IMG/VR virus record: IMGVR_UViG_3300035168_000117
Coordinates: 1-58,072 of that record
Reading direction: 5' to 3' (one strand)
Length of the DNA: 58,072 bases
DNA from: a virus
Positions 1 through 58,072 of the stretch are shown piece after piece. How positions within the stretch are numbered: position 1 is the first letter of the stretch; every line of letters starts with the position of its first letter. The translations under genes were made by a program, and so were the position numbers. Under the pieces are notes generated by a model, which saw only the letters and a program-made list of their open reading frames with translations, was not told the DNA's origin and ran no database searches.

Positions 1-51
1 CGCGCTGCGTTGGCTGCGATCGGGGTCGAATGCGAGGAGACGGCACCATGA
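1..51 (+). CDS. C-terminal fragment of a gene cut by the window edge
   Basis: Frame 1 is open from the first base and ends with TGA at 49-51. It encodes 16 residues ending in GVECEETAP. The stop overlaps the next start as ATGA, the coupling used by all genes in this chain, so this is probably the end of a real upstream gene. Its function cannot be read. Confidence 0.5.
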   Translation, partial: RAALAAIGVECEETAP

Positions 52-299
52 CGAAAAGTCTGCGCGAGCGCTGCAAGGAATTCTATCAGCGCATGGGACA
101 AAACGCGATGATGAGGCAAGGCGATCCGGTTGACGATCTGGTCGCTTTCGTTCTCGCCGAGCGCGGGCGCGCCGCCGATGAACGTCTCGACGACGCTTTA
201 CCACTTTGCCTCTATTTCGGATCGAAGGCCGACCGTGACGAGTTCGTCGCGGCCGTGCGCGAGGCGAATCCCGGCATGGTCATGAAGGAAATGCCATGA
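48..299 (+). CDS. hypothetical small phage protein (83 aa)
   Basis: The 83-aa product begins MTKSLRERC. I chose ATG 48 because it overlaps the preceding TGA (ATGA); an upstream in-frame start at 30 would lie inside the preceding coding frame. The protein is soluble and charged, with no motif I recognise. It is the first complete gene of a tightly coupled + strand chain that runs to the integrase, so it is probably expressed with the lysogeny/early-right genes. Its stop overlaps the next ATG at 296. Confidence 0.7.
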   Translation: MTKSLRERCKEFYQRMGQNAMMRQGDPVDDLVAFVLAERGRAADERLDDALPLCLYFGSKADRDEFVAAVREANPGMVMKEMP

Positions 300-463
300 A
301 GCGTATCGACCTTCCAATGGCGCTCTTGTTCGGCTCCATCATTGCCGCTGTAATTTGGCAAGCCATCACGCCTGCCGGTGACAAGTGCCGTGCTGCAGGC
401 GGACACTATTATCTTTTTGCGCCGCATTGCACGCGAATGATTGTCGAGAGGATTGAGCCATGA
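296..463 (+). CDS. small single-pass membrane protein (55 aa)
   Basis: This 55-aa gene is coupled at both ends (ATGA at 296-299 and 460-463). Residues about 7-25 (PMALLFGSIIAAVIW) form a signal-anchor or transmembrane helix. They are followed by a short tail with two cysteines (Cys31, Cys45) that could form a disulfide outside the membrane. Position and coupling make it a credible gene; its role is unknown. Confidence 0.65.
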   Translation: MKRIDLPMALLFGSIIAAVIWQAITPAGDKCRAAGGHYYLFAPHCTRMIVERIEP

Positions 464-723
464 CCGCGACCCTCACCCCACGCGAGCGCGAACTCGCGAT
501 ACACGCGCTCGGGCTCGACCGGCGCAAGTTCTCATATCGAAACTATTACGTCGTCGGCTCCGGCGACGATTACGCGACGTGGCGCGATATGGAGCAGCGC
601 GGTCTCGCGGAGTCGTGGTTGCCGAAAGGGCAGACGATGGTTTGGTTCCGCCTCACCCACGCCGGCGCTCTCGCCGCGCTGGAGCCGGGGGAGACGTTGG
701 ACAGCGAGGACTTCCCGGGATGA
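460..723 (+). CDS. hypothetical phage protein (87 aa)
   Basis: The 87-aa product starts MTATLTPRERELAIHALGL. A basic/acidic helical N-terminus is followed by a GDDYATWRDM segment and a WFRLTHAGALAAL stretch. The WFRLTHAG pattern resembles small phage proteins that end with a winged-helix-like module, but I cannot assign a function. ATGA overlaps link it to both neighbours. Confidence 0.75.
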   Translation: MTATLTPRERELAIHALGLDRRKFSYRNYYVVGSGDDYATWRDMEQRGLAESWLPKGQTMVWFRLTHAGALAALEPGETLDSEDFPG

Positions 724-1007
724 ATCGGCGCACTCTGAAAAAGCACTGTGCGCGAGCAATGCGGACGCTGATTGCCGAGCACGGCTACCGCGCCGATCAG
801 TTTTCGCCGTCGAATGGGCAAGAATCCATCGATGCGCCGCATGGCATTGAGCCGCGCTTCGTTTGGAGGGGCTGGCTTCGGCCCGGGCCTCTTCGCGGGA
901 CGATGCTTCTATGGAAGAAAACATCTTACGAAACGGACGAATGGGAGCCGATACTGCCGACACAGATGCTCGCCGATATTGAATTGTGGAGGAATTTCCC
1001 GCGATGA
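720..1007 (+). CDS. hypothetical phage protein (95 aa)
   Basis: I place the start at ATG 720, overlapping the previous TGA; the longer reading frame upstream is out-of-register DNA of the preceding gene. The product (MNRRTLKKHC at the start) is basic at the N-terminus, has a PRFVWRGWLRPG segment in the middle and ends in WRNFPR. No family is recognised. It is coupled to the next gene by ATGA at 1004. Confidence 0.7.
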   Translation: MNRRTLKKHCARAMRTLIAEHGYRADQFSPSNGQESIDAPHGIEPRFVWRGWLRPGPLRGTMLLWKKTSYETDEWEPILPTQMLADIELWRNFPR

Positions 1008-1237
1008 CGGCGCCGCGACCTGCGTTGATCTATGAGCGCGCGCCGTGCCCGCGTTGTGGCGCGGCGACGGAAGACGAAGCAGGCACCAGATGCATGCCCA
1101 CGCGAGATGAGACGGGAGAGGCGTTCTGTCCAGGCGAGACGACAGACTGCCATGGCTATTTTCTTTTCCCGACAGCGGAGAGCTTGGCGCGGGAAGCCGA
1201 GTGGTTCGATGCGCGAATTCCCGAGGGCGAGCGATGA
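1004..1237 (+). CDS. small cysteine-rich, zinc-ribbon-like protein (77 aa)
   Basis: The 77-aa product carries a CPRCG knuckle near residue 14, then Cys residues in TRCMP, AFCPG and TTDCHGY. These could form one or two zinc sites. The start ATG 1004 overlaps the upstream stop; an in-frame ATG at 986 exists but would lie inside the upstream gene. Such zinc-ribbon proteins are common among phage accessory genes and may bind nucleic acid or a partner protein. No specific role is inferred. Confidence 0.7.
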   Translation: MTAPRPALIYERAPCPRCGAATEDEAGTRCMPTRDETGEAFCPGETTDCHGYFLFPTAESLAREAEWFDARIPEGER

Positions 1238-1638
1238 CGAAAGAGTTCGGCCACTTCTCTGCCGCCGCCAGCGGGGCCTACATCGACGCATGGGGCGCCG
1301 GCCCGTTCACGATCCGCGTCGCGGGAAAGACATTCCGCTTCGAAGACAGCGACCGCTTCGGCCCCTATCTCGTAAGCAAGGACGGCGACATTCTCGATAA
1401 GCAGCCGCGAGAGGGCGCGCCGTTCTGGCGCGCGCATCGGATCTGGGTTCGGCAGGGCCGGCGCCTTGAAGGCGATGCGTGCATCTGGGATGAGCCGAAG
1501 CAAACGAAGGTCGTGAAGATCGCCGGGCGCCAGCATGTCGTGGTCGAGTGTGGCGAAGAGGACGGCGAGACGATCGTGGTCGAGGATGAGGCCGCGCGCG
1601 CCGCGATCATCGCGAAGCTCAGAAAGGGGAAGCCGTGA
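1234..1638 (+). CDS. hypothetical phage protein (134 aa)
   Basis: Start ATG 1234 couples to the preceding stop. The N-terminal half (EFGHFSAAASGAYIDAWGAG, then PFTIRVAGKTFRFEDS) looks like a compact beta-rich fold. The C-terminal half has VVKIAGRQHVVVECGEEDG, also beta-rich, and ends in a basic tail. I do not recognise a family. Codon use and coupling support a real gene of the early + strand chain. Confidence 0.75.
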   Translation: MTKEFGHFSAAASGAYIDAWGAGPFTIRVAGKTFRFEDSDRFGPYLVSKDGDILDKQPREGAPFWRAHRIWVRQGRRLEGDACIWDEPKQTKVVKIAGRQHVVVECGEEDGETIVVEDEAARAAIIAKLRKGKP

Positions 1639-1895
1639 TGGACAGGAAGAAACGCGTCCGCGACGCGGCGTCCATAGCAGACAAATACATCAGCCGAAGC
1701 GGCGCGCCAGCAGCGACGCGCGATGCTCCAGCTAGGACGCGTGCCGAACTGGCGTGGCGGGAAAATGCCGAAATCGTCCATCCGGCTTTGCGCAAGCACC
1801 TTCGCTCGGACCCTGGCGCCGGATACGCTGTTTCCGCGCTGGAACGGATCGGGGATGCGATTGCCATCGACGAAGAGGACGCGGCGCGCAAATGA
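1635..1895 (+). CDS. hypothetical phage protein (86 aa)
   Basis: Start is GTG 1635 (overlapping the upstream TGA) or ATG 1638 one codon later. The 86-aa product is basic at the N-terminus (DRKKRVRDAASIADKYISR) and acidic at the C-terminus (IAIDEEDAARK), predicted mostly helical. No motif is assigned. It is coupled to the next gene by ATGA at 1892. Confidence 0.65.
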   Translation: MMDRKKRVRDAASIADKYISRSGAPAATRDAPARTRAELAWRENAEIVHPALRKHLRSDPGAGYAVSALERIGDAIAIDEEDAARK

Positions 1896-2245
1896 CCCGC
1901 CTCCCCTGCTGCGTCCCGTTCTGCCGGCGGGCCACGCGAGACGACGGCCGATTCTCGGAATGGATTTGCGGCGCGCACTGGCGGCTCGTCGACAAGAAGC
2001 TGAAGCGGATGAAAAAACAATCTGATGACGCCTTCCGCCGTGCCGACGACGAATGCGAGGCGATCAACCGCGAGGGCTACGAGTTCGCGCTCCAGCATGA
2101 CGGCGGGGTCGCCGAGGAAATCATCGCCCGGATCGGCGTGGCGATGGAGAGGCGGCGTCGCAAGCTGCGGCAGGCTTGCCGGCTCTGGGAGCGCTGCAAG
2201 CGCCAGGCGATCGAGCGGGCGCTCGCCGGCGGTAGTGAAGCGTAG
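1892..2245 (+). CDS. cysteine-rich N-terminus, helical hypothetical protein (117 aa)
   Basis: ATG 1892 is chosen because it overlaps the preceding TGA. The N-terminal 35 residues hold CCVPFC and WICGAHW, a Cys/His arrangement that could bind zinc. The rest is a long charged helical region (KLKRMKKQSDDAFRRADDE and RRRRKLRQACRLWERCKR). Proteins with this small Cys/His head and basic helices occur in alphaproteobacterial prophages, but I know no assigned function. Confidence 0.75.
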   Translation: MTRLPCCVPFCRRATRDDGRFSEWICGAHWRLVDKKLKRMKKQSDDAFRRADDECEAINREGYEFALQHDGGVAEEIIARIGVAMERRRRKLRQACRLWERCKRQAIERALAGGSEA

Positions 2246-2254
2246 TGGAGCGTA

Positions 2255-2371
2255 ATGAAGATGGTCCGGGAGATCGATTGCGACACACCGCTGGCCCTGC
2301 CCTCCCCTGTGAGGATCGGGGATATCTGCCGAGGCGCCGCAGGGTCAGGGAGGGCGCGCCGTGACGCATGA
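2255..2371 (+). CDS. possible small protein (38 aa)
   Basis: A 38-codon frame starts ATG 2255, about 10 bases after the previous stop, and ends at TGA 2369-2371, overlapping the next start. It is below usual gene-calling length. Its position fills the space between two coupled genes, which is the main support. The sequence (MKMVREIDCDTPLALPSP at the start) shows no motif. It could equally be a leader for the excisionase-like gene. Confidence 0.35.
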   Translation: MKMVREIDCDTPLALPSPVRIGDICRGAAGSGRARRDA

Positions 2372-2726
2372 CGCCAGATTATCCGCGGCTCTGCTCTCGA
2401 CCGCGGCGGCGGCGGGGCTGCTCGGCGTGTCCGAACGGCAGTTGCGCGAGCTAATCCGGGGCGGGAAACTGCCCTATGTCAATGTCGGGCTCGCCGAGCG
2501 CCCGGCCTATCGGCTCCGCCCGGCCGATCTCGAGGCGTTCATTCAGCTGCGGACCAGCCTGTCATGTCCAAAGTCAAAGGCCTCTACCAAAGATCCGGCG
2601 TCGGCGAATGGCTCTATGACCTCCAGATCCGAGGTCATAGATTTTGCGGCTCGACGGGCGCAACGACCCGGCGGGACGCCGAAAAATGGATCACGGCCTT
2701 CCGGAAGGCGAAGGAAGCCGAAGTAG
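2361..2726 (+). CDS. excisionase-like helix-turn-helix protein (121 aa)
   Basis: Residues about 12-65 resemble the MerR/AlpA-type winged helix of excisionases: LLSTAAAAGLLGVSERQLRE, then IRGGKLPYVNVG and a YRLRPADLEAFI recognition/wing segment. Such proteins bend attachment-site DNA and steer the integrase toward excision. The gene lies immediately upstream of the integrase. GTG 2361 is the likely start. The frame runs 163 bases into the integrase gene, so the last 50 or so residues (basic, ending GRRRKPK) share DNA with the integrase N-terminus. The HTH part is well supported; the overlapping tail less so. Confidence 0.75.
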   Translation: MTHDARLSAALLSTAAAAGLLGVSERQLRELIRGGKLPYVNVGLAERPAYRLRPADLEAFIQLRTSLSCPKSKASTKDPASANGSMTSRSEVIDFAARRAQRPGGTPKNGSRPSGRRRKPK

Positions 2727-3709
2727 CGGAATTCAGCGGCGAAGGCCCGATGAGCTTCGCCGTCGCCTCCACTCGCTGGTGGAACGAGCGCGGCCAGCAT
2801 CGCAAGGACAGCCGGGACATCGAGCGGTTTTTGGCTTGGCTGCAGACGCAGATCGGCCAGCGCACGCGCATCGACGCGATCGACGACAACATGCTCGCGC
2901 GCCTGGTGGCGGCCCGCCGCGCCGAGGGCGTCTCGCCGGCGACGGTCAACCGCTCCGTCACCGAGCCGCTGCGCGCGATCCTCGCCCGCGCCGCGCTCTG
3001 GGGGCAGCGCGTCGCGCGGGTCGAATGGGGCGCCCACAAGCTCGCCGAAGCGCAGGAACGCATCCGGGAGGCGTCGCAAGCGGAGGAAACGGCGCTGTTC
3101 GCCGCGCTGCGCCCCGATTTTCGGCCGATCCTGCGTTTCCTGCTCATCACCGGCCTGCGGCGGGCGGAAGCCTGCGGGCTGAAATGGTCGCAAGTCGATT
3201 TCGACGGCGCCCGGCTGCTCGTGCACGGCAAGGGCGGGACGGTCGATTATCTGCCGCTGCCGGATTCGGCGCTAGCGATCCTGCGCGGCGAGCGGGGCCG
3301 GCACTCGACCATGGTCTTCACCTATGAGGCGACCGGGAAGCTCAAGGATCGCCATCCGTCGCTCAGGAAGGGCGAGCGCGTGCCGATTAAGCCGGACACC
3401 CTCTCGACCGCCTATTGGCGGGCGAGGCGGGCCGCCGGGCTCGCGGAGGCCGATCTAAGGCTACACGATATTCGCCACACCGCCGCGACGCGCCTGACGC
3501 GCGACAGCGGCAATCTGAAGCTGACGCAGAAGATGCTCCGGCATAAGCGGATCACGACGACGGCGCGCTACGCCCATGCGACAGAGGACGATTTGCGGGC
3601 GGCGATGAATAAGACCGCGCCGGTGGCGGCTCCCGTCGCCGAGGCGGATGCGGGGAATCCCGTCGCCGCGGGCGGGGAGGTCAAGTCGACGACCCGAACA
3701 AAAAAATGA
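2564..3709 (+). CDS. int: phage integrase, tyrosine recombinase
   Basis: This 381-aa tyrosine recombinase catalyses integration and, with an excision factor, excision. The N-terminal arm-binding region is followed by a SAM-like core-binding domain (residues about 60-160) and a catalytic domain. I see the first catalytic arginine in LLITGLRRAEACGLKW, the HxxR box in LHDIRHTAATRL, and the nucleophilic tyrosine in TTARYAHATEDDL near residue 340. Length is normal for the family. It sits about 520 bp from a tRNA-Gly half-gene that I take as attP, and directly after the excisionase-like gene. It runs convergent to the late genes, as usual for an int-att boundary. Confidence 0.96.
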   Translation: MSKVKGLYQRSGVGEWLYDLQIRGHRFCGSTGATTRRDAEKWITAFRKAKEAEVAEFSGEGPMSFAVASTRWWNERGQHRKDSRDIERFLAWLQTQIGQRTRIDAIDDNMLARLVAARRAEGVSPATVNRSVTEPLRAILARAALWGQRVARVEWGAHKLAEAQERIREASQAEETALFAALRPDFRPILRFLLITGLRRAEACGLKWSQVDFDGARLLVHGKGGTVDYLPLPDSALAILRGERGRHSTMVFTYEATGKLKDRHPSLRKGERVPIKPDTLSTAYWRARRAAGLAEADLRLHDIRHTAATRLTRDSGNLKLTQKMLRHKRITTTARYAHATEDDLRAAMNKTAPVAAPVAEADAGNPVAAGGEVKSTTRTKK

Positions 3710-3718
3710 GCATCGGCA

Positions 3719-4198
3719 ATGGCAAAAGCAAGAAACAGAATATATCAGCGAATGACAAAATTTGAACCGAAGGAATTTATTTACGCAATCAGATGTGGCG
3801 CATTTGTAAAGATCGGCCGCACCACAAACCCTGCGAACAGGGTAGCCGCTATCCGCTTGAATAATCCAATGGACCTGCATTTAGTCGCATATGTTGCGGC
3901 CCCTGGTAGATATGCAGCCATGTTTGAAAGAACCGCGCACTCAAAACTGAAAAATCATCACCACTGCGGGGAGTGGTTCTGCGCAAACTCGGTGATTATT
4001 ATTGGCGCTCTAGAGGAGACAAAAAGGGAGATGATGGCACTGCAACGCGCGGCTCCGCGCGAAGATGGCGATTATCGAATCGGCCATATGGCGTTCGGAA
4101 CAGTCATGCGGAATCCATTTGGATTGGAATGTTGCCCGCAGGTCAGAACCTACGTGTCGAATCCCGTAGACGCTGTTGGCGGCAGCCGTAAGACTTAG
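3719..4198 (+). CDS. GIY-YIG family protein (MUG113/T5orf172-like)
   Basis: The 159-aa product carries FIYAIRCGAFVKIGRTTNP, a downstream arginine (ANRVAAIRL) and GEWFC. This is the pattern of the MUG113/T5orf172 branch of the GIY-YIG nuclease superfamily. The gene follows int by 9 bp and ends 32 bp before the att core. Its base composition is visibly more AT-rich than its neighbours, suggesting recent acquisition. A second copy of the same domain type is fused to a repressor at 56291-56824. Whether it is an active nuclease, a homing-type gene or a DNA-binding accessory factor is not decided by sequence. No clear Shine-Dalgarno precedes ATG 3719; a later ATG at 3752 is possible. Confidence 0.8.
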   Translation: MAKARNRIYQRMTKFEPKEFIYAIRCGAFVKIGRTTNPANRVAAIRLNNPMDLHLVAYVAAPGRYAAMFERTAHSKLKNHHHCGEWFCANSVIIIGALEETKREMMALQRAAPREDGDYRIGHMAFGTVMRNPFGLECCPQVRTYVSNPVDAVGGSRKT

Positions 4199-4226
4199 AT
4201 TTTATTGATAGAAATAGGCTTACGGC
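4185..4226. repeat. inverted repeat beside the att core
   Basis: GCCGTAAG at 4185-4192 is matched by CTTACGGC at 4219-4226, 26 AT-rich bases apart. The left arm lies in the end of the GIY-YIG gene and the right arm is 4 bases from the tRNA-Gly half-gene. It could be the terminator hairpin of the int operon or integrase-binding DNA of attP. There is no clear T-run. Confidence 0.5.
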
Positions 4227-4230
4227 AAGC

Positions 4231-4270
4231 GGCTTGGGAAGCTGTCGTTCTACCACTGAACTACGCCCGC
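4231..4270 (-). other. attP core: 5' half of a tRNA-Gly(CCC) gene
   Basis: Read on the minus strand, 4270 to 4231 matches the first part of a bacterial tRNA-Gly. It has the acceptor strand GCGGGCG, the D-arm GTTCAGTGGTAGAAC, the anticodon arm ACAGC and the loop TTCCCAA with anticodon CCC. Identity to a tRNA stops right after AAGC: the expected stem partner TGT, the variable loop, the T-arm and the 3' acceptor strand are all absent. Lying beside int with phage genes on both sides, it is best read as the attP identity region, with strand exchange probably in the anticodon loop. Most tRNA-targeting phages carry the 3' half; this one carries the 5' half. Confidence 0.82.
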
Positions 4271-4292
4271 GGAGCGCGTGAACCGCCCGGTT

Positions 4293-4321
4293 TGTATAGG
4301 GTTTTTCGCATCCGAGGGCAA
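4293..4321 (-). promoter_or_regulatory. sigma70-type promoter in front of the tRNA-Gly half
   Basis: On the minus strand TTGCCC (4321-4316) and TATACA (4298-4293) are separated by exactly 17 bp, and the -10 box lies 22 bp upstream of the tRNA 5' end. After integration this phage-borne promoter would drive the hybrid tRNA-Gly made of the phage 5' half and the host 3' half. Confidence 0.6.
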
Positions 4322-4437
4322 GGCGGCAAACGGCGGCGTCGGCAGAAAAGGGAAACGAACGGAGCTTTTGGGAACCGAGAATCCCGTAAAAATCCCGCAG
4401 GGGTTCCGGGCCTGTTCTCACTGGCGCCCTCCCCCGC

Positions 4438-4644
4438 TCACTGCGTCGGCGGCGTCTTCAGCGCGGACTCCAGCGCGACCATCAGCGGAATGATGACGCC
4501 CTTCTCGCGCTCGATCTCGAGCGAGGCGACCGGGCCGTTGAGGATCTCCAATTTCTGAATCACCTCGAGGCGCCGCTCGAGGAGTTCGAGGAGCGTCTCG
4601 GCCCTGGTCCTCTCGATCTCGATTTTTATCGTGGCGCGGCTCAT
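4438..4644 (-). CDS. small helical hypothetical protein (68 aa)
   Basis: The preferred start is ATG 4644 (MSRATIKIEIERTRAETL); an upstream in-frame start at 4692 adds a poorly supported basic extension. The protein is predicted helical, with a leucine-rich amphipathic stretch (LLELLERRLEVIQKLEIL). It is the last gene of the minus-strand arm before att. No function is recognised. Confidence 0.55.
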   Translation of the reverse strand: MSRATIKIEIERTRAETLLELLERRLEVIQKLEILNGPVASLEIEREKGVIIPLMVALESALKTPPTQ

Positions 4645-4803
4645 GCGCGCCTGAGATGGGGCTCCGGGCGCGTCTCGCAAGCCGAGCCGCATGGCCTCCC
4701 TACCCCGCTGTCGGGGCTACCCCCAAGTTTACGCGGCCCACATTGATGCGCTATGCACGCTCTGTCAGGGCCGATTGGGCCCGCTCCAATAGGAGAAGAC
4801 ACC

Positions 4804-5343
4804 ATGCCGATGCCCGATGATGAATTGCCCGCCGCGAGCGTGATCGCGACGAACTCGACCGGACTGCATTACAGCCGCGAATACGGTCTCGCCCTCGTGC
4901 GCCGTGATGGAGAGGTCCGCATCGTGTCGACGCGCGACATCACGCCAGACGAGACTCCGATCGGCGTGATATGGCCGGGGGCCGGCGAGTTAGGCCAACT
5001 CGAGCAGGGCCTCCTGTCGTTTTCTGATCTCCTCGCGGTAGCGATACTGTTCGGCACCGGACCTCTCGATTTTCCGACCGCTCATAAGATCGCCGAGGAT
5101 TCGGACGGGCTGCGCTTCCGCAGCGATTGCGGCTTCGCGCTCGTGTGGGATGCCGATCTCGGCGTCCGGATCGTGCTCACCAGAGATGCGGGCAGCTACC
5201 CGCTGACGCTCGCCACTGAATTTCGCGAAATTGGCGAGGACGGGAAGTTTTTTGAAAACGAGCGGCTCCCCCTGGGTGAGCTACAGGAGCTTGCCTCGTC
5301 GCTGCGAGGACGAGCGCTCCAAAAATTCTCGGACCATCCATGA
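4804..5343 (+). CDS. hypothetical protein with two tandem similar domains (179 aa)
   Basis: Start ATG 4804 is preceded by an AGGAGA Shine-Dalgarno about 8 bases away, so I reject the in-frame start at 4753. The protein contains an internal duplication. Residues about 19-45 read TGLHYSREYGLALV...VRIVSTRD, and residues about 100-127 read DGLRFRSDCGFALV...VRIVLTRD. Each half probably forms a small beta-rich module. It lies on the + strand just right of att, coupled (ATGA at 5340) to an HTH protein, so the two may form a small regulatory operon. Family unknown. Confidence 0.75.
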   Translation: MPMPDDELPAASVIATNSTGLHYSREYGLALVRRDGEVRIVSTRDITPDETPIGVIWPGAGELGQLEQGLLSFSDLLAVAILFGTGPLDFPTAHKIAEDSDGLRFRSDCGFALVWDADLGVRIVLTRDAGSYPLTLATEFREIGEDGKFFENERLPLGELQELASSLRGRALQKFSDHP

Positions 5344-5864
5344 CCTCACCGCCCGGCTATACCCGCTCCCGCGTCGTGCGGGAGCGGGCCATAGATCGCG
5401 CATGGGCGGCGCTGCGTGTGGCCTCGGCGAGGGAGGCCTATCTCTCGACAGCGGAGATTGCCGAGGCGGCGGTCGCCAGCCGCAGCGCCGTCAAACGCCT
5501 GGTGCAGGCGGCGCGAGACCGCGGCTGGATCGATGTCATCGTCGATGATTGCGGCGGGGCGGTGGAACGCCACGCTTATCGGCTGACCGCCGACGCTCCG
5601 GCGGACGCTCCCGTGCTGCGGCTCGAAGATCGCGGGGCCGTCTCCGCTATCGCGCCCTCTGGACAGACCGGCGCGGCGCTACGCCGCTTGCGTCTCGAGC
5701 GCGGATGGTCGCTCGCCGAGACAGCGCGCCAGATCGGCGTCGCCGATACCCGCACGGTGCGGCGCTACGAGGCCTGCGCGCAGCTGCCTCCCGCAATCGC
5801 CGAGCGTGTGGCGGCTCAGAGCGCTCAGACGACCCCGCGCAGGTCGCGCACGTCGCCATCTTGA
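5340..5864 (+). CDS. two-part helix-turn-helix regulator (174 aa)
   Basis: Residues about 35-60 (YLSTAEIAEAAVASRSAVKR) look like a winged-helix/HTH for DNA recognition. Residues about 112-150 (GAALRRLRLERGWSLAETAR, then QIGVADTRTVRRYE) are a clear XRE/Cro-type HTH. The gene is coupled to the preceding duplicated-domain protein. Its 3' end overlaps by 40 bp the end of the convergent minus-strand gene at 5825. A regulator of a right-of-att operon is a fair inference; its operator is not identified. Confidence 0.75.
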   Translation: MTSPPGYTRSRVVRERAIDRAWAALRVASAREAYLSTAEIAEAAVASRSAVKRLVQAARDRGWIDVIVDDCGGAVERHAYRLTADAPADAPVLRLEDRGAVSAIAPSGQTGAALRRLRLERGWSLAETARQIGVADTRTVRRYEACAQLPPAIAERVAAQSAQTTPRRSRTSPS

Positions 5865-6043
5865 CGGGGGTCAGGAGGCCGCGGCGGCTGTGGCGGCTCG
5901 CTGGCCTCTCCCTGCGCCGCGACGATCTCCGCTCGGGCCCGCCGCAGCCGGGAGAGGACGGCAGGACAATGGCGGGCGCCGTCGATCGCTGATTCGATGT
6001 CGCGGCGGAGCCAGGATAGGCGGGCGGAGAGGGTGCGGGTCAT
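5825..6043 (-). CDS. small basic hypothetical protein (72 aa)
   Basis: The 72-aa product has a charged, helical N-terminal half (TLSARLSWLRRDIESAIDGA) and a proline-rich tail. Its start overlaps the stop of the next upstream gene as ATGA (6040-6043). Convergent overlap with the HTH gene end at 5864 makes the last 13 residues uncertain. No family is recognised. Confidence 0.6.
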   Translation of the reverse strand: MTRTLSARLSWLRRDIESAIDGARHCPAVLSRLRRARAEIVAAQGEASEPPQPPRPPDPRQDGDVRDLRGVV

Positions 6044-6225
6044 GGCTGGGTCTCCGGCAGCTCGGCGCCCCGCTCGCGCCTCTCACGCTCTTCGGCGAGC
6101 CGCGCGGCTTCATCCAGCGCGCCCCAGGCGGAGAGGAGGAGGCGGCCGATCTCGCTCCCGGCCGGGCAGAGCAGTGCCTCCCCGCTGATGGCGCCGGCGA
6201 GGCGCTGGAGACGAGCGGCGGTCAT
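6040..6225 (-). CDS. small helical hypothetical protein (61 aa)
   Basis: I choose ATG 6225 (MTAARLQRLAGAISGEALLC), which overlaps the stop of the preceding gene ending at 6222; the longer frame to 6321 only adds antisense-like basic sequence. The product is mostly helical and ends in GAELPETQP. It belongs to a run of four coupled small genes at the end of the lysis region. Confidence 0.55.
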   Translation of the reverse strand: MTAARLQRLAGAISGEALLCPAGSEIGRLLLSAWGALDEAARLAEERERRERGAELPETQP

Positions 6226-6437
6226 TGACGCCGCCCCAGACACCTGACCCGCATGACTTCGTCGACGCCGGGACGAATCGCCGTCTCGGCGAGACCGGCG
6301 AATGCGATCGGGGCGGCGCATATCACGACTCCGGGCGGCGCCTGGAACGCTCTCACAGCGCGGGCGTGCTCTGCATCGCAGCGCGGCTCTGCGGCCGCGC
6401 AGATCAGGACGATGATGGTAAGGGCGGCGTCACTCAC
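6222..6437 (-). CDS. small exported or membrane-anchored protein (71 aa)
   Basis: The N-terminus MSDAALTIIVLICAAAEP is a short hydrophobic signal-like segment. The remainder has two cysteines (PRCDAE and VVICAA) and could form a disulfide-bonded periplasmic peptide. The start overlaps the stop of the upstream coiled-coil gene (ATGA at 6434). Function unknown, though its place next to the lysis genes fits an envelope role. Confidence 0.6.
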   Translation of the reverse strand: MSDAALTIIVLICAAAEPRCDAEHARAVRAFQAPPGVVICAAPIAFAGLAETAIRPGVDEVMRVRCLGRRQ

Positions 6438-6793
6438 GAGGCGCCCCCACGCCGCGCCCGCTCGGCCTCCTCGCGCGTGCGCTGGTCCAGCACTTGCCGG
6501 AGCGATTTGATCTCGTCCCTCAGGCTGTGGACCTCGGCCGTGAGATCGGCGATGCGCTTCTCATAGCCGTCGATCAGCGCCTGGAAAGCTTTGATCGTCG
6601 CATTCGAGGCAATCGCCTCGGCTTCCGCGCTGGTCTTGTCCGCTTCCGCCGAGACCTTTTCGGCCTCGGCGTGCGCCTTGCGCCGTCCCGCGAGCCAAGC
6701 GACGATCGCGGCCGGAGCGGCCCCGGCCATGGGCAGCCACCACTCTCGCGCCTTGTCGAGCGCCGTCCATAGATTTGCGGGTCCGTCTCCCAT
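6434..6793 (-). CDS. membrane-anchored coiled-coil protein (119 aa)
   Basis: Residues about 18-35 (WWLPMAGAAPAAIVAWLAG) form one transmembrane helix, followed by a long alanine/glutamate-rich coiled coil (AEAEKVSAEADKTSAEAEAI, later EKRIADLTAEVHSLRDEIKS). This layout is shared by inner-membrane spanins and some phage accessory proteins. A convincing Rz/Rz1 pair already exists at 8456-9062, so I call this only a membrane coiled-coil protein. Confidence 0.7.
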   Translation of the reverse strand: MGDGPANLWTALDKAREWWLPMAGAAPAAIVAWLAGRRKAHAEAEKVSAEADKTSAEAEAIASNATIKAFQALIDGYEKRIADLTAEVHSLRDEIKSLRQVLDQRTREEAERARRGGAS

Positions 6794-6916
6794 TGCGCTC
6801 CCCTAACCAGACATTCAGGATTTCGCGGGACGATCGCCGCGGGTCGACGAAGCGTCCCTAACCGCGGCGTCGGTCCAGGGCTGCGGCGGTGGCTAGACCG
6901 CCGCGGCCCGCTGCGG

Positions 6917-7645
6917 TCAGTCGCAGGCGACCGTCTTCGCCAGCTCGGCGAGGAACGCGCGCAGCGAATCGGACTCGGCCGGGCCGAGGCCGGAGACCTC
7001 GACGATGCCGGCGCCGGAGATCGTGGCGCGCCAGAGCGGCGCATTGACCGCGTCGAGCCCCGTCCATTCGACGGGCGTGTACCAGCCCGGCAGCGTGGCG
7101 CGGCAGGTCGAGCTCCAATACTCGCGCGGCCCGGCATAGGCGCGCGCGGCCTCGGCGATGGTCATTTCCGGGGCCAGAGAGAGTCGTCCGTCGGCGCGAA
7201 CGGCCATCGAGGGCAGATAGACCACGTCGCCCGGTTCCCGCACCAGAGGCGCCGCATAGCCGGCCGAGACGGCGCCGGTGATGATGGCCGCGGCGAGCGC
7301 AGCGATGGCCGCGATTCTCACGACCTCGCGGGCGGGCTTGGCGCGGCCGGCGTCCATGATCGCGCCGAGGCACTCGGGCGCGATGAAGAGGACGCCGGCC
7401 GCGATCTCGCACCCCGCGATGATGGCGCCCCAGGGCGCCGGGATGACGAGCGCCGAGATCGTGGCTGCGGCAGCCGTCACCGCCAGGGCCTTGCGCTCGA
7501 AATCGCCCAGGCGCGAGAAAACGAAGAGCGCGATAGCGCCGCGCAGCGTGCGGACGCCGGCCGAAATTTCGGGAACGAAGGGAAACAGCAACAGGAACGC
7601 GGCGACGCACGCCAGCGCGCCGACCGCGAGAGCGGAAGCGTTCAT
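6917..7645 (-). CDS. polytopic membrane protein of the lysis region (242 aa)
   Basis: Start ATG 7645 has an AGGTG Shine-Dalgarno. The longer frame to 7783 is rejected because its extra 46 residues are basic and look non-coding. Residues 1-145 contain about four or five hydrophobic helices (for example VGALACVAAFLLLFPFV, AIIAGCEIAAGVLFI, IAAIAALAAAIITGAVSAGY). The last 100 residues are soluble. Its leader is nearly identical to that of the endolysin gene, which suggests shared translation control and perhaps a holin-like or envelope function. No holin family is recognised. Confidence 0.7.
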   Translation of the reverse strand: MNASALAVGALACVAAFLLLFPFVPEISAGVRTLRGAIALFVFSRLGDFERKALAVTAAAATISALVIPAPWGAIIAGCEIAAGVLFIAPECLGAIMDAGRAKPAREVVRIAAIAALAAAIITGAVSAGYAAPLVREPGDVVYLPSMAVRADGRLSLAPEMTIAEAARAYAGPREYWSSTCRATLPGWYTPVEWTGLDAVNAPLWRATISGAGIVEVSGLGPAESDSLRAFLAELAKTVACD

Positions 7646-7662
7646 AGAGCACCTATTTTTCG
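7643..7662 (-). promoter_or_regulatory. conserved leader motif, copy 1
   Basis: The minus strand reads CGAAAAATAGGTGCTCTATG, ending with the start codon of the membrane protein. Apart from one A and one other base it equals the leader of the endolysin at 9961-9979. The AGGTG is the likely ribosome-binding core. Confidence 0.55.
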
Positions 7663-7947
7663 AGATTGCCGGCGACCGGCCGGCTCGGTTGACAGAATGT
7701 CTGGTTTTTCGGGAACGGTTGCGCTGGCCTGCGCGCAACCATTTCGTGTGCACGCGGCCGACTCTCTCGCCCCTATTGCTCACGTAGGCCAGCTACTCGA
7801 CACAGTAGCCGCCCAGCTCACCGCAGTGGCTCGCGGTCAAAGATCGGTGAAGAAAACAGGACAGCATTAACCGCATGATTGAATTGACATTCATGCGAGC
7901 GCGCGCGCCATCGCGCCGCCGATTTTGAGATTCGATCAAGAAAAAAC
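7663..7947. other. non-coding stretch in the lysis region
   Basis: No convincing gene is seen. The main structure is a perfect 8-bp inverted repeat, GGTTGCGC at 7717-7724 and GCGCAACC at 7733-7740, with an 8-base loop. It lacks a T-run on either strand. TTGACA-like hexamers occur at 7689-7694 and near 7884 without good -10 partners. Confidence 0.4.
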
Positions 7948-8058
7948 TCAACGCCTCGGCCGGCACAGCCTCTCCGCGAGCCCACCGATCGCTAGAGCGA
8001 TGATGATGAGCGCCACAACGACATAGGCGCCGGCGCGGCCGAGAAGGTCACGGACCAT
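7948..8058 (-). CDS. tiny membrane protein (36 aa)
   Basis: A 36-codon minus-strand frame encodes MVRDLLGRAGAYVVVALIII followed by ALAIGGLAERLCRPRR. This is one transmembrane helix with a basic C-terminal tail. There is no strong Shine-Dalgarno. Size and topology fit a small lysis or holin-associated peptide, but that is inference from position only. Confidence 0.4.
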   Translation of the reverse strand: MVRDLLGRAGAYVVVALIIIALAIGGLAERLCRPRR

Positions 8059-8224
8059 TTCGTGCGCCGCCCGGCGCTCCCGTGAACGCAGAAGCGTTTC
8101 TCATTTCAGACCTTTCAGGGATTGCCGGGAGGCCGCCCGGCGCGGAACTAAGTGTTTTTCGGGACGTGCGGCCCCGACGCGCGCGGCATATGATCGCCAG
8201 TCGCAACATTTTTGCGAGGACGCC

Positions 8225-8455
8225 ATGAATACCGCAACAGATTTGGCACGCTCTGCCACAGAGATTTCAACGTTTTCTGCGACGTTTATGTCTATGATCT
8301 ATATTTTGAGCCGTTTCGTGAAGTTCGATCCGAGCGACGAATACACAGCATCTCTTATCGCTAATGTCGCCGTCCCGATCGGACTCATGGGGTCGATGTA
8401 TGTCGCGATCGTCGTCTCGAATTTCTTTGCGAAAATTATCGACGATCAGGCGTGA
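8225..8455 (+). CDS. small membrane protein on the opposite strand (76 aa)
   Basis: ATG 8225 follows a GAGGA ribosome site. The product has two hydrophobic segments, TFMSMIYILSRFV near residues 20-35 and LIANVAVPIGLMGSMYVAIV near residues 44-65, and a short acidic end. Its stop at 8455 abuts the end of the minus-strand o-spanin gene at 8456, so the two are exactly convergent. The DNA is noticeably AT-richer than the surroundings. A two-helix topology is compatible with a small holin or a superinfection-type membrane protein; neither is shown. Confidence 0.65.
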   Translation: MNTATDLARSATEISTFSATFMSMIYILSRFVKFDPSDEYTASLIANVAVPIGLMGSMYVAIVVSNFFAKIIDDQA

Positions 8456-8752
8456 TTACCGGCCGGCGAGGCCAGCGTCGCGGCGGAGCCGCCATCGGAC
8501 GTTCGCAGCGTGGCGGTCGCCGCACGCCACCAGCGAGGCCCTGTCGCGCCCCCAGAGCCTTTCGACGGCCCCGGCGCCGAGCGCGCCAGAGAGGCGGACA
8601 GGGCGCGCGCAAGGCGCGTCGAGATCGCCCGGCGCTGCCGACTGCGCCAGCTCGCGCACGGGCCGGGTCCGGCTGCTATTGGGCGAGCCGGTCGAGACGC
8701 AGGCTTGCAGCGCCATCGAGACAAGGGCGGCGATCGGCAGCATGAGACGCAT
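8456..8752 (-). CDS. Rz1-like outer-membrane spanin lipoprotein (98 aa)
   Basis: The N-terminus MRLMLPIAALVSMALQAC is a lipoprotein signal with lipobox LQAC (Cys18), followed by a proline-containing segment. The gene starts inside the Rz-like gene in another frame (77-bp overlap), the classic nested Rz/Rz1 arrangement. The lipoprotein would sit in the outer membrane and pair with the inner-membrane coiled-coil partner to fuse the membranes in the last step of lysis. The C-terminus is longer than in lambda Rz1 and arginine-rich. Confidence 0.75.
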   Translation of the reverse strand: MRLMLPIAALVSMALQACVSTGSPNSSRTRPVRELAQSAAPGDLDAPCARPVRLSGALGAGAVERLWGRDRASLVACGDRHAANVRWRLRRDAGLAGR

Positions 8753-9062
8753 CTTCGGATTCCTTCAGTCGGGTTTCGAGGTCGAGGCTCTTGCGGGCCA
8801 GCGCCTCCGATTCGGCGAGGCCGGCGGCGCGCGCCTCGGCAATGGCCGCCTCGCGCCGGACGTGCTCGGCGTCGGCGGCGCGCTGGAGCTCCAAGCGGAG
8901 CGCCGTGGCGCGCGCCTCGCACGCGGCGCGCTCGCGATGGCCGGCGACGAGCCATGCGATGACGGCGGCGAGCGCCGCCGCGCCGATCGGCGTTCGGATG
9001 ACGGCCGAGAGGAGGCCAAGCGCACCGCGCGCGGCCGGGAGGAGAATGGCGAGGAGCGGCAT
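8676..9062 (-). CDS. Rz-like inner-membrane spanin (128 aa)
   Basis: A transmembrane helix (IGAAALAAVIAWLVAG, residues about 26-42) is followed by a periplasmic coiled coil (ERAACEARATALRLELQRAA, then EAAIAEARAAGLAESEAL). It matches the i-spanin layout. The gene lies 4 bp downstream of the endolysin and overlaps the lipoprotein gene in another frame, the usual endolysin-Rz-Rz1 order. No residue-level family match is claimed; topology and context carry the call. Confidence 0.78.
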   Translation of the reverse strand: MPLLAILLPAARGALGLLSAVIRTPIGAAALAAVIAWLVAGHRERAACEARATALRLELQRAADAEHVRREAAIAEARAAGLAESEALARKSLDLETRLKESEDASHAADRRPCLDGAASLRLDRLAQ

Positions 9063-9066
9063 TGCG

Positions 9067-9963
9067 TCACCGCCCGATATTGAGGCCGCTCACGGCGTCG
9101 TCGACGCGGGCGATCTTGACGAGGTGAGCGCCGCGCCACGCGCGCCAGACGAAGAAGGCGGCGGCGCAGGTGAGCGCGACGACGGCGAGCAGAGGCCAAT
9201 AGGTGCGGAGCGTTTCGAGCGCGCCGACGCCGCTCTGGACCGCGACGACGGCCTCTTGCGCTTGGCTCGCCACGTCCTGCACCTGGGAGAGCGCGGCCGT
9301 CGCTCCGCCGATCGATGCCAGCGAGCCGGCGAGGCCCTGTTGCGCGAGATCGGCTCCCTTGACCGTGCGCGAGCCAGCGGCGCGGAGGTCGGATGCGGTG
9401 ATCTGCATTTCCGGCTCGACGACTTGCTCGGCGCGCGGAGCCGCGAGCGCGCGCTTTGCGGCCTTCAGATAAGCCGCGCGCTGCGCAAGGCCGTTCCGGC
9501 CGCCGTTGATCTTCTTCGTCACATGAACGAGGTCGTCGGCGTCGGCGTCGGCGTTGAGTGCGCGCCTGCGCCAGTAATGCGCGGCGGTGAGAGCTGCCGC
9601 GGGGAACTTCGCGGCTTCCTCGGGAAAGTTCACGAGATCCTGACCGATCGCATCGCCGTAGGTGACATAGTTCGCGCGGCCGGTGACCTGGATCAGCCCT
9701 CGGCCTTTGAAGCGCACGCCATCGCCCGGGCGCGTGTTGCCGAGGTCTTTGCGCCCCTCATAGGCCGCGCCGCTCGCATACTCGACCGTGGTTCGAAAGC
9801 CGGCGCTCTCGTGCGCTAGTTGCGCGAGGAAGTGCGCGACGCGACGCGGGGTCGAAAGGTCCGCGACTTCGATCAATTCCGGCATGAGGCCGGCGAGCGC
9901 GGAAATGATCGACGCCTTTCCGGTCGGCGCGATCGTCTTCAAGACCTTTTTCCAATCGGTCAT
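9067..9963 (-). CDS. GH19 (chitinase-like) endolysin with C-terminal membrane anchor
   Basis: This 298-aa muralytic enzyme has a GH19 domain in residues about 1-170. FLAQLAHESAGFRTTVEY contains the general-acid Glu of the family, and KGRGLIQVTGRANY is the conserved substrate-site segment, followed by a typical AALTAAHYWRRR helix. The C-terminal third is unusual: a helical linker leads to one strong transmembrane segment (YWPLLAVVALTCAAAFFVW, residues about 250-268) and a short basic/cytoplasmic-like end. A membrane-tethered endolysin would be held until the membrane is disrupted. Start ATG 9963 has an AGGTG ribosome site. Spanins follow directly. Confidence 0.9.
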   Translation of the reverse strand: MTDWKKVLKTIAPTGKASIISALAGLMPELIEVADLSTPRRVAHFLAQLAHESAGFRTTVEYASGAAYEGRKDLGNTRPGDGVRFKGRGLIQVTGRANYVTYGDAIGQDLVNFPEEAAKFPAAALTAAHYWRRRALNADADADDLVHVTKKINGGRNGLAQRAAYLKAAKRALAAPRAEQVVEPEMQITASDLRAAGSRTVKGADLAQQGLAGSLASIGGATAALSQVQDVASQAQEAVVAVQSGVGALETLRTYWPLLAVVALTCAAAFFVWRAWRGAHLVKIARVDDAVSGLNIGR

Positions 9964-9979
9964 AGATCACCTATTTTCG
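9961..9979 (-). promoter_or_regulatory. conserved leader motif, copy 2
   Basis: The minus strand reads CGAAAATAGGTGATCTATG into the endolysin start. It is nearly the same as the leader at 7643-7662, although the two coding regions are unrelated. Confidence 0.55.
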
Positions 9980-9997
9980 TGGGAGAGAAGCGCCAGA

Positions 9998-12900
9998 TCA
10001 GAGCAGATACGGCGCGGTGTCGCGGATGACCTCGAATATCTTTTGATGGCCGGTGAAATTGAAGTGCAGGCCATCGCCGTAGGCCGTGTTCATGGCGACA
10101 CCGTCGAGCGCGGCCGATGTCGCCATGGTGAGGTCGATGTAGGGATAGCGGCCGAAATATCCCGACATGATGTCCGACCTCATGCCGAGGATGCGCGTGC
10201 TGTTAGCGGTGTAAGCCGCGCTGCAAACCAGCACGGGGGTTGCGCCGCGCGCCAGCGCGCGCGTGATGAAGGTAGCCGTCGATGTTCGCCACGACGGGCT
10301 CGGCGTGACATTGCCGAGACCAGCGTCAGCATTGTCGGGATTGGTTCCCATGTTCCACACCGCGTAAGTCGGCGAGAAAGGATCGAGATCGAGATCGAGG
10401 CAGGGGATCACCTCGTCACCGCTCGCGCCGCCGCGCGACATTGACAGCGTGTCCCCCTTTCCGCGCAATGCCTCGAGGCGATTGACGTAGGCAAGGTCAT
10501 AGGCGTCGCCCAACTCGAGGCCGCCCTCGCTGTTGCTGTCTCCGAACCACAGCCAATAAGGATTCTGGCGCACGTTCGTGTAGCGATAGAACTCTTTCAC
10601 CAACACGTCGCCGGAGATATGGACGAGTCCAGCTTTTCCCCATTGCCGGCCAGTGTCGGAATAGCCGGTCACGATATCGACCGTGTTCTGCATTCGAGCA
10701 TGCGCGAACTCGAATTTCGAGCCCGTCACGGTGTCGATGAGCGTGAGGACATTTTTCAAATTGATCTTGTCGATTTGCAAAATGTAGTCGCGGCCGGTGG
10801 CGATCGTGAACGGGATGACGCCGCTCGTCTGCGTCGCGGCGACGCTGGCTCCGCCATTCCATCCCGACAGTTTCAGGACGGCGGCGCTCGCTCCGGCCGA
10901 GGCGTCGAGCAACGCGACCGTGCCATGATTGAACTGCGAGGTGTCCTGCGGAACGAAGCAGATTCCGAATTTCGAGGTCGCGTCGTTGAGCGAAAAGCGC
11001 GCGATCGTCGTCTTGCGTTGCGCGTTCGAATATTTCCCGAATATCGCCGTCGTCGTGTAGCCGCCGGCTCCCGACGCGTGCAGGCCATTGTTCCACGTCC
11101 AGCCGCTCAGCGTCCAATTCGCGCCCGTCGATGTCCCCGAGAAAGGCTCATAGCCGAGCAGCGTTCGGCCGCGCATCTGATCGGCGATCACGTCACGCGT
11201 CGTCTTCTGGCGCCGGACGATCGGGCGCATCGCGGGGCATGACGTGGTGGTCGCGATCGTCGCGCCTTCGTAGGTATAATTCAGGTTGAAGTATTTTGAG
11301 AGCGGAAGGCTGCGCACGGACCCCGCGATGCGACCGCCAGCGGGACGGCGGAACAGGAGCCAGCCCGCCTCGACGCGGATCGGAGCTGGCGGGCTGTAGA
11401 CGAGATTTGAGCCGACCACGAGCGTCGATCGCCAGGAGTCGATAAACGAACCGGCGCCAGTCCAAATTTCGAAATCCATGTCGCCGGCGACGACGGGGCT
11501 GCAAATGACGCCGGTCAGCCACCCGCTGAAGGGGAATTCCTCGCCGGGGCTCGAAACCAGCGTGTCTTGGCCCGCGCCAAGATCGCTGGCTCCTGCATTG
11601 GCGACCAGACCGACTCCGTGTTCGATGACGCCATTGTCGGTCACCGCCAGCGCAGCGACCTCGGCATTGGATGACGCCGGCGCGAGATCGGTCGCAACTT
11701 CGGATGTGTCGTCGATGACGACCTCGAAAACAGTCTTGTAGGTCGATGCGGTGACGACTGCGTTGACGCCTCCGGTGTTTTCCGAGACGTATGTCGAAGC
11801 CGCGACGACAGCGGCGAAACCGACGCCGCCCGACGCAGATCCGAGGCCGACCATCGCACCAGCCGGAATTATCATCCCTTCCGGGAAATGTGTCCCGGCT
11901 TCCAGCGTCAGAGCGCCAGTCGCAGCGATGCCGGTAAGCGCGATATTGTGGATGATGTCGTAGTTCCCGTTCGCGCGCGGGCGCGCCACCATCAGCCGGC
12001 CCGTGCCATTGCCGATGGAGATGGCCCAGGTCTTGACCTTCTTCAGCCTCGCGGTGCGAGGGGCTGCGGCAGTCTCGAATGTGACTTTCGCCACGGGCGT
12101 AGAGACGCCCGTATTCGAAGCCGCTGTGCCGTAGGTCGTCGGGGTGTCGACGTACGAGGCCAGAGCCTCTGTCGCCCCGCTGCCCGCCGTCGCGACGCTC
12201 TCGGCGACGCTCGCCTCGAGTTCCGTGAAGTTGGTCTCGACGGCCGAGACCCGCGCATCGAGCGCGTCATATCCGAGATCCTCGGCGAATGCCCAAGCGC
12301 CGGCGCCGTTGGAAATGAACACGCCATTCCGGTCCACCTGCCCGCCGGTGTCGGCAGTCGAGCCCTCATTGGAGCCTGTGCTCGCATAGACGATCGTCGA
12401 GCCCGTCGTGCCTGCGAGAGTCGTCACGCGGCCATTGTAGCCCGCCCCGCCGAGCCCGCGCACATTGACGACCGCGCCGACAGAGAGGCCGTGAGCCGCC
12501 GTCGTCCCGACGGTCGCGACATTGGACGCGCGCGAGCGCGTCGCCGTCGTCGCGACCACATCGGCGACGACCTCGGCCGAGACATTCGCGGCTGCCGTCG
12601 TGTTAGCCAGCATCGAGGCTTCGAGCGCATAGGTGAGCCGGCCTTGCGAGATCAGCACCCACGCCGAGCCGTTCCAGACCCGCGGCTGATGGTCGGACTC
12701 GAAGACGAACATCATCTTCGCAGTCGGCGCCGTAAACACCCAAGCGCTGCTCTTATATTTCGCGTGATAGTTCACATAGGTCGCGAAGGCTCCCGTCGGG
12801 CTCGCTCCCACGATGTAGGAATCGCCATCCGCGGGGCTCGCCGGGGGCGTCGACGCGAGGCCCTTGACGCTTCCGACCTCGAGTGGGAACAGCGCGGAGA

Positions 12901-13030
12901 GCTGCGCCGCCGCGTTGGCGGCGGTGATGCGGAACGGCCCCTCGAGGCCGATTCCACGGTCCTTGTTGCCGAGAAATTCGTCGACAGTCGTAACCGAATC
13001 GATAGTCGTGATCACCTGCCCGTCTGCCAT
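9998..13030 (-). CDS. tail fibre/receptor-binding protein with C-terminal SGNH hydrolase domain
   Basis: The 1010-aa product starts with a short tail-attachment region. A DUF2793-like module follows (residues about 55-125; TPPASPADGDSYIVGASPTG and a VWNGSAWV repeat end). Threonine/alanine-rich, fibrous segments with a short coiled coil (YDALDARVSAVETNFTELEA) come next. From about residue 830 the sequence matches SGNH/GDSL hydrolases: block I GDSN with the nucleophilic Ser near 832, an NMGTNPDN block III-like segment, and block V GDGLHF with Asp and His near 986 and 989. It probably binds the host surface and may deacylate a polysaccharide. It lies between the tip protein and the endolysin, the usual place for host-range genes. 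Confidence 0.88.
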   Translation of the reverse strand: MADGQVITTIDSVTTVDEFLGNKDRGIGLEGPFRITAANAAAQLSALFPLEVGSVKGLASTPPASPADGDSYIVGASPTGAFATYVNYHAKYKSSAWVFTAPTAKMMFVFESDHQPRVWNGSAWVLISQGRLTYALEASMLANTTAAANVSAEVVADVVATTATRSRASNVATVGTTAAHGLSVGAVVNVRGLGGAGYNGRVTTLAGTTGSTIVYASTGSNEGSTADTGGQVDRNGVFISNGAGAWAFAEDLGYDALDARVSAVETNFTELEASVAESVATAGSGATEALASYVDTPTTYGTAASNTGVSTPVAKVTFETAAAPRTARLKKVKTWAISIGNGTGRLMVARPRANGNYDIIHNIALTGIAATGALTLEAGTHFPEGMIIPAGAMVGLGSASGGVGFAAVVAASTYVSENTGGVNAVVTASTYKTVFEVVIDDTSEVATDLAPASSNAEVAALAVTDNGVIEHGVGLVANAGASDLGAGQDTLVSSPGEEFPFSGWLTGVICSPVVAGDMDFEIWTGAGSFIDSWRSTLVVGSNLVYSPPAPIRVEAGWLLFRRPAGGRIAGSVRSLPLSKYFNLNYTYEGATIATTTSCPAMRPIVRRQKTTRDVIADQMRGRTLLGYEPFSGTSTGANWTLSGWTWNNGLHASGAGGYTTTAIFGKYSNAQRKTTIARFSLNDATSKFGICFVPQDTSQFNHGTVALLDASAGASAAVLKLSGWNGGASVAATQTSGVIPFTIATGRDYILQIDKINLKNVLTLIDTVTGSKFEFAHARMQNTVDIVTGYSDTGRQWGKAGLVHISGDVLVKEFYRYTNVRQNPYWLWFGDSNSEGGLELGDAYDLAYVNRLEALRGKGDTLSMSRGGASGDEVIPCLDLDLDPFSPTYAVWNMGTNPDNADAGLGNVTPSPSWRTSTATFITRALARGATPVLVCSAAYTANSTRILGMRSDIMSGYFGRYPYIDLTMATSAALDGVAMNTAYGDGLHFNFTGHQKIFEVIRDTAPYLL

Positions 13031-13085
13031 GTCGCCCTCTCTGCTTTTGGATATGTCTTCGGCGCGCCGTCGCGCCCGTGTCGGA

Positions 13086-16067
13086 TCAGGCCGAAGTGAC
13101 CTGGACGATGATCGGTGTCCCGCTCTCGACGCCAGAAGAGTCGACGAGACGGGCGCCGAATGAATATTCAGTCGCGGCTGTAATCGCTGGCGTCGTGCTG
13201 TCGTGAGGGCTCGATGATTGCGCGTCGAGCTGCGAGGTCAGATTGGCCCACGATGTCCAGTGGCCGACCCTGTATTTGATCAGCACATCACCGCCGGCCG
13301 GAGCCGTCGAGAATGTGAATCGCCATGTCGTCGCGTCGAGCTGCGCAGCTGAAAAGCTCGTCAGCCCACTCGGCCCCGGATCCGTCGCTCCGATAGTGTG
13401 CGTGACGATATCAGACCAAGCGGACTCTCCGCCCGGCCCGCCGGCCCCAGCGCGCATCTCGACGATGTCTCCGGCCGAATAGGTGGTGATGATCGTGGTT
13501 CCCGGATTCGCCCCGAACTCGATCTCGGTCCACACCGTATCGCCCTGTAGGCGATGCTGGAGACCGTAATAGGTCGTGGCTCCGCCACCGCCCGGCGACA
13601 GCGGGACATAGAGCGTAGATGTCCCGCTCTGAGGATCGAGCGCGCTCGAGTAGATCGCGCCGAACTCGGGCACGCCCGGCGGAGCGTCGCTGCTGCCGAT
13701 GTCTTCCCCGACGACAGGATTCCACGCCGGCGCCTCGACGGAATCGGTCAGCGTGAAGATCTGCGGCGCATAATCGACATAGGTCACATGGCGCTCGAGC
13801 CCGTCGCCGGGCTCGATCTCCTTCACGACGAGGTCGAGCATGGTCGCCGATGCGAGCCCGAAAAATGCGAAATCGCCTTCCTCTGGAAGGTCTCCGGAGC
13901 CAACGAGAGTGAGCCGGTTCGTCTCGCCGGCGACGGTCTCGACAACGCGCTCCAGACCGATGTCCGGCTCGCCATCGGCGCTCGGCGGGCGGCGGAAGAT
14001 CACCGCGTAATCCTGTCCCGCCTCCATCTCGACGACCTCATCGAGGATGACGGACTGTCCGGCGACCAGGACGACACGCCCGGTCTTTTGCGCCTCGACC
14101 AGCGTGTAATTCGTCAAGCGGACGCGATCGAATTTTTCGAACTCGATCGCTTCGTAGAGCATCGTGTTCGAATATTCCGCTGTCCGGAACTCCATCTCGT
14201 AATGTCGGCGGAGCAGCTCGCGGAAGATCACGGCGGGATGCGTGATCCCCGGTAGCGAGACCTCTTCGATGACGACGGGGTCCCCTTCGAATCCGGGGCG
14301 GATGACGAGGCGCTCCGCCTCTTCGAAGTTGTTGGTCTCGTCATTGAACTTCGCCCGCAGCGCATCGGGGCGGCGGACGAACTGGCGCCGAAAGGAAAAA
14401 TCCGTCGAATTCCTGGGGCTGATGTAGGCTGAGACGACGGGCTTTATCCCATCCCAGGCGACGCTCCATTTTCCGGCGCGTTTGATCGGAACGGCGCGGC
14501 CCGCCGCTGCGATATCGGCGAGCACTTCGGAGCGTCGAGCCTCGAAATCGTGATAGCGATGATAGGCGAGCCCCAGCGGCTCGCAATGCTCGAACCATTC
14601 CTGCAGGCGCGCCAAGTCGATCTTCGCATCAGCGGCGGGGCGCGCGTTAGCCGGGCCCTGCAGCGCATAGCGAAACGCCGACGCGCAGCTGTGGCAGGCG
14701 TCCTCGACCCATTCCTGCGTTCCTGGATCCCATTCGAGCGCGTAGCGCTGCCCGAGAAAATTGATCTCGTCGAGATTGCCGTTGAGTTGCTCCGTTGCCC
14801 GGATGTCGGCGGCGAAGAGCGCGACGTGCACCGGTGCGTTGTTCGGATATTCCGGCCGGTAGCTGCGGATCGCAGTCCAGAACGATGCGCTGACCACCTT
14901 CCAGGGCTGCGATGTCTGGTCCCATCGGTCCCAGTCGTCAGAGTTGCGACGGAATCTGATCTCGTAGCGGCCCCGCGTTTCTGGATACCACTCCCAGCTG
15001 GCAACAAGCGGGCGCTGCTGCATTCCGGAGACTTCCCACTCGCCAAGGTCTGTCCAACTCTCCGATGATTCCAGCCGGGCCGAGACGCCGAAAACGACGG
15101 TCCAAGGCCCCTGTTGCGTCGTGGTGGTCTGCCCGTTCTGCTGGTCGTAATAGGCGATGAGCCCGCCGCGAAAAGTGACCTCGACGGCGACGCTATCGAT
15201 CATCGCCGCCGTCCAGCGGGAGTCGGCGCCGAAATTGTCGGCGTGCTCTCGCAGCAGCTCGACGGACGCCTCCTCCTCGAACACCTGGTAGGGATAGATC
15301 GTCAGCGGGCCGTCAGTCGGCCACCCCTCCCGATATTCGTACGCCGCCTCCTTATAGCGATCGATCGGGGTATCCTTGATGCGGATATCCGAGATCAGGA
15401 TCGGGCCATAGCCCGCCGTCAACGCGCCGAGCGAGTGCATGTCGCCGCCGACGACCTCGCGATGGGGAAGATTGATGTGCGACGGCGAGATGCGGTGACG
15501 GCCGAATAGGCACGGCATTGCGCCGTCCGGATTGACCGGATTGCGCCATCCCGAGATCGCATAGGTAGGCGATTGCGCGGCGGCGCTGCTGGCGCGCTGC
15601 GGCCGTACCGGTACCAACGTATTGGCGAGAAAAGTCGCCGCAGTGACGAGGCCGAGCGTTGCAGCTCCGGTAGCGAAATTCAGCGCGGCGCCCGTGAGCC
15701 CGAGCCCGCCGGCGCCGAGGAGCGCCGGCCCGACATAGAACTGCCCGAGCGCCGTCGCCGCGATCGTCGCCGACAGAAGCAGGACGGAGCGCAGCCCATT
15801 CGACCCGCCGGGAACTACGCGGATCACAGACACCGCGCCGGCATGGGGCCGATAATCGACCCAGCGCTCCAGATCGATGATCTCGCCATCGACAGTGACG
15901 CGAATCGGCGAGCCATCGGAGAGCAGATGCGCCGGCACCATCTCGGCGACGATTTCCGCGACCGTGACGCCGGGCGAGAAGGTGCGCGTCTCCTTCCGCG
16001 AATAATCGATCCAAGGCAGCGCAATCGCGGTGAGCCCCGCTTCGGCGGGACGGACTAGCTCGTTCAT
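13086..16067 (-). CDS. tail tip protein, host-specificity J-like
   Basis: The 993-aa product begins with a ubiquitin-like/tail-tip segment (PGVTVAEIVAEMVPAHLL, then WVDYRPHAGAVSVIRVVPGG). A hydrophobic region follows (residues about 105-150, ALGQFYVGPALLGAGGLGLT), then the central hub region of TipJ-type proteins (RNPVNPDGAMPCLFGRHRIS, later RYHDFEARRSEVLADIAA). The C-terminus has fibronectin-like beta repeats (GGATTYYGLQHRLQGDT). It would form the hub at the tip of a long non-contractile tail. It follows the NlpC/P60 gene with a 4-base overlap, the lambda K-I-J order without a visible I gene. Confidence 0.9.
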   Translation of the reverse strand: MNELVRPAEAGLTAIALPWIDYSRKETRTFSPGVTVAEIVAEMVPAHLLSDGSPIRVTVDGEIIDLERWVDYRPHAGAVSVIRVVPGGSNGLRSVLLLSATIAATALGQFYVGPALLGAGGLGLTGAALNFATGAATLGLVTAATFLANTLVPVRPQRASSAAAQSPTYAISGWRNPVNPDGAMPCLFGRHRISPSHINLPHREVVGGDMHSLGALTAGYGPILISDIRIKDTPIDRYKEAAYEYREGWPTDGPLTIYPYQVFEEEASVELLREHADNFGADSRWTAAMIDSVAVEVTFRGGLIAYYDQQNGQTTTTQQGPWTVVFGVSARLESSESWTDLGEWEVSGMQQRPLVASWEWYPETRGRYEIRFRRNSDDWDRWDQTSQPWKVVSASFWTAIRSYRPEYPNNAPVHVALFAADIRATEQLNGNLDEINFLGQRYALEWDPGTQEWVEDACHSCASAFRYALQGPANARPAADAKIDLARLQEWFEHCEPLGLAYHRYHDFEARRSEVLADIAAAGRAVPIKRAGKWSVAWDGIKPVVSAYISPRNSTDFSFRRQFVRRPDALRAKFNDETNNFEEAERLVIRPGFEGDPVVIEEVSLPGITHPAVIFRELLRRHYEMEFRTAEYSNTMLYEAIEFEKFDRVRLTNYTLVEAQKTGRVVLVAGQSVILDEVVEMEAGQDYAVIFRRPPSADGEPDIGLERVVETVAGETNRLTLVGSGDLPEEGDFAFFGLASATMLDLVVKEIEPGDGLERHVTYVDYAPQIFTLTDSVEAPAWNPVVGEDIGSSDAPPGVPEFGAIYSSALDPQSGTSTLYVPLSPGGGGATTYYGLQHRLQGDTVWTEIEFGANPGTTIITTYSAGDIVEMRAGAGGPGGESAWSDIVTHTIGATDPGPSGLTSFSAAQLDATTWRFTFSTAPAGGDVLIKYRVGHWTSWANLTSQLDAQSSSPHDSTTPAITAATEYSFGARLVDSSGVESGTPIIVQVTSA

Positions 16068-16489
16068 CGCGACGCCTCGACATGACGGGCAAAGGCGACG
16101 ATGCGTCGGCTCCAGATCCCGTCTCGATATCGGATCGTCCCGACTCCGCTCTTATGGTCGGCGTGGAGCATCCGCCCTCCTCCGATGACGATCGCGACAT
16201 GGCTCGCGTAATCGCCGATGCGGCAGAGCGCGATATCGAACTCACGCTCTGCGCCCATCAGCACAGGCTCCCATTCCGGGGACTGGCGCGCATCGGAGAG
16301 CAGCGCCGCGATATCGGCGCTCTCGCGCGTCGTCACATACGACTCGGTGTAGCTGGGCAGGTCGATTCCGAGTTGCTCGCGGAAGACGAGCCTGACGAGC
16401 CCGAAGCAGTCCACTCCGCTGCGATCGGCGCCGCGCGCGACGAACGGGATCCCGACATAGTCATTGCTCCAAGCCTCGAGCATCATCAT
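16064..16489 (-). CDS. NlpC/P60-family tail peptidase (lambda K-like)
   Basis: The 141-aa product has the papain-like catalytic Cys in GVDCFGLVRLVF (Cys about 28) and the His in DYASHVAIVIGGGRMLHA (His about 97), with a downstream polar residue. It would cut peptidoglycan cross-links during DNA entry or act in tail-tip assembly. Start ATG 16489 overlaps the preceding stop. Length is typical for single-domain versions in alphaproteobacterial phages. Confidence 0.88.
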   Translation of the reverse strand: MMMLEAWSNDYVGIPFVARGADRSGVDCFGLVRLVFREQLGIDLPSYTESYVTTRESADIAALLSDARQSPEWEPVLMGAEREFDIALCRIGDYASHVAIVIGGGRMLHADHKSGVGTIRYRDGIWSRRIVAFARHVEASR

Positions 16490-16989
16490 CGGAACAGCCC
16501 CGGAAAATTGAGCTTGCTCATCCGATGCGCCGGGAAAGGCTCGTCACGATCGGTCTCGGCGATTTCGAGCGTCAGCGTCCCCGCTCTCGACGTGACGGAG
16601 GCGACCTCCCATTCGCCGACGTCGATTTCGACGATCTCCGGCGCCGCGGCCCGCACGATCACCATGGAAATCGTCGCCGGCTCCGGCGCGATCGTTCGAA
16701 CGGCGCGGGCGAGGCTCCCGTCGAGATCATTGATGACGAGCTCGCCGCGGGGCGAGATATCGGTCGACTCCGGCAGGCGTGATCCGCGAATGGCGTGGAT
16801 GTATTCGAGATCGTCGACCTTCGTTCCGCGGACATAGGGATCCAGCGAGATCAGATCCTTGTTGTCCGTCGAGAGGCGCACCGGCGCTTCGAAGTCGGGA
16901 TGCGTGATGGTCGCCAGCAGGACGCCGACGTCATCCTCTTCATTCGTGCCCTGCAAAAGGGCGCGCATGTTCATCGAGACGTAGCGCAT
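16486..16989 (-). CDS. DUF1833-like minor tail protein (167 aa)
   Basis: The sequence pattern (LLATITHPDFEAPVRLSTDN, later PEPATISMVIVRAAAPEIVE and a C-terminal FPAHRMSKLNFPGLF) is that of DUF1833 minor tail proteins, which occupy the lambda L-like position before the NlpC peptidase. The first codons (MRYVSMNMRALLQGTNEEDD) offer alternative starts; I keep ATG 16989. It is probably part of the distal tail tip complex. Confidence 0.82.
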   Translation of the reverse strand: MRYVSMNMRALLQGTNEEDDVGVLLATITHPDFEAPVRLSTDNKDLISLDPYVRGTKVDDLEYIHAIRGSRLPESTDISPRGELVINDLDGSLARAVRTIAPEPATISMVIVRAAAPEIVEIDVGEWEVASVTSRAGTLTLEIAETDRDEPFPAHRMSKLNFPGLFR

Positions 16990-16999
16990 GCTTAGAGCC

Positions 17000-17425
17000 C
17001 TACATCGGCAGGATTTCGAGAGAGAGCGTCACTGCGTATTCGAGCCCGAACTGCGCGTGCGACGGCGGGTCGACGAATTGCACGAGCCATTTCGCGCTGA
17101 TCCGGACGGGATTCCCGTCCGTGCCGAGGATGATGACGCCATTGCTGTCCGTGACCGGCGCACCGTCGCGGTCCTGATCCGGCATCAGGAATGGCTTCCG
17201 CCCTCTTCCGAGATCGACCTTCCAGAAATTCTTCAAGATCACGAGCCCGGTGAGATCGACGATGATCCGGCCTCTCACTGGCTCTGCAACGGCGGATGTT
17301 CTCAAGAAAATCGCCGCGGGACCGAACTCGGGCGGCGCGCGTTCCCGGCCATCGCCGAACGAGCCGGAATAGTCGTCGCGCGTCATCGCCTGCGGGAGCG
17401 ATGCGGGCCAAACAGGAACCGCCAT
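17000..17425 (-). CDS. minor tail protein (141 aa)
   Basis: MAVPVWPASLPQAMTRDDYS at the N-terminus and a hydrophobic/aromatic C-terminal half (WKVDLGRGRKPFLMPDQDRD, later WLVQFVDPPSHAQFGLEY) match small proteins that regularly precede the DUF1833 gene in phages with this tip module. I know no biochemical role. Position between tape measure and tip genes argues for a distal tail component. Confidence 0.72.
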   Translation of the reverse strand: MAVPVWPASLPQAMTRDDYSGSFGDGRERAPPEFGPAAIFLRTSAVAEPVRGRIIVDLTGLVILKNFWKVDLGRGRKPFLMPDQDRDGAPVTDSNGVIILGTDGNPVRISAKWLVQFVDPPSHAQFGLEYAVTLSLEILPM

Positions 17426-17431
17426 GGTGGA

Positions 17432-18181
17432 TTAGGCGCCGGGCTTTTTGAAGGGGAGGACGCCTTGGCCGCGGCGCGTGGCGACGCGGCGCTCGATCGC
17501 CTCACGGCCGCCATTGGCGAGCCATTCGCGGCATGTCGTCGGATCGAAGAGGCGAGCGGCGCGCTTGCCGAGGCGGCCCTCGCGCATCGCGACGCCGCGC
17601 GCGACATGCGCCGAGACGAGCCGGCCCGAGACGAACTTGTCGAGCCCGCGCATCCCGCTCGCGCCCGGCACCCTGGCGAGGTCGACGACTTGTCCCGCGG
17701 TGAAGCCCTTGCCGATCGAGAACTCGCCCGAGGCGACGGCTTCCGCGATCATGGTGGGGAGCATTGCGTTGACCGCGGCGACGGCGGCCTCGCCGGCGAT
17801 GCGCGCAATCTTCGCCTCATCGAACGCGGGCGCGCTCCGCCCCTGCCGCCACGCCATGAAGACGCGGATCAGCATCTCGCGAACGGCCGGCGCCAGTTCC
17901 GCATCCGAGCGCATCGCGATCAAGAGCGCCTGCGGCTCGTTGAGCCAGTATTCCTCGACTTCCGAAACGCGCCCCTTGCCGGATACGATTGGAGCCCCGC
18001 GGCGGGGCGTCAATCCATACCGCTGGAGTTCCGCGATATTCCGCTCGATCAGCTCGCGGATTTTGCGCGGACGCTCGAAGCCAAGCCGATCCGCGATATC
18101 GAGGTCACGGGCGCGGGGCTCGCCCTCCATCTCCATGATGGCGATATCCGCGATGAAGTTGGTCTGCTTTTTGTTTTCCAT
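17432..18181 (-). CDS. antirepressor/Rha-like phage regulatory protein (249 aa)
   Basis: Start ATG 18181 has a strong GGAGG site. Residues about 20-105 (ARDLDIADRLGFERPRKIRE, LIERNIAELQRYG, then EYWLNEPQALLIAMRSDAEL) resemble the N-terminal domain of phage regulatory/antirepressor proteins, with a QALLIA core and a following LIRVFMAWRQG helix. Such proteins relieve repression or modulate phage genes. It is oddly placed inside the tail module and sits opposite a + strand lipoprotein gene across a dyad-rich 218-bp gap, suggesting an inserted regulatory cassette. Its C-terminal half is not recognised. Confidence 0.7.
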   Translation of the reverse strand: MENKKQTNFIADIAIMEMEGEPRARDLDIADRLGFERPRKIRELIERNIAELQRYGLTPRRGAPIVSGKGRVSEVEEYWLNEPQALLIAMRSDAELAPAVREMLIRVFMAWRQGRSAPAFDEAKIARIAGEAAVAAVNAMLPTMIAEAVASGEFSIGKGFTAGQVVDLARVPGASGMRGLDKFVSGRLVSAHVARGVAMREGRLGKRAARLFDPTTCREWLANGGREAIERRVATRRGQGVLPFKKPGA

Positions 18182-18228
18182 TTTCAGCCTCCATCGGCGC
18201 CCGGCCGACCAAGCCCGGAACGCGCGGG

Positions 18229-18291
18229 TCCGCTTTTGCGGAACCGGGGCCGACGGAGCCCAGGAATCCGCGTCCTCCCCCTGGTCAGGGG
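18229..18291. promoter_or_regulatory. dyad-rich divergent regulatory region
   Basis: Two perfect dyads lie in the gap between divergent genes: TCCGCTTTTGCGGA at 18229-18242 and CCCCTGGTCAGGGG at 18278-18291. A TATATT box at 18321-18326 faces the lipoprotein. These are candidate operators or hairpins for the pair. Confidence 0.45.
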
Positions 18292-18399
18292 AATTTCGAG
18301 ATTTCAGTTTGAGGTCTGCGTATATTCACTGAGCGCGGGCCACTCGACGGGCGCGCCCTGCCCTCGGCAATATCCCCCGGTTCATGAGGGAGATTGCTG

Positions 18400-18822
18400 A
18401 TGAAACGGGTTGCTGCTCTTTTTGTGCCGCTGGCGCTGTCCGCGTGCGGCGGTCAACGGGTTGTCGTCAGCAAGTCGATTGAAGATGAGGTAAAGATCGA
18501 AATCCTTCGCATGGCGAAAGACCCCGATTCGGTCGAGTTCGGAGGCCCCTTCGTCGCCGGCCATCGTCTGAATTTTACGGTGATCTGCGGCTATGTGAAT
18601 TGGAAGAATGGCTTCGGCGGACGTGTCGGATGGACGTTGCTGGCTTTCATGGTCGGTCAGAACGGCGGCCAGCACACATTGCTGCCAGATCCCTTGATTC
18701 ATTGCGCGCTTGCGAACGCCACTCCGCCGCAGCCAAGTGTCTCCGCCGAATTGATGCGGAAGCATGGGATCGATGACCCGTTGGTTGTCCCCTCCGACTA
18801 CAATTTAAGAAAGCGCCAGTAG
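18400..18822 (+). CDS. lipoprotein of the DP(D/S)SVxF...VCGxVNxKNxFGG family (moron)
   Basis: MKRVAALFVPLALSACG is a lipoprotein signal with lipobox LSAC (Cys16). The mature part has KDPDSVEFGGPF and ICGYVNWKNGFGGRVGW, a motif found in many small proteobacterial and prophage lipoproteins of unknown role. ATG 18400 is preferred over TTG 18394 because GAGGGAG lies 9 bases upstream. It is the only + strand gene in the tail block, convergent with the tape measure gene (7 bp between stops), so it is probably expressed on its own, perhaps in the lysogen, to alter the host envelope. Confidence 0.78.
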   Translation: MKRVAALFVPLALSACGGQRVVVSKSIEDEVKIEILRMAKDPDSVEFGGPFVAGHRLNFTVICGYVNWKNGFGGRVGWTLLAFMVGQNGGQHTLLPDPLIHCALANATPPQPSVSAELMRKHGIDDPLVVPSDYNLRKRQ

Positions 18823-18828
18823 GCGCGG

Positions 18829-21800
18829 TCAGAATGGCCGCGCGCTACGCCGCATGCCGAAGCTGGCGCCGAGCTCGCGATCGAGTTCGCCATTCGCCAC
18901 CATCTTTTTGACCGCGCGCTTCAACTGGATTTCCAGGCTGACACCGCCATCGCGGCGCCGGGTCTCGCGCACTTCGGCCTCGCCCTGTGCGCCGACGAGC
19001 GTCACCTGCGTCTGCGGCATCTGGCCCGATCCGCCGGCCGGCCGCTCGCCATAGCTCTGCGGCGCCTGCGGCGTCTGCGGTGGGCCGAGATCGCGCTCCC
19101 GGCCGATATCCCGGAGCGACGGGAGCGTCATAGCGCCGCCTGGCGTCATCACGCCGCCCTCGGCGAACGCGAACGGTGTCGCGCCGGCGAGCCGGAGCGC
19201 CCTCTCCTCCGGAGAGCCGGGCCCGGTCAGAACGGCGGGGATTCCGCGCCCGCCGGGAAGCTCGACATGCGCGCCGCCGGCGGGATCGAGCCGGACATGA
19301 ATCCCGGCCGGGTCGACCATCGGGATAAAGGCTTCCGGATGACGGCCTTCGCCGAAGAGAGCGATCTGCGGCGAGGTCGCGACTCCGCCGGTCGAATTGC
19401 GATGCAATGGCAGCTCGCCCCCGCTCGTCATCACGCCGCCATCAGCGAAACTGAAGAGCGAGCCGATGCTCGAGAGCAGCCCACCGCCGCCTCCTGAACT
19501 CGTGGCCATCGCCGCCGGCATGTCCGGGCCCATTCCGCCCTGCGCAACGGTCGGAAGACTGCCGCCCCCGAACAGCGAGGAAATCGCGCCGAGCAACCCA
19601 CCGCCGCCCGCGCCGGCGCTGTTTGGAGCGGCTCCAGGAACGCCCCCGGCGACACCGCCATTGACGTTGACGACGCCCGCATTGACGTCCATCTGCGCTG
19701 TCGTCCGGTCCTTGCCGAGCCCGAGGAGATCGCCGAGGAATCCTCCATTTGTCGAGCCCGTCTGCCCGAGCAAAGATTCGGTGAACCTGCTGGTCTGCGC
19801 ATCGATCAGCCGGTCCATCGCGGACGACATCGACTGTTCGAGCGCGGCGCCGACATCCTGCCTATGCGCGATCGCTCTGATCCCGCCGCTGAGCGTGTCG
19901 TTGACCGTCCCCCGCGCGAGGTCCAAATTCTCCCGGAGCCTGCGCTGCTCTTCCTGCCGTTTCGTCAAAGCGGCGTAGGCCTGCGCGGTGTCGTGGATCT
20001 TGCCGCGCAGCTCGTCGTACATCCTGGCGCCATCGGCTCCGAAGCGGTTCACGAGCTCCTGCTTGGTCGCGCCCTGCTGTTGCGCCTGCGTGAGCAGCTC
20101 GACCTCTTTCGTCATCTCCGCCGTCTTCTCGGCGGAGAGCCCGTAGACTCCGTTCTGAGCGTCGAGCAGAACGCGCTGGCGCTCGATCGATTGGTTCTCC
20201 TTCTGGAGCGCGTCCGTGAACGACGAGATGTATTCGCTCATCCGCAAATCGTTGACGCCGACACCAATATCTCTCGCCGATGTGGAGTCGATCACCGATA
20301 GGCTGCCGCCGGGTCCACTGTAGCCATTGAGGAAGCGCGAGACGTAGGAGGCGCCCGTCGTTCCGAGGTTGTCATTCGCCGCGGCGCCCTGCGCCAGCGG
20401 GCGGCCGGTGAACCAGACGGACGCAGCGTCCGAGACGCTCCCGTAGCGCGCGACCGACGCGCCGAACTGCCGATCGAAGACCGCATCCTGCGCCGTAGGA
20501 TCGGCAAGGAATTGCTGCGGCGTCAGCTCGCGCCCGAGCGCCGCCTGCGTCCACGTCGGGATATTGGCCCCCATGACTTGATAGCGTCCATAGCCGCGAT
20601 CTCCGCTCGCTGTGCGCGGGCCGATCGCGGAATAATCGCCCGACCCACGACTCTCGATCGCCGCGATGGCGTCGCGCGCCCTCGAAAGATCGAGCCCGCC
20701 GGCGACGAATGCCGGGACGGGCGCCGCGCGCTCCGGAGAGATGCGCGCGATCACCGCCTCGAGGACCGACGCGAAGCGCGTCACGGCATTGCCGGCGCGA
20801 TCGAACCCGAGCATGAGCGGCGTAAGCCGGACATCTTCGGCGCCTGGCACCAAACGCTGGCGCATTTCCCGCTCTTGGATATCGATCCGCCGCATCGCGC
20901 GCTCGAACGGCGTTTCGCCCTGCAGGACATACAGTTGGTCCCTGGCGCTCTTCGCGAACCGGGAAGCCTCCGCATTCGCCGAAGCGACGGCTTCGTTCAG
21001 CGCGTTCTGCGCGGCTGTCGCGGCGGCGAGCACGCTATGCGACCGCTCGATCTCGGCGAGGAACGCGCGCTGCGCCGTGACGGCGGCCATGAGCGAGAAG
21101 CTCTGCCGGCTCTGCGCATCGATCTCGCGCAGCCGGAGATCGGATTCCAGATTGATCCTATCGACGACGGAGACGCTCGCGAGCGCCATGGCGACATTGA
21201 GCCGGGAGATTGCCTCCGTCACATCGTTTGCGCGATCCCCGAGCGCCGCGAGCCCGTCCTTGCTGTCGGTCAGCTTGCGAATGGCGTCCAGGGAGTCGCG
21301 CAGCCCGCGCAGCTGCGCCTCCTGCGGCATGGCCGAGTCGATCGCTGAAGTCGCGCTCTGCGAAAGGCGATCGAGCCGCTCCTGCTGGCGCAGCGCCTCG
21401 ATGCGCCCGGCATCCTGCGGCGCGCTCTGTTCCCGCAGCCTGCCGTAGCGGATATCGAGCTCGGCCAAGCCGGCCTGCAGCGTCGAGAGTCCGCGCAGCT
21501 GCGCCCGGTCATGAGCCTCGCGCGCCATGTCGTCGAGACGGCGGGCGGATTCGGCGAGCGCCGCATTGCGGGCGCCTTCCGCGGCGATCGCCGCCAGCGT
21601 CTCGTCATGGGTCTGCCGAAGCGTCGCAACGCGCGCCTGCTCCGTCGCGATGCTCGCTCGCTGTTCGAACGAATAGGCGCCGATTGAGCGCACGGCGAGT
21701 TCGCTGTCCTGCCGCATCCTCTCCGCCGGCGTCTGGAAATTGGCGAGCGCCGTGGAGATCTGCGCGACGGCAGTCTTCGCGGCGGCCGCTCGCTCCCCGA

Positions 21801-23712
21801 GCGCGGCGAGACCATCCGCGGTCTCGGTCAGCGGCTTCAGAACCGCGAGCTGGCGCTCTGTCATCCGGCGCTGGACATCGTCCGGGGAAAGCTGATCGAT
21901 GAGCGGGCCGGCGAGTTCCGAGCGGCGATTGAGGTCGATCCGATCGCGCTCCCGCTGTGCCGGCGTGATCTCCTGTGAGAGGCCGATCCGGCGCTCATAA
22001 TCGGACAGCGAGCCCGCGCCCGGCGCCTGGAGAGCGGCCTGCGCCTGGCGCGGCAACTCGACAGTGCGGAACGTCGGAAGCAAAGCATCGAGCCCGGCGC
22101 CGAGGCCATCGAGCGCCTTGCCCGGAAGCGACGTGAAAGCCTCCCATCCGCGCGCGAGAAGCCCGGTCGAATCCTTTGCCTTTCGGACCTCTTCGTCGAA
22201 GAGGCGCGTCTTCATCGCTGCGGCTTCCGAAAATCGCCCCATTTGCTCCAGCGCGGTCACCGTCTCCTTCGTCGCCAGCGACACCGGGCCGAATCGGCGC
22301 TCGAATGCGCCGAGCCCCTGGTCCCCTACGATCTTCACGATTTCCGCATAGGCGTCGGAAAGCTCGAGCCCGAACGCATGGGAAAAGCGCGGCGCGTCGC
22401 TGAGAAGCGTCGGGATATTCTCGACTCCGATTCCGGCCTGGGCGATTTGTGCCGCGCCGGAGACGGCCTGTCCGCGCGACATCGAGCCGGAGCGCGCCGT
22501 CGCATCGGCGATCGCGGAAAGCTGTCCAGCCGACGCGCCAGCGGCGCGGCCGACGCCATTGAGCGCGCGCTCCAGCTCGGCCTGCTGATCGCGGAATCGC
22601 ATCACGGCGACGCCTGCAGTCCCGACGACGGCGGCGAGAATGGTGAGGGGATGCGTCGCGACGCGCAGCGCGGTCGAGCCGACCTCGGCGATAGCCGCCT
22701 TGGCGCCGACGCTCGACGATGCGAGAGCGTCATAGATCTGCCCGGCCTGAGATGTCGCGATCTGAGGGAGCGACGCTCCCATGAACCCCATGGTCAGCAC
22801 GTCCTGTAGCTGCCTCGACAGGTTCGTCCATTCGTGGCGCGCGAGCCCGACGGATTTCGCGTTGTCGTTCACGCCTTTCGTCACGCGCTCCAGCGGATCG
22901 GCTGTCGTGACGCGGGCGCCGACGATCTGCGTCACCGCGTCCTCTGTTGCGGATGTGGTCGCGCCAGCCGCCCCCGCCGCAACGGAGAAGCGCCCCATCG
23001 CGTCGCGCTGGCGCTCGACGCTGCGCGTCACGTCATCGATCGCAGCGGCTTCGGCCGCCGCCTGCCGGGTCACAAGCGCGGCCGCGGCGTCGAATGTCCC
23101 CGTCGCCGCCATGATATCGTTCCCGGCCATCTCATAACCGGCGCCGACCGCCATCGCCGCAGATTCCGCGCGCCCGGCCGCAGCGGAGAGCCGATCGAAC
23201 GCGACGGTCGCCGCGCCGGCCCGCGCCGTCGCCAGAGAGACGCCTGCCGCGGCGTCGCCGAGCGCGCCAGATGAAGCGGCCGCGACGGGGTGGGTCATGA
23301 CGGCGCTATCCGCGGCTCGCACGGCAGCGGCGTCACGGCCGACGCCGGCCCCGGCGCCGACATGCCTGTCCAGCCGCATCAGCGCGTCGGTCGCGGCGGC
23401 TGCGGAATCCTCCACTTCCGTCGCCATCTTGTCCGCGGCGCTCCCGGCAGCAACAGCGCCGAGCGCGGCGTCCTTCCCGACTTTCGCGAAGGCGCCGCTC
23501 ATCTTCGCGGCGTTGTCCTCGAGCTTCTTCGCCGCCGCGTCGACTCCGCCGCCGATGGTCTTGAACGCGCCCGTCGTTCCGAGCGCCATGCGAGTCGCCT
23601 GATCTTCGAACTTGCGCGCGCTCGCCGCGAGCTTGTCGAGGGTGAGCGCGCCCTTCTCGGCCTGAGAGGAATCGATGGCGAGGCCGAGCGTCGCGACATC
23701 AGGCGTTGTCAC
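18829..23712 (-). CDS. tape measure protein with internal muramidase-like domain
   Basis: At 1627 aa this is the largest gene. It is alanine-rich and helical, with a central hydrophobic stretch (LTILAAVVGTAGVAVMRF), and fits a tape measure that sets tail length (about 0.24 micrometres by the usual 0.15 nm per residue). Residues about 1010-1110 (ARDAIAAIESRGSGDYSAIG, RGYGRYQVMG, AVFDRQFGASVARYGS) resemble a lytic transglycosylase/lysozyme fold with Glu near 1020. It would help the tip cross the cell wall. Start is GTG 23712, overlapping the end of the frameshifted chaperone frame by 14 bases, as in lambda T-H. The C-terminus is glycine-rich. Confidence 0.93.
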   Translation of the reverse strand: MTTPDVATLGLAIDSSQAEKGALTLDKLAASARKFEDQATRMALGTTGAFKTIGGGVDAAAKKLEDNAAKMSGAFAKVGKDAALGAVAAGSAADKMATEVEDSAAAATDALMRLDRHVGAGAGVGRDAAAVRAADSAVMTHPVAAASSGALGDAAAGVSLATARAGAATVAFDRLSAAAGRAESAAMAVGAGYEMAGNDIMAATGTFDAAAALVTRQAAAEAAAIDDVTRSVERQRDAMGRFSVAAGAAGATTSATEDAVTQIVGARVTTADPLERVTKGVNDNAKSVGLARHEWTNLSRQLQDVLTMGFMGASLPQIATSQAGQIYDALASSSVGAKAAIAEVGSTALRVATHPLTILAAVVGTAGVAVMRFRDQQAELERALNGVGRAAGASAGQLSAIADATARSGSMSRGQAVSGAAQIAQAGIGVENIPTLLSDAPRFSHAFGLELSDAYAEIVKIVGDQGLGAFERRFGPVSLATKETVTALEQMGRFSEAAAMKTRLFDEEVRKAKDSTGLLARGWEAFTSLPGKALDGLGAGLDALLPTFRTVELPRQAQAALQAPGAGSLSDYERRIGLSQEITPAQRERDRIDLNRRSELAGPLIDQLSPDDVQRRMTERQLAVLKPLTETADGLAALGERAAAAKTAVAQISTALANFQTPAERMRQDSELAVRSIGAYSFEQRASIATEQARVATLRQTHDETLAAIAAEGARNAALAESARRLDDMAREAHDRAQLRGLSTLQAGLAELDIRYGRLREQSAPQDAGRIEALRQQERLDRLSQSATSAIDSAMPQEAQLRGLRDSLDAIRKLTDSKDGLAALGDRANDVTEAISRLNVAMALASVSVVDRINLESDLRLREIDAQSRQSFSLMAAVTAQRAFLAEIERSHSVLAAATAAQNALNEAVASANAEASRFAKSARDQLYVLQGETPFERAMRRIDIQEREMRQRLVPGAEDVRLTPLMLGFDRAGNAVTRFASVLEAVIARISPERAAPVPAFVAGGLDLSRARDAIAAIESRGSGDYSAIGPRTASGDRGYGRYQVMGANIPTWTQAALGRELTPQQFLADPTAQDAVFDRQFGASVARYGSVSDAASVWFTGRPLAQGAAANDNLGTTGASYVSRFLNGYSGPGGSLSVIDSTSARDIGVGVNDLRMSEYISSFTDALQKENQSIERQRVLLDAQNGVYGLSAEKTAEMTKEVELLTQAQQQGATKQELVNRFGADGARMYDELRGKIHDTAQAYAALTKRQEEQRRLRENLDLARGTVNDTLSGGIRAIAHRQDVGAALEQSMSSAMDRLIDAQTSRFTESLLGQTGSTNGGFLGDLLGLGKDRTTAQMDVNAGVVNVNGGVAGGVPGAAPNSAGAGGGGLLGAISSLFGGGSLPTVAQGGMGPDMPAAMATSSGGGGGLLSSIGSLFSFADGGVMTSGGELPLHRNSTGGVATSPQIALFGEGRHPEAFIPMVDPAGIHVRLDPAGGAHVELPGGRGIPAVLTGPGSPEERALRLAGATPFAFAEGGVMTPGGAMTLPSLRDIGRERDLGPPQTPQAPQSYGERPAGGSGQMPQTQVTLVGAQGEAEVRETRRRDGGVSLEIQLKRAVKKMVANGELDRELGASFGMRRSARPF

Positions 23713-24181
23713 TGGCCCCTCCTTTCTTCCGCTTCACCGTCACAACCTTCGTCATGCGGTGCAACCCGTCCTTGATCTCGCGCTGCTTCTCGGCAAGGCT
23801 CGCCGCTTCCGCCGATTGCTTGGCGAGATAGAGATCGTCGAGCTCTTCGATCAGCTCGATTTCCCACGGCGCCAGCCGGCGCCGCGACATGCGCAGGAAC
23901 GCATCGATATCCGGCCATTCGACGGGAGACGGCCCGGACATCCCCGGCGCCTTACGACGCCTCAGACGAGCCCAGATATCCCAGACATGCCGAAGCGCGT
24001 CGGGGAACAGCGGCGTCGCGAGCTCCGCCTCGAGTTCGGCGACGACATCCTGCCGGTTCTTTCGATGGGCGCGGGCGAGGCGCGATTCCAATCGGTCGCG
24101 CCGCGTCCTGCCCTCATCGAGATAGTCGAGATAGAAGGTGCGCTCGGCGTAGCCGATCAGGCGTCGGCCGAGCGCGTCGTA
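23699..24181 (-). CDS. tail assembly chaperone, -1 frame extension (lambda T-like)
   Basis: This frame has no usable start of its own. It reads on from a -1 shift at the end of the upstream chaperone: 160 residues beginning YDALGRRLIGYAERTFYLDY, with HVWDIWARLRRRKAPG and WEIELIEELDDLYLAKQ downstream. It ends 14 bases inside the tape measure gene. The arrangement equals lambda G/GT, where a small fraction of ribosomes shift to make a longer chaperone that escorts the tape measure. Codon use stays coding-like throughout, and upstream of the shift point the frame turns to arginine-rich antisense-like sequence. Confidence 0.72.
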   Translation of the reverse strand, partial: YDALGRRLIGYAERTFYLDYLDEGRTRRDRLESRLARAHRKNRQDVVAELEAELATPLFPDALRHVWDIWARLRRRKAPGMSGPSPVEWPDIDAFLRMSRRRLAPWEIELIEELDDLYLAKQSAEAASLAEKQREIKDGLHRMTKVVTVKRKKGGASDNA

Positions 24182-24591
24182 AAAGCCTGATCGTCGCTCA
24201 GGAATTCGAGCGCCTGGACCAGGAGAGCGCCCTTCTTCGGATCGGAGAGGAGCTTGCGCGCGTTCTCCGGCGAGAACGGATAGACCGCGCCGCCGAATTT
24301 GAACTCGCTCCACCCGAGGAGGCGATCGACGACGAAGGCGATGTTGCGGTCGCGCACTGCGGCGACGGACTCTTCCGGGGCGGTCCATTTCTTGCCGTTG
24401 ACGCGGGCCTGCTCCTGCTCGTGCTCGCGATGTAGCCGTTCGCGAGACATGCGGTTGCGCTGCTCGATCGTCTTCTCGTGGCCGGGCCCGGCGAACGTCC
24501 ATGTCCAGTCCGACGGCTTGCCCTTGATGACGACCGTCATCGTCGCCTCGTCGGAATAGTCCAGGTCGGAGAGGTCGAATTCCTTGCTCAT
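24157..24591 (-). CDS. tail assembly chaperone (lambda G-like)
   Basis: The 144-aa acidic protein (MSKEFDLSDLDYSDEATMTV at the start, RDRNIAFVVDRLLGWSEFKF in the middle) lies between the tail tube and the tape measure, the fixed place of the G-type chaperone. Its last codons run through GCT TTT ACG, where a -1 slip would extend it into the frame ending at 23699. It would coat and hold the tape measure until the tube polymerises. Confidence 0.82.
   Translation of the reverse strand: MSKEFDLSDLDYSDEATMTVVIKGKPSDWTWTFAGPGHEKTIEQRNRMSRERLHREHEQEQARVNGKKWTAPEESVAAVRDRNIAFVVDRLLGWSEFKFGGAVYPFSPENARKLLSDPKKGALLVQALEFLSDDQAFTTRSADA
24179..24187 (-). promoter_or_regulatory. candidate -1 ribosomal frameshift site
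   Basis: The minus strand reads GGCTTTTAC. In the chaperone frame this is GCT TTT ACG. The Phe-tRNA on TTT can re-pair one base back on TTT, after which TAC opens the -1 frame. The P-site Ala codon re-pairs poorly, so this is not a perfect heptamer; the site is inferred from the frame layout. Confidence 0.55.
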
Positions 24592-24604
24592 AATTCTTCC
24601 CCGA

Positions 24605-25105
24605 TCAGGCGCCGACGGTGTCGACGGAATAGACGCCGGTGTTGATGCCGATGTTGAAGTTTCGACGCGTGACGTTCGACCCGTTGCCGAGGTTAGCCTG
24701 ACGCGTCATGACCATTCCGGCGTAATAGTCGACCGACTCCGTGTAGCTGTCGCCGCGCGCGTCGTCATAGATGACCTTGAAATAGTAGTCGTAATCGGTC
24801 TTCTCGGCGTCGATCAGCGCATTCTGGCCGTCGTCGAGCGGGTCGCGTCCGACGACGACATTCTGGGTGCCGCCGTTGCGCGGCCCCTTGATCTTGCGGA
24901 CCCGGCGGTTCTTGAGCGCCGTGAAGGTGATCTCGTCCGACGAGTCGCCGATCGTGCCGAGGTCTTCGACCTCCTCGACCTCCGTCCAGCCCGTGACCGC
25001 TTCGAAATGCGCGATTGCCGCCGCCTCGCTCATCGCATTGATCGCGTCGACATCGGCCTGTGGACCGATAAAAAACCGCGCGCCCGCGGTGGTTTCTACT
25101 GCCAT
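24605..25105 (-). CDS. major tail tube protein
   Basis: From ATG 25105 the product is 166 aa (MAVETTAGARFFIGPQADVD at the start; later GWTEVEEVEDLGTIGDSSDE and NALIDAEKTDYDYYFKVIYD). It is the expected beta-rich tail tube subunit. GGGGA lies 7 bases before ATG 25105. The frame stays open to a GTG at 25213 with its own GAGG, adding 36 residues (including LDSAGVPLLDSNGVQ); that extension may be a translated leader, but tube proteins of this type usually begin at MAVETT. Neighbours (terminator upstream, chaperones downstream) support the call. Confidence 0.85.
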   Translation of the reverse strand: MAVETTAGARFFIGPQADVDAINAMSEAAAIAHFEAVTGWTEVEEVEDLGTIGDSSDEITFTALKNRRVRKIKGPRNGGTQNVVVGRDPLDDGQNALIDAEKTDYDYYFKVIYDDARGDSYTESVDYYAGMVMTRQANLGNGSNVTRRNFNIGINTGVYSVDTVGA

Positions 25106-25238
25106 TTTACGTCCCCTTTCCAGGTTGAGATAGAGTATCTGCACCCCGTTGCTGTCGAGCAGCGGCACGCCGGCGCTGTCCAGGACCGGCGCGATATATC
25201 GTGTGATCGCCACTGCTATTGCCTCGCGGCCGAAGAAA

Positions 25239-25664
25239 TCATGCCGTGAACGCGCGCCAAAGAATGGTTACTGGAGTCCGCGTCCATTTTTCTTCGGAGA
25301 TAGACGCGCCGACGCTCGGCCTGCCGTCGATCTTCAGCGTGAAGCTCCCATCGCCCGGCCGCAGCGGCGTTCCCCTCTTGAAGTGCGCCGCTATGGCGGC
25401 CCCGATCTGCGCCGGCTTGATCGCGCCGGAACCCCGCGGCGTCACGACAGCGACCTGAAAGATCCCGCGCATCAGCGTCGAGGCGCGGTTCCCGATAAAG
25501 GGCGAGATGTTCCGGTTCGGGAGATAATCGACCGCGAGCCATGTCCCCGCCGGCGGGTCGAACGGCACATCGGGCCAAGCGATCGGCAGCGGCGGCGCGA
25601 AGGTCATGTCTTCCAAATGCTTGAAAAGCAACACAGGGATGGCGACTTCCGGCGCCTCGCTCAT
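25239..25664 (-). CDS. tail terminator-like protein (DUF4128 type)
   Basis: The 141-aa product (PVLLFKHLEDMTFAPPLPIA, WLAVDYLPNRNISPFIG, MRGIFQVAVVTPRGSG) has the pattern of phage tail-terminator-like DUF4128 proteins, which cap the tube at its head-proximal end. Start ATG 25664 has GGGAG 9 bases upstream. It lies directly before the tube gene, as expected. The genes that would normally precede it are pushed away by the HNH insertion. Confidence 0.82.
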   Translation of the reverse strand: MSEAPEVAIPVLLFKHLEDMTFAPPLPIAWPDVPFDPPAGTWLAVDYLPNRNISPFIGNRASTLMRGIFQVAVVTPRGSGAIKPAQIGAAIAAHFKRGTPLRPGDGSFTLKIDGRPSVGASISEEKWTRTPVTILWRAFTA

Positions 25665-25678
25665 CGTGCTACGCTCCC

Positions 25679-25903
25679 ATGATGCGCGATGACGACGCCC
25701 CGCCCCTGATGACCGACGCAGAGATCCATGCTCTGTTCAAACGGTTCATCGAGACGACGGGAGACCGTCACGCCGAGACTGAACTCGGCGAGAAGACGTT
25801 GCGCTCCGTCGAGCGGTTCGTCGTTTGCTGTATGCTGATGATGTTCAAAGAGGTCGATCGCGCTAACGCGAGTTCGAACGAACAGCCGCCTTCGCGCGAC
25901 TGA
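25679..25903 (+). CDS. small helical protein on the opposite strand (74 aa)
   Basis: This + strand frame starts 14 bases from the divergent terminator gene and ends 41 bases inside the convergent HNH gene. The product (MMRDDDAPPLMTDAEIHALF, then KRFIETTGDRHAETELGEKT) is acidic/helical and ends with a basic tail. No clear Shine-Dalgarno is seen. It may have come in with the HNH element. Family unknown. Confidence 0.5.
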   Translation: MMRDDDAPPLMTDAEIHALFKRFIETTGDRHAETELGEKTLRSVERFVVCCMLMMFKEVDRANASSNEQPPSRD

Positions 25904-26798
25904 CCGCTTCGGCGGCCGCCAAGTACTCTTCCAACTCAGGCCTTCCGCATCTCTTCACACCGTAGCGCCGGTGGAACTGGGTATGGCACGTCTTGCAAAG
26001 CGTTATCCCGTTCGACACCGACCACCTGAGTTCCTTGTTCGCGCAATGTGGCTCTACATGATGCGCGTTGAGGTTCCCGCCGCTGTCGTCGCCGCACTTT
26101 TGGCACGTGAAACCATCGCGCTCATATACGGCCATTCGCCAAGCCGACTGTTTGAACGCATCTCGGCGGGCTTCTCGTTCCGCATCTGATATGTCTTCGC
26201 GCCAGTTCGGGTTGCTGTCACCACTGTATGGGCGAACCTCGCTCAGAGGCTTCATTTTCACCATATTGCTTTTCAGAATGCGCTCAATAACAGCCCGCGA
26301 CACAGAGAACTTATCCGCGACAGAATCGACGCTTCCGCCGTCGGCACGATATGCGGACACGACCTTACGTTCGTTCAGAACTATACGATTCTTGGCCCGC
26401 GCTCCGCGCTTCGTCTCATTGTGATGGCGGATTCTAATCCCGCCTTCTCTCAACCGGCGCAAAACTGTCGAACATTCAACGCCGAGGTCGCTGCCGATAT
26501 CTGTCGCGTTCATCCGGCAAATTTCATAAAGCCACGCGGCCCTAACAAGATTGAATGGCGCTCTCGCCGACCGAACAACCCGCCCCTTCCTGCCGTCTCT
26601 CCTGGGTATGCCGAGTTTCTTTATGATTTGGTTGAGGGTCTCGACACAACACCCGATCTCGGCGGCAATATCTCCCACCGGACGCGCCTTTACCGAATAT
26701 TGGAGATCGAGCCATTCACGGTCTACGGCGTATGGCCGCCCTTGTGTGCGCCCACGGTTGCCTACTGTGTCCTGCTGCAATAGATTCGCATCAGCCAT
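25863..26798 (-). CDS. HNH homing-type endonuclease with HTH modules (311 aa)
   Basis: Residues about 225-285 form the HNH nuclease (YERDGFTCQKCGDDSGGNLN, AHHVEPHCANKELRW, NGITLCKTCHTQFHRRYG), with two CxxC knuckles and the catalytic HH. Upstream lie at least three HTH-like repeats (VGDIAAEIGCCVETLNQIIK; ATDIGSDLGVECSTVLRRLR; VDSVADKFSVSRAVIERILK), a layout typical of free-standing homing endonucleases. Its GC is clearly lower than that of the structural genes. It separates the neck gene at 26862 from the tail terminator at 25239, which are normally adjacent. Confidence 0.88.
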   Translation of the reverse strand: MADANLLQQDTVGNRGRTQGRPYAVDREWLDLQYSVKARPVGDIAAEIGCCVETLNQIIKKLGIPRRDGRKGRVVRSARAPFNLVRAAWLYEICRMNATDIGSDLGVECSTVLRRLREGGIRIRHHNETKRGARAKNRIVLNERKVVSAYRADGGSVDSVADKFSVSRAVIERILKSNMVKMKPLSEVRPYSGDSNPNWREDISDAEREARRDAFKQSAWRMAVYERDGFTCQKCGDDSGGNLNAHHVEPHCANKELRWSVSNGITLCKTCHTQFHRRYGVKRCGRPELEEYLAAAEAVSRAKAAVRSNSR

Positions 26799-26861
26799 AT
26801 CGAACCTCTGCCGTTCGAGTGGTTAGGGCGGCACAGGTGTTACCAGCACCGTGTCGCCCGG

Positions 26862-27287
26862 CTATTTTACCGCATTTTTCGCTTCGCGCACTGATTCAGA
26901 AACGATTTCTCCCCAATTCTGCGCGGCGAGTCTAACCATAGCGCGGGGTGCCATCTTCTCCGTTCCGAACTCGACGAAGATCGAGTAACTGGCGGAAAAC
27001 GACATCCAAATTGTTGCGCTGAGAGGAGCCCCCGCAATCACGAGATTGATAGGCCCCGCATCGACTGCATATGTCTTTCCTGCCGCTCCTCTCGACTCCG
27101 GCATGATTGCCGAGGCACCAGACAACGAAGCTGTCCACGAATGAACGAGATATCCGGTGTCGATCGGGGTTCGCGACATGACCTCTTCGTTGAGCTTCTG
27201 TGCTGAAAGGCGAAAGACGGCCTCGATCCGTTCCTTCGTCGCGCGGACCCACGCGTCAACTTCTGCGGAGAATGTCTTCTGCGCCAT
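26862..27287 (-). CDS. HK97 gp10-like neck/tail-completion protein
   Basis: The 141-aa product has RTPIDTGYLVHSWTASLSG and YSIFVEFGTEKMAPRAMVRL, the two signatures of HK97 gp10-like proteins that act at the head-tail junction. It overlaps the preceding small gene by 32 bp. It is followed by the HNH insertion rather than the terminator directly. Confidence 0.88.
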   Translation of the reverse strand: MAQKTFSAEVDAWVRATKERIEAVFRLSAQKLNEEVMSRTPIDTGYLVHSWTASLSGASAIMPESRGAAGKTYAVDAGPINLVIAGAPLSATIWMSFSASYSIFVEFGTEKMAPRAMVRLAAQNWGEIVSESVREAKNAVK

Positions 27288-27462
27288 TCAGCCGCGCCTC
27301 CTCCGCCGCGTCGGCCTCCTTTTCCGCGATGACGCGCTTCGCCATCGCGACATGCTCTTCGGCCCCGTCGATCCTGCCGACGGCGAGTTCCATTTCGCGC
27401 AGAAAATCGCGCCATTCTTGAATCGGCGCGAAATAGCCCGGCGGATCGATAAACGCCATCAT
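27256..27462 (-). CDS. small acidic helical protein (68 aa)
   Basis: MMAFIDPPGYFAPIQEWRDF opens the protein, followed by a charged helix (AKRVIAEKEADAAEEARL). It is coupled to the upstream head gene by ATGA at 27459 and overlaps the gp10-like gene. It is a virion-module gene of unknown role. Confidence 0.65.
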   Translation of the reverse strand: MMAFIDPPGYFAPIQEWRDFLREMELAVGRIDGAEEHVAMAKRVIAEKEADAAEEARLNGAEDILRRS

Positions 27463-29159
27463 CGCAAGACCCTCTCGGCCTCCACCGCGATACTAGATAG
27501 GAACGAGCGGGCGACAGGGGAGGGCTTTCTGGCGTCTGCCAGCTCGTATTTATACGCAGACAGCACGCCAAGATTATGAAGAACGAGGCTCATTGCATGC
27601 GAATGCGAGGCGGCAAGCTCGTCTATCAATTTGTTCCGAACAGCCGGATCGTCGCGGAGTTCGCTAAGCTTCGCCTTCATCCGATCTATGACGAAGCTGC
27701 TGGCGGCCTTGATCTTACGCTGAGCCACCCGATCGGTCAATTTACGCGCCGCCTCGGCATAGTACGATGATCCGTCGTGACCATGCGCCCAAAGTCCTTT
27801 CAAACCTGGGAGCGACACGAGCATGAAGATGTCCTGGTCCGAAAAGGAGGTCGACCCCGGATGATTATGGTGGACCATGATCTCCCGAGACGGATCGCGT
27901 AGCGCCGCCCCCGTCTCGGCAGAGATTCCGACCTTCGATCGCTCTCCAGAATTGTCTTCCAAGACGGCGCCCGTCGACAGATCGAATGCTCGCAAGAACT
28001 CCCTGCCTTCGCGCCGCCCGTTCTCCAAGACGAACGATTTCGCCGCTGCGTCGAGGGAGGGAATGTCGACCTTTGGCTTTTCCGGCGGACGGGGCGGCGG
28101 GGCCGGCGACGGCGGCGGCGAGACTGGCCCGGCGCTCGAGATGAGCTTGCGAACGTAGTTGATCTTCACCTCTTCACGACAGCGGCACTGCACCTCGTCG
28201 TAAGGCGCGTGCATCTGCGGGGCCATGCCGGCAGGCACCGCATAGGCCTGCCGCCATGGCACGCCCTTGCGGTTCAGGCGCTCGACATCGCGGTGATTGT
28301 GACGGACCCGCTCATCACCGGCGGAGTGCGGGATCTTCAGGAGGTCTTGCTCCTGCACCTGCCCCTTGTCGATCGCCTGCTCGTAGGCTTCGATCTTTGC
28401 CGCGCCGAGCGCGCGGATCGTCTCCGTCCGCGAGATCGTGTCGGCGCGATATTTCAGCGAGCGCGATCGATACGCCGCGACCATCTTCGCGCGGGTCTCG
28501 GCCGGGATCGGCTTCCCGTCCCTGATCGCGCGCAGGACGGCGGCATCAAATCGCTTGTCCCTGAGCCCGCGGCCGAGCGCGTTGCGCAGATCGGCGGGAT
28601 CGGTCGAGACGAGTTCGGCGGCATAGCGCCTCTGCCATTGCTCCTGAGTCGAGGTCAACCCGATGACGCCGCCGGCGCGCTTCTTCGTCCGCGGGTCGAT
28701 GCGCCCGACAAGATCCAGCGCGGTGTCGCGCGGGTTGCGCCCGGCCTCTAAGCCGGCGCGCATGTGCTCGCGGATCATATTCCGCTGATCGTCGACGATC
28801 TCCGTCACCAGCGTCGAGGATTTGTCACGCGCCCATGCCTCGGCGCGCGGAGATCGGATGTCGAACAAAATCCTGATCAGCGCGCCATCGGAGCCACGCG
28901 CCGCTGGGATCGTGTCTGCAACCGCCGACCCGCCGGCGCCATAGGCCGCGACGATCTCATTGCGGAGAGGCGCGAAGTCGTTCGGATCGAGTCCAACGGC
29001 GCGCAGCGCTCCCTCGATATCGCCGACGCGCAGCCTGTCTTCGAGCTGCTTGATCGACACCTTGTCGGCTATGCGCTGAATCGCGGCGAGGAACGCATCG
29101 CGGATGCGCGGCTCGAATTGGTCGAGCAGAGCGTCGATGGGGTCGCGATTTGACGGCAT
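27459..29159 (-). CDS. head morphogenesis protein (SPP1 gp7/Mu F-like) fused to a JAMM/RadC-like domain
   Basis: In this 566-aa protein, residues about 100-345 match the phage head-morphogenesis (SPP1 gp7/MuF) region: LKYRADTISRTETIRALGAA, GDERVRHNHRDVERLN and a terminal EVQCRCREEV. After a proline-rich linker (PPPSPAPPPRPPEKP), residues about 375-470 carry REIMVHHNHPGSTSFSDQDI. This is the HxHP...SxxD signature of JAMM/MPN metalloproteases, closest in look to the RadC box. Glu residues upstream (REFLRAF, SREIM) could complete it. The MuF part enters the capsid near the portal; the C-terminal domain is then a candidate ejected or packaged effector or isopeptidase. The start is coupled to the upstream gene by TGATG. 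Confidence 0.85.
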   Translation of the reverse strand: MPSNRDPIDALLDQFEPRIRDAFLAAIQRIADKVSIKQLEDRLRVGDIEGALRAVGLDPNDFAPLRNEIVAAYGAGGSAVADTIPAARGSDGALIRILFDIRSPRAEAWARDKSSTLVTEIVDDQRNMIREHMRAGLEAGRNPRDTALDLVGRIDPRTKKRAGGVIGLTSTQEQWQRRYAAELVSTDPADLRNALGRGLRDKRFDAAVLRAIRDGKPIPAETRAKMVAAYRSRSLKYRADTISRTETIRALGAAKIEAYEQAIDKGQVQEQDLLKIPHSAGDERVRHNHRDVERLNRKGVPWRQAYAVPAGMAPQMHAPYDEVQCRCREEVKINYVRKLISSAGPVSPPPSPAPPPRPPEKPKVDIPSLDAAAKSFVLENGRREGREFLRAFDLSTGAVLEDNSGERSKVGISAETGAALRDPSREIMVHHNHPGSTSFSDQDIFMLVSLPGLKGLWAHGHDGSSYYAEAARKLTDRVAQRKIKAASSFVIDRMKAKLSELRDDPAVRNKLIDELAASHSHAMSLVLHNLGVLSAYKYELADARKPSPVARSFLSSIAVEAERVLR

Positions 29160-29395
29160 CAGGCCGCAGCGGTCTCGTCAACGAGGATTTTGACGATACC
29201 GCGAAGCATCTCGATCTTGAACTCGTCCCCTTCGACGAGCACATGACCCGCTGCATCGACCGCAAGGACACGTACGACGCCCGCCTCTTCATCCGCGCAG
29301 ACGACATTCTTCAAGAGCGAGCCGTCCAGATAGACGCGCGCATTTATGAGACCCGGACGATAGTCCGGGTCGTTCGGATCGGCTGAAACGCGCAT
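29159..29395 (-). CDS. small head-module protein (78 aa)
   Basis: ATG 29395 is chosen because GGCGAG precedes it and the longer frame to 29563 is antisense-like. The product (MRVSADPNDPDYRPGLINAR, LDGSLLKNVVCADEEAGVVR) is predicted beta-rich and small, as for accessory capsid proteins. No family is assigned. Confidence 0.65.
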   Translation of the reverse strand: MRVSADPNDPDYRPGLINARVYLDGSLLKNVVCADEEAGVVRVLAVDAAGHVLVEGDEFKIEMLRGIVKILVDETAAA

Positions 29396-29406
29396 CGTCT
29401 CGCCTA

Positions 29407-29925
29407 TCAAGCCGAGCGCGCGAGAATCGCCAGCAAATATTTCGCCGTCGCGCCCGCCGAATTTGCGACGCGGATGATGTCGCCGGTGCCGGCCGTCACG
29501 GTCGCGAGGCCCGACGCGGTGCGATTGATTTCGACGCAGAAATCTCCGGGGCCGATCGGACACCGCGCATTGGCATAGCCGGGCACGGTGTTCGTTCCGC
29601 CGCCGGGCGTCAGACTCGTGGTGTTCGCCGCCGCAGCGGGGTCGAGCGGCTTGTTGATGATGGCGAGGGCGATCAGCTTCGCGGCGGTGAAGGCGGCGCC
29701 GAGCGCATCGGTCAGAACGCCGGCGAGGTCGATGTCATCGTTCGCGCCGCTCGCGACCGTGCGCTCGGTGACATGGAGCTTGTCGAACTGGTTCGCGCCG
29801 GTGCCGTTCGCGAGCAGCAGCGATTGCGCGATGTCCATCCGGATGTAGGGCCCGCCGAAGGCGTTGGCTCCGGACTGCGACGTGGTGAGGGAGAAGTCGA
29901 TCTTCGCGGAAACGCCCATCTTCAT
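29407..29925 (-). CDS. putative virion structural protein (172 aa)
   Basis: ATG 29925 has AGGAG 4 bases upstream and overlaps the upstream stop, so I prefer it to ATG 29946. The product starts MKMGVSAKIDFSLTTSQSGA, is rich in Ala/Thr/Gly and ends with a LATVTAGTGDIIRVANSAGA beta segment. That composition suits a capsid decoration or connector-associated protein. I do not recognise the family. Confidence 0.68.
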   Translation of the reverse strand: MKMGVSAKIDFSLTTSQSGANAFGGPYIRMDIAQSLLLANGTGANQFDKLHVTERTVASGANDDIDLAGVLTDALGAAFTAAKLIALAIINKPLDPAAAANTTSLTPGGGTNTVPGYANARCPIGPGDFCVEINRTASGLATVTAGTGDIIRVANSAGATAKYLLAILARSA

Positions 29926-30341
29926 GTTCTCCTGTTTCGCGCCCATTTCGGGCGGCGGGATTGCTCATAGGCGGCTCCGAGCCGCAGAACGATGTCTTGT
30001 ATCGCGTAGGCTTCGAATTCGATGGAGGGCTCGCGCTCGCCCATTTCCTTGCGGATCGTCTGCCAGACGTGAACGGCTTCGTGCGCGAGCATCGCCATCA
30101 CAGCGACGGCGGACTTCGCGTCGTGGCGCTCATGCAGGCAGACGATGGCCGTGACATCTCCGGTCGTCTTGTTCGCGAAGGTGGTCGCGCTCGCATCCGT
30201 CTCCGGGAACTGCTCGCCTGGGCAGCCGAGCCGCTTCATCTCGCGGTTCCACGCCGCCTCGGATGGACAGAACCCATAATGGACGGGAAAGAAACCGGGG
30301 TCGCACCATATGATGCGGTCTGCTTCCTCGCGCTTCTTCAT
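29922..30341 (-). CDS. HExxH zincin-like putative metallopeptidase in the neck module (139 aa)
   Basis: The key motif is AMLAHEAVHVWQ (residues about 93-104), an HExxH zinc-binding site with Glu as catalytic base. A possible third ligand lies in the following helix (EREPSIEFEAYAIQ, Glu). Two or three cysteines near the N-terminus (WCDPG, YGFCPS) may add a structural site. The rest is not recognised. It lies between connector genes and is coupled on both sides, so it is made with the late proteins. Cleavage of a virion protein or of peptidoglycan are both possible. Confidence 0.72.
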   Translation of the reverse strand: MKKREEADRIIWCDPGFFPVHYGFCPSEAAWNREMKRLGCPGEQFPETDASATTFANKTTGDVTAIVCLHERHDAKSAVAVMAMLAHEAVHVWQTIRKEMGEREPSIEFEAYAIQDIVLRLGAAYEQSRRPKWARNRRT

Positions 30342-30694
30342 ATGCGGGCCTGGATCTCCCAGAACACGACCGTTCCGGCGGGAGAGAGCGGCGCGACGCG
30401 AACGATCTCATGCGCGACGCCGCCGATAACGAGCGCATCGGATTCTGTCGGCGTGATCGAGAGGCCTGCGGTCGAGACGAACAGCCGTTTGTCGCCGGCC
30501 ATGATGCGCGTCCCGTCGATCTGCTGAATCGTGTAGCCGACCTCGACGACGAGGCAGTCATGATCGGTCGTCGTGATGATCGGATCATAAGCCGTGCCAG
30601 AGCGCGATGACCTGCGGATCTGTGCCGTCTGTCCGGCTTCCGCGATGGCGATTTCGGCCTCGGCCCTGATCTCTGCGTAGTCGATGGCGCTCAT
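30338..30694 (-). CDS. head-tail connector/head-closure-like protein (118 aa)
   Basis: ATG 30694 overlaps the upstream stop; the long frame to 31411 is the antisense-like shadow of the next gene. The product (MSAIDYAEIRAEAEIAIAEA, then YDPIITTTDHDCLVVEVGYT, and AHEIVRVAPLSPAGTVVFWE) has the size and beta character of head-closure proteins found after the gp6-like adaptor. Confidence 0.75.
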   Translation of the reverse strand: MSAIDYAEIRAEAEIAIAEAGQTAQIRRSSRSGTAYDPIITTTDHDCLVVEVGYTIQQIDGTRIMAGDKRLFVSTAGLSITPTESDALVIGGVAHEIVRVAPLSPAGTVVFWEIQARI

Positions 30695-31215
30695 GCCCGA
30701 TACAATCGCCCCGCGACCGACGACTGCCCGCCGCTGCATGTGAAGGGTCGGATAAGCGCCATGACCGCCGCCGACTCCGGCCGGCTTTCGTTCACACCCG
30801 CGAGAGGATTCGCATATTCGGTCTCGATCGGGCCGATGACGCGGCGCTTGACGGCCTTGCTCGGCGTCACGACCGGCGACAGCGCGCCGGGCGTCGCCAA
30901 CTCGATCAGCGCGAGCTCGCAGCACGCATCCTTGATCTCGCCCGGTATTTCGTCGGACGCGATTCCCCACCCCTCGCCATCGACGACGCCGGCACGTGGC
31001 CAAGCGAGCGCCTGATCGCGGCCATGGGTGCGGACGCCCGTCCATGTGATGGAGCGCGAGAGATGGGCCGTGGCGCGCCTGATCGCCGACTCCTTGTCTG
31101 CGTCGTCGCCGGTCCACGCCGCAGCGCCGCGCGCCGCATGATAGGCGTCGCACTCGGCGAGGGAGACGAGGGCGTCCGCGTCGGCAAGCCCGGCCCCGGT
31201 TTCGACGGTCAGCAT
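30691..31215 (-). CDS. DnaT-like/gp6-type head-tail adaptor (174 aa)
   Basis: The product has GLADADALVSLAECDAYHAA, AIRRATAHLSRSITWTG, DQALAWPRAGVVDGEG and EIKDACCELALIELATPG. This is the pattern of the phage DnaT-like/gp6 adaptor family that docks on the portal. The name DnaT-like comes from a weak database relationship and does not imply replication. Position after the coat gene fits. Confidence 0.82.
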   Translation of the reverse strand: MLTVETGAGLADADALVSLAECDAYHAARGAAAWTGDDADKESAIRRATAHLSRSITWTGVRTHGRDQALAWPRAGVVDGEGWGIASDEIPGEIKDACCELALIELATPGALSPVVTPSKAVKRRVIGPIETEYANPLAGVNESRPESAAVMALIRPFTCSGGQSSVAGRLYRA

Positions 31216-31506
31216 TCAGTTCGCCCAATCGCTCGAGATGACGCCGCAGCGCCGGCATTGCGCGCCCTTCGGCGTCAGCCAAAACAAGAATTCGCCGCAC
31301 TTGCAGCGCCAATGCACGTCCGGCTCGACGACGTTCTTGGGGGCTCCCCACATGCGCCCGCACTTCGGGCAATCGACATGCAACGAGCCGACCGGAGCTA
31401 CGCCGGTCCACTCATGATGGCAGGCGCCGCAAATGAAGGTCCCGGCCAGATGCGGGACCTCGACTTACTCGCACTTCCCCGGCCGGAGATCGACGACGTT
31501 GCTCAC
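31216..31506 (-). pseudogene. four-knuckle zinc-ribbon gene with an in-frame TAA
   Basis: Starting at GTG 31506 (overlapping the upstream TGA), 13 codons (SNVVDLRPGKCE) are followed by TAA at 31467-31465, and the same frame then stays open to 31216. The open part has four CxxC knuckles: FICGACHHEW, DCPKCGRMWG, WRCKCGEFLF and QCRRCGVISS. Phage homologues I recall have an N-terminus of this kind joined directly to this zinc-ribbon part, so the stop looks like a nonsense change in an otherwise intact gene. No good internal start precedes the first knuckle. Sequencing error or readthrough are alternatives. Confidence 0.68.
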
Positions 31507-31691
31507 TCGCGTCTCCCTCGCCCCAATTTCAGATTTTCAGAGGTCGCGTCGATATAGGCCCGCACGATGGTCATCACTTCGGCGCAAGTCAGAGGCGCGC
31601 TCGTATGCGCGAGCTGCCAGACGATCATGCGGGGATGGTCGTCAGCCCGCCACTGGGCGATGATCCACTCGCCGACCTCGCGCGGGGTCAT
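31503..31691 (-). CDS. small hypothetical protein (62 aa)
   Basis: The 62-aa product (MTPREVGEWIIAQWRADDHP, VWQLAHTSAPLTCAEVMTIV) is helical with a basic end. It is coupled at its 3' end to the interrupted zinc-ribbon gene. Function unknown; it is transcribed within the head-neck module. Confidence 0.6.
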   Translation of the reverse strand: MTPREVGEWIIAQWRADDHPRMIVWQLAHTSAPLTCAEVMTIVRAYIDATSENLKLGRGRRE

Positions 31692-31709
31692 GATCGCGCC
31701 AGAGGCTCG

Positions 31710-32318
31710 CTATTTCTGACCGCCGGCGGCGATCTCGGCCAGCGCGGCATTGGCCGCTTCCTCGGTCGGGAAGCCGGGAGAGACGATCACTCCCCCGGAC
31801 TTCACGAACCAGAGGCCCTTGGGGCCCTTGCTGACGGTCGGGGGAGGCGGCTCCGAGCCCGATGCGCCGTTGCTGCCATCCGCGCTCACGGGCGCGCCAG
31901 CGGCGCTCTCTGCCGGTCCAGTGCCCTGCCCCGCGGCCGCGGCGTCGGGCGGTGTCTCCTGCTTGCCGGAGCCGGCCCGCTCCGGCGCCGCGATATCTTC
32001 GCTCTCTGCCCGCTCGGGCGCCGCGCCGCCCTGCCCTTCCTGCGCAGCCGGCGCGCCGTCTGCCTGCGCCTGTCGCGCGGCCGCAGCGGCGTCCTCTTCC
32101 GCCTTGCGCATGGCGTCCTCTTCCGCCACCTTGCGCTCGGCCTCGGCGCGGGCCTTCTCCTCGGCTTCGCGCTTGAGGCGCGCCGCCTCTTCCGCCTGCG
32201 CCTGAACGCGAGCCTCATCGATTTCCCATCCGTGCGGCCGCCAATTCTCGACCTCGTCGGGATGGACATCCGCCGTCTTGCCGTCGTCGGCGCGGATCAT
32301 GGGGACGGTTCGGATCAT
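31710..32318 (-). CDS. low-complexity protein after the coat gene (202 aa)
   Basis: ATG 32318 has a GGAGG site; the longer frame is rejected. The N-terminus (MIRTVPMIRADDGKTADVHP, then ENWRPHGWEI) is a compact head. A long Ala/Glu/Arg coiled-coil-like middle and a Gly/Pro-rich linker follow. The C-terminus (GLWFVKSGGVIVSPGFPTEE) looks like a small folded module. It may be a capsid-associated or Ig-like accessory protein; the family is not recognised. Confidence 0.65.
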   Translation of the reverse strand: MIRTVPMIRADDGKTADVHPDEVENWRPHGWEIDEARVQAQAEEAARLKREAEEKARAEAERKVAEEDAMRKAEEDAAAAARQAQADGAPAAQEGQGGAAPERAESEDIAAPERAGSGKQETPPDAAAAGQGTGPAESAAGAPVSADGSNGASGSEPPPPTVSKGPKGLWFVKSGGVIVSPGFPTEEAANAALAEIAAGGQK

Positions 32319-32376
32319 ATTCTCGCCTCCTGGATAGCCGCCGGCGGCGCAAGGCCGCCGGCCACGCAAACGTCGC

Positions 32377-33531
32377 TCAGCCAAGCAGCACGGCGATATG
32401 CTCGGACTTGACGCCCGCCGTGCCCCAGGCGAGGCCGACCTCGATTTTGATCCGGCGATACTGCCGATACAGCGCAACCTGAAAAGTGAGCCCCGAAAGC
32501 GGATCGGTAACCGCCATCACGTCGTCGGCAGCATCTCCCCCCTCGGGCATGGCCGGCTGGCGCGCCGCGAGCACCAGCGCATTCGGGGAGAAGCCGAAAT
32601 TGGGCGTGAAGCTGTTGCCGACGGTGATCGCATTGCCATCGGCGACGGCGACCCGGAGACCGGGGTTGCCGATCTTCAGATTGCCTCCAGACAGCGCCGT
32701 CTTCACCATGTATTTGTTCGCGGCATCGGCCGCGAAGGTGACGACGTCGCCGGCAAGGATCGTCCCGGCTCCGGTATCGGCCGGGATCGTCACGTCGCCG
32801 ATGGCGTTCGTGGTGCCCGAGTTGGTGAAGTAGCCGGCGCCCGTGCCCTTCGTGTGAAGGGAAATGCCGCCGGAGTAGCCCATCACAAAGCCCTGGAGCA
32901 TTCGCATCTGGCGCTGTCGCAGCATCGCGCCGGCGTCGCCGGCTTCGTTCACCTTGAACAGCACGGGCTGCTTGCCTTCGAGCTTCGCTTTCGCGGCCGA
33001 ATTCAGAACCATGACGCGGCCCGTCTTCGGCGCGCCGTTGTCATCGAGAATTCGGTTGGTCTCGGACAGGTCCGTGAGATCATCGGCCGTCGCAAACGGA
33101 GTGGTGCCGGCCGTTCCATATGCCCGCGATGCATTCGCGAGAGCGGTCACAGCGAGGTCCGCCTCCACCGCATTCGAGAGCATGCGGAAGGCTTGCTCGA
33201 ACTGATTGGCCAGGATCACGTTGTACTGGCCGAACTGGGAAACCGACTTTTGCTCCTCGCCGGTCCAACGGATCGGATAGGCTTTCGACTTGGTGATCAC
33301 GACATCGGCGTAATCGAGCACATGATCGCCGCTGTCGCCCGGATTGACGCCGGGCGTGATGTCCTCGAGCGATCCGGGCGGGACGATCGGGGAGCGGACG
33401 GTCTGGCCGACCGCCCCGGATTCCGCCGTGGCGTCGCGGCTGACGTTCGGGATGAAGCCGATCTGCTCGCGAGAGACGACATCGAGCGCGGTATAGATGG
33501 TCGGGACGAGACCCGTGAGGGTATTCGCCAT
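32377..33531 (-). CDS. major capsid protein (P22 coat-like, HK97 fold)
   Basis: The 384-aa product opens MANTLTGLVPTIYTALDVVS with REQIGFIPNVSRD and TVRSPIVPPG, the N-terminal pattern of the P22 gp5-like coat family. It continues with ADVVITKSKAYPIRWTGEEQ and an inserted beta domain after about residue 220. It ends AGVKSEHIAVLLG. It forms the icosahedral shell on the scaffold encoded next. P22-type coats are usual in podoviruses; here it goes with a long-tail module, a common type of mosaic. Confidence 0.92.
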   Translation of the reverse strand: MANTLTGLVPTIYTALDVVSREQIGFIPNVSRDATAESGAVGQTVRSPIVPPGSLEDITPGVNPGDSGDHVLDYADVVITKSKAYPIRWTGEEQKSVSQFGQYNVILANQFEQAFRMLSNAVEADLAVTALANASRAYGTAGTTPFATADDLTDLSETNRILDDNGAPKTGRVMVLNSAAKAKLEGKQPVLFKVNEAGDAGAMLRQRQMRMLQGFVMGYSGGISLHTKGTGAGYFTNSGTTNAIGDVTIPADTGAGTILAGDVVTFAADAANKYMVKTALSGGNLKIGNPGLRVAVADGNAITVGNSFTPNFGFSPNALVLAARQPAMPEGGDAADDVMAVTDPLSGLTFQVALYRQYRRIKIEVGLAWGTAGVKSEHIAVLLG

Positions 33532-33618
33532 CGGATGGTCCTTTCAATGCTGAGGGTGCGTGATTGGGCCATCCGGCCCGCAACGCCGCTCCTCATCCGA
33601 GGCGCGGCTGGTATTCGG

Positions 33619-34416
33619 TCAGTCGACCAGAGAGACCTTGTCGACCGTCATCGCCTTCATCTGCGCCGCGGCGTCGAGGCGACCGAACTCGGCGCGCGTC
33701 ATGGTTTTCGCGCTGCCGGCGCTGCCGGCGCTCGGGCGCGCCCCGGTGCCGCTGGCGCCGGTGCCCTTGAGGATGTGATCCTTCTGCGGATAGGCGGCGA
33801 CGAGCGAGGCCATCGCTTCGTCGAAATCGGCGATCTCGCCGGGGCGCGCAGACGAATAGATCACGTTGCCGGCCTGATCGTAGGCAACGACTCGGCCGTC
33901 CTCGAGCTTGAAGTTCTGCTCGAAACGGGCCTGGACGAGATCGACGGGGATGGACAGCTTGTCCTTGATGAACTGCGACCGTGCGAAAGCGCCGCCGATC
34001 TTCTCGGAATGGAGCGCGTCCTCGAGCTTCGCGACCTTCGCGCGCTCGGCGGAGAGCTGCGCCTCGAACGCCTTCTGCGCTTCCGCCGCCTTGCTCTCGA
34101 GCGCGCGCGAAATGCCTTCCTTGACCTTCTCGACCTCGCCGGCGTCGATCAGCTTCTTCGCGTCGATATTGGCGATCTTGTCGAGCGCGTCGCGCGCGGC
34201 GGCGGGATCGATTCCCTCGAACGCCTTCAGCTTTTCGAGCGCTGCCTCTTTCGCTTCTCGATGGGTCTTCGCCTCGCCATTGAGCCGCGAGATCGTCGCG
34301 GCCGTGCCGGGGAGATCGATAGCGGCCTCGACGCCATCGTCATTCACATAGACCGGGCGGCCGTCCTTCACCTCGGCATAGGTGGCCCCGTCCTTCTCGA
34401 TCGTCTTCAGTTTCAT
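33619..34416 (-). CDS. capsid scaffolding protein (265 aa)
   Basis: The N-terminus (EKDGATYAEVKDGRPVYVND) is followed by a long charged helical/coiled-coil segment (AKEAALEKLKAFEGID, KAFEAQLSAERAKVAKLEDA). A small C-terminal part follows (FKLEDGRVVAYDQAGNVIYS). This is the build of scaffold proteins placed between portal and coat, similar to the DUF6651 group. It would direct coat assembly and leave before DNA packaging. Confidence 0.85.
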   Translation of the reverse strand: MKLKTIEKDGATYAEVKDGRPVYVNDDGVEAAIDLPGTAATISRLNGEAKTHREAKEAALEKLKAFEGIDPAAARDALDKIANIDAKKLIDAGEVEKVKEGISRALESKAAEAQKAFEAQLSAERAKVAKLEDALHSEKIGGAFARSQFIKDKLSIPVDLVQARFEQNFKLEDGRVVAYDQAGNVIYSSARPGEIADFDEAMASLVAAYPQKDHILKGTGASGTGARPSAGSAGSAKTMTRAEFGRLDAAAQMKAMTVDKVSLVD

Positions 34417-34445
34417 TTGCTGTCCTCTGGCTCATCCGAGCCCTG

Positions 34446-35999
34446 CTATGGTGCATCCGCACCGGGCGCCGGCGGCGCGACGCCGCCGGCCTGGGTTGCC
34501 GCGCCGGGGACAATCCCCGCCGCCGCGTCTGCTTCCGCAGCGGTCGGGTCGCCGGGCGCTTCGTCGAGAAGGCGCTGGCGCTCCTGTTCCGCATCGAAAT
34601 TCGATGAGAGCTTCCCGCGCCTCTTCAGCTCCGACCACAGCGTCTCTTGCGAGAGATCACCGTTCTCGCGGGCCTTGATGAGGTCGCCGCTCCCGTCGTC
34701 GTCGCGAAGATCGAGCGAGTCGTCGGACGCCATCTCGACCTCTATCGAGTCCGCTTCGCCGAGCCACATCGCAGTCAGGGCGAGCGCGTTTTCGAGCGTA
34801 TCCTTGAAGTTCAGCTTCAGCGCTTCGATGACGCTGATCGCTTTGTCGCCGGCAAATGCTGCCGTGACCGTCGTGATGTTGCCGCTCTGCGCCGTCAGCG
34901 GTTGCCGGCCCAACTCGCGGAGCGCTTCCTCCGTCGCCTTCACCTGATCGGCGAGGAATCGCAGCGACTCGGCGCTCGGCTCGATGAACTGCCATTCGCC
35001 GTGATTCCCATCGGAATCCATCGGCGCATAGAGGACCGTCTTCGGCCCGACGGGAACCGCTATCGGCTTCCCGTCTTCATCCTTGGGCGGCGTGACTCCA
35101 TTGCCGGCGAGCATCGGGAACGCGGTCAGCTCGCGCGCATATTTCAGCGCGCTCTCCTGCTGGAAGTGCTCGACCTGCAGTTCCGCAGCGTCCCGCAGGA
35201 CCGGCTTGATGCGCCACGACGCGCCATAACGGCGCCCGGCGACGAAGGGGACGATCGGAATGACGCCGATGCTGATCGGCCCGCCGTCGCGACGCAGCCA
35301 CTCATCCGCGCCGCCGGCGCTCGCCTTCTCGACACGCTCCCAAAGCTCCCATGTCGCCGGCCCGGCGGAGAGCGCGTTGCCGAGCTCGTCGCGCTCGACC
35401 TCGCGGTCGAGGACGCGGACGAACTGGCGCTTCTTTTCTCCCCATCCGTCGCGCTCGACAGAGCATTCGGCGATGCGGGCATGAACGAAGGTCTCGACTC
35501 CGCCGATCATCTCCGAATAGACGGCGAGCATCTGTTGTGCGGGGACATGAACCCAATAGGGGCGCGCGCCGATTTCGGCCTCTTGCGCGACCGTCGCGCC
35601 CTCAGGGACGCCCTTGGTGTAGTCGACAAAGATCCAGTCCAGCGCATAAGCGACGCCGGCATAGAACGACTGCGCCGCGAATTGATGGAGGTGCGAGCCG
35701 TGCCCGTCGATGCTTTCGATGAACGACCCGACCCGCGAGCTGGCGCCCGTGACCGCGATCTCGCCCCCGAACGGCTTCGACGCCAGCGTCTCGACGATAT
35801 CGCCGAAGATGTTCGTGAACTTCGCGTTGGCGAGGCGGAACTTATAATCCGCGTCGGTCTCGTTCGGGAACTTCGGCAGATAGGCCGCTCCGGCCTTTCG
35901 CATCGTCTCAGCGCCGCCGAGGAGCGCGTCGACCAAGCGCCAATAGCGCCCCATGACATCGAAGTCAGAGGAGCGCTGGTCCGGTGTCTTGTTCGTCAT
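34446..35999 (-). CDS. portal protein (DUF4055 type)
   Basis: The 517-aa product has RYWRLVDALLGGAETMRKAG, YLPKFPNETDADYKFRL and FGDIVETLASKPF at the N-terminus and QVEHFQQESALKYARELTAF in the middle. A long C-terminal helix follows (FLADQVKATEEALRELGRQP), then an Ala/Gly/Pro tail. This is the DUF4055 group of portals. Twelve copies would form the DNA channel and bind the terminase encoded 3 bp upstream. Confidence 0.92.
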   Translation of the reverse strand: MTNKTPDQRSSDFDVMGRYWRLVDALLGGAETMRKAGAAYLPKFPNETDADYKFRLANAKFTNIFGDIVETLASKPFGGEIAVTGASSRVGSFIESIDGHGSHLHQFAAQSFYAGVAYALDWIFVDYTKGVPEGATVAQEAEIGARPYWVHVPAQQMLAVYSEMIGGVETFVHARIAECSVERDGWGEKKRQFVRVLDREVERDELGNALSAGPATWELWERVEKASAGGADEWLRRDGGPISIGVIPIVPFVAGRRYGASWRIKPVLRDAAELQVEHFQQESALKYARELTAFPMLAGNGVTPPKDEDGKPIAVPVGPKTVLYAPMDSDGNHGEWQFIEPSAESLRFLADQVKATEEALRELGRQPLTAQSGNITTVTAAFAGDKAISVIEALKLNFKDTLENALALTAMWLGEADSIEVEMASDDSLDLRDDDGSGDLIKARENGDLSQETLWSELKRRGKLSSNFDAEQERQRLLDEAPGDPTAAEADAAAGIVPGAATQAGGVAPPAPGADAP

Positions 36000-36002
36000 A
36001 GG

Positions 36003-37319
36003 TCAGCGAGAGCCCGCGTAGGTTCCGAAGATCGGGGAAGGCGCGACGTTCCCGAGCATCAATTCCGATATCGCCCACACCAGCGCGTCGGCGCGGTCCG
36101 GCGAGCCGTCCCCCGCATATCCATCCCCCGTCATCATGCAGAGTTGATCCTCGAGCGCCGGGAACGTCCCGACATGAGAGACGCGATTTTGCTCATAGAG
36201 CGCTGCGACAGGCTCCGCCCGAGCGACCTTGCTCCGGCTCGCCGTCACTTCCTTGTAGGGGATGCTCCGATCGACAGCGCGAATGACATTCTCCACCATC
36301 GCGCCGCCGAAGTTCCGCTCCGCAATGATGCGGTCGGACTTGAACTCGCGATAGGCGGTCACGGCGCGCCGCCCCCAGCCATCCGGGGAGAGCTTGCAGG
36401 ATCGATCGGCGAGCACATAGGCCCTGCCATCGACTCCCTTCCCGGCGACCACGATTCCCACTTCGTCGCCATCGTCGCCAGCGCCGCGCGTCCCGCTCGG
36501 GTCGATCGCGACGACGACACGCTGCATCTCCGGAGCCGACTGCGTCCTCGCGCCATCGATCGCGTCGCGCGCCCAAAGCGCGCCGGGAACGTCATCGAGA
36601 AGCTCGGCGTTCAGCTCCTGTCGGCCGAGGCGCGTTCCCTCGTAACGGCTGATGATCTGCTTGAAGAATCCTTCCGCAAGATTGGCGCGGTTGTCGTACG
36701 TCGAGCCCCGCGTGACGACGGCGGCGGGGTTCGCCAGCAGCGCCTTCAAGACCTGCAGCGGCTTCGGCGTCGTGGTGATGACGCATTGCGGGTTCTGCCC
36801 GAGGCGCAATCCGAACTGCAGCATGTCCCAGGTCTCCTGCGCATATTGCCAGGCGCACAGCTCGTCTGCCCATGCCGCCCCGAATTGCGGGCCGCGGAGC
36901 GCCTCGGGGTCCTCCCCAGAATAGAGCGTGGCGATGGCTCCATTCCGCCAAGTCAGGCGGCGCTTCGACGGCTCATAGGTCGGTCGATCCCAGGGCGGGG
37001 AGCAAGCGAGGATCCCCGAAACGCCCTCGACCATCACGTCTCGGCCATCGGCCGCGGTCGGCGCGACGAGCGCGATGCGCCCGCAGGACTCTTTCAGCTC
37101 GCGCACCCACTCGGCGCCCGTCCGGCTCTTGCCGAACCCGCGACCCGCGAGAACGAGCCAAAACGCCCAATCCCCTGGCGGAGCGAGTTGCTCCGGGCGT
37201 GCCCAAAAGCGCCAATCGAATTCGAGCGCAGCAAGCTCATCGTCGGTTAAGTCAGCCAGTATCGCCTTCCGCTCCGCCTCGGGGAGCGAGGCAAGCGAGG
37301 CGGCGAGCGATTCTGTCAC
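36003..37319 (-). CDS. terL: terminase large subunit
   Basis: The 438-aa ATPase/nuclease has a Walker A in LVLAGRGFGKSRTGAEW (residues about 57-65), a Walker B-like segment in FGAAWADELCAW, and an RNase H-like nuclease half beginning VVVAIDPSGTRGAG with further acidic residues (AERNFGGAMVE, GSPDRADALVWA). It pumps DNA into the prohead and cuts it. GTG 37319 has AGGTGAG upstream; the start lies 68 bp inside the small subunit gene. Confidence 0.95.
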   Translation of the reverse strand: MTESLAASLASLPEAERKAILADLTDDELAALEFDWRFWARPEQLAPPGDWAFWLVLAGRGFGKSRTGAEWVRELKESCGRIALVAPTAADGRDVMVEGVSGILACSPPWDRPTYEPSKRRLTWRNGAIATLYSGEDPEALRGPQFGAAWADELCAWQYAQETWDMLQFGLRLGQNPQCVITTTPKPLQVLKALLANPAAVVTRGSTYDNRANLAEGFFKQIISRYEGTRLGRQELNAELLDDVPGALWARDAIDGARTQSAPEMQRVVVAIDPSGTRGAGDDGDEVGIVVAGKGVDGRAYVLADRSCKLSPDGWGRRAVTAYREFKSDRIIAERNFGGAMVENVIRAVDRSIPYKEVTASRSKVARAEPVAALYEQNRVSHVGTFPALEDQLCMMTGDGYAGDGSPDRADALVWAISELMLGNVAPSPIFGTYAGSR

Positions 37320-37602
37320 GCGGGCTCACCTGGGCGGTTTCGATCGGGCCGCCGTTCGGCCCGGAATGCTCGACCGATGCGAGCCTGGGGTGCATGTAAG
37401 GGGCCGCCGCTTTGGCGGCGTCCAGCGCCATGGCGTCGTCTTTCTTCCGCTCTGCCCGACGCATGATGGTGATCATCACCTCGAGGGGCGTCTTCCCTCT
37501 CGCGGCGATCTTCTCGGCGACCTCGCGGGTTCGCCCGGTCAATCCGCCTTTCTTGCGTCCGGCGCCGGGGCGGGCGCCGCCATGGCCGCCAGTTCTCGCC
37601 AT
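37252..37602 (-). CDS. terminase small subunit-like protein
   Basis: The 116-aa basic protein opens with GGHGGARPGAGRKKGGLTGR, the AT-hook-like GARPGAGRK start seen in many small terminase subunits. A helical region follows (TPLEVMITIMRRAERKKDDA and ALDAAKAAAPYMHPRLASVE). It lies directly before terL. It would recognise the packaging site; the 15-bp direct repeats 87 bp upstream of its start are candidates. Confidence 0.82.
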   Translation of the reverse strand: MARTGGHGGARPGAGRKKGGLTGRTREVAEKIAARGKTPLEVMITIMRRAERKKDDAMALDAAKAAAPYMHPRLASVEHSGPNGGPIETAQVSPRDRIARRLACLAPRGGAEGDTG

Positions 37603-37688
37603 TCTTGAATACCTTGATTTTTGACGGCCGATTTTGATTTAGCGGTGTGGCGGTCGTCTCATAGTCCCCAGAGCCGCCCCGGCGACAA

Positions 37689-37725
37689 TCTGTTAGACTT
37701 ATGCGTCGGGTCTGTTAGACTTATG
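37689..37725. repeat. pair of 15-bp direct repeats upstream of the terminase genes
   Basis: TCTGTTAGACTTATG occurs at 37689-37703 and again at 37711-37725. The period of 22 bp is about two helical turns, so bound proteins would face the same side. The second copy ends 2 bases before the ATG of a + strand gene. It may be an operator for that gene or a terminase binding site (cosB/pac-like). Confidence 0.75.
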
Positions 37726-37727
37726 GG

Positions 37728-37913
37728 ATGGCCATTCGGTTTGTCCCTTGCACCCCGCCGCGTATCGCAGACGCAGAGCCTGCGACGCCTCCCGAGCCAG
37801 AGAAGCCGAAGAGGAAGCGTGCCCCGAAGGGGAGCTTCGATCGCAACGCGTATCAGCGAGAACTGATGCGGAAGAGGCGCGCGGCGGAGAAAGCCGCGAA
37901 GGGCGCGCCATAG
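37728..37913 (+). CDS. small basic protein divergent from the terminase (61 aa)
   Basis: The 61-aa product has a proline-rich N-terminal half (CTPPRIADAEPATPPEPEKP) and a very basic, helical C-terminal half (KRKRAPKGSFDRNAYQRELM, RKRRAAEKAAK). It is likely a nucleic-acid-binding peptide. It starts 2 bases after the 15-bp repeat pair and has no normal ribosome site, so a leaderless or repeat-controlled message is possible. It stands alone on the + strand. Confidence 0.55.
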   Translation: MAIRFVPCTPPRIADAEPATPPEPEKPKRKRAPKGSFDRNAYQRELMRKRRAAEKAAKGAP

Positions 37914-38027
37914 GCGCTCCCGCTCTCTTGGCGGTGTGAGAAAGGGACCGGACGGCGCGATAGCCCCGGATCGCTCGCGGGGCCGCGCTGTCCTTGAACA
38001 GGCGCTCCACCCAGCGCCGGCCGATAT

Positions 38028-38102
38028 TGGAGCCCTAGGCAGGATTTGAACCTGCGACCCGCCCCTTACGAAGGGGCCGCTCTACCACTGAGCTACACGG
38101 GC
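38028..38102 (-). tRNA. tRNA-Thr (anticodon CGT)
   Basis: On the minus strand the cloverleaf begins GCCCGTGTAGCTCAGTGG at 38102. It has D-arm GCTC/GAGC, a 5-bp anticodon stem GCCCC/GGGGC with loop TTCGTAA (CGT, threonine ACG codon), and T-arm GCAGG-TTCAAAT-CCTGC. U73 is followed by an encoded CCA at 38030-38028. The acceptor stem has mismatches at pairs 5-68 and 6-67, so charging efficiency is uncertain. It is a phage-carried complete tRNA, distinct from the truncated tRNA-Gly at att. Confidence 0.9.
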
Positions 38103-38111
38103 AGAATTGAA

Positions 38112-38495
38112 GACCGCCCCGCGCGTTTCCCGGCCTAGGAAACTGAGAGCGCGCGGGGCAGGTCAACCCACCATTCCTGGCAGGGAATGCTTTCGAGACG
38201 CCGGGGCCATAATTGCAGCTATACGCCCCAGGAGACGCAGCGGCATGCTGCCAGCCATCTGCTTGCCGGCGTCGCCGCCGACTGCCGTCTCGAAACCTTC
38301 CTGCCTGCGTCGCGGCTCGGAGAGTATGGGGGCTCTCCGATCGCCAAAGCCATGGTGCGTTAATTCGCCGGCTCTCGCCGTGGCCGCAGGCACTATATGA
38401 ATTCTCGCGCTTTCAGCCTCCTGTGGGAGCGCCTCGCGCGTCGGTTCTTGGGTTCTAGGCAGCTCGTTGAACACCGAAAAACAACGAGGTCCTAG
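38112..38495. ncRNA. hairpin-rich non-coding region; candidate structured RNA
   Basis: About 400 bp between the tRNA and the gene at 38505 have no coding-like frame but hold many perfect inverted repeats. They are 38112-38125/38150-38164 (14 bp, one bulge); CATTCC/GGAATG at 38172-38189; TTTCGAGACG/CGTCTCGAAA at 38191-38200 and 38286-38295; GGGGC/GCCCC at 38203-38229 inside it; GCAGC/GCTGC at 38237-38251; TCGGAGAG/CTCTCCGA at 38317-38340; and a 12-bp two-part stem at 38455-38495. The long-range 10-bp helix enclosing smaller hairpins suggests a folded RNA rather than simple terminators. The strand is not certain; minus would be co-transcribed with the tRNA. A 103-aa minus-strand frame here uses rare AGA/ATA/TTA codons and is rejected. 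Confidence 0.45.
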
Positions 38496-38504
38496 GGGGC
38501 GGCT

Positions 38505-38819
38505 TTACGCCCCTTGCAAAGCGTGCGCGCTGCGCGCGCCGGCGGCGATCGGAGCGCCTGGGTTGTTCCGGCAGAAGCTGCGATGTCGCGCCTCGGCTGC
38601 ATCTTTCGGCGCTGCAGCGTCGAAGTCCGCCAAGATCGCGGAGCGGTCGAAGCTCGCCTTGTTCCCGTCGGCAAGCAATTCCTCGAGGAGGTCCTTGAGG
38701 AGCGGATAGTTCCCAGAGCAGCCGAGGGTTCCGCAGAGCTCCCGGGCAACCGCGCCGGGGCTGCGCCCGGGCGTCGATTCCAGTTCGATCAGTTCTTCGA
38801 TCTGCGGCCGCTTGTCCAT
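38505..38819 (-). CDS. hypothetical phage protein (104 aa)
   Basis: ATG 38819 has AGGAG upstream. The product (MDKRPQIEELIELESTPGRS, PGAVARELCGTLGCSGNYPL, LKDLLEELLADGNKASFDRS) is acidic and helical and could contain an HTH, ending in an Ala/Arg tail. It is the last protein gene of the early block before the structured region. Family unknown. Confidence 0.68.
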   Translation of the reverse strand: MDKRPQIEELIELESTPGRSPGAVARELCGTLGCSGNYPLLKDLLEELLADGNKASFDRSAILADFDAAAPKDAAEARHRSFCRNNPGAPIAAGARSAHALQGA

Positions 38820-38876
38820 GTGGGGGTGCTCCTGCTGTGTCGGGCGCGCTGCGCGCGCCGCCCACCCGGCCCTACA

Positions 38877-39023
38877 TCAGAGCTCCGCGAGGGTCGCGAG
38901 GTTTCGGGCCGGGCAGGCGAAGGGAACGAGCGGTTCAGCTTCCTGTCCGGGGTCGACGACCGTCCAGGTGCCATGGCTTTGTGACGTTGCCCGGAAGACG
39001 CAGAGCGTCCGGGGCGTAGCCAT
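38877..39023 (-). CDS. possible small protein (48 aa)
   Basis: A 48-codon frame from ATG 39023 encodes MATPRTLCVFRATSQSHGTW with VVDPGQEAEPLVPFACPARN. Composition is protein-like, unlike the surrounding shadow frames, but the ribosome site is poor (GGAG touches the ATG). It fills an otherwise empty 320-bp gap. Function unknown. Confidence 0.35.
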   Translation of the reverse strand: MATPRTLCVFRATSQSHGTWTVVDPGQEAEPLVPFACPARNLATLAEL

Positions 39024-39139
39024 CTCCGATCAAGCTCTCGCGCGAGGGGCGCATTCTTTGAGGCTTCGCTGGCACCCTCAATCGCTGAACCGCTCGAAAC
39101 TGATGGGGCGCTCCGCGCCCGCGGGGTTCTGGCCGCCTC

Positions 39140-39511
39140 TCAGTGCCTCAGGCACAGCGGTGACCTTATCTCGGGCGCGAGAATTGCCGTTTTTGTCTCG
39201 CTCCGGCAACGAGTTTTTCCCGCGATATCTTCGGCGCGGCCGCGCTGCAGGGGCCGAACGACCTCGGATTTCGGGGATATTGCGGGCCGTTCGATATCTT
39301 CGCGGAATCTGAGTTCAAGTCGCTGTTTTTCCCGCGGCGCCCAACGCGCTTCGAATCCGCCGGCGTCGGGAGGGAGCGCCCCGCGCTTCCGCAGGATGGC
39401 GGCGGCATAGAGGCAGGCATGCAGCGCCATGAGATCGCCGGCGGCGACGCGCGGGTCTCCCACCATGCGCTCGTCGAGGCGGTGTTCGCGGATGATGGCG
39501 GCGCGCGTCAT
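39140..39511 (-). CDS. hypothetical phage protein (123 aa)
   Basis: ATG 39511 overlaps the upstream stop; the frame beyond it is the shadow of the next gene. The product (MTRAAIIREHRLDERMVGDP, RVAAGDLMALHACLYAAAIL) has a helical N-terminal half and a basic, less ordered C-terminal half. It belongs to a coupled trio with 39508 and 39849. No family is recognised. Confidence 0.62.
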   Translation of the reverse strand: MTRAAIIREHRLDERMVGDPRVAAGDLMALHACLYAAAILRKRGALPPDAGGFEARWAPREKQRLELRFREDIERPAISPKSEVVRPLQRGRAEDIAGKTRCRSETKTAILAPEIRSPLCLRH

Positions 39512-39852
39512 TTCCTGCCGCCCCTCTCGCGCCCATAGGCCGCGCGGACGCGCCGATTGATCTCGACGAGCAGCATGGCGTCTTTGAGCGCTCCCGTGAA
39601 CCCTCGATGCTCCATCGCGTCGAGAGCGACCTTCAGCCATCCGCGGACAAAGATGTCGCTCTCCTTTTCGAGAGCAGCCGAGATGATGCGCCTCGCCTTG
39701 GCGTAGCCGGCGCCCTCGCGGCCGAAGCAGAACCCTTCCTTCGCGCATTCCCCGGCGTCTGAGCACGCCGGCGGATAGCCATGGCAGAGCGCCATCGCCG
39801 CGCCGTAGGCTTCTGGCTCCGCATCGTGCGAGATATCGGGGCCGGCGCTCAC
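39508..39852 (-). CDS. hypothetical cysteine-containing protein (114 aa)
   Basis: The product has CHGYPPACSDAGECAKEGFC in its N-terminal third, with four cysteines that could bind a metal or form disulfides. Helices follow (YAKARRIISAALEKESDIFV, LKDAMLLVEINRRVRAAYG). It is coupled to both neighbours. Role unknown. Confidence 0.68.
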   Translation of the reverse strand: MSAGPDISHDAEPEAYGAAMALCHGYPPACSDAGECAKEGFCFGREGAGYAKARRIISAALEKESDIFVRGWLKVALDAMEHRGFTGALKDAMLLVEINRRVRAAYGRERGGRK

Positions 39853-40496
39853 GGGCGCACCCCGTCTCTAATCACGCCCTCGAGGATGACGCGCATCGCC
39901 GCGTCGACACGGCGGTTCGCCGCCGCGCGCGAGCAATTCAGCGTCAAGCATTCTCGGCTGAAGGCCCAATTTCTGGCCTCGCACTCGATCCATAGGCGGA
40001 GCGCTGTTCGCGCGTTGTCATGTTCTGGTGCGCCGAGATAGCGCATCGGCCAATAGATCGCCTCTTCGATGCGGGAGATTTCTCGATCGCCGCCGACCCC
40101 CATGTGCGCCAGCGGCGCGCCGCCGGCGCGCGCCTGCTTTGCGCCGGCCTGCAACGCCGTCACCTGGTCCGAAAACTCGACCTCCGTCGCGTAGAGCGCG
40201 GGGTCGGGCCAGAAGCTGCGCATTGCGCCAGGCCCGACACGGCGGACCAATCGCTCGCACCCGCGCGCGGCCTCACGCAGCCGGACCCGGACATGCTCGA
40301 CCGTCCATTGGAGCTCCGCAGTCCTGATCACAGACGACGCCAGCAGCCGCGCCGCCCGTTCCGGGCTGAAGCGGCCGTCAGCGTCTTCCGAAAAGTCTGA
40401 CATCGCGGCCATGTCAGATGACATTTCTGACAGGACGCCATCATCACGCTTGGCGCGCTCAAATCCGCGCATTGTGGATTTCGCTTTTCCTGCCAT
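39849..40496 (-). CDS. HTH-containing early protein (215 aa)
   Basis: The C-terminal half (IEEAIYWPMRYLGAPEHDNA, RTALRLWIECEARNWAFSRE, CLTLNCSRAAANRRVDAAMR) resembles small phage proteins with a sigma-like or HTH end that recur in alphaproteobacterial prophages. The N-terminal part is charged. It may be a late-gene activator or terminase-adjacent regulator, but this is only inferred from its place between replication and packaging genes. Confidence 0.65.
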   Translation of the reverse strand: MAGKAKSTMRGFERAKRDDGVLSEMSSDMAAMSDFSEDADGRFSPERAARLLASSVIRTAELQWTVEHVRVRLREAARGCERLVRRVGPGAMRSFWPDPALYATEVEFSDQVTALQAGAKQARAGGAPLAHMGVGGDREISRIEEAIYWPMRYLGAPEHDNARTALRLWIECEARNWAFSRECLTLNCSRAAANRRVDAAMRVILEGVIRDGVRP

Positions 40497-40562
40497 CGCT
40501 TATCTCGTAATTCCCTGGAGCGGATCAAAACTCGAAAACTGACATCAGCGCTTTGCCGGCTG

Positions 40563-41888
40563 TCAGAACAGCGGCTCGTCCATCCGGATCGGCGGCGGCG
40601 GTTCCTCCCGCTGTTCGCCGCGCGCGTTCCCGGCGCTGTCCGGCCGGCGCGCGAATCCGCGCACCTTTTTCCCGGTCAGCCATACGAACGGATTTTGCCG
40701 CATGATGATGTTGAGCTGCATCAGCCGCTCCCCGTGTCGCTTCATCGCCTGCGACAGCTTGTCCTGCCGCTTCTTCGGATCTGCCTCATCGGCGCCGTCA
40801 AACGCCATGCCGGCGAAGACCTCGCCGAGCCGCTTCCACTTCACGACGCGCGTTCCCGCCGGCAGGCCGAGCGCTGGCGGCGCGTCCTCGCCGTGGTCGC
40901 TGAGCGCGCGATAGATCGCGCGCAAGAAAACCTCGCATTGCGGAGTCAGTCGCGTCCCGGCATCCGTCGCCTTCGCGGTCTCTCCCGGCTCGCCATCCGT
41001 GTTCGGCTCCCGGACGACGCAGCTCGTCACCGCCTCGCCGTCGGAGTCCTTTCCGATCTCGACGGCGGGCAGAACGAAGCGCCATTTCCGGCCGCTCTCG
41101 CCGTCCTTCTGCTTCGCCAGCTCGATCTCTCGAATAGCGCGCCGGTCAACGTCCATTTCATCGAGCTTCTCGACCTTCAGGACCGAGTCCAGATTGGCGA
41201 GGATCGAGGTGTGGCCGCGCGGCTTCTGCCCGCCCGAGTTCATATGGTGGACCAGCATCACAGCGCAGGCGCATTCCTGCGCGATGCGCTCGCAGCGCGC
41301 CAAGACGGGCCCGACGTCTTTCGAGGAGTTCTCATCAGCCCCTGGCGTCGCCGTCGAAAGCGTGTCGATGACGACGAGCTCCAAAGGGCTGTCGAAGGTC
41401 GAAGCCCAATGCTTCGCCTCTGCGATCAGCGCCGTCGTCGCGTCATCGCCGGCATAGAGATCGACCGGCGCCGGGAGGAGCACGAAGGGCAGCTCGACCT
41501 GCGACTCGAGCCCATGCTCGATGCGATATGCCCTGAGACGTTTCTTGATCCCGCGGCCGCCCTCTCCGGCCTGATAGACGACGCCGCCGCGCCGAACCTT
41601 TGCGCCGAACCATGGCACGCCTCGGACGATCGCCATCGCGAGGTCGATCGCGAGAAAGCTCTTCCCGGATTGTGAGGCGCCGACCATCATCGTGCGCTCG
41701 CCTCGCGTGATGACACCCTTTACGAGCCATTCATGCTCCGGGCCCGGCATGTCCAGCTCCGTCCAGCGGACGGCACGGAACTTCGACTGATACGGCGGCG
41801 GACGCAGGTAGGGCTCGCTTGTCAGAATAAACTCTTCAAGCGTCTGGGGCTGCGGGAGCGGGTCTAGGACGGTAGGCGCTGCGCTCAT
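40563..41888 (-). CDS. RepA-type AAA/RecA-like ATPase, putative replicative helicase
   Basis: I place the start at ATG 41888 (MSAAPTVLDPLPQPQTLEEF), coupled to the HNH gene. The 441-aa product has Walker A MMVGASQSGKSFLAIDLAMA (residues about 67-80), Walker B LELVVIDTLSTATPGADEN and a sensor region AVMLVHHMNSGGQKPRGHT. These are the signatures of AAA_25/RepA hexameric helicases. It would unwind DNA in phage replication together with the CHC2 primase at 46420. The C-terminal 120 residues may hold a winged-helix module. Confidence 0.88.
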   Translation of the reverse strand: MSAAPTVLDPLPQPQTLEEFILTSEPYLRPPPYQSKFRAVRWTELDMPGPEHEWLVKGVITRGERTMMVGASQSGKSFLAIDLAMAIVRGVPWFGAKVRRGGVVYQAGEGGRGIKKRLRAYRIEHGLESQVELPFVLLPAPVDLYAGDDATTALIAEAKHWASTFDSPLELVVIDTLSTATPGADENSSKDVGPVLARCERIAQECACAVMLVHHMNSGGQKPRGHTSILANLDSVLKVEKLDEMDVDRRAIREIELAKQKDGESGRKWRFVLPAVEIGKDSDGEAVTSCVVREPNTDGEPGETAKATDAGTRLTPQCEVFLRAIYRALSDHGEDAPPALGLPAGTRVVKWKRLGEVFAGMAFDGADEADPKKRQDKLSQAMKRHGERLMQLNIIMRQNPFVWLTGKKVRGFARRPDSAGNARGEQREEPPPPIRMDEPLF

Positions 41889-42283
41889 TCTGCCGCCCTC
41901 CCGCGCGCAACCTCGCGCGCCACCGCCGCGCGCGTCTCCTTGCGCAGCGCCGCCAGCGCATCGGCATGCGCCCGCAGCGTCGCCTCCACGGCTGAGATAT
42001 TGCCGAATGCGGCGACAAGCTCGGCGTCGCCGAGATCGGCGAGCATCAGCGCCGCCTGCACGATCATCTCGCGCGAGGCGACCGAATGGCCGCGCACATT
42101 GTTGCAGGCCGCATGAGCCGGAAACACCAGCCCGAGCGCGGTCGCGCGCGGCAGGGCCCGCGAGAACGTTTGCGGCGTGAAATGATCGGCGGTATGCGCC
42201 TCGACGATCGCGCCGCCGCAGATCACGCAGCGATCGGGGAAGCGCGCGGAGATGCGCCGCGCTGCGCGTCCTTTCGCGCTCAT
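41885..42283 (-). CDS. HNH-like nuclease domain protein (132 aa)
   Basis: From ATG 42283 the sequence has FPDRCVICGGAIVEAHTADH, with a CxxC zinc pair and histidines, followed by GLVFPAHAACNNVRGHSVA. This is the shape of a compact HNH fold. The C-terminal half is helical. Genes of this kind sit in many phage replication blocks. Active-site completeness is uncertain because the central catalytic HH pair is spaced unusually. Confidence 0.68.
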   Translation of the reverse strand: MSAKGRAARRISARFPDRCVICGGAIVEAHTADHFTPQTFSRALPRATALGLVFPAHAACNNVRGHSVASREMIVQAALMLADLGDAELVAAFGNISAVEATLRAHADALAALRKETRAAVAREVARGRAAE

Positions 42284-42375
42284 TCGGCCGGGCCCCTCCG
42301 TAGCGCCGCATCGAGCCGCGCGCCGCGGCAAATCGACAGGAACCGGATGGGCTCTATGTCATGGGCTCCCGCCAT
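42280..42375 (-). CDS. coupled mini-gene (31 aa)
   Basis: A 31-codon frame (MAGAHDIEPIRFLSICRGAR at the start) begins in a TGATG overlap with the nuclease-like gene and ends in an ATGA overlap with the HNH gene. It exactly fills the gap between them. Exact coupling at both ends is the support. Unknown function; it may mainly serve to couple translation. Confidence 0.45.
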   Translation of the reverse strand: MAGAHDIEPIRFLSICRGARLDAALRRGPAE

Positions 42376-43136
42376 CAGAGCAGCGCCCCTGTCGTCGCGG
42401 GCGCCCACTTTTCTTTATCGGCGAGGATCTGCTCCCACGCCGTCGGATGCTGCGCCTTGAAGTCCGGTATGCGAGGCCCTGCGACATAGCCGCCCTCCCC
42501 CTTCACCAGCCATCCGGTGTAGGGATCGGTCCAGCGCGTCGGGGAGAGCCGGAGCGCCTTGAAGTCGTTCCGCGTCACCGGGCGCTCGGAGAGCAAGATC
42601 GCGAGCTTGATCGCTTGGATCTTCCAATGCGTCAGAGCGACCGGAGCGGACGCGCCGGCGACCACATCCGGGACATATTCGGGGAGAGCGAGGCGCTTCG
42701 CCGGGCACCAGTCGTGCCAGTGCTTATCCGTCCATTCCCTCGCACCATCCGGAAGGTCCGGCAACATGGCCGGACCTTGAACCGAATATCGTCTTTCCTC
42801 GCGCGGGCGCGGCGGTCGGCACGAGATCACCGTGACGCCGAGCGCGGCGCAGATCGGCGCCAGCCCTTTGGTCGCATCCGCCGGCACCAGCACAGCGCGA
42901 TAATCAGGACCATCGACGCACCAATGGTCCGATGCGCCATGCAGCGCCTGGCAGAGCACGGTCGGGTTCAGAGCGAGCTTTGCCTCGATCCCGATCTGAG
43001 CGCCGTCCGAAGAGCGAACTAGAACGATATCGAAGCCGCAGGTCTCGGCATAGGCGACCCACCCATTCTCGCGCCGCGCGACTTCCTCGAGGAACGCGGC
43101 GCATAGATCGGTTTCTTTGGCGAAGAGCTTGCTCAT
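42375..43136 (-). CDS. putative PD-(D/E)XK nuclease-fold protein (253 aa)
   Basis: Residues about 30-60 read YAETCGFDIVLVRSSDGAQI then GIEAKLALNP. A D followed by ExK is the core of the restriction-endonuclease fold, and a helical context and second strand (YRAVLVPADATKGLAPICAA) follow. The C-terminal half (THWKIQAIKLAILLSERPVT, then a GYVAGPRIPDF end) may be a winged helix. It could be a phage nuclease for recombination or host DNA degradation. The motif is visible; the exact family is not assigned. Confidence 0.65.
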   Translation of the reverse strand: MSKLFAKETDLCAAFLEEVARRENGWVAYAETCGFDIVLVRSSDGAQIGIEAKLALNPTVLCQALHGASDHWCVDGPDYRAVLVPADATKGLAPICAALGVTVISCRPPRPREERRYSVQGPAMLPDLPDGAREWTDKHWHDWCPAKRLALPEYVPDVVAGASAPVALTHWKIQAIKLAILLSERPVTRNDFKALRLSPTRWTDPYTGWLVKGEGGYVAGPRIPDFKAQHPTAWEQILADKEKWAPATTGALL

Positions 43137-43336
43137 GCGCTCTCCTTTGCCTTCGCGCGGCGCCGCTCATTCCGCAGCGCGTGAAGGACTCGCGCGACTT
43201 GGCGCTCGTACATGCCCAGCGCGTAAGCGATCTCGCAGGAATCAAGGCCGAGTTCGAAAAAGCTCGTCTCGATCGCGGCGACACTCGCGCTGCGCCGGTC
43301 ATCAGGCATGAGCAGATAGGAATCGTCGAGCGCCAT
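43133..43336 (-). CDS. small HTH-like protein (67 aa)
   Basis: ATG 43336 begins MALDDSYLLMPDDRRSASVA. Residues about 33-55 (SCEIAYALGMYERQVARVLH) look like an HTH, and the end is basic (NERRRAKAKE). It is coupled to the next gene by ATGA at 43133. It is probably a small DNA-binding early protein. Confidence 0.65.
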   Translation of the reverse strand: MALDDSYLLMPDDRRSASVAAIETSFFELGLDSCEIAYALGMYERQVARVLHALRNERRRAKAKESA

Positions 43337-43662
43337 TATGCAGTCTCCCTCTCCCGCTTCCTTCGCTTCAACCTCGACCCGGCCCGCATCACCGTGACGA
43401 GCGCGTGGTCTCTGAACGCGTATTTCACGCCGCCGCTCACCAGACTCCTGGCGCCAGCATTCGCCGCATCGGCGCAGTCCCGCATCAGCGTCTCTTTGAC
43501 TCGCTCGATGAGCGCAGGCTCTTCCTGCTCGAGCAAAACGACCAGCGCGGAATCGCTGAACACGCGCACGGTCGCCGGCCGCAGCCGCTGGCGAGCGGCC
43601 TCGATATCGAAGCCCTCGACGCGTTCCAGGTAACGGAGGATGGCGTGTGGCGCGATCATCAT
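43336..43662 (-). CDS. hypothetical early protein (108 aa)
   Basis: The product (MMIAPHAILRYLERVEGFDI, EAARQRLRPATVRVFSDSAL, KYAFRDHALVTVMRAGSRLK) matches a small uncharacterised phage type that starts with HAILRYLERV. That start resembles the DUF4258/RelE-like small alpha-beta folds sometimes seen in toxins, but without a partner gene I do not call it one. It is coupled upstream at 43659. Confidence 0.65.
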   Translation of the reverse strand: MMIAPHAILRYLERVEGFDIEAARQRLRPATVRVFSDSALVVLLEQEEPALIERVKETLMRDCADAANAGARSLVSGGVKYAFRDHALVTVMRAGSRLKRRKRERETA

Positions 43663-43808
43663 GGCGCGACTGCCCTCCCCTGCCGGCGTGCCGCCTTGGC
43701 GCGCGCTCTGGCGCGCCGAAGCATTTTCGATGGTGTCCGCACGATGATGACCTCCCGAGTGAATGACCGCCCGTCACGCCGGAACTGAAACCTCACGCGG
43801 CTGATCAT
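43659..43808 (-). CDS. small basic protein (49 aa)
   Basis: ATG 43808 overlaps the upstream stop. The product is strongly basic (MISRVRFQFRRDGRSFTREV, then MLRRARARAKAARRQG) and may bind nucleic acid. The longer frame upstream is a shadow of the next gene and is not used. Confidence 0.5.
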   Translation of the reverse strand: MISRVRFQFRRDGRSFTREVIIVRTPSKMLRRARARAKAARRQGRAVAP

Positions 43809-44566
43809 CAGAATTTTCGCTCGCGCTCCATGCGCCGCAGGCATTCCTCCGGCGTCTCGTTCGGAAGAAGGTCGTAGCCGCAACCGACGCAGCCACCCTT
43901 CCACGATCCCGAGCGTTCGCCGACCTCGCCGTTGAACGTCACGTCGATGCTGCGCCTGATCCTGCGCGGGAACGAGAGCCACATGAACCAGCGCCACCGG
44001 CACTCGTATTCGTCGACCACCACCGTCGCGATGCGCTCCTGGATCTCGCCCGAATGCAGGACGTAGCGATAGGGGAGCTCGACGCGCCAGCGCGGCAATT
44101 CGCTGATGAAGAACCATCTGTCCTGATCGCTCGCAGGGAGTCCGATCGGCGGTTCGCCGTGCTTCGCCCGAAGGCTCGCGAGTTCGCTGATCCACGATCG
44201 CCCATCCGCAGCGAGGATCGAATGACGATAGAACTCCCATGCCCACGGGAAGTGAACGATCTTCGTCCTCGCGCCCCAATGCAGGTGAACGCAGGACAGG
44301 TTGTCCTTGTCTAGCGAGAAGCCCCACGAGTCGGACATATCGTCGACGGGCTTGCGAGGGGCGATCGGCAGGCGAATGAAAAAGTTCGGCCAGCCGATAT
44401 GGACATGCAGGCTCCAATGGCCGTCATCGTATTCCCAATTGATGAGATCGAGCGCGATTCCGAATCCGCCGGTGATCTCGACGTTGCGCGACTTCAGCCG
44501 CCACGCGCGCCCTCTGTCGACAAGGCGGAATCCGGAAGCCTTCAAGAGCGTGTCGACGAATGCCAT
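43808..44566 (-). CDS. conserved-looking phage protein with C-terminal zinc knuckle (252 aa)
   Basis: The product is rich in aromatic residues (LINWEYDDGHWSLHVHIGWP, HFPWAWEFYRHSILAADG, YECRWRWFMWLSFPRRIRRS) and ends with GCVGCGYDLLPNETPEECLR, which may bind zinc. The protein type seems common in Hyphomicrobiales phages, always uncharacterised. No enzymatic motif is seen. It lies in the early operon. Confidence 0.75.
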   Translation of the reverse strand: MAFVDTLLKASGFRLVDRGRAWRLKSRNVEITGGFGIALDLINWEYDDGHWSLHVHIGWPNFFIRLPIAPRKPVDDMSDSWGFSLDKDNLSCVHLHWGARTKIVHFPWAWEFYRHSILAADGRSWISELASLRAKHGEPPIGLPASDQDRWFFISELPRWRVELPYRYVLHSGEIQERIATVVVDEYECRWRWFMWLSFPRRIRRSIDVTFNGEVGERSGSWKGGCVGCGYDLLPNETPEECLRRMERERKF

Positions 44567-44588
44567 TTCACCTTCTCCTATGTGAAAA

Positions 44589-44864
44589 CTATCGCCGCCG
44601 TGACGACGAATAATCGCGCGGCTGATCGCCCAGATCCTCCAGCGTCGCGCGCATCGCCGCCACGATCTGCGGCTTCCGCGTTTCGAACAGCACGAGCAAC
44701 CTCACGATCACATCGAGCCGCACCTCTCGATGCGAGCCCCATGGCGCGCGATGCTCCGTTGTGTCTTTGTGCATATTCTGCAACTCGTCGAGGATCTGGT
44801 CGTAGCTGTAGCGCCTCGGCGAGGTCGCGACTTCGTGCGCTCGTTCGGCGGGTGTGCTGCTCAT
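44589..44864 (-). CDS. hypothetical early protein (91 aa)
   Basis: From ATG 44864 (ATGA overlap with the upstream methyltransferase gene) the product reads MSSTPAERAHEVATSPRRYS with YDQILDELQNMHKDTTEHRA. It is helical and charged, ending in an Arg/Ser tail. No family is recognised. Confidence 0.62.
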   Translation of the reverse strand: MSSTPAERAHEVATSPRRYSYDQILDELQNMHKDTTEHRAPWGSHREVRLDVIVRLLVLFETRKPQIVAAMRATLEDLGDQPRDYSSSRRR

Positions 44865-46423
44865 CGCGCCGCCCTCTTCATCGTCACGATGCATGTATTG
44901 ACGTTCGTCCCGCTCTCTCGAAACGAGCCTGCCGGCAAATCTCGGAATGAGCCGCAATACCGCTCGACGAGCGCGCGAAACGCGATAGCCTTGCGCGTCT
45001 CGCGGAACTCGGTTCCGGCGCTCATGATCGCGAAGAGGGAGCCGCCGGGCTTCAGAAATTCGAACGCGTGCGTCACATGGTCGATATCGCGCTCTCGGTC
45101 GAATGGCGGATTCATGACGACGAGGTCGTAGGGCTCGAACGCGCTCGGCCGCAGCGAGAGGAAATCGGCGCAGATGACGCGGTTGTAGATTCCTTTCGCC
45201 TCGAGACCGGCGGCAAGCTCGGGCTGGATTTCGACGCAATCGACGAGGTTGTCGAAGCGATACTCATTGGCGTAGCGCTCGCGCGTATATTCGTTCCAGC
45301 CGTTCATTTCGGCCGCCGAGTGGACGCAGCGCCGCGCGAGGTTCCCGGTCCCCGCCGATGGCTCTAGGATGCGCAGACGCGGCTCGTCCCTGCGTCGCAG
45401 GATCGGAATGCCTGAGACGCACCCGCGCCCGTTGAAAAGCTCCTCGACGGCCTCCGGCGGCGTCGGGAAGAATCCGAAGCGCCGGGACGGCGTGAGCTTG
45501 CGGTCCTGCAGCGGGTCCGCTTCCTGTGTCGCGCCGTCCGCAATGACCTCACCGTAATATTCGGCGAGCAGCTTGTTCACCTTCTCGACGAGGTCGTCGC
45601 GCGAAAACCAGAGGTGCGCATTGCCGTTCTTGTATGCGCGGATGCGGAAGTACGGCGTTTCGTGCTCGCTTTGCGCTCCGCCGAGCTTTGTCTTGCGTCG
45701 CGACAATTGATCGATGGCGGATTGAAACGAACCCTCGGGATGACCGTCCAGCACGGAAAAGACGCGCTCCACATCGATCAGCTTGTCCCGGATCCAGCCG
45801 CTATTGAGATAGCCGTAGCTGTCGAAAACATAGGTCAGAATGATGCGCGACCCGATCTTGAAGCCGTCGTGCGACTTGAAGCGACGATCGAGTTTCGAGA
45901 AGACGTTGGCGATCCCTCGGCAGAATATCATTCCAGCATCGCCGAAGAATTTTTCCAGCGTCGCATAGACGTTCTCGACCGTGATCGGAGGAAGCCCCTT
46001 CTCCATTTCCTTTTGATTGATAATCTGCCCGTACCCGTTGACCTTGTCCGGGACGTAGGCCATTTGGGCGCGAAGCTGCTCCTTCGCCTCATTGTCCATG
46101 AGCCGCTCGAGTTCCGACATCTTGACGATGTTCGCCCAGGCGCCGTTCCCTAGCAGCTTGCGCGCGGTCCGCATGTAGCGGTCGCGCGGCGGGAGATTGA
46201 GCGCGTTGCGGAACTGCGCGATCTCTTCCGCCCCAGCGCCGCCGAATGTGCGTAGCTGGCCCCTGTCCGCGTCGTGCGCGCGCTCGTGCGCGGCGCGCAA
46301 CGCCTCTTGCGCGATCTCCAGCGCATCGAAGGCGCGCTCATAGAGCACAAGCGCTTCGTCGTGCGCGCGCACGATATCCTCGACCGTCTGGCGAGGGATC
46401 GGGAGGGCCGGCCCTGCGCTCAT
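44861..46423 (-). CDS. DUF4942 + adenine-specific DNA methyltransferase-like protein (520 aa)
   Basis: Start ATG 46423 is coupled to the primase. Residues about 20-250 (TVEDIVRAHDEALVLYERAF, GYGQIINQKEMEKGLPPITV, FKSHDGFKIGSRIILTYVFD) match DUF4942. The C-terminal third is a Rossmann methyltransferase with the SAM loop RILEPSAGTGNLARRC (motif I) and catalytic MNPPFDRERDIDHV (motif IV, NPPF). It probably methylates adenine N6 in phage DNA, or may be an orphan enzyme against restriction. It lies between primase and small early genes. Confidence 0.85.
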   Translation of the reverse strand: MSAGPALPIPRQTVEDIVRAHDEALVLYERAFDALEIAQEALRAAHERAHDADRGQLRTFGGAGAEEIAQFRNALNLPPRDRYMRTARKLLGNGAWANIVKMSELERLMDNEAKEQLRAQMAYVPDKVNGYGQIINQKEMEKGLPPITVENVYATLEKFFGDAGMIFCRGIANVFSKLDRRFKSHDGFKIGSRIILTYVFDSYGYLNSGWIRDKLIDVERVFSVLDGHPEGSFQSAIDQLSRRKTKLGGAQSEHETPYFRIRAYKNGNAHLWFSRDDLVEKVNKLLAEYYGEVIADGATQEADPLQDRKLTPSRRFGFFPTPPEAVEELFNGRGCVSGIPILRRRDEPRLRILEPSAGTGNLARRCVHSAAEMNGWNEYTRERYANEYRFDNLVDCVEIQPELAAGLEAKGIYNRVICADFLSLRPSAFEPYDLVVMNPPFDRERDIDHVTHAFEFLKPGGSLFAIMSAGTEFRETRKAIAFRALVERYCGSFRDLPAGSFRESGTNVNTCIVTMKRAAR

Positions 46424-47622
46424 GCCGCCGCCCTCTGCCGGCGCGACAGCAAGACGTCGTTCCAATCGGACCCGTCCGGAGCTAAATGAACGAGCACCTC
46501 GAGCCCGAGGCGCCGGAACCGCTCGGCTCCCGTCGCCAGCATCGCGCGTGTCATCGCAGGGTCGCTGTCTCCGTCACCGATCAGGATGAGGCGGCGGACG
46601 CCGGCCGGAACCCACATCGCTCCGCTCGACATGTCCGGGTCGCCGTTGGGAATCGTCGCGTTGGCGTGTCCCCTCGGCGGCCGAGGATGCGGCTTCGTCC
46701 CGGTCGCGCTCCCACACATGTTCCCAAGGCTATAGGCCGCCGCGATCGCCGCGCCGGCGGCAGCCTCCCCAAACTCGCCATCGCGCGCCATCGCGCGCCA
46801 GCTGCACGCCGTCTCGATCCCCTCGGCGACGGCGAGCGTCTCGGCCGGCTCGCTCAACAGGATGAGCCCGCCGCCCATCCTGAACGCGCCCTTCTTCGCC
46901 TTGTTGCGCTTCCTGTCGCCGGGCGGGCGCAGCTTCATCGGTCCCGCCGGGTCGAGATAGGTCCGATGGACGCCCTGCAATGATCCGTCCGGTGCGCGCA
47001 TCGCCGCGAGCATGCAGTCGAAGACGCCGAGCTCCACCTCCTCTTGGGAGTCGGAATCGACGAACCCGCGATAGGAGAGATTGTGGACGAACCGCAGATC
47101 CGCAGTCGAAAACGTGTGAAGAAAGATCCCGCGCCTTTCCAAATAATCGTCCGCGGCCGTGAGTTCGATCGGGCGCCCCTGAGAGAACAGCCTCTCGGCG
47201 CGCTCTGCCCCGGCCCGCTTCTCTGCCGCCTCTTGCTCGCGGCGCGCGATCTCTTCGTCCCGGCGCTCTTCTTTGCGCTCCTTATCGATCGCCGGGTCAC
47301 GCTGGCGCGCGCTCTCCTTCGGATCGCGATCGGGCGCCGACTCGTCGAGGATCGCTTCGCAGATGCGGATGAAGTCTCTCTTCGGATCGAGCCCTTGTAT
47401 GTGCGCCGCCATGTCGATGACGCCGCCGCCGCCGAAGCCACGGCAATTGAAAACGCGCTCGCGTGTGTTCACGCTGAAGCGATCGGAACCGCCACAGACC
47501 GGGCACGGGCCCGCCAGTTCCGCGGCGCCCGCCTTCTTCAGCTTCGCGCCCATCGCTTCCGCAACGGCGCGGATATCGGCGCTCTTCGCGCGCTCGACGA
47601 ATGAGTCCCGGTCTTCGCTCAT
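46420..47622 (-). CDS. CHC2/Toprim DNA primase
   Basis: From ATG 47622 the 400-aa product has a CHC2-type zinc region (GPCPVCGGSDRFSVN, then VFNCRGFGGGGVIDM). A middle region follows (DYLERRGIFLHTFSTADLRF), then a Toprim core (ETLAVAEGIETACSW with the catalytic Glu, and RLILIGDGDSDPAM with the DxD-like pair). The last zinc ligand position is Phe instead of Cys (CRGF), a substitution also known in other phage versions (CRGS). It would lay RNA primers for the RepA-type helicase at 40563. Confidence 0.88.
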   Translation of the reverse strand: MSEDRDSFVERAKSADIRAVAEAMGAKLKKAGAAELAGPCPVCGGSDRFSVNTRERVFNCRGFGGGGVIDMAAHIQGLDPKRDFIRICEAILDESAPDRDPKESARQRDPAIDKERKEERRDEEIARREQEAAEKRAGAERAERLFSQGRPIELTAADDYLERRGIFLHTFSTADLRFVHNLSYRGFVDSDSQEEVELGVFDCMLAAMRAPDGSLQGVHRTYLDPAGPMKLRPPGDRKRNKAKKGAFRMGGGLILLSEPAETLAVAEGIETACSWRAMARDGEFGEAAAGAAIAAAYSLGNMCGSATGTKPHPRPPRGHANATIPNGDPDMSSGAMWVPAGVRRLILIGDGDSDPAMTRAMLATGAERFRRLGLEVLVHLAPDGSDWNDVLLSRRQRAAA

Positions 47623-48548
47623 CGGCGCGGCTCCGGGAATTCTCTGACGAGAAGATCGTCCGGTAGCGGCCTCTTGCCGACGTTCTGTTTGCCAAAGAAT
47701 GGAACGCCGGCCGCGCGACATTGGGAAAGCAAGGCGCGTGCGTTCAGTTCGAAGTCATTGTCGCGCGCGCCTGGGCCGCTCTCGCCGCCGGTGATGACCC
47801 AGTCGAGGCCTTCGCACGGAGCGCCAGTCAGGTCGCACCGCTCGAAGCTCTCGCCGAGAGCGACATGCGTGCTCCCGCATATCGCCTCGCCCATCCACAT
47901 TCTGAGATCGATTGGCCCGAGCAACGGCTCGCAGCTCACGCCGCGAACGGCGGCCGGCGTCGCGAGAAGATCGGGAATGCGCTCGTCGGCGCGGGGCTGA
48001 TCCTCCGCCGTCACGCCGAGCCATACGTTGGGGAGCGGCCACTTCTCGATCGATAGGCACGGCGACTCGCGGGGCGCGAACGTCAAGCCGAGATGCTCAA
48101 GCGGCTGGTTGACCTGAGCCATGTCATACACTTGCTGCGCGACACGCGCGTTCGCCGCCTCGAAGTATTCCCGCATCCGCTTCGGCCGCTTTGTCAGCAC
48201 CTGGAATGTATGCTGCGGCGACAGCGCCATCACCGCGAAGACGCGGTCGATCCATTCGTCCGGCACGCTCTCGTGAAATAGATCGCTCATCGAGTTCACG
48301 AAGATGCGGCGGGGCTTTTTCCAGTGCAGCGGCTTCAGCAGCACGCTCTCGGGCGCCTGCTTCAGAACGCCGGTCCACACCGCCTTGCCGTTAAGGACCT
48401 GCGTCGTGCCGGCATAATGCGACGCAGACGTCATGCGTTCGATCCGCGCGGCCATCACCATCGCGTAGCAGTTCGTGCAGGCCGGGGACACGAGGCTGCA
48501 GCCGACGATCGGGTCCCATGTCTCATCACACCACTCGATCTTTGACAT
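47619..48548 (-). CDS. DUF5131/Gp37-Gp68 family protein (309 aa)
   Basis: The N-terminus MSKIEWCDETWDPIVGCSLV with SPACTNCYAMVMA is the cysteine-rich hallmark of the mycobacteriophage Gp37/Gp68 (DUF5131) family. Further conserved segments are IFVNSMSDLFHESVPDEWID, HTFQVLTKRPKRM and GVSCEPLLGPIDL with DWVITGGESGPGARD. The CxxxxxxxxCxxC-like start recalls radical-SAM proteins, but no reaction is established. It is common in phage genomes next to primase or methyltransferase genes. Confidence 0.88.
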   Translation of the reverse strand: MSKIEWCDETWDPIVGCSLVSPACTNCYAMVMAARIERMTSASHYAGTTQVLNGKAVWTGVLKQAPESVLLKPLHWKKPRRIFVNSMSDLFHESVPDEWIDRVFAVMALSPQHTFQVLTKRPKRMREYFEAANARVAQQVYDMAQVNQPLEHLGLTFAPRESPCLSIEKWPLPNVWLGVTAEDQPRADERIPDLLATPAAVRGVSCEPLLGPIDLRMWMGEAICGSTHVALGESFERCDLTGAPCEGLDWVITGGESGPGARDNDFELNARALLSQCRAAGVPFFGKQNVGKRPLPDDLLVREFPEPRR

Positions 48549-49111
48549 TAGAGCGTCCCCATCGCTGCGAGATATTCGATCATGAGCACTTTTGGCTCCG
48601 GCGCATGGTTATCGATCCAATCATCAAGATCACGATTGCGCTTGCGGCTATTGCAGCTAGAGCAGGCTGGAACCATGTTCCCGGCTCGGCTTGACCCACC
48701 ATGCGTTACGGCGATGGCGTGATCCCATGTCGTCGCTGGCGCGGGGCAATAAGCGCATTCGCCGTCGAACATTTCTAGAAGCATTTCCGCCGATGATGGC
48801 GCGATACGATCTACGGCCCGACGGCGAAAGTCGCGCTGGTTCTTCCGATATTCTCGAAAGCCTTCATCAGCGGCATATCTGGCCCGCTCCTCAGCGGCGA
48901 GGCAATCGCGGCAGGCGCCTTGACGGACCGAGTCTGCCACTAGCCATTCACGGCAGCCGCGGCACCATTTAAGACCTTCTGCCGCCTTGCGCCGTCGCTC
49001 CTGTTGTCCGGGCCTGCTCGGCTCGGCGCGGCAATAGAAGCGCGTTCTCCGACCGCCTCTGTCGACCATCGCCGTCGCATCCGTCCATTCGATTCCCGTG
49101 GCGTCAGACAT
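48548..49111 (-). CDS. HNH endonuclease with a Gp37-like N-terminal start (187 aa)
   Basis: A C-terminal HNH fold is clear: DGECAYCPAPATTWDHAIAV, then THGGSSRAGNMVPACSSCNS RKRNRD. Two CxxC pairs flank the DH motif. An additional knuckle pair lies earlier (KWCRGCREWL and GACRDC). The first residues, TGIEWTDAT, look like the start of DUF5131/Gp37 proteins, the neighbour downstream, so this gene may have arisen by insertion of an HNH unit into a duplicated copy. Its GC is somewhat lower than that of its neighbours. Confidence 0.82.
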   Translation of the reverse strand: MSDATGIEWTDATAMVDRGGRRTRFYCRAEPSRPGQQERRRKAAEGLKWCRGCREWLVADSVRQGACRDCLAAEERARYAADEGFREYRKNQRDFRRRAVDRIAPSSAEMLLEMFDGECAYCPAPATTWDHAIAVTHGGSSRAGNMVPACSSCNSRKRNRDLDDWIDNHAPEPKVLMIEYLAAMGTL

Positions 49112-49334
49112 TGGCCGCCTCCCACCCGTTCCAGGAGCGCCGAGTCAGCGGAACGATCGCGAGCCGCTCCTCATGCCGGACAGACTGCCATCGCCACAGC
49201 AGTCGCTCCGCAGCGCGCCAACAATCGCGCTCCGACTTCTCGTTCCGCCCATCGAAAGCGACGGTCGAAAGCAGCGCCTCTCCGCCCGTGACGATGCCCA
49301 GATGCGTGACGCCTTCCATGCTCGTGCTCATCAT
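49104..49334 (-). CDS. hypothetical early protein (76 aa)
   Basis: ATG 49334 (or 49331) overlaps the upstream TGA. The product (MMSTSMEGVTHLGIVTGGEA, FDGRNEKSERDCWRAAERLL) is small and mixed alpha/beta; the end is WNGWEAANV. No motif. It overlaps the HNH start by 8 bp. Confidence 0.62.
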   Translation of the reverse strand: MMSTSMEGVTHLGIVTGGEALLSTVAFDGRNEKSERDCWRAAERLLWRWQSVRHEERLAIVPLTRRSWNGWEAANV

Positions 49335-49636
49335 TTCTTGAATCCCAATGCGAGAAGCGAATGCTCCGGGACATCGTGCCCGGCGCCGACGCGATAGACC
49401 GGCTCGCCTGTGCTGCGGACGTAGGCCACCGGCCACGGGCCTTTCCATCGGACCGGTCCTCCTTCGTCATCGAACGCGATGCGCGACTTCACCAAGTCGA
49501 TAGTGGCCCGGACGTAAGATGCGTCAGCCTTGCTTCGGACCTTTAGAAGCTCGATCGCGATCGCCTCGCCCGTCATGCCTTCCCGCAGCATCCGATAGGC
49601 GATCTCGCGCATCGTGGAATTGGTGGGATCAGCCAT
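49331..49636 (-). CDS. hypothetical early protein (101 aa)
   Basis: The N-terminal half (TMREIAYRMLREGMTGEAIA, then LLKVRSKADASYVRATIDLV) resembles a degenerate helical DNA-binding motif. The C-terminal half (WPVAYVRSTGEPVYRVGAGH) is beta-like. It is coupled downstream at 49331 and overlaps the upstream gene by 8 bp. Unknown. Confidence 0.62.
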   Translation of the reverse strand: MADPTNSTMREIAYRMLREGMTGEAIAIELLKVRSKADASYVRATIDLVKSRIAFDDEGGPVRWKGPWPVAYVRSTGEPVYRVGAGHDVPEHSLLALGFKK

Positions 49637-49979
49637 GCTCGACGACTCCTCTCACGATCTCGCGGAGCCGCGCGCTGTCCTTCGCGACATACTCGACGAC
49701 GCGCGCCGCGATCATCTGCGGATCCACCCCATGCGGATCACAGACGCGCTCGATCTCGCTCATCGCCTCACGGGAGACGACGACCACGAATGCGGTTTGA
49801 GCATGCGTCTTCGGCACCAGCCGTATTCCGTGCAGGCGCAGGATTCTGAAAATTCGGCTCGTGTTCATTCCGCGCCCGAGCGCGTCCGCGATCTCCGCCG
49901 CAGACGATCCGGTGACCGCGAGACACGATGCGCGCAGGACCTCGCTGAACGGGTAGCGATGGCGGCGAGGATGTTTCAA
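49629..49979 (-). CDS. HTH-like early protein (116 aa)
   Basis: I place the start at TTG 49979, which overlaps the TGA of the methyltransferase gene; no ATG precedes the conserved part. Residues about 20-55 (GSSAAEIADALGRGMNTSRI, FRILRLHGIRLVPK) look like an HTH. The remainder (DPHGVDPQMIAARVVEYVAK) is helical. It is possibly a small regulator. Confidence 0.6.
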   Translation of the reverse strand: MKHPRRHRYPFSEVLRASCLAVTGSSAAEIADALGRGMNTSRIFRILRLHGIRLVPKTHAQTAFVVVVSREAMSEIERVCDPHGVDPQMIAARVVEYVAKDSARLREIVRGVVEHG

Positions 49980-50491
49980 TTCGTCTGCCCTCCAACGATA
50001 CGCGGCGCCGCGAGGACTCCGAGCCCGGCAGATTGCGCCCGCGCCAGCGCGGCGCATGCCCTGTCTCCGGCTGCGAACAGGCACGTCCCTTGCGCTGGCG
50101 ATTTGCCGGGACGGCCATCCCGCCCGATGAATTTGAGCTTCGGCGCCACGAACAGAATCGCGTCCGCTCGCCGCGCCGCGCGCTGCCACCACGGCGCCGA
50201 GGTTCGATCCGGCGCGAGTGCGATTCCGTTGGCATGAGCGAAGAAGCGATCGAGCCATGGCTCTATGCCGTTGCGACCGCCAAATGGCGGATTGAGCCAA
50301 ACGAATCCGAACCATTCAGTAGTCAGCCCATCAGCGTTGACGCAATGCACGTTCTTGACCGGGATCCACGGCAGCTCTCGGTCGATCGGATATGCGGGGT
50401 CGAGATCGAACGTCTCGCCGAGCGCGACGAACACATGCGGCGGAGTGTACCACTCGCTAGTCGCGCCGACGGATTGCTCGTGAAGCGCCAT
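49976..50491 (-). CDS. phage Dam-like DNA N6-adenine methyltransferase (171 aa)
   Basis: From ATG 50491 the product reads ATSEWYTPPHVFVALGETFD with LDPAYP, then WFGFVWLNPPFGGRNGIEPW and FFAHANGIALAPDRTSAPWW. The NPPF motif IV and the WYTPP start are typical of the phage Dam-like adenine methyltransferase family. It would modify phage DNA, perhaps to escape restriction or influence timing. It overlaps the next upstream MT-A70 gene by one base. Confidence 0.86.
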   Translation of the reverse strand: MALHEQSVGATSEWYTPPHVFVALGETFDLDPAYPIDRELPWIPVKNVHCVNADGLTTEWFGFVWLNPPFGGRNGIEPWLDRFFAHANGIALAPDRTSAPWWQRAARRADAILFVAPKLKFIGRDGRPGKSPAQGTCLFAAGDRACAALARAQSAGLGVLAAPRIVGGQTN

Positions 50492-51102
50492 TATGCTGCG
50501 CTCCCCACGTCGAATTTCCCGGCCTGGTCGCCGAAGCAATCCCACCCCGGACGCGACTCGCGTGAGAACACCTCGGCGTAAGGCCCGGCGCTGTACTGCT
50601 CGATGCGCAGATAAGATTCGCTCGGCTTTCTCGAATGCTCGCGGCGCGGCGCGATTATGATTTCGCGGACATCGCGCCGGAGACGCTTCGGAGCGCCGGA
50701 CTTGAAGAGGAGGCAGTCCTCGCCGTTCTTGCGGGTCGTGTATCCATGGCCGACGAAGAAGGAGTCGCGATGGACGAACATCGCCTCGCCGCCATTCGCG
50801 CCGACCTGATGCGTCTTGATCCACAGGAAGGCGCGCCCCGAATAGCGGACCCCCTGCTTCCGCCATGCCGGCGCGATGACGCGCCAGAACCGCTCGGCGA
50901 TCGGCGAGGTAATCCAGACGAAGAAATGACAGCCGTCCGGGCTCGCCAACTGGCCGATCGGAAGCGCCGCGATCTCGTCGTCCGACATGCGCTGGTAATG
51001 CTGCGGGCGCCCTTTCGTGCCGCCGGAAAAGCGCCACGGCGGATCGAGCACAACGGCTCCATAATGACGGCGGCGGAGATTGCCGAAGGGCCACGCGGTC
51101 AT
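50491..51102 (-). CDS. MT-A70 family adenine methyltransferase (203 aa)
   Basis: From ATG 51102 the product has GAVVLDPPWRFSGGTKGRPQ, the DPPW catalytic motif of MT-A70 enzymes. ASPDGCHFFVWITSPIAERF and GYTTRKNGEDCLLFKSGAPK follow, with an EVFSRESRPGWDCFGDQ end that is also usual. It transfers a methyl group to adenine N6 in DNA or RNA; in phages DNA is the likely substrate. It is one of three adenine-methyltransferase-like genes in the early operon. Confidence 0.88.
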   Translation of the reverse strand: MTAWPFGNLRRRHYGAVVLDPPWRFSGGTKGRPQHYQRMSDDEIAALPIGQLASPDGCHFFVWITSPIAERFWRVIAPAWRKQGVRYSGRAFLWIKTHQVGANGGEAMFVHRDSFFVGHGYTTRKNGEDCLLFKSGAPKRLRRDVREIIIAPRREHSRKPSESYLRIEQYSAGPYAEVFSRESRPGWDCFGDQAGKFDVGSAA

Positions 51103-51467
51103 TGCGCCCCTCCCGCATCCCGCACGAAATATCCACCGTTCGCGCGCTCGAGCTTCGCGCCGACCATCGCGCAAACGAACAAGACCGCGATCCGGTTCTG
51201 CGCCTGAGATTGCGTCGCCAGTTCCGGCCCGCCGTCCTCATCGTCGCCGTAGCAAAGCTCGATCATCTCGGCGTTCTGGACGACCCGGCCGGGCTCCGCG
51301 AAGAGCGCCACGATCATTCTTCGCTCCGCCGATCGCACCCGGCAGACATGCCCCCGGAACCCGACCCAGAGCATCCGCGTCGAGATCACCAGCGCGTCTT
51401 TGCGATCCTCGGAGAGACTCCGCACGCGGCTCTCCACAAAGTCCCCGATGACGAGCGACGGCAGCAT
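51099..51467 (-). CDS. winged-helix regulator-like protein (122 aa)
   Basis: From ATG 51467 the N-terminal 55 residues are a small beta-rich module. Residues about 58-118 (FAEPGRVVQNAEMIELCYGD, ELATQSQAQNRIAVLFVCAM, AKLERANGGYFVRDA) look like the C-terminal winged helix of OmpR/PhoB regulators. It lacks a receiver domain. It is probably an early DNA-binding regulator. Confidence 0.68.
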   Translation of the reverse strand: MLPSLVIGDFVESRVRSLSEDRKDALVISTRMLWVGFRGHVCRVRSAERRMIVALFAEPGRVVQNAEMIELCYGDDEDGGPELATQSQAQNRIAVLFVCAMVGAKLERANGGYFVRDAGGAQ

Positions 51468-52021
51468 CAGCGCGGCTCCTGGAACATCACGAGCTCGCGT
51501 GGCTGCACGCGCGCATGTGTCGCGCAGGCCCAATCCCAAAGCGCAATTGCGTCCGCTGCATCGGTGTCGCAGAAATCGCGATCGACATAGCCGAGCAGAC
51601 GGCAGCGATCGAGAACGAGCTGTTTCGGGTTCTCCGGCCGCGCCCGCCCGAGGAAGTGCTTGCGCACCGTCTGGACGTTCCCATCGACGCATGTCACGCC
51701 GTACGGACCGCAGATCGTCTCGACTCCGCCGACAAGGCGGTGGAGCAGCGAGATCGTCTCGGGCGTCGAGCGGAAGGACGGCTTCTCGCCATCCTTCTTC
51801 CAGTCGATCATGGCGCCGATGTTCACCGGCGCTTCGATGACAACGAGATCGGGGCGCTCGAACGCGAATTGATCCCGCAGCCATATTCCGAGCTTCCGGC
51901 AGGCGCGAGAGGAAGGATCGTGCGGGCTCTTCAGCCGCTTGCTTCCGACGCGCGGCTTTTCCCCGGCGCGGCCGATGCAAAATCCCATTTTCGTCGCGAG
52001 ATCGAGCGCCATGATCAGCAT
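51467..52021 (-). CDS. RuvC-like Holliday junction resolvase (184 aa)
   Basis: The RNase H-like fold is marked by MALDLATKMGFCIG (first catalytic Asp), RPDLVVIEAPVNIGAM (Glu) and DTDAADAIALWDWA (paired Asp). This order is that of phage RuvC-like resolvases in alphaproteobacterial phages. It would resolve branched DNA before packaging. It is coupled downstream to the winged-helix gene. Confidence 0.86.
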   Translation of the reverse strand: MLIMALDLATKMGFCIGRAGEKPRVGSKRLKSPHDPSSRACRKLGIWLRDQFAFERPDLVVIEAPVNIGAMIDWKKDGEKPSFRSTPETISLLHRLVGGVETICGPYGVTCVDGNVQTVRKHFLGRARPENPKQLVLDRCRLLGYVDRDFCDTDAADAIALWDWACATHARVQPRELVMFQEPR

Positions 52022-52026
52022 CGGCC

Positions 52027-52248
52027 TCAGGCCCCCGCCGCCTTGTTCACGATGACGAGCTGCGCCGGATGGAAGAACGCGGCTTGAAGCGTGTCGGAAT
52101 CATCGAACCAGACGCACTCGATCGCGCCGGACTCGTTCTCAGGATCGATCTTGTCGACCGTCATGCGGACGGTCGCGCAATTCAGCCTCACGACATCGCC
52201 GACGGTGAAATCTTCGATCTTCGGATTGAGGTAGTTTTTCGTCGCCAT
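52027..52248 (-). CDS. YodC-like/DUF2158 small protein (73 aa)
   Basis: The product IEDFTVGDVVRLNCATVRMT then GAIECVWFDDSDTLQAAFFH has the GDVVxLxSG...M and CxWF pattern of the small DUF2158/YodC family. Its role is unknown. It lies between ThyX and the resolvase in the early operon. Confidence 0.78.
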   Translation of the reverse strand: MATKNYLNPKIEDFTVGDVVRLNCATVRMTVDKIDPENESGAIECVWFDDSDTLQAAFFHPAQLVIVNKAAGA

Positions 52249-52276
52249 GCTCAGCGCTCCACGGTGATTTGCGTTC

Positions 52277-52993
52277 TCAGACTCGACCGGCGGAGCGCCC
52301 TGCCTCCCACGCGCTCACGGCGACAGGCGCGATCGGCCTCACCAATTCGAGCATCGCCTCGGCATAGACGCGGATCTCGTATTGCGCGTGCGCATCGGCG
52401 CGGAGATCGAAGAACCCGAACAGGTTCTTGAGATCGACCTTCGCGAACATGTGCGAATAGGTGGCGACGGGAAGGACGGAGCGCGCTAGCTCACGCGGCC
52501 AACCCGCGTCCAGCAACTCGCGATAGGTTTCGAACGCTCTCTCCATTGCGACGCGGGCCTGCCCACACTCGATCTTCCGCACGCGGCAGGCTTCGTCGTC
52601 CCATTGTTCGATGAGGCGGCCTTGCTTGTTGTTCGGAGATTGCGCGCCGATCTGCGAAGGGTCCGGAACATAGAATTCTTCCGGCAGCTCGCGATAGCGC
52701 GCGCTCAACTCATTGAACGACCATACCCTATGCCGCATCCACTGCCGGAATACGAAGATCGGCGCCTTGACCTCGAATTGCAGCTCGACCGCCTCGAAAG
52801 GCGTCGTGTGCTTATGCTTCCACAAATAGCGGATCAGCCGCGCGTCAGAGCCTTCGTCTTCCCCGGCGCGCCAAGCCGCATCGAAACTAACCCTCGCCGC
52901 GCGCACGATCGAGAGGTCAGAGCCCATCGAATCGACCAAGCGCACGAATCCATGGTCGAGAACGCAGATCTTTCGATCACCATTCGGCTGCAC
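52277..52993 (-). CDS. thyX: flavin-dependent thymidylate synthase
   Basis: The 238-aa product has the ThyX signature RQWMRHRVWSFNELSARYRE (RHRxxSxNExSxRY) and a following LPEEFYVPDP. HTTPFEAVELQFEVKAPIFV supplies the nucleotide-site His, and a KVDLKNLFGFFDLRADAHAQ segment lies in the C-terminus. It makes dTMP from dUMP with methylenetetrahydrofolate and NADPH via FAD, supporting phage DNA synthesis. The start could be MQPNGDRK at 52993. Confidence 0.95.
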   Translation of the reverse strand: MQPNGDRKICVLDHGFVRLVDSMGSDLSIVRAARVSFDAAWRAGEDEGSDARLIRYLWKHKHTTPFEAVELQFEVKAPIFVFRQWMRHRVWSFNELSARYRELPEEFYVPDPSQIGAQSPNNKQGRLIEQWDDEACRVRKIECGQARVAMERAFETYRELLDAGWPRELARSVLPVATYSHMFAKVDLKNLFGFFDLRADAHAQYEIRVYAEAMLELVRPIAPVAVSAWEAGRSAGRV

Positions 52994-53186
52994 TGTCGAT
53001 CTCCATAATCGCGCGCTTCAGATAGTTGGCTGCGTCCAGATGCTCTTCGTAGGCGTGCTGCAGCCAGTCCCGCAGTGACAGGTCCGTGCGCGCGAGCGTC
53101 ACGCCATATTTCTGGACTCCGACCTGAGAGCGCTGAAGGAGATCGGCTCGCACTGCCTCGACGACGGGATCAATCTTCCCAGACAT
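52977..53186 (-). CDS. MazG-like small nucleotide-pyrophosphohydrolase-type protein (69 aa)
   Basis: From ATG 53186 the product has LQRSQVGVQKYGVTLARTDL then SLRDWLQHAYEEHLDAANYL. The R-Q-G-x-x-K-Y-G and HAYEExLD pattern belongs to a small phage family related in look to all-alpha (MazG/dUTPase-like) pyrophosphohydrolases. It is only one short domain and may be inactive or need oligomerisation. It overlaps thyX by 17 bp, matching a nucleotide-metabolism role. Confidence 0.75.
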   Translation of the reverse strand: MSGKIDPVVEAVRADLLQRSQVGVQKYGVTLARTDLSLRDWLQHAYEEHLDAANYLKRAIMEIDSAAEW

Positions 53187-53716
53187 CACGCCTCCACAGC
53201 ATCTGCGCCAGGCAAGCCCACAACCTTGAGCGGCTTGATCCCCTTCTCGATCTTCTCTGCGTTCTCGCGCGCTATCCGATCGGCCTCCATTTCGCGAAGA
53301 TGGCGGGGCCGGACATCGGATTCGTCGTCTGCCGGCGCGCCATCCGCCGGCGCCGCCGCGCCGACCGCCGCCTGCCCGAGCGGAAGATCCTTGAAATCGC
53401 CGAGCGCCTCGCAGAGCTGCTGAAATTTCGCGCGGTCGTCGATATCGTCCGGCACAACAGCTTCGCGGCGCGCCTTCGCTTCGGCGATGCGCTTGTCCTC
53501 GATCCATTGCGCGATGCGCGCCTTGAGAATTTTCGTCGGAATCCCGGAAGACTCAGCCCTCTCATAGACGCCTTTTCGGCGCTGCTTGATCGCGGCACTT
53601 TTCCCGCGCCACGACGCGCGCTCGGTATCCTCGTCTTCATAGGTCCGGCGGACCTCGGCGAAGAACCGCGTCGCGGTTTGCTCATCGATGAACTCGTTCT
53701 TGCCCGCGGTCGCCAT
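53186..53716 (-). CDS. charged hypothetical early protein (176 aa)
   Basis: ATG 53716 has AGGAAGG upstream; an in-frame GTG at 53752 would lie in a hairpin and is rejected. The product (MATAGKNEFIDEQTATRFFA, KARIAQWIEDKRIAEAKARR, FQQLCEALGDFKDLPLGQAA) has a helical N-terminal half. An Ala/Pro/Asp-rich linker and a charged end follow. No family is recognised. Confidence 0.7.
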   Translation of the reverse strand: MATAGKNEFIDEQTATRFFAEVRRTYEDEDTERASWRGKSAAIKQRRKGVYERAESSGIPTKILKARIAQWIEDKRIAEAKARREAVVPDDIDDRAKFQQLCEALGDFKDLPLGQAAVGAAAPADGAPADDESDVRPRHLREMEADRIARENAEKIEKGIKPLKVVGLPGADAVEA

Positions 53717-53736
53717 GAACTGCCCTTCCTGAAAAG

Positions 53737-53762
53737 CCCCCGGCGCCTGCACGCGCCGGGGG
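53737..53762 (-). terminator. GC-rich hairpin with short T-run
   Basis: CCCCCGGCGC at 53737-53746 pairs perfectly with GCGCCGGGGG at 53753-53762 around a 6-base loop. On the minus strand the stem is followed by CTTTTC, a weak rho-independent tail. It sits between the genes at 53792 and 53716 and may attenuate early transcription. Confidence 0.55.
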
Positions 53763-53791
53763 AGTCACCCACACTTCGGAGAGAGCCGCCC

Positions 53792-54073
53792 TCAGCCCGG
53801 CGGCACAGGCATTCCTCTCTCGCTCTTCAAGCGCCGCACGAGCGCCGCAGCGTCCTGTTCGCAGGTCCGCGCCGCCTTCTCGCGGTAGATGTGCGTGAGG
53901 TCTTCGGGCACCCACGACGGAACGCGGACATCGAGCATGCGCTCCCTCACCATTGCGTCGGAATGCTCGCGGGAGCGCTCGCTGGCGCGGTCTCTCTCGC
54001 GCTGGTTCGCGTAGCGGCGCTCCGCCGCTTCCTTCATCCGGCGGCGCGTGTCTTCGCTGAGCTTCCTCGCCAT
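53792..54073 (-). CDS. small basic helical protein (93 aa)
   Basis: ATG 54073 has a GGGGA site. The N-terminal half is highly charged (MARKLSEDTRRRMKEAAERR, YANQRERDRASERSREH), like NUMOD/AT-hook type DNA-binding leaders. The second half (VPSWVPEDLTHIYREKAART) is more compact. It resembles small phage proteins with a Gcn4-like basic helix. No defined role. Confidence 0.65.
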   Translation of the reverse strand: MARKLSEDTRRRMKEAAERRYANQRERDRASERSREHSDAMVRERMLDVRVPSWVPEDLTHIYREKAARTCEQDAAALVRRLKSERGMPVPPG

Positions 54074-54154
54074 GGTGATCCCCGAAAGAAAAGAAGGCGC
54101 CGGCACGCGAAACCTGAGACCGGCGGGGCGATGCACGCCCAATTCAGTTGCGGC

Positions 54155-54409
54155 CTATGCAGATCCAGCCGGTCCCTCAATCTTCAACCCGGTAGCGAGA
54201 ACGCTATCTCGAGCATCGCTCAATATCTTCGCCGTTGGCACGGAGCCGACTGTCGTCGCGAGCACTCCGGCCGATACTTCGATGAACCAGAGCGCTATCC
54301 CGACCGCGAGCGCGCGGTCCATGATGTCGTCGCTGCAGGCGAGGCTCATGAGTGCGCTCGCCGCGATCTCGCGTCCCTGCGGCGCCCCGTCCTTGATTTT
54401 GTCGCTCAT
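54155..54409 (-). CDS. small membrane-associated protein (84 aa)
   Basis: From ATG 54409 (coupled to the upstream ribbon gene) the product has MSDKIKDGAPQGREIAASAL and a long hydrophobic stretch (ALAVGIALWFIEVSAGVLAT, residues about 35-58) that may cross the membrane. Function unknown. Confidence 0.6.
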   Translation of the reverse strand: MSDKIKDGAPQGREIAASALMSLACSDDIMDRALAVGIALWFIEVSAGVLATTVGSVPTAKILSDARDSVLATGLKIEGPAGSA

Positions 54410-54762
54410 GAGCACCCCGTTGTGGCTCCGCACGTCTCGCATTTGAGACACGTCCCGTTGCGCACCATCGTCATCGCGCCGCAGTCCGGGCACGGGTCGC
54501 CTTCGTATCCTTTGAGCCGCGCTTCCTCGGCCGCAGCGAGCCCCGCAGGCGCGCTGATCGCGCCAACCGCCACAGGGACCGCTCCGCCAGCAGCAGCGCG
54601 CGCCAGATCGGCCCGCAGCTCATCTGCCAGCGCGTCGAGAGCGCCGACCACGGCCTGATGCTTCGTTGTCGGCGGGAGCGCCTTGACGCGCTCCAGCGCC
54701 TTGTCCGCGACGCTCGCCGCCCATGCGACGCCTTGCGCAAATCCCGCGTCGAATCCACTCAT
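54406..54762 (-). CDS. protein with ribonucleotide-reductase-type C-terminal zinc ribbon (118 aa)
   Basis: The last 28 residues (CPDCGAMTMVRNGTCLKCET then CGATTGCS) match the zinc-ribbon tail found at the C-terminus of class II ribonucleotide reductases. No reductase domain is present: the first 85 residues are a helical module (AAWAASVADKALERVKALPP). Stand-alone copies of this tail occur in phages. It may carry a redox-active cysteine pair or bind a partner enzyme. Confidence 0.72.
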   Translation of the reverse strand: MSGFDAGFAQGVAWAASVADKALERVKALPPTTKHQAVVGALDALADELRADLARAAAGGAVPVAVGAISAPAGLAAAEEARLKGYEGDPCPDCGAMTMVRNGTCLKCETCGATTGCS

Positions 54763-54769
54763 CGTCGAT

Positions 54770-55123
54770 TCACCGTTTCTCGATAAGCGCGTGCAGCGCC
54801 GCCAATTCAGTCTCAGCCGCGCATACTTCGCTCTCACGAGCATCCAGGCCGCATTGGCGGGCCATTTCCAGTTCATGCCGCAGCCTCATCATCTCGGCTT
54901 CGAGCTCGCGCATAAAGGCTGCACGGATGCGCTCGAATACCCCCGCGCGAACGCCTTTCGTCCGCCGGTTGCGAATATTTTCTAACGTCCCCGGCGCAAC
55001 GCTCATTCTCCGAGCGACGATCTTGCGCGCGTCACGGATCGAAACGCCGCTGCGCTTCGACTCGCGGGACTCCAATTCTGCGGCCCAATTACGGGCCGTC
55101 TCCTCGATCGCAATCACTGACAT
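54770..55123 (-). CDS. HTH-like early regulator with coiled-coil end (117 aa)
   Basis: From ATG 55123 the N-terminal 70 residues (IRDARKIVARRMSVAPGTLE, NIRNRRTKGVRAGVFERIRA) have the look of a DNA-binding helical domain. The last 45 are a charged helix (EAEMMRLRHELEMARQCGLD). It is the type of small regulator often found near phage early promoters in Hyphomicrobiales. The long frame to 55291 is not supported. Confidence 0.66.
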   Translation of the reverse strand: MSVIAIEETARNWAAELESRESKRSGVSIRDARKIVARRMSVAPGTLENIRNRRTKGVRAGVFERIRAAFMRELEAEMMRLRHELEMARQCGLDARESEVCAAETELAALHALIEKR

Positions 55124-55177
55124 TTGATCACCCGATGAATGATGCACTTGCATGCCTCCCCATGATCCATTGAGGTC

Positions 55178-55675
55178 ATGGTTAACGACGGCAAGAGCAC
55201 TGACTTGAACAAAGCGCCTTTCGACGGAAACTGGCTCTCGTTGGGGAACGTGGCGGCCGGCGTCGTCGAAAAGCTGAAATACGAAATGCAAAATCCGGAA
55301 CGCGCGCCAACGCGCGCCGGCCGCCCTGCCGAGCCATGTAACCGCGTCGATGGCAGGGCGGCCAAGCTCATTGCAGAGCGCCGACAGAGTGATAGGCGAT
55401 CGCCATTCTCGCGACAGCGGCGATCACGGCGAGAGCGACGAAGAGGACGGCTCCATTCATGTTTTCACCCTCCGATGGTCTTGATGGCCGTGATGTCTTC
55501 CGCGCGTCTGGTGAGCCCGTGCGAGACGGTCGGAAGCGCGTCGATCAGAAACAACGCTTGCTCCCGCGTCAGCACGAGAGCGTCCGCGCCGCAGACGACG
55601 CGGCCATCGAAGCGCACGAACTCGAGCCGGACATCGCCACTGGTCAGGGCAACGACGGAGAGGTTGCGGACCTGA
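55178..55675 (+). CDS. possible + strand gene, only N-terminal part coding-like
   Basis: ATG 55178 has GAGG nearby, and the first 45 residues (MVNDGKSTDLNKAPFDGNWL, NVAAGVVEKLKYEMQNPERA) look like protein. After about residue 60 the frame is arginine/serine-rich and runs antisense to two minus-strand genes. A short truncated gene is the likely truth; the exact end is unknown. A 12-bp inverted repeat at 55319-55363 crosses the transition point. Confidence 0.25.
   Translation: MVNDGKSTDLNKAPFDGNWLSLGNVAAGVVEKLKYEMQNPERAPTRAGRPAEPCNRVDGRAAKLIAERRQSDRRSPFSRQRRSRRERRRGRLHSCFHPPMVLMAVMSSARLVSPCETVGSASIRNNACSRVSTRASAPQTTRPSKRTNSSRTSPLVRATTERLRT
55319..55363. terminator. 12-bp perfect inverted repeat
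   Basis: GGCCGCCCTGCC at 55319-55330 and GGCAGGGCGGCC at 55352-55363 flank 21 bases. It lies just past the stop of the 30-aa minus-strand gene (55368) and could end transcription from either side, although no T-run follows. Confidence 0.45.
55368..55460 (-). CDS. tiny membrane protein (30 aa)
   Basis: MNGAVLFVALAVIAAVARMA then IAYHSVGALQ: almost the whole 30-aa product is one hydrophobic helix. It starts 4 bases after the stop of the preceding gene. Size precludes a family call; small membrane peptides are usual near phage early promoters. Confidence 0.42.
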   Translation of the reverse strand: MNGAVLFVALAVIAAVARMAIAYHSVGALQ

Positions 55676-55692
55676 TGCGCCGGGCCGCTCAT
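55465..55692 (-). CDS. hypothetical early protein (75 aa)
   Basis: ATG 55692 overlaps the stop of the preceding small membrane protein. The product (VRNLSVVALTSGDVRLEFVR, ALVLTREQALFLIDALPTVS) is compact alpha/beta. A similar TREQALFLIDALP pattern occurs in small prophage proteins of unknown role. Confidence 0.62.
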   Translation of the reverse strand: MSGPAHQVRNLSVVALTSGDVRLEFVRFDGRVVCGADALVLTREQALFLIDALPTVSHGLTRRAEDITAIKTIGG

Positions 55693-55811
55693 TGATGCGC
55701 TCCGATCACGACGGCGAAAGCCAGCAGCGCGAGAATTGCGAGATGCGCGAGAACGATCACGCTCCGCGGCGACCGGACGCCATTGCGAAAACACCCGGTC
55801 GCCGCCACCAT
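55689..55811 (-). CDS. small single-pass membrane protein (40 aa)
   Basis: From ATG 55811 the product is MVAATGCFRNGVRSPRSVIV then LAHLAILALLAFAVVIGAHQ, a basic head and one transmembrane helix. It is coupled to the next gene by ATGA at 55689. The same frame continues upstream to 56294 but overlaps a + strand gene there, so I favour this short version. Confidence 0.45.
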   Translation of the reverse strand: MVAATGCFRNGVRSPRSVIVLAHLAILALLAFAVVIGAHQ

Positions 55812-56294
55812 CGCGGTTGCCACACCCACGAGGGAGTTCAGGGAATGTCGAAGCTCACGAAAAACACGACGCGCCGCCTCGATCCGATCGCCGTGGAGCT
55901 CGCCGGCACGCGGCTCTTGCTGCGCGCGCTCATCGCCTATCTGCTCGTCGACGACCCCGACGAGGCTGACCATGCGGTCGCTGCCTTGGTCGCCAAGGTC
56001 GACAGAATGTCCGCGTCGTCCGTCATCATCGGCGACCCCAGCGGGGAGGCCAGAAAGGCCATCCGCGATAGCGCCGTGGTGCTGATCGCCGATTTGGGGC
56101 AGGCCAGAGGCCCGGTCCAATGAGGTGAGGGGGACGTCCGTCAAAAAAAGCTGAAACGGCTTCTCCAATGCGACCGGCGCCCACCGCAGGCGACCGAGCA
56201 AGTACCGGGCGCTTGGGCGCTGTTTCGGCGCGGCGCTCGCTGCGGCGATCGCCACAGGCGCGACAAGGATCGAGCGGCGGGAGAGGTCGGTCAT
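55689..56294 (-). CDS. uncertain exported protein; only the N-terminus is convincing
   Basis: ATG 56294 overlaps the stop of the GIY-YIG/HTH gene (ATGA). The first 25 residues (MTDLSRRSILVAPVAIAAAS) look like a Tat-type signal (SRR then hydrophobic). After about 60 residues the frame becomes the antisense of the + strand gene at 55845 and is poor in coding character. Either a short exported peptide lost its stop, or the gene was overwritten by the + strand insertion. It shares its end with the 40-aa alternative at 55689-55811. Confidence 0.22.
   Translation of the reverse strand: MTDLSRRSILVAPVAIAAASAAPKQRPSARYLLGRLRWAPVALEKPFQLFLTDVPLTSLDRASGLPQIGDQHHGAIADGLSGLPAGVADDDGRRGHSVDLGDQGSDRMVSLVGVVDEQIGDERAQQEPRAGELHGDRIEAARRVFRELRHSLNSLVGVATAMVAATGCFRNGVRSPRSVIVLAHLAILALLAFAVVIGAHQ
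55845..56123 (+). CDS. isolated + strand hypothetical protein (92 aa)
   Basis: ATG 55845 has an AGGGA ribosome site. The product (MSKLTKNTTRRLDPIAVELA, RLLLRALIAYLLVDDPDEAD, IGDPSGEARKAIRDSAVVLI) is helical with good coding character. It stands alone on the + strand between minus-strand early genes, 33 bases from a divergent start. It may be a separately controlled accessory gene. Family unknown. Confidence 0.62.
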   Translation: MSKLTKNTTRRLDPIAVELAGTRLLLRALIAYLLVDDPDEADHAVAALVAKVDRMSASSVIIGDPSGEARKAIRDSAVVLIADLGQARGPVQ

Positions 56295-56824
56295 TGCGCA
56301 AGCGCTCCCTCATTGGCGGCGATCGGCGCCGTCGGAGCGTCCACGGCGAGCAGGAAATCGTTCGGCGTGACGGCGCCGTCGGTCACAACCGCTATCCTCG
56401 CCATAATGGCGGGCTGCGGCAGGCGCGTCCCGCCGATGTAGCGGGTCACAGACACCTCGGAGACGCCGATCGCCTTCGCGAAATCGGCGCGGGACATGTC
56501 TTTCTCGGCAAGGAACTGATCGAGTTTCAACCCGTTACTTGCGCGATTGGCGCAGATCGCGATCTTCTCTGGACGATAGGCTGGCAAATGCTCGAGAAAC
56601 AGCGACACCACGCGGCCCTTCGCGAACCACTCGCCGCGAATGCGCTCGCTTGCGCAGAGCCTATGGATTTGCCGTTCGTGGTCTTTGCCGCCGCGCGCAA
56701 AGCCGATGAGGCGATGGGTTCCGGGCGAGCCAACATTCAACTCCGCGAGGCGCCGGAGTGGGTCTTTTGCCCACCCGATTTTCACGGAGTCTCCGCTCTC
56801 GATCGCATAGACGTAGCCGGTCAT
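56291..56824 (-). CDS. GIY-YIG (MUG113/T5orf172) domain fused to a Cro/CI-type HTH (177 aa)
   Basis: Residues 1-70 have GYVYAIESGDSVKIGWAKDP, RRLAELNVGSPGTHRLIGFA and RGEWFAKG, the GIY-YIG pattern of the MUG113/T5orf172 branch. Residues about 98-155 (LDQFLAEKDMSRADFAKAIG, VSEVSVTRYIGGTRLPQPAI) form an XRE-type HTH of 5 helices. The start ATG 56824 is coupled to the Cro-like gene. It sits in the first minus-strand operon next to the CI/Cro switch, so it is a likely early regulator in which the nuclease-like domain may provide site-specific cutting or only DNA binding. A stand-alone copy of the GIY-YIG part lies beside int at 3719. Confidence 0.82.
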   Translation of the reverse strand: MTGYVYAIESGDSVKIGWAKDPLRRLAELNVGSPGTHRLIGFARGGKDHERQIHRLCASERIRGEWFAKGRVVSLFLEHLPAYRPEKIAICANRASNGLKLDQFLAEKDMSRADFAKAIGVSEVSVTRYIGGTRLPQPAIMARIAVVTDGAVTPNDFLLAVDAPTAPIAANEGALAQ

Positions 56825-57069
56825 TGGGCGGCCTCGCTCTGGACGACGGGGCGCGCGACGCCAGCGGGCCATTCGGCGCCATCCGGCCAGTTCGCCGAGA
56901 ACCAGCGGAGCGCGTCGTTGAAACGACGGAGCGTGATCCCTTTCCCGGATCGGATCGCCGCGAGGCGTTTCGAGTCGGCGAAGACGCGGGAGCTGACGGT
57001 CGTCTCCGTCAGCTCTTTGGCGGATGCGTAGATGTCGGCGAGCCGCACGAGGTCGTGTTCGGTGTGCAT
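56821..57069 (-). CDS. Cro-like regulator (82 aa)
   Basis: The first gene leftward from the switch. The N-terminal part (EHDLVRLADIYASAKELTET, VFADSKRLAAIRSGKGITLR) contains the HTH. The C-terminal RFNDALRWFSANWPDGAEWP is typical for a small alphaproteobacterial prophage regulator type, which I read as Cro-like from position. The -10 box of its promoter lies only about 6 bases from ATG 57069, so the message may be leaderless. Confidence 0.78.
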   Translation of the reverse strand: MHTEHDLVRLADIYASAKELTETTVSSRVFADSKRLAAIRSGKGITLRRFNDALRWFSANWPDGAEWPAGVARPVVQSEAAQ

Positions 57070-57075
57070 ACCGCA

Positions 57076-57103
57076 ATAATGGGTATAGCTACCGGCGTGT
57101 CAA
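57076..57103 (-). promoter_or_regulatory. early leftward promoter of the lysis/lysogeny switch
   Basis: On the minus strand TTGACA (57103-57098) and CATTAT (57081-57076) are 16 bp apart. The promoter overlaps the candidate operator and faces the Cro-like gene, so CI binding would block it. Confidence 0.65.
57082..57093. promoter_or_regulatory. candidate CI/Cro operator dyad
   Basis: GGTATAGCTACC lies within the spacer of the leftward promoter and is a near-perfect dyad (GGTA...TACC around TAGC). It is the only short dyad in the 60-bp gap between the divergent regulators. Confidence 0.45.
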
Positions 57104-57129
57104 GGTATTTTTAGAAGGGGCGCGCGCCA

Positions 57130-57897
57130 ATGCCGCCGGTTAAAATACCATTCATGTGGTCAGCCAAGGACTTACTCGCGAGGATCGAAGCCCGAACGAA
57201 GTCGCTCGGGCTATCGGACGCGGACGTCGGCCGGATCGCCGAAAAGCCTGACCTCATGAAAAACATCCGCACTGCGGCGCGGCAGAACAGGACCTATGAG
57301 CCTCGGGCTGGCACAATGAAGGCTCTGGCACGGGCGTTGAGGGTCCAAGAGAGTTGGCTGACCGCAATCGACGACGAGGCGCGACAACCTCCAGACGAGG
57401 TTGCTATTTCGTCTGTCGACGATGAGATCGGCCGCTCGGCTTCCGCGAACATTCTCGAGATCGATGTGCGAGCCGGCGCCGGTGGCGGCGGAATCCGAAT
57501 TGACGACGTGGTCGTCTATGATGACGCCGGCAACTCCTATGCGGCGGAGAACGTCGCGGGGGAATGGACTCTCCCGGCCGCAGTGCTGTCCGGGGTCCTG
57601 AAATCCACGCCCAAGCACATCAAGGTCTTCGAGATCATGGGCGACTCGATGGAACCACGGCTTTTCGAAGGGGACCGTGTGTTCGTCGACACCCGCTACA
57701 CTGCCCCGCATCCTGAAGGGATTTTCGTCCTTTGGGATGGCTATTCGATCGTGGTCAAGGGGCTGCAAATAGTTCGGGGAACCGATCCGCTTCGGGTGAC
57801 GATCATTTCTGAGAACCGGCGCTATCCGCCTTACGAGACGACGATCGACGAGATCAAGATCATCGGCCGATACGCCGGCCGATTCACGACGAGATGA
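57130..57897 (+). CDS. CI-type repressor with S24/LexA-like protease domain
   Basis: The 255-aa product has an N-terminal helical HTH region (residues about 10-75; SLGLSDADVGRIAEKPDLMK, then MKALARALRVQESWL) and a C-terminal S24 domain. The catalytic Ser is in EIMGDSMEPRLFEGD (residue about 170) and the Lys in YSIVVKGLQIV (about 208). A possible Ala-Gly self-cleavage site lies in DVRAGAGGGG near 118. It would keep the lysogen silent and self-cleave when RecA is activated by DNA damage. Start ATG 57130 follows AAGGGG by 9 bases; ATG 57154 is an alternative. Confidence 0.93.
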   Translation: MPPVKIPFMWSAKDLLARIEARTKSLGLSDADVGRIAEKPDLMKNIRTAARQNRTYEPRAGTMKALARALRVQESWLTAIDDEARQPPDEVAISSVDDEIGRSASANILEIDVRAGAGGGGIRIDDVVVYDDAGNSYAAENVAGEWTLPAAVLSGVLKSTPKHIKVFEIMGDSMEPRLFEGDRVFVDTRYTAPHPEGIFVLWDGYSIVVKGLQIVRGTDPLRVTIISENRRYPPYETTIDEIKIIGRYAGRFTTR

Positions 57898-57906
57898 TTG
57901 CATTTG

Positions 57907-57926
57907 AAATCCTACGGGTTCGCCCG
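57907..57926. terminator. small hairpin after the CI gene
   Basis: CCTACGGG-TTCG-CCCGCAGG begins about 10 bases past the CI stop, a 7-pair stem with one mismatch and a TTCG tetraloop. No T-run follows, so termination may be weak. Confidence 0.4.
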
Positions 57927-58004
57927 CAGGTGCGGCGGCCCGCCGCCCCGATATGATCGGCCGGATTAACCGTTCGTTCATATTTCGAGGACACGGGGGC
58001 TCCG

Positions 58005-58072
58005 GTGAGATTTCTGCTCGTTCTTCCCGCCATTTCGGCGCTCGCCGGCTGCGGCACAATCACGCGCGGCAC
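58005..58072 (+). CDS. N-terminal fragment of a lipoprotein, cut by the window end
   Basis: GTG 58005 begins MRFLLVLPAISALAGCGTIT, a lipoprotein signal with lipobox LAGC at Cys16, followed by RGT. The CGTITRGT start is common in small bacterial lipoproteins of unknown role. It would be the second + strand gene of the CI transcript. The reading frame does not continue sensibly into position 1 of the window. Confidence 0.55.
   Translation, partial: MRFLLVLPAISALAGCGTITRG

Follow-up and report, generated by a model that had tools for sequence, protein, structure and literature searches.

A phage attachment site made of the 5' half of a tRNA-Gly(CCC) gene, with an adjacent putative promoter resembling native tRNA promoters

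Mobile elements that integrate into tRNA genes mostly involve the 3' part of the gene: 3760 of the 3919 islands in the Islander collection are associated with a 3' fragment and 159 with a 5' fragment (PMC4383910), so the usual 3'-half rule, which the first-pass annotation of the DNA analyzed here had stated, is correct. In the 5'-fragment islands, as in the phage described below, the 5' end of the tRNA gene is displaced and the gene is restored from the element side, and sites centered on the anticodon, as the present one, are common (PMC4383910). The Islander paper does not contain the word 'promoter', whereas here the source of the promoter could be traced to native tRNA promoters; furthermore, unlike in the Islander 5' set, the 5' type is tied here to one integrase clade (PMC4383910). 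For the pTN3-like archaeal integrases, a tRNA gene likewise provides its 5' half as attB, and an element promoter takes over expression of the restored tRNA, a situation seldom seen in bacteria; unlike the present case, these integrases are archaeal and suicidal, with the integrase gene split, and the promoter is that of the integrase (PMC8371274). The classical 3'-half phage sites share with our locus a tyrosine integrase, a symmetric anticodon-stem core, arm-type sites and a single intact tRNA gene after integration, but they have the opposite polarity and keep the host promoter, which is displaced here. In the tRNA-dependent lysogeny of mycobacteriophages, the lysogen also depends on the phage for tRNA information and a promoter, but there the phage contributes a whole separate tRNA gene and that of the host is not reconstituted (PMC10865867). 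5'-fragment elements are already known but uncommon, and rebuilding under an element promoter is known from archaea. A literature search with partial coverage yielded nothing more specific on 5'-half sites with captured promoters and, within that coverage, the capture of a native promoter, the clustering of the 5' type in a single clade of phage integrases and the switch in polarity may tentatively be taken as not described before.

The window analyzed here, i.e. the whole 58,072-nt stretch of the IMG/VR virus record IMGVR_UViG_3300035168_000117, contains the following features around the attachment site:

2361..2726, plus strand: probable excisionase (HTH_17; PF12728, 1.1e-9; phrog_66, excisionase and transcriptional regulator, 2.6e-6)
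2564..3709, plus strand: tyrosine integrase (PF00589, 3.5e-27; phrog_1, 1.8e-52)
3719..4198, plus strand: MUG113/T5orf172 domain protein between the integrase gene and the core (PF13455, 2.4e-8; PF10544, 5.3e-6)
4161..4168, plus strand: putative integrase-proximal arm-type site, ATCCCGTA
4232..4270, minus strand: attP core, tRNA-Gly(CCC) nucleotides 1-39 (exact match to host tRNA-Gly(CCC); G001, a second record of the phage, diverges after 4271)
4234..4240, minus strand: anticodon loop TTCCCAA, placed by its sequence and presumed to be the 7-bp overlap at which crossover occurs
4293..4298, minus strand: -10 element TATACA (kept in the phage arms of G002, G158 and L135; related to native tRNA-Gly(CCC) promoters)
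4316..4321, minus strand: -35 element TTGCCC (same box in native promoters, with equal spacer, 17 nt, and distance to the tRNA, 22 nt)
4381..4399, plus strand: putative integrase-distal arm-type sites, direct repeat ATCCCGTA/ATCCCGCA, 11 bp apart

The minus strand from 4270 to 4232 reads GCGGGCGTAGTTCAGTGGTAGAACGACAGCTTCCCAAGC and comprises the acceptor strand, the D arm, the 5' anticodon stem, the loop TTCCCAA and 2 nt of the 3' anticodon stem. The first-pass annotation had described 4231-4270, with no strand given, as the front half of a tRNA-Gly(CCC) gene; the identity and the extent to the anticodon loop hold, and the length is corrected to 39 nt because base 4231 is already mismatched (C, as against T in the host). 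The comparison with host genomes that it had called for gives exact matches of the 39-nt block to tRNA-Gly(CCC) positions 1-39 in many genomes from a related family. As also noted there, the rest of the gene is missing: ARAGORN detects no complete Gly tRNA, and the 3' half of tRNA-Gly(CCC) is absent from the window. The attP accordingly carries the 5' part of the host tRNA and lacks the 3' part, the reverse of a classical site, in which the phage supplies the 3' part and the host promoter is kept. The only tRNA found in the window is a complete tRNA-Thr(CGT) (38028-38102, minus strand); with this anticodon, and with the target tRNA rebuilt in the relatives described below, the phage differs from those with tRNA-dependent lysogeny. 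The same tRNA-Gly(CCC) 5' half occurs in an 87.7-kb viral contig (L139:7756-7794) that has no related integrase in the stretch examined and possibly belongs to an independent 5'-type phage.

Taking these sequences together with those of the relatives, we are highly confident that 4161-4399 represents the attP of a temperate phage with a genome of about 74 kb, that its tyrosine integrase targets the anticodon loop of tRNA-Gly(CCC), and that the promoter and 5' half of the phage rebuild the tRNA. Strand exchange would take place at the anticodon loop of the host tRNA-Gly(CCC) gene; the host promoter and 5' half would be left, truncated, beside the integrase gene, and the phage promoter with the phage 5' half would join the host 3' half to form one intact tRNA gene, such that the lysogen would make tRNA-Gly(CCC) from a promoter carried by the virus. 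The symmetric stem, the integrase family and a comparison of inverted loops (see below) all point to the loop as the overlap region.

The core begins about 520 bp past the integrase stop codon, with the integrase gene and the tRNA half convergent, and lies outside the integrase gene, so that no splitting of the pTN3 type is seen. The octamer RTCCCGYA occurs 10 times in the 58 kb, and three of these copies (4161, 4381 and 4392) flank the core; this cluster is better evidence for arm-type sites than a search for arm-site pairs with one mismatch, which gave no significant result by itself. Related direct repeats are present in the distal arms of G002, G004, G158, G007, G432, G294 and the phages RHph_I3_18 and VSN-002. 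The interval between the integrase gene and the core holds the MUG113/T5orf172 gene in the window, a gene for a 1263-aa DSR2-like defense protein in G002 (L003:7395-11186) and nothing in the relative G003, which lacks the MUG113/T5orf172 gene, and thus looks like a cargo slot.

A scan of viral contigs with the integrase yielded a second record of the same phage, G001 (IMGVR_UViG_3300035074_000077, 70.8 kb), which is 100% identical to the window over 7398-12000 and 1-4271. It runs from window position 7398 onwards, through 15.7 kb that lie outside the window and overlap both of its ends, and back into window positions 1-4271, which it leaves exactly at 4271, the base before the tRNA, to enter a 108-bp flank. 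The joined contigs imply that the phage genome measures about 73.8 kb, with the core interrupted in G001 and continuous in the window; the 15.7-kb outside stretch (L027) contains no tRNA genes. The prophage G002, whose integrase is 92% identical, has the same 108-bp flank after its own displaced 5' half beside the integrase gene, and we take the flank, short as the shared 108 bp are, to be host DNA because it also follows the displaced half of this different prophage. The other end of G002 has a complete tRNA-Gly(CCC) gene (354-428, minus strand), with different DNA on its 3' side and, on its 5' side, DNA that matches the window at 87-89% identity as far as 4397; the rebuilt tRNA in this type of integration therefore combines a 5' half from the phage with a 3' half from the host. 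From the G001 and G002 junctions, the integrated form can be reconstructed as a displaced host 5' half beside the integrase gene plus a rebuilt tRNA at the other end; G002 and G158 (below) have both ends, and for the window phage the integrase end is recovered, in G001. The unoccupied site of the window phage's own host was not found. The window could derive from tandem prophages rather than from a circle; the attP sequence is the same either way.

The tRNA fragment might instead be a vestige of an old transduction, with the true crossover elsewhere, a reading to which the scarcity of 5' fragments (159 of 3919; PMC4383910) lends some weight; the exact divergence of G001, the same phage, at the block and the matching pair of junctions in ten elements make it extremely improbable. 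The junction check proposed in the first-pass annotation, run here on sequence records, places the crossover inside the block, given the departure of G001 at 4271 and the junctions of G002 and G158.

Crossover in the tRNA is likewise indicated by the ten elements for which both junctions were identified, at tRNA-Gly(CCC), tRNA-Gly(TCC), tRNA-Pro(TGG) and tRNA-Pro(GGG) genes. In G158 (integrase 67% identical), a contig of 4.5 Mb belonging to the family of an uncultured Rhodoblastus, the displaced 5' half is at 1574431-1574469 and the complete tRNA-Gly(CCC) gene at 1532439-1532513, 42 kb apart. Behind that rebuilt tRNA lies a 9.2-kb phage-like island with capsid and portal genes (G158:C1:1523200-1532513, L125) whose far end carries a displaced 3' half; should the two insertions be what they look like, the only tRNA-Gly(CCC) gene found in G158 would have its 5' and 3' halves from two different mobile elements. 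In G004 and G006 (integrases 54-55% identical), both junctions are at tRNA-Gly(TCC); in G004, the start of the EF-Tu gene follows the rebuilt tRNA, and the tuf gene expected directly behind the hybrid tRNA of G006 was ruled out by the presence of other genes there. In G007, G214, G432, G294 and G520, the two junctions lie in a tRNA-Pro(TGG) or tRNA-Pro(GGG) gene; the integrases of this proline group, from Hyphomicrobiales, are 39-46% identical, and the displaced 5' half of about 40-45 nt is beside the integrase gene. The tenth, a 9.5-kb element of the 5' type, G343 (L182; C1:1134581-1144122), has the rebuilt tRNA-Pro gene beside the integrase gene and in the same direction, with arm-like repeats between the two. 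G399 was dropped as a two-junction case, the tRNA at its far end being called Val by ARAGORN. A 129.6-kb viral contig (L149, IMGVR_UViG_3300013105_000843) carries 30 tRNA genes within about 10 kb.

Two circular, complete phage records, RHph_I3_18 (Rhizobium) and VSN-002 (Sphingopyxis), have a tRNA-Pro 5' half shortly after the integrase gene, with promoter-like DNA and arm-like repeats nearby, none of the three being annotated in the regions examined; a nucleotide search of phage records with the attachment region of the window gave only short, tRNA-sized matches. These records bear on the possibility that the tRNA part and the promoter are no attP, being instead host sequence next to an integrated prophage or the product of a chimeric assembly. 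Host flanks are frequent in IMG/VR records, and the promoter does resemble native host tRNA promoters, but phage genes lie on both sides (the integrase gene at 2564 and, beyond 9000, genes for endolysin, tail, head and terminase), the same order of core, promoter and arm recurs in G002 and G158, where the DNA that follows downstream is different, and the layout is repeated with tRNA-Pro in the two circular phages, so that we deem this very unlikely. The attP reading thus finds its layout and both types of junction in the sequences of relatives.

The boxes of the promoter proposed in the first-pass annotation, TTGCCC and TATACA with a 17-nt spacer, are present at 4321-4316 and 4298-4293 on the minus strand, 22 nt from the tRNA. 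By itself, the consensus match (8 of 12 positions) is within chance, as 6.4% of random 75-mers from the window score at least as high, and the pair is not among the predictions of a promoter scan of the window; the case for a promoter is therefore built on homology to native tRNA promoters. The combination of TTGCCC, a 17-nt spacer and 22 nt to the tRNA is found upstream of native tRNA-Gly(CCC) genes in L097, L100, L102, L119 and the native flank of G158, and a TTGC box, a GAAAAA run and TATA precede the native genes in L096, L097, L100, L102, L119 and the displaced G158 flank; the native promoters have a 17-nt spacer and 21-22 nt to the tRNA, and the same elements occur in the phage arms of the window and G002. 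Over the proximal 60 bp, the window arm resembles the native promoters of L096 (73%, z 7.8), L097 (z 7.3) and G158 (z 7.0), and phage arms resemble the native promoter of their own host in G007 (83%, z 12.0) and G158 (z 8.2); in pairwise comparison, the similarity drops at 60-100 bp (z <= 3.8). The displaced host promoter and the phage promoter show no similarity in G001 and G002 (z 1.3 and -0.6), so the capture is traced to related bacteria and not to this host; for the Gly-TCC phages G004 and G006, no likeness of the phage promoter to the host promoter was found.

We infer from these comparisons that the phages took a host tRNA promoter along with the 5' half, in the present case probably from a tRNA-Gly(CCC) gene, and the phage-borne copy would drive the rebuilt tRNA. 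The promoter assigned earlier to the hybrid tRNA is indeed carried on the phage arm but appears not to be a phage invention, positions -1 to -60 being homologous to native promoters; since it looks like a captured tRNA promoter, the idea that it puts the host tRNA under phage control, in the sense of regulation, finds no support in these sequences.

In three genomes, namely G158 (Gly-CCC), G007 and G214 (both Pro-TGG), no further complete tRNA gene with the anticodon of the phage-host hybrid was found, although BLAST can overlook divergent copies; the remaining proline tRNAs detected in G007 and G214 have the anticodons CGG and GGG. CCA codons need a UGG anticodon, and G007, the cultured strain Xanthobacter tagetidis ATCC 700314, must therefore make the hybrid tRNA-Pro(TGG), most simply from the phage-borne promoter. 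The promoter and the integrase gene are convergent and, after integration, a host promoter replaces the phage one at the integrase end, a symmetric arrangement that would also suit a promoter whose main role is antisense transcription across the core to the 3' end of the integrase gene in the excised phage, tRNA rescue being a by-product. We hold this to be quite improbable, given that the similar stretch stops at about 60 bp with the tRNA promoter spacing kept and that sole-copy tRNAs in lysogens appear to depend on the promoter.

The presumed expression of the rebuilt tRNA from a captured promoter can also be related to the polarity of the site. The 5' type is in the majority among the classified members of this integrase clade; a 3' half follows the integrase gene in the more distant L039, L041, L043, L057 and L009 and in two members of the proline group (L166/G503 and L168/G540). 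A quick integrase tree, with SH-aLRT support only, requires a minimum of three switches between the 5' and 3' labels, and a supported group unites L166 and L168 with the 5'-type L160, L165 and L170. The integrases of L166 and L170 are 55% identical, and 10 nt past the integrase stop codon L166 has gagagcatgt-CTGGGGG-acaaag, whereas L170 has gggagcatgt-CCCCCAG-acaaat: the half-sites gagcatgt/agcatgt and acaaa are common and the anticodon loop is inverted. Related integrases thus use the same tRNA in opposite polarity, presumably because the anticodon stem is an inverted repeat. The integrase would see the palindromic stem in either direction, and the orientation of the loop would set which half of the tRNA the phage brings; with the loop inverse relative to the integrase gene, the 5' half, and with it a promoter, has to come from the phage. 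We propose, with about even confidence, that this clade of alphaproteobacterial phage integrases repeatedly switches between 3'- and 5'-half replacement by inverting only the 7-bp loop overlap between conserved half-sites, that each switch to the 5' type forces the capture of a host tRNA promoter, and that lysogens then depend on the phage-borne promoter, for example for a sole tRNA-Pro(UGG).

The rule that phages spare the host tRNA promoter thereby becomes a testable consequence of attachment-site polarity, and the related integrase pairs named above are available for testing polarity. Programs for prophage detection that look for a displaced 3' fragment would put the ends of 5'-type elements in the wrong place. 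In a cultured lysogen and in phage records, a single-copy tRNA appears to be dependent on a virus-borne promoter, which has a bearing on prophage domestication and on the origin of new tRNA-gene target sites.
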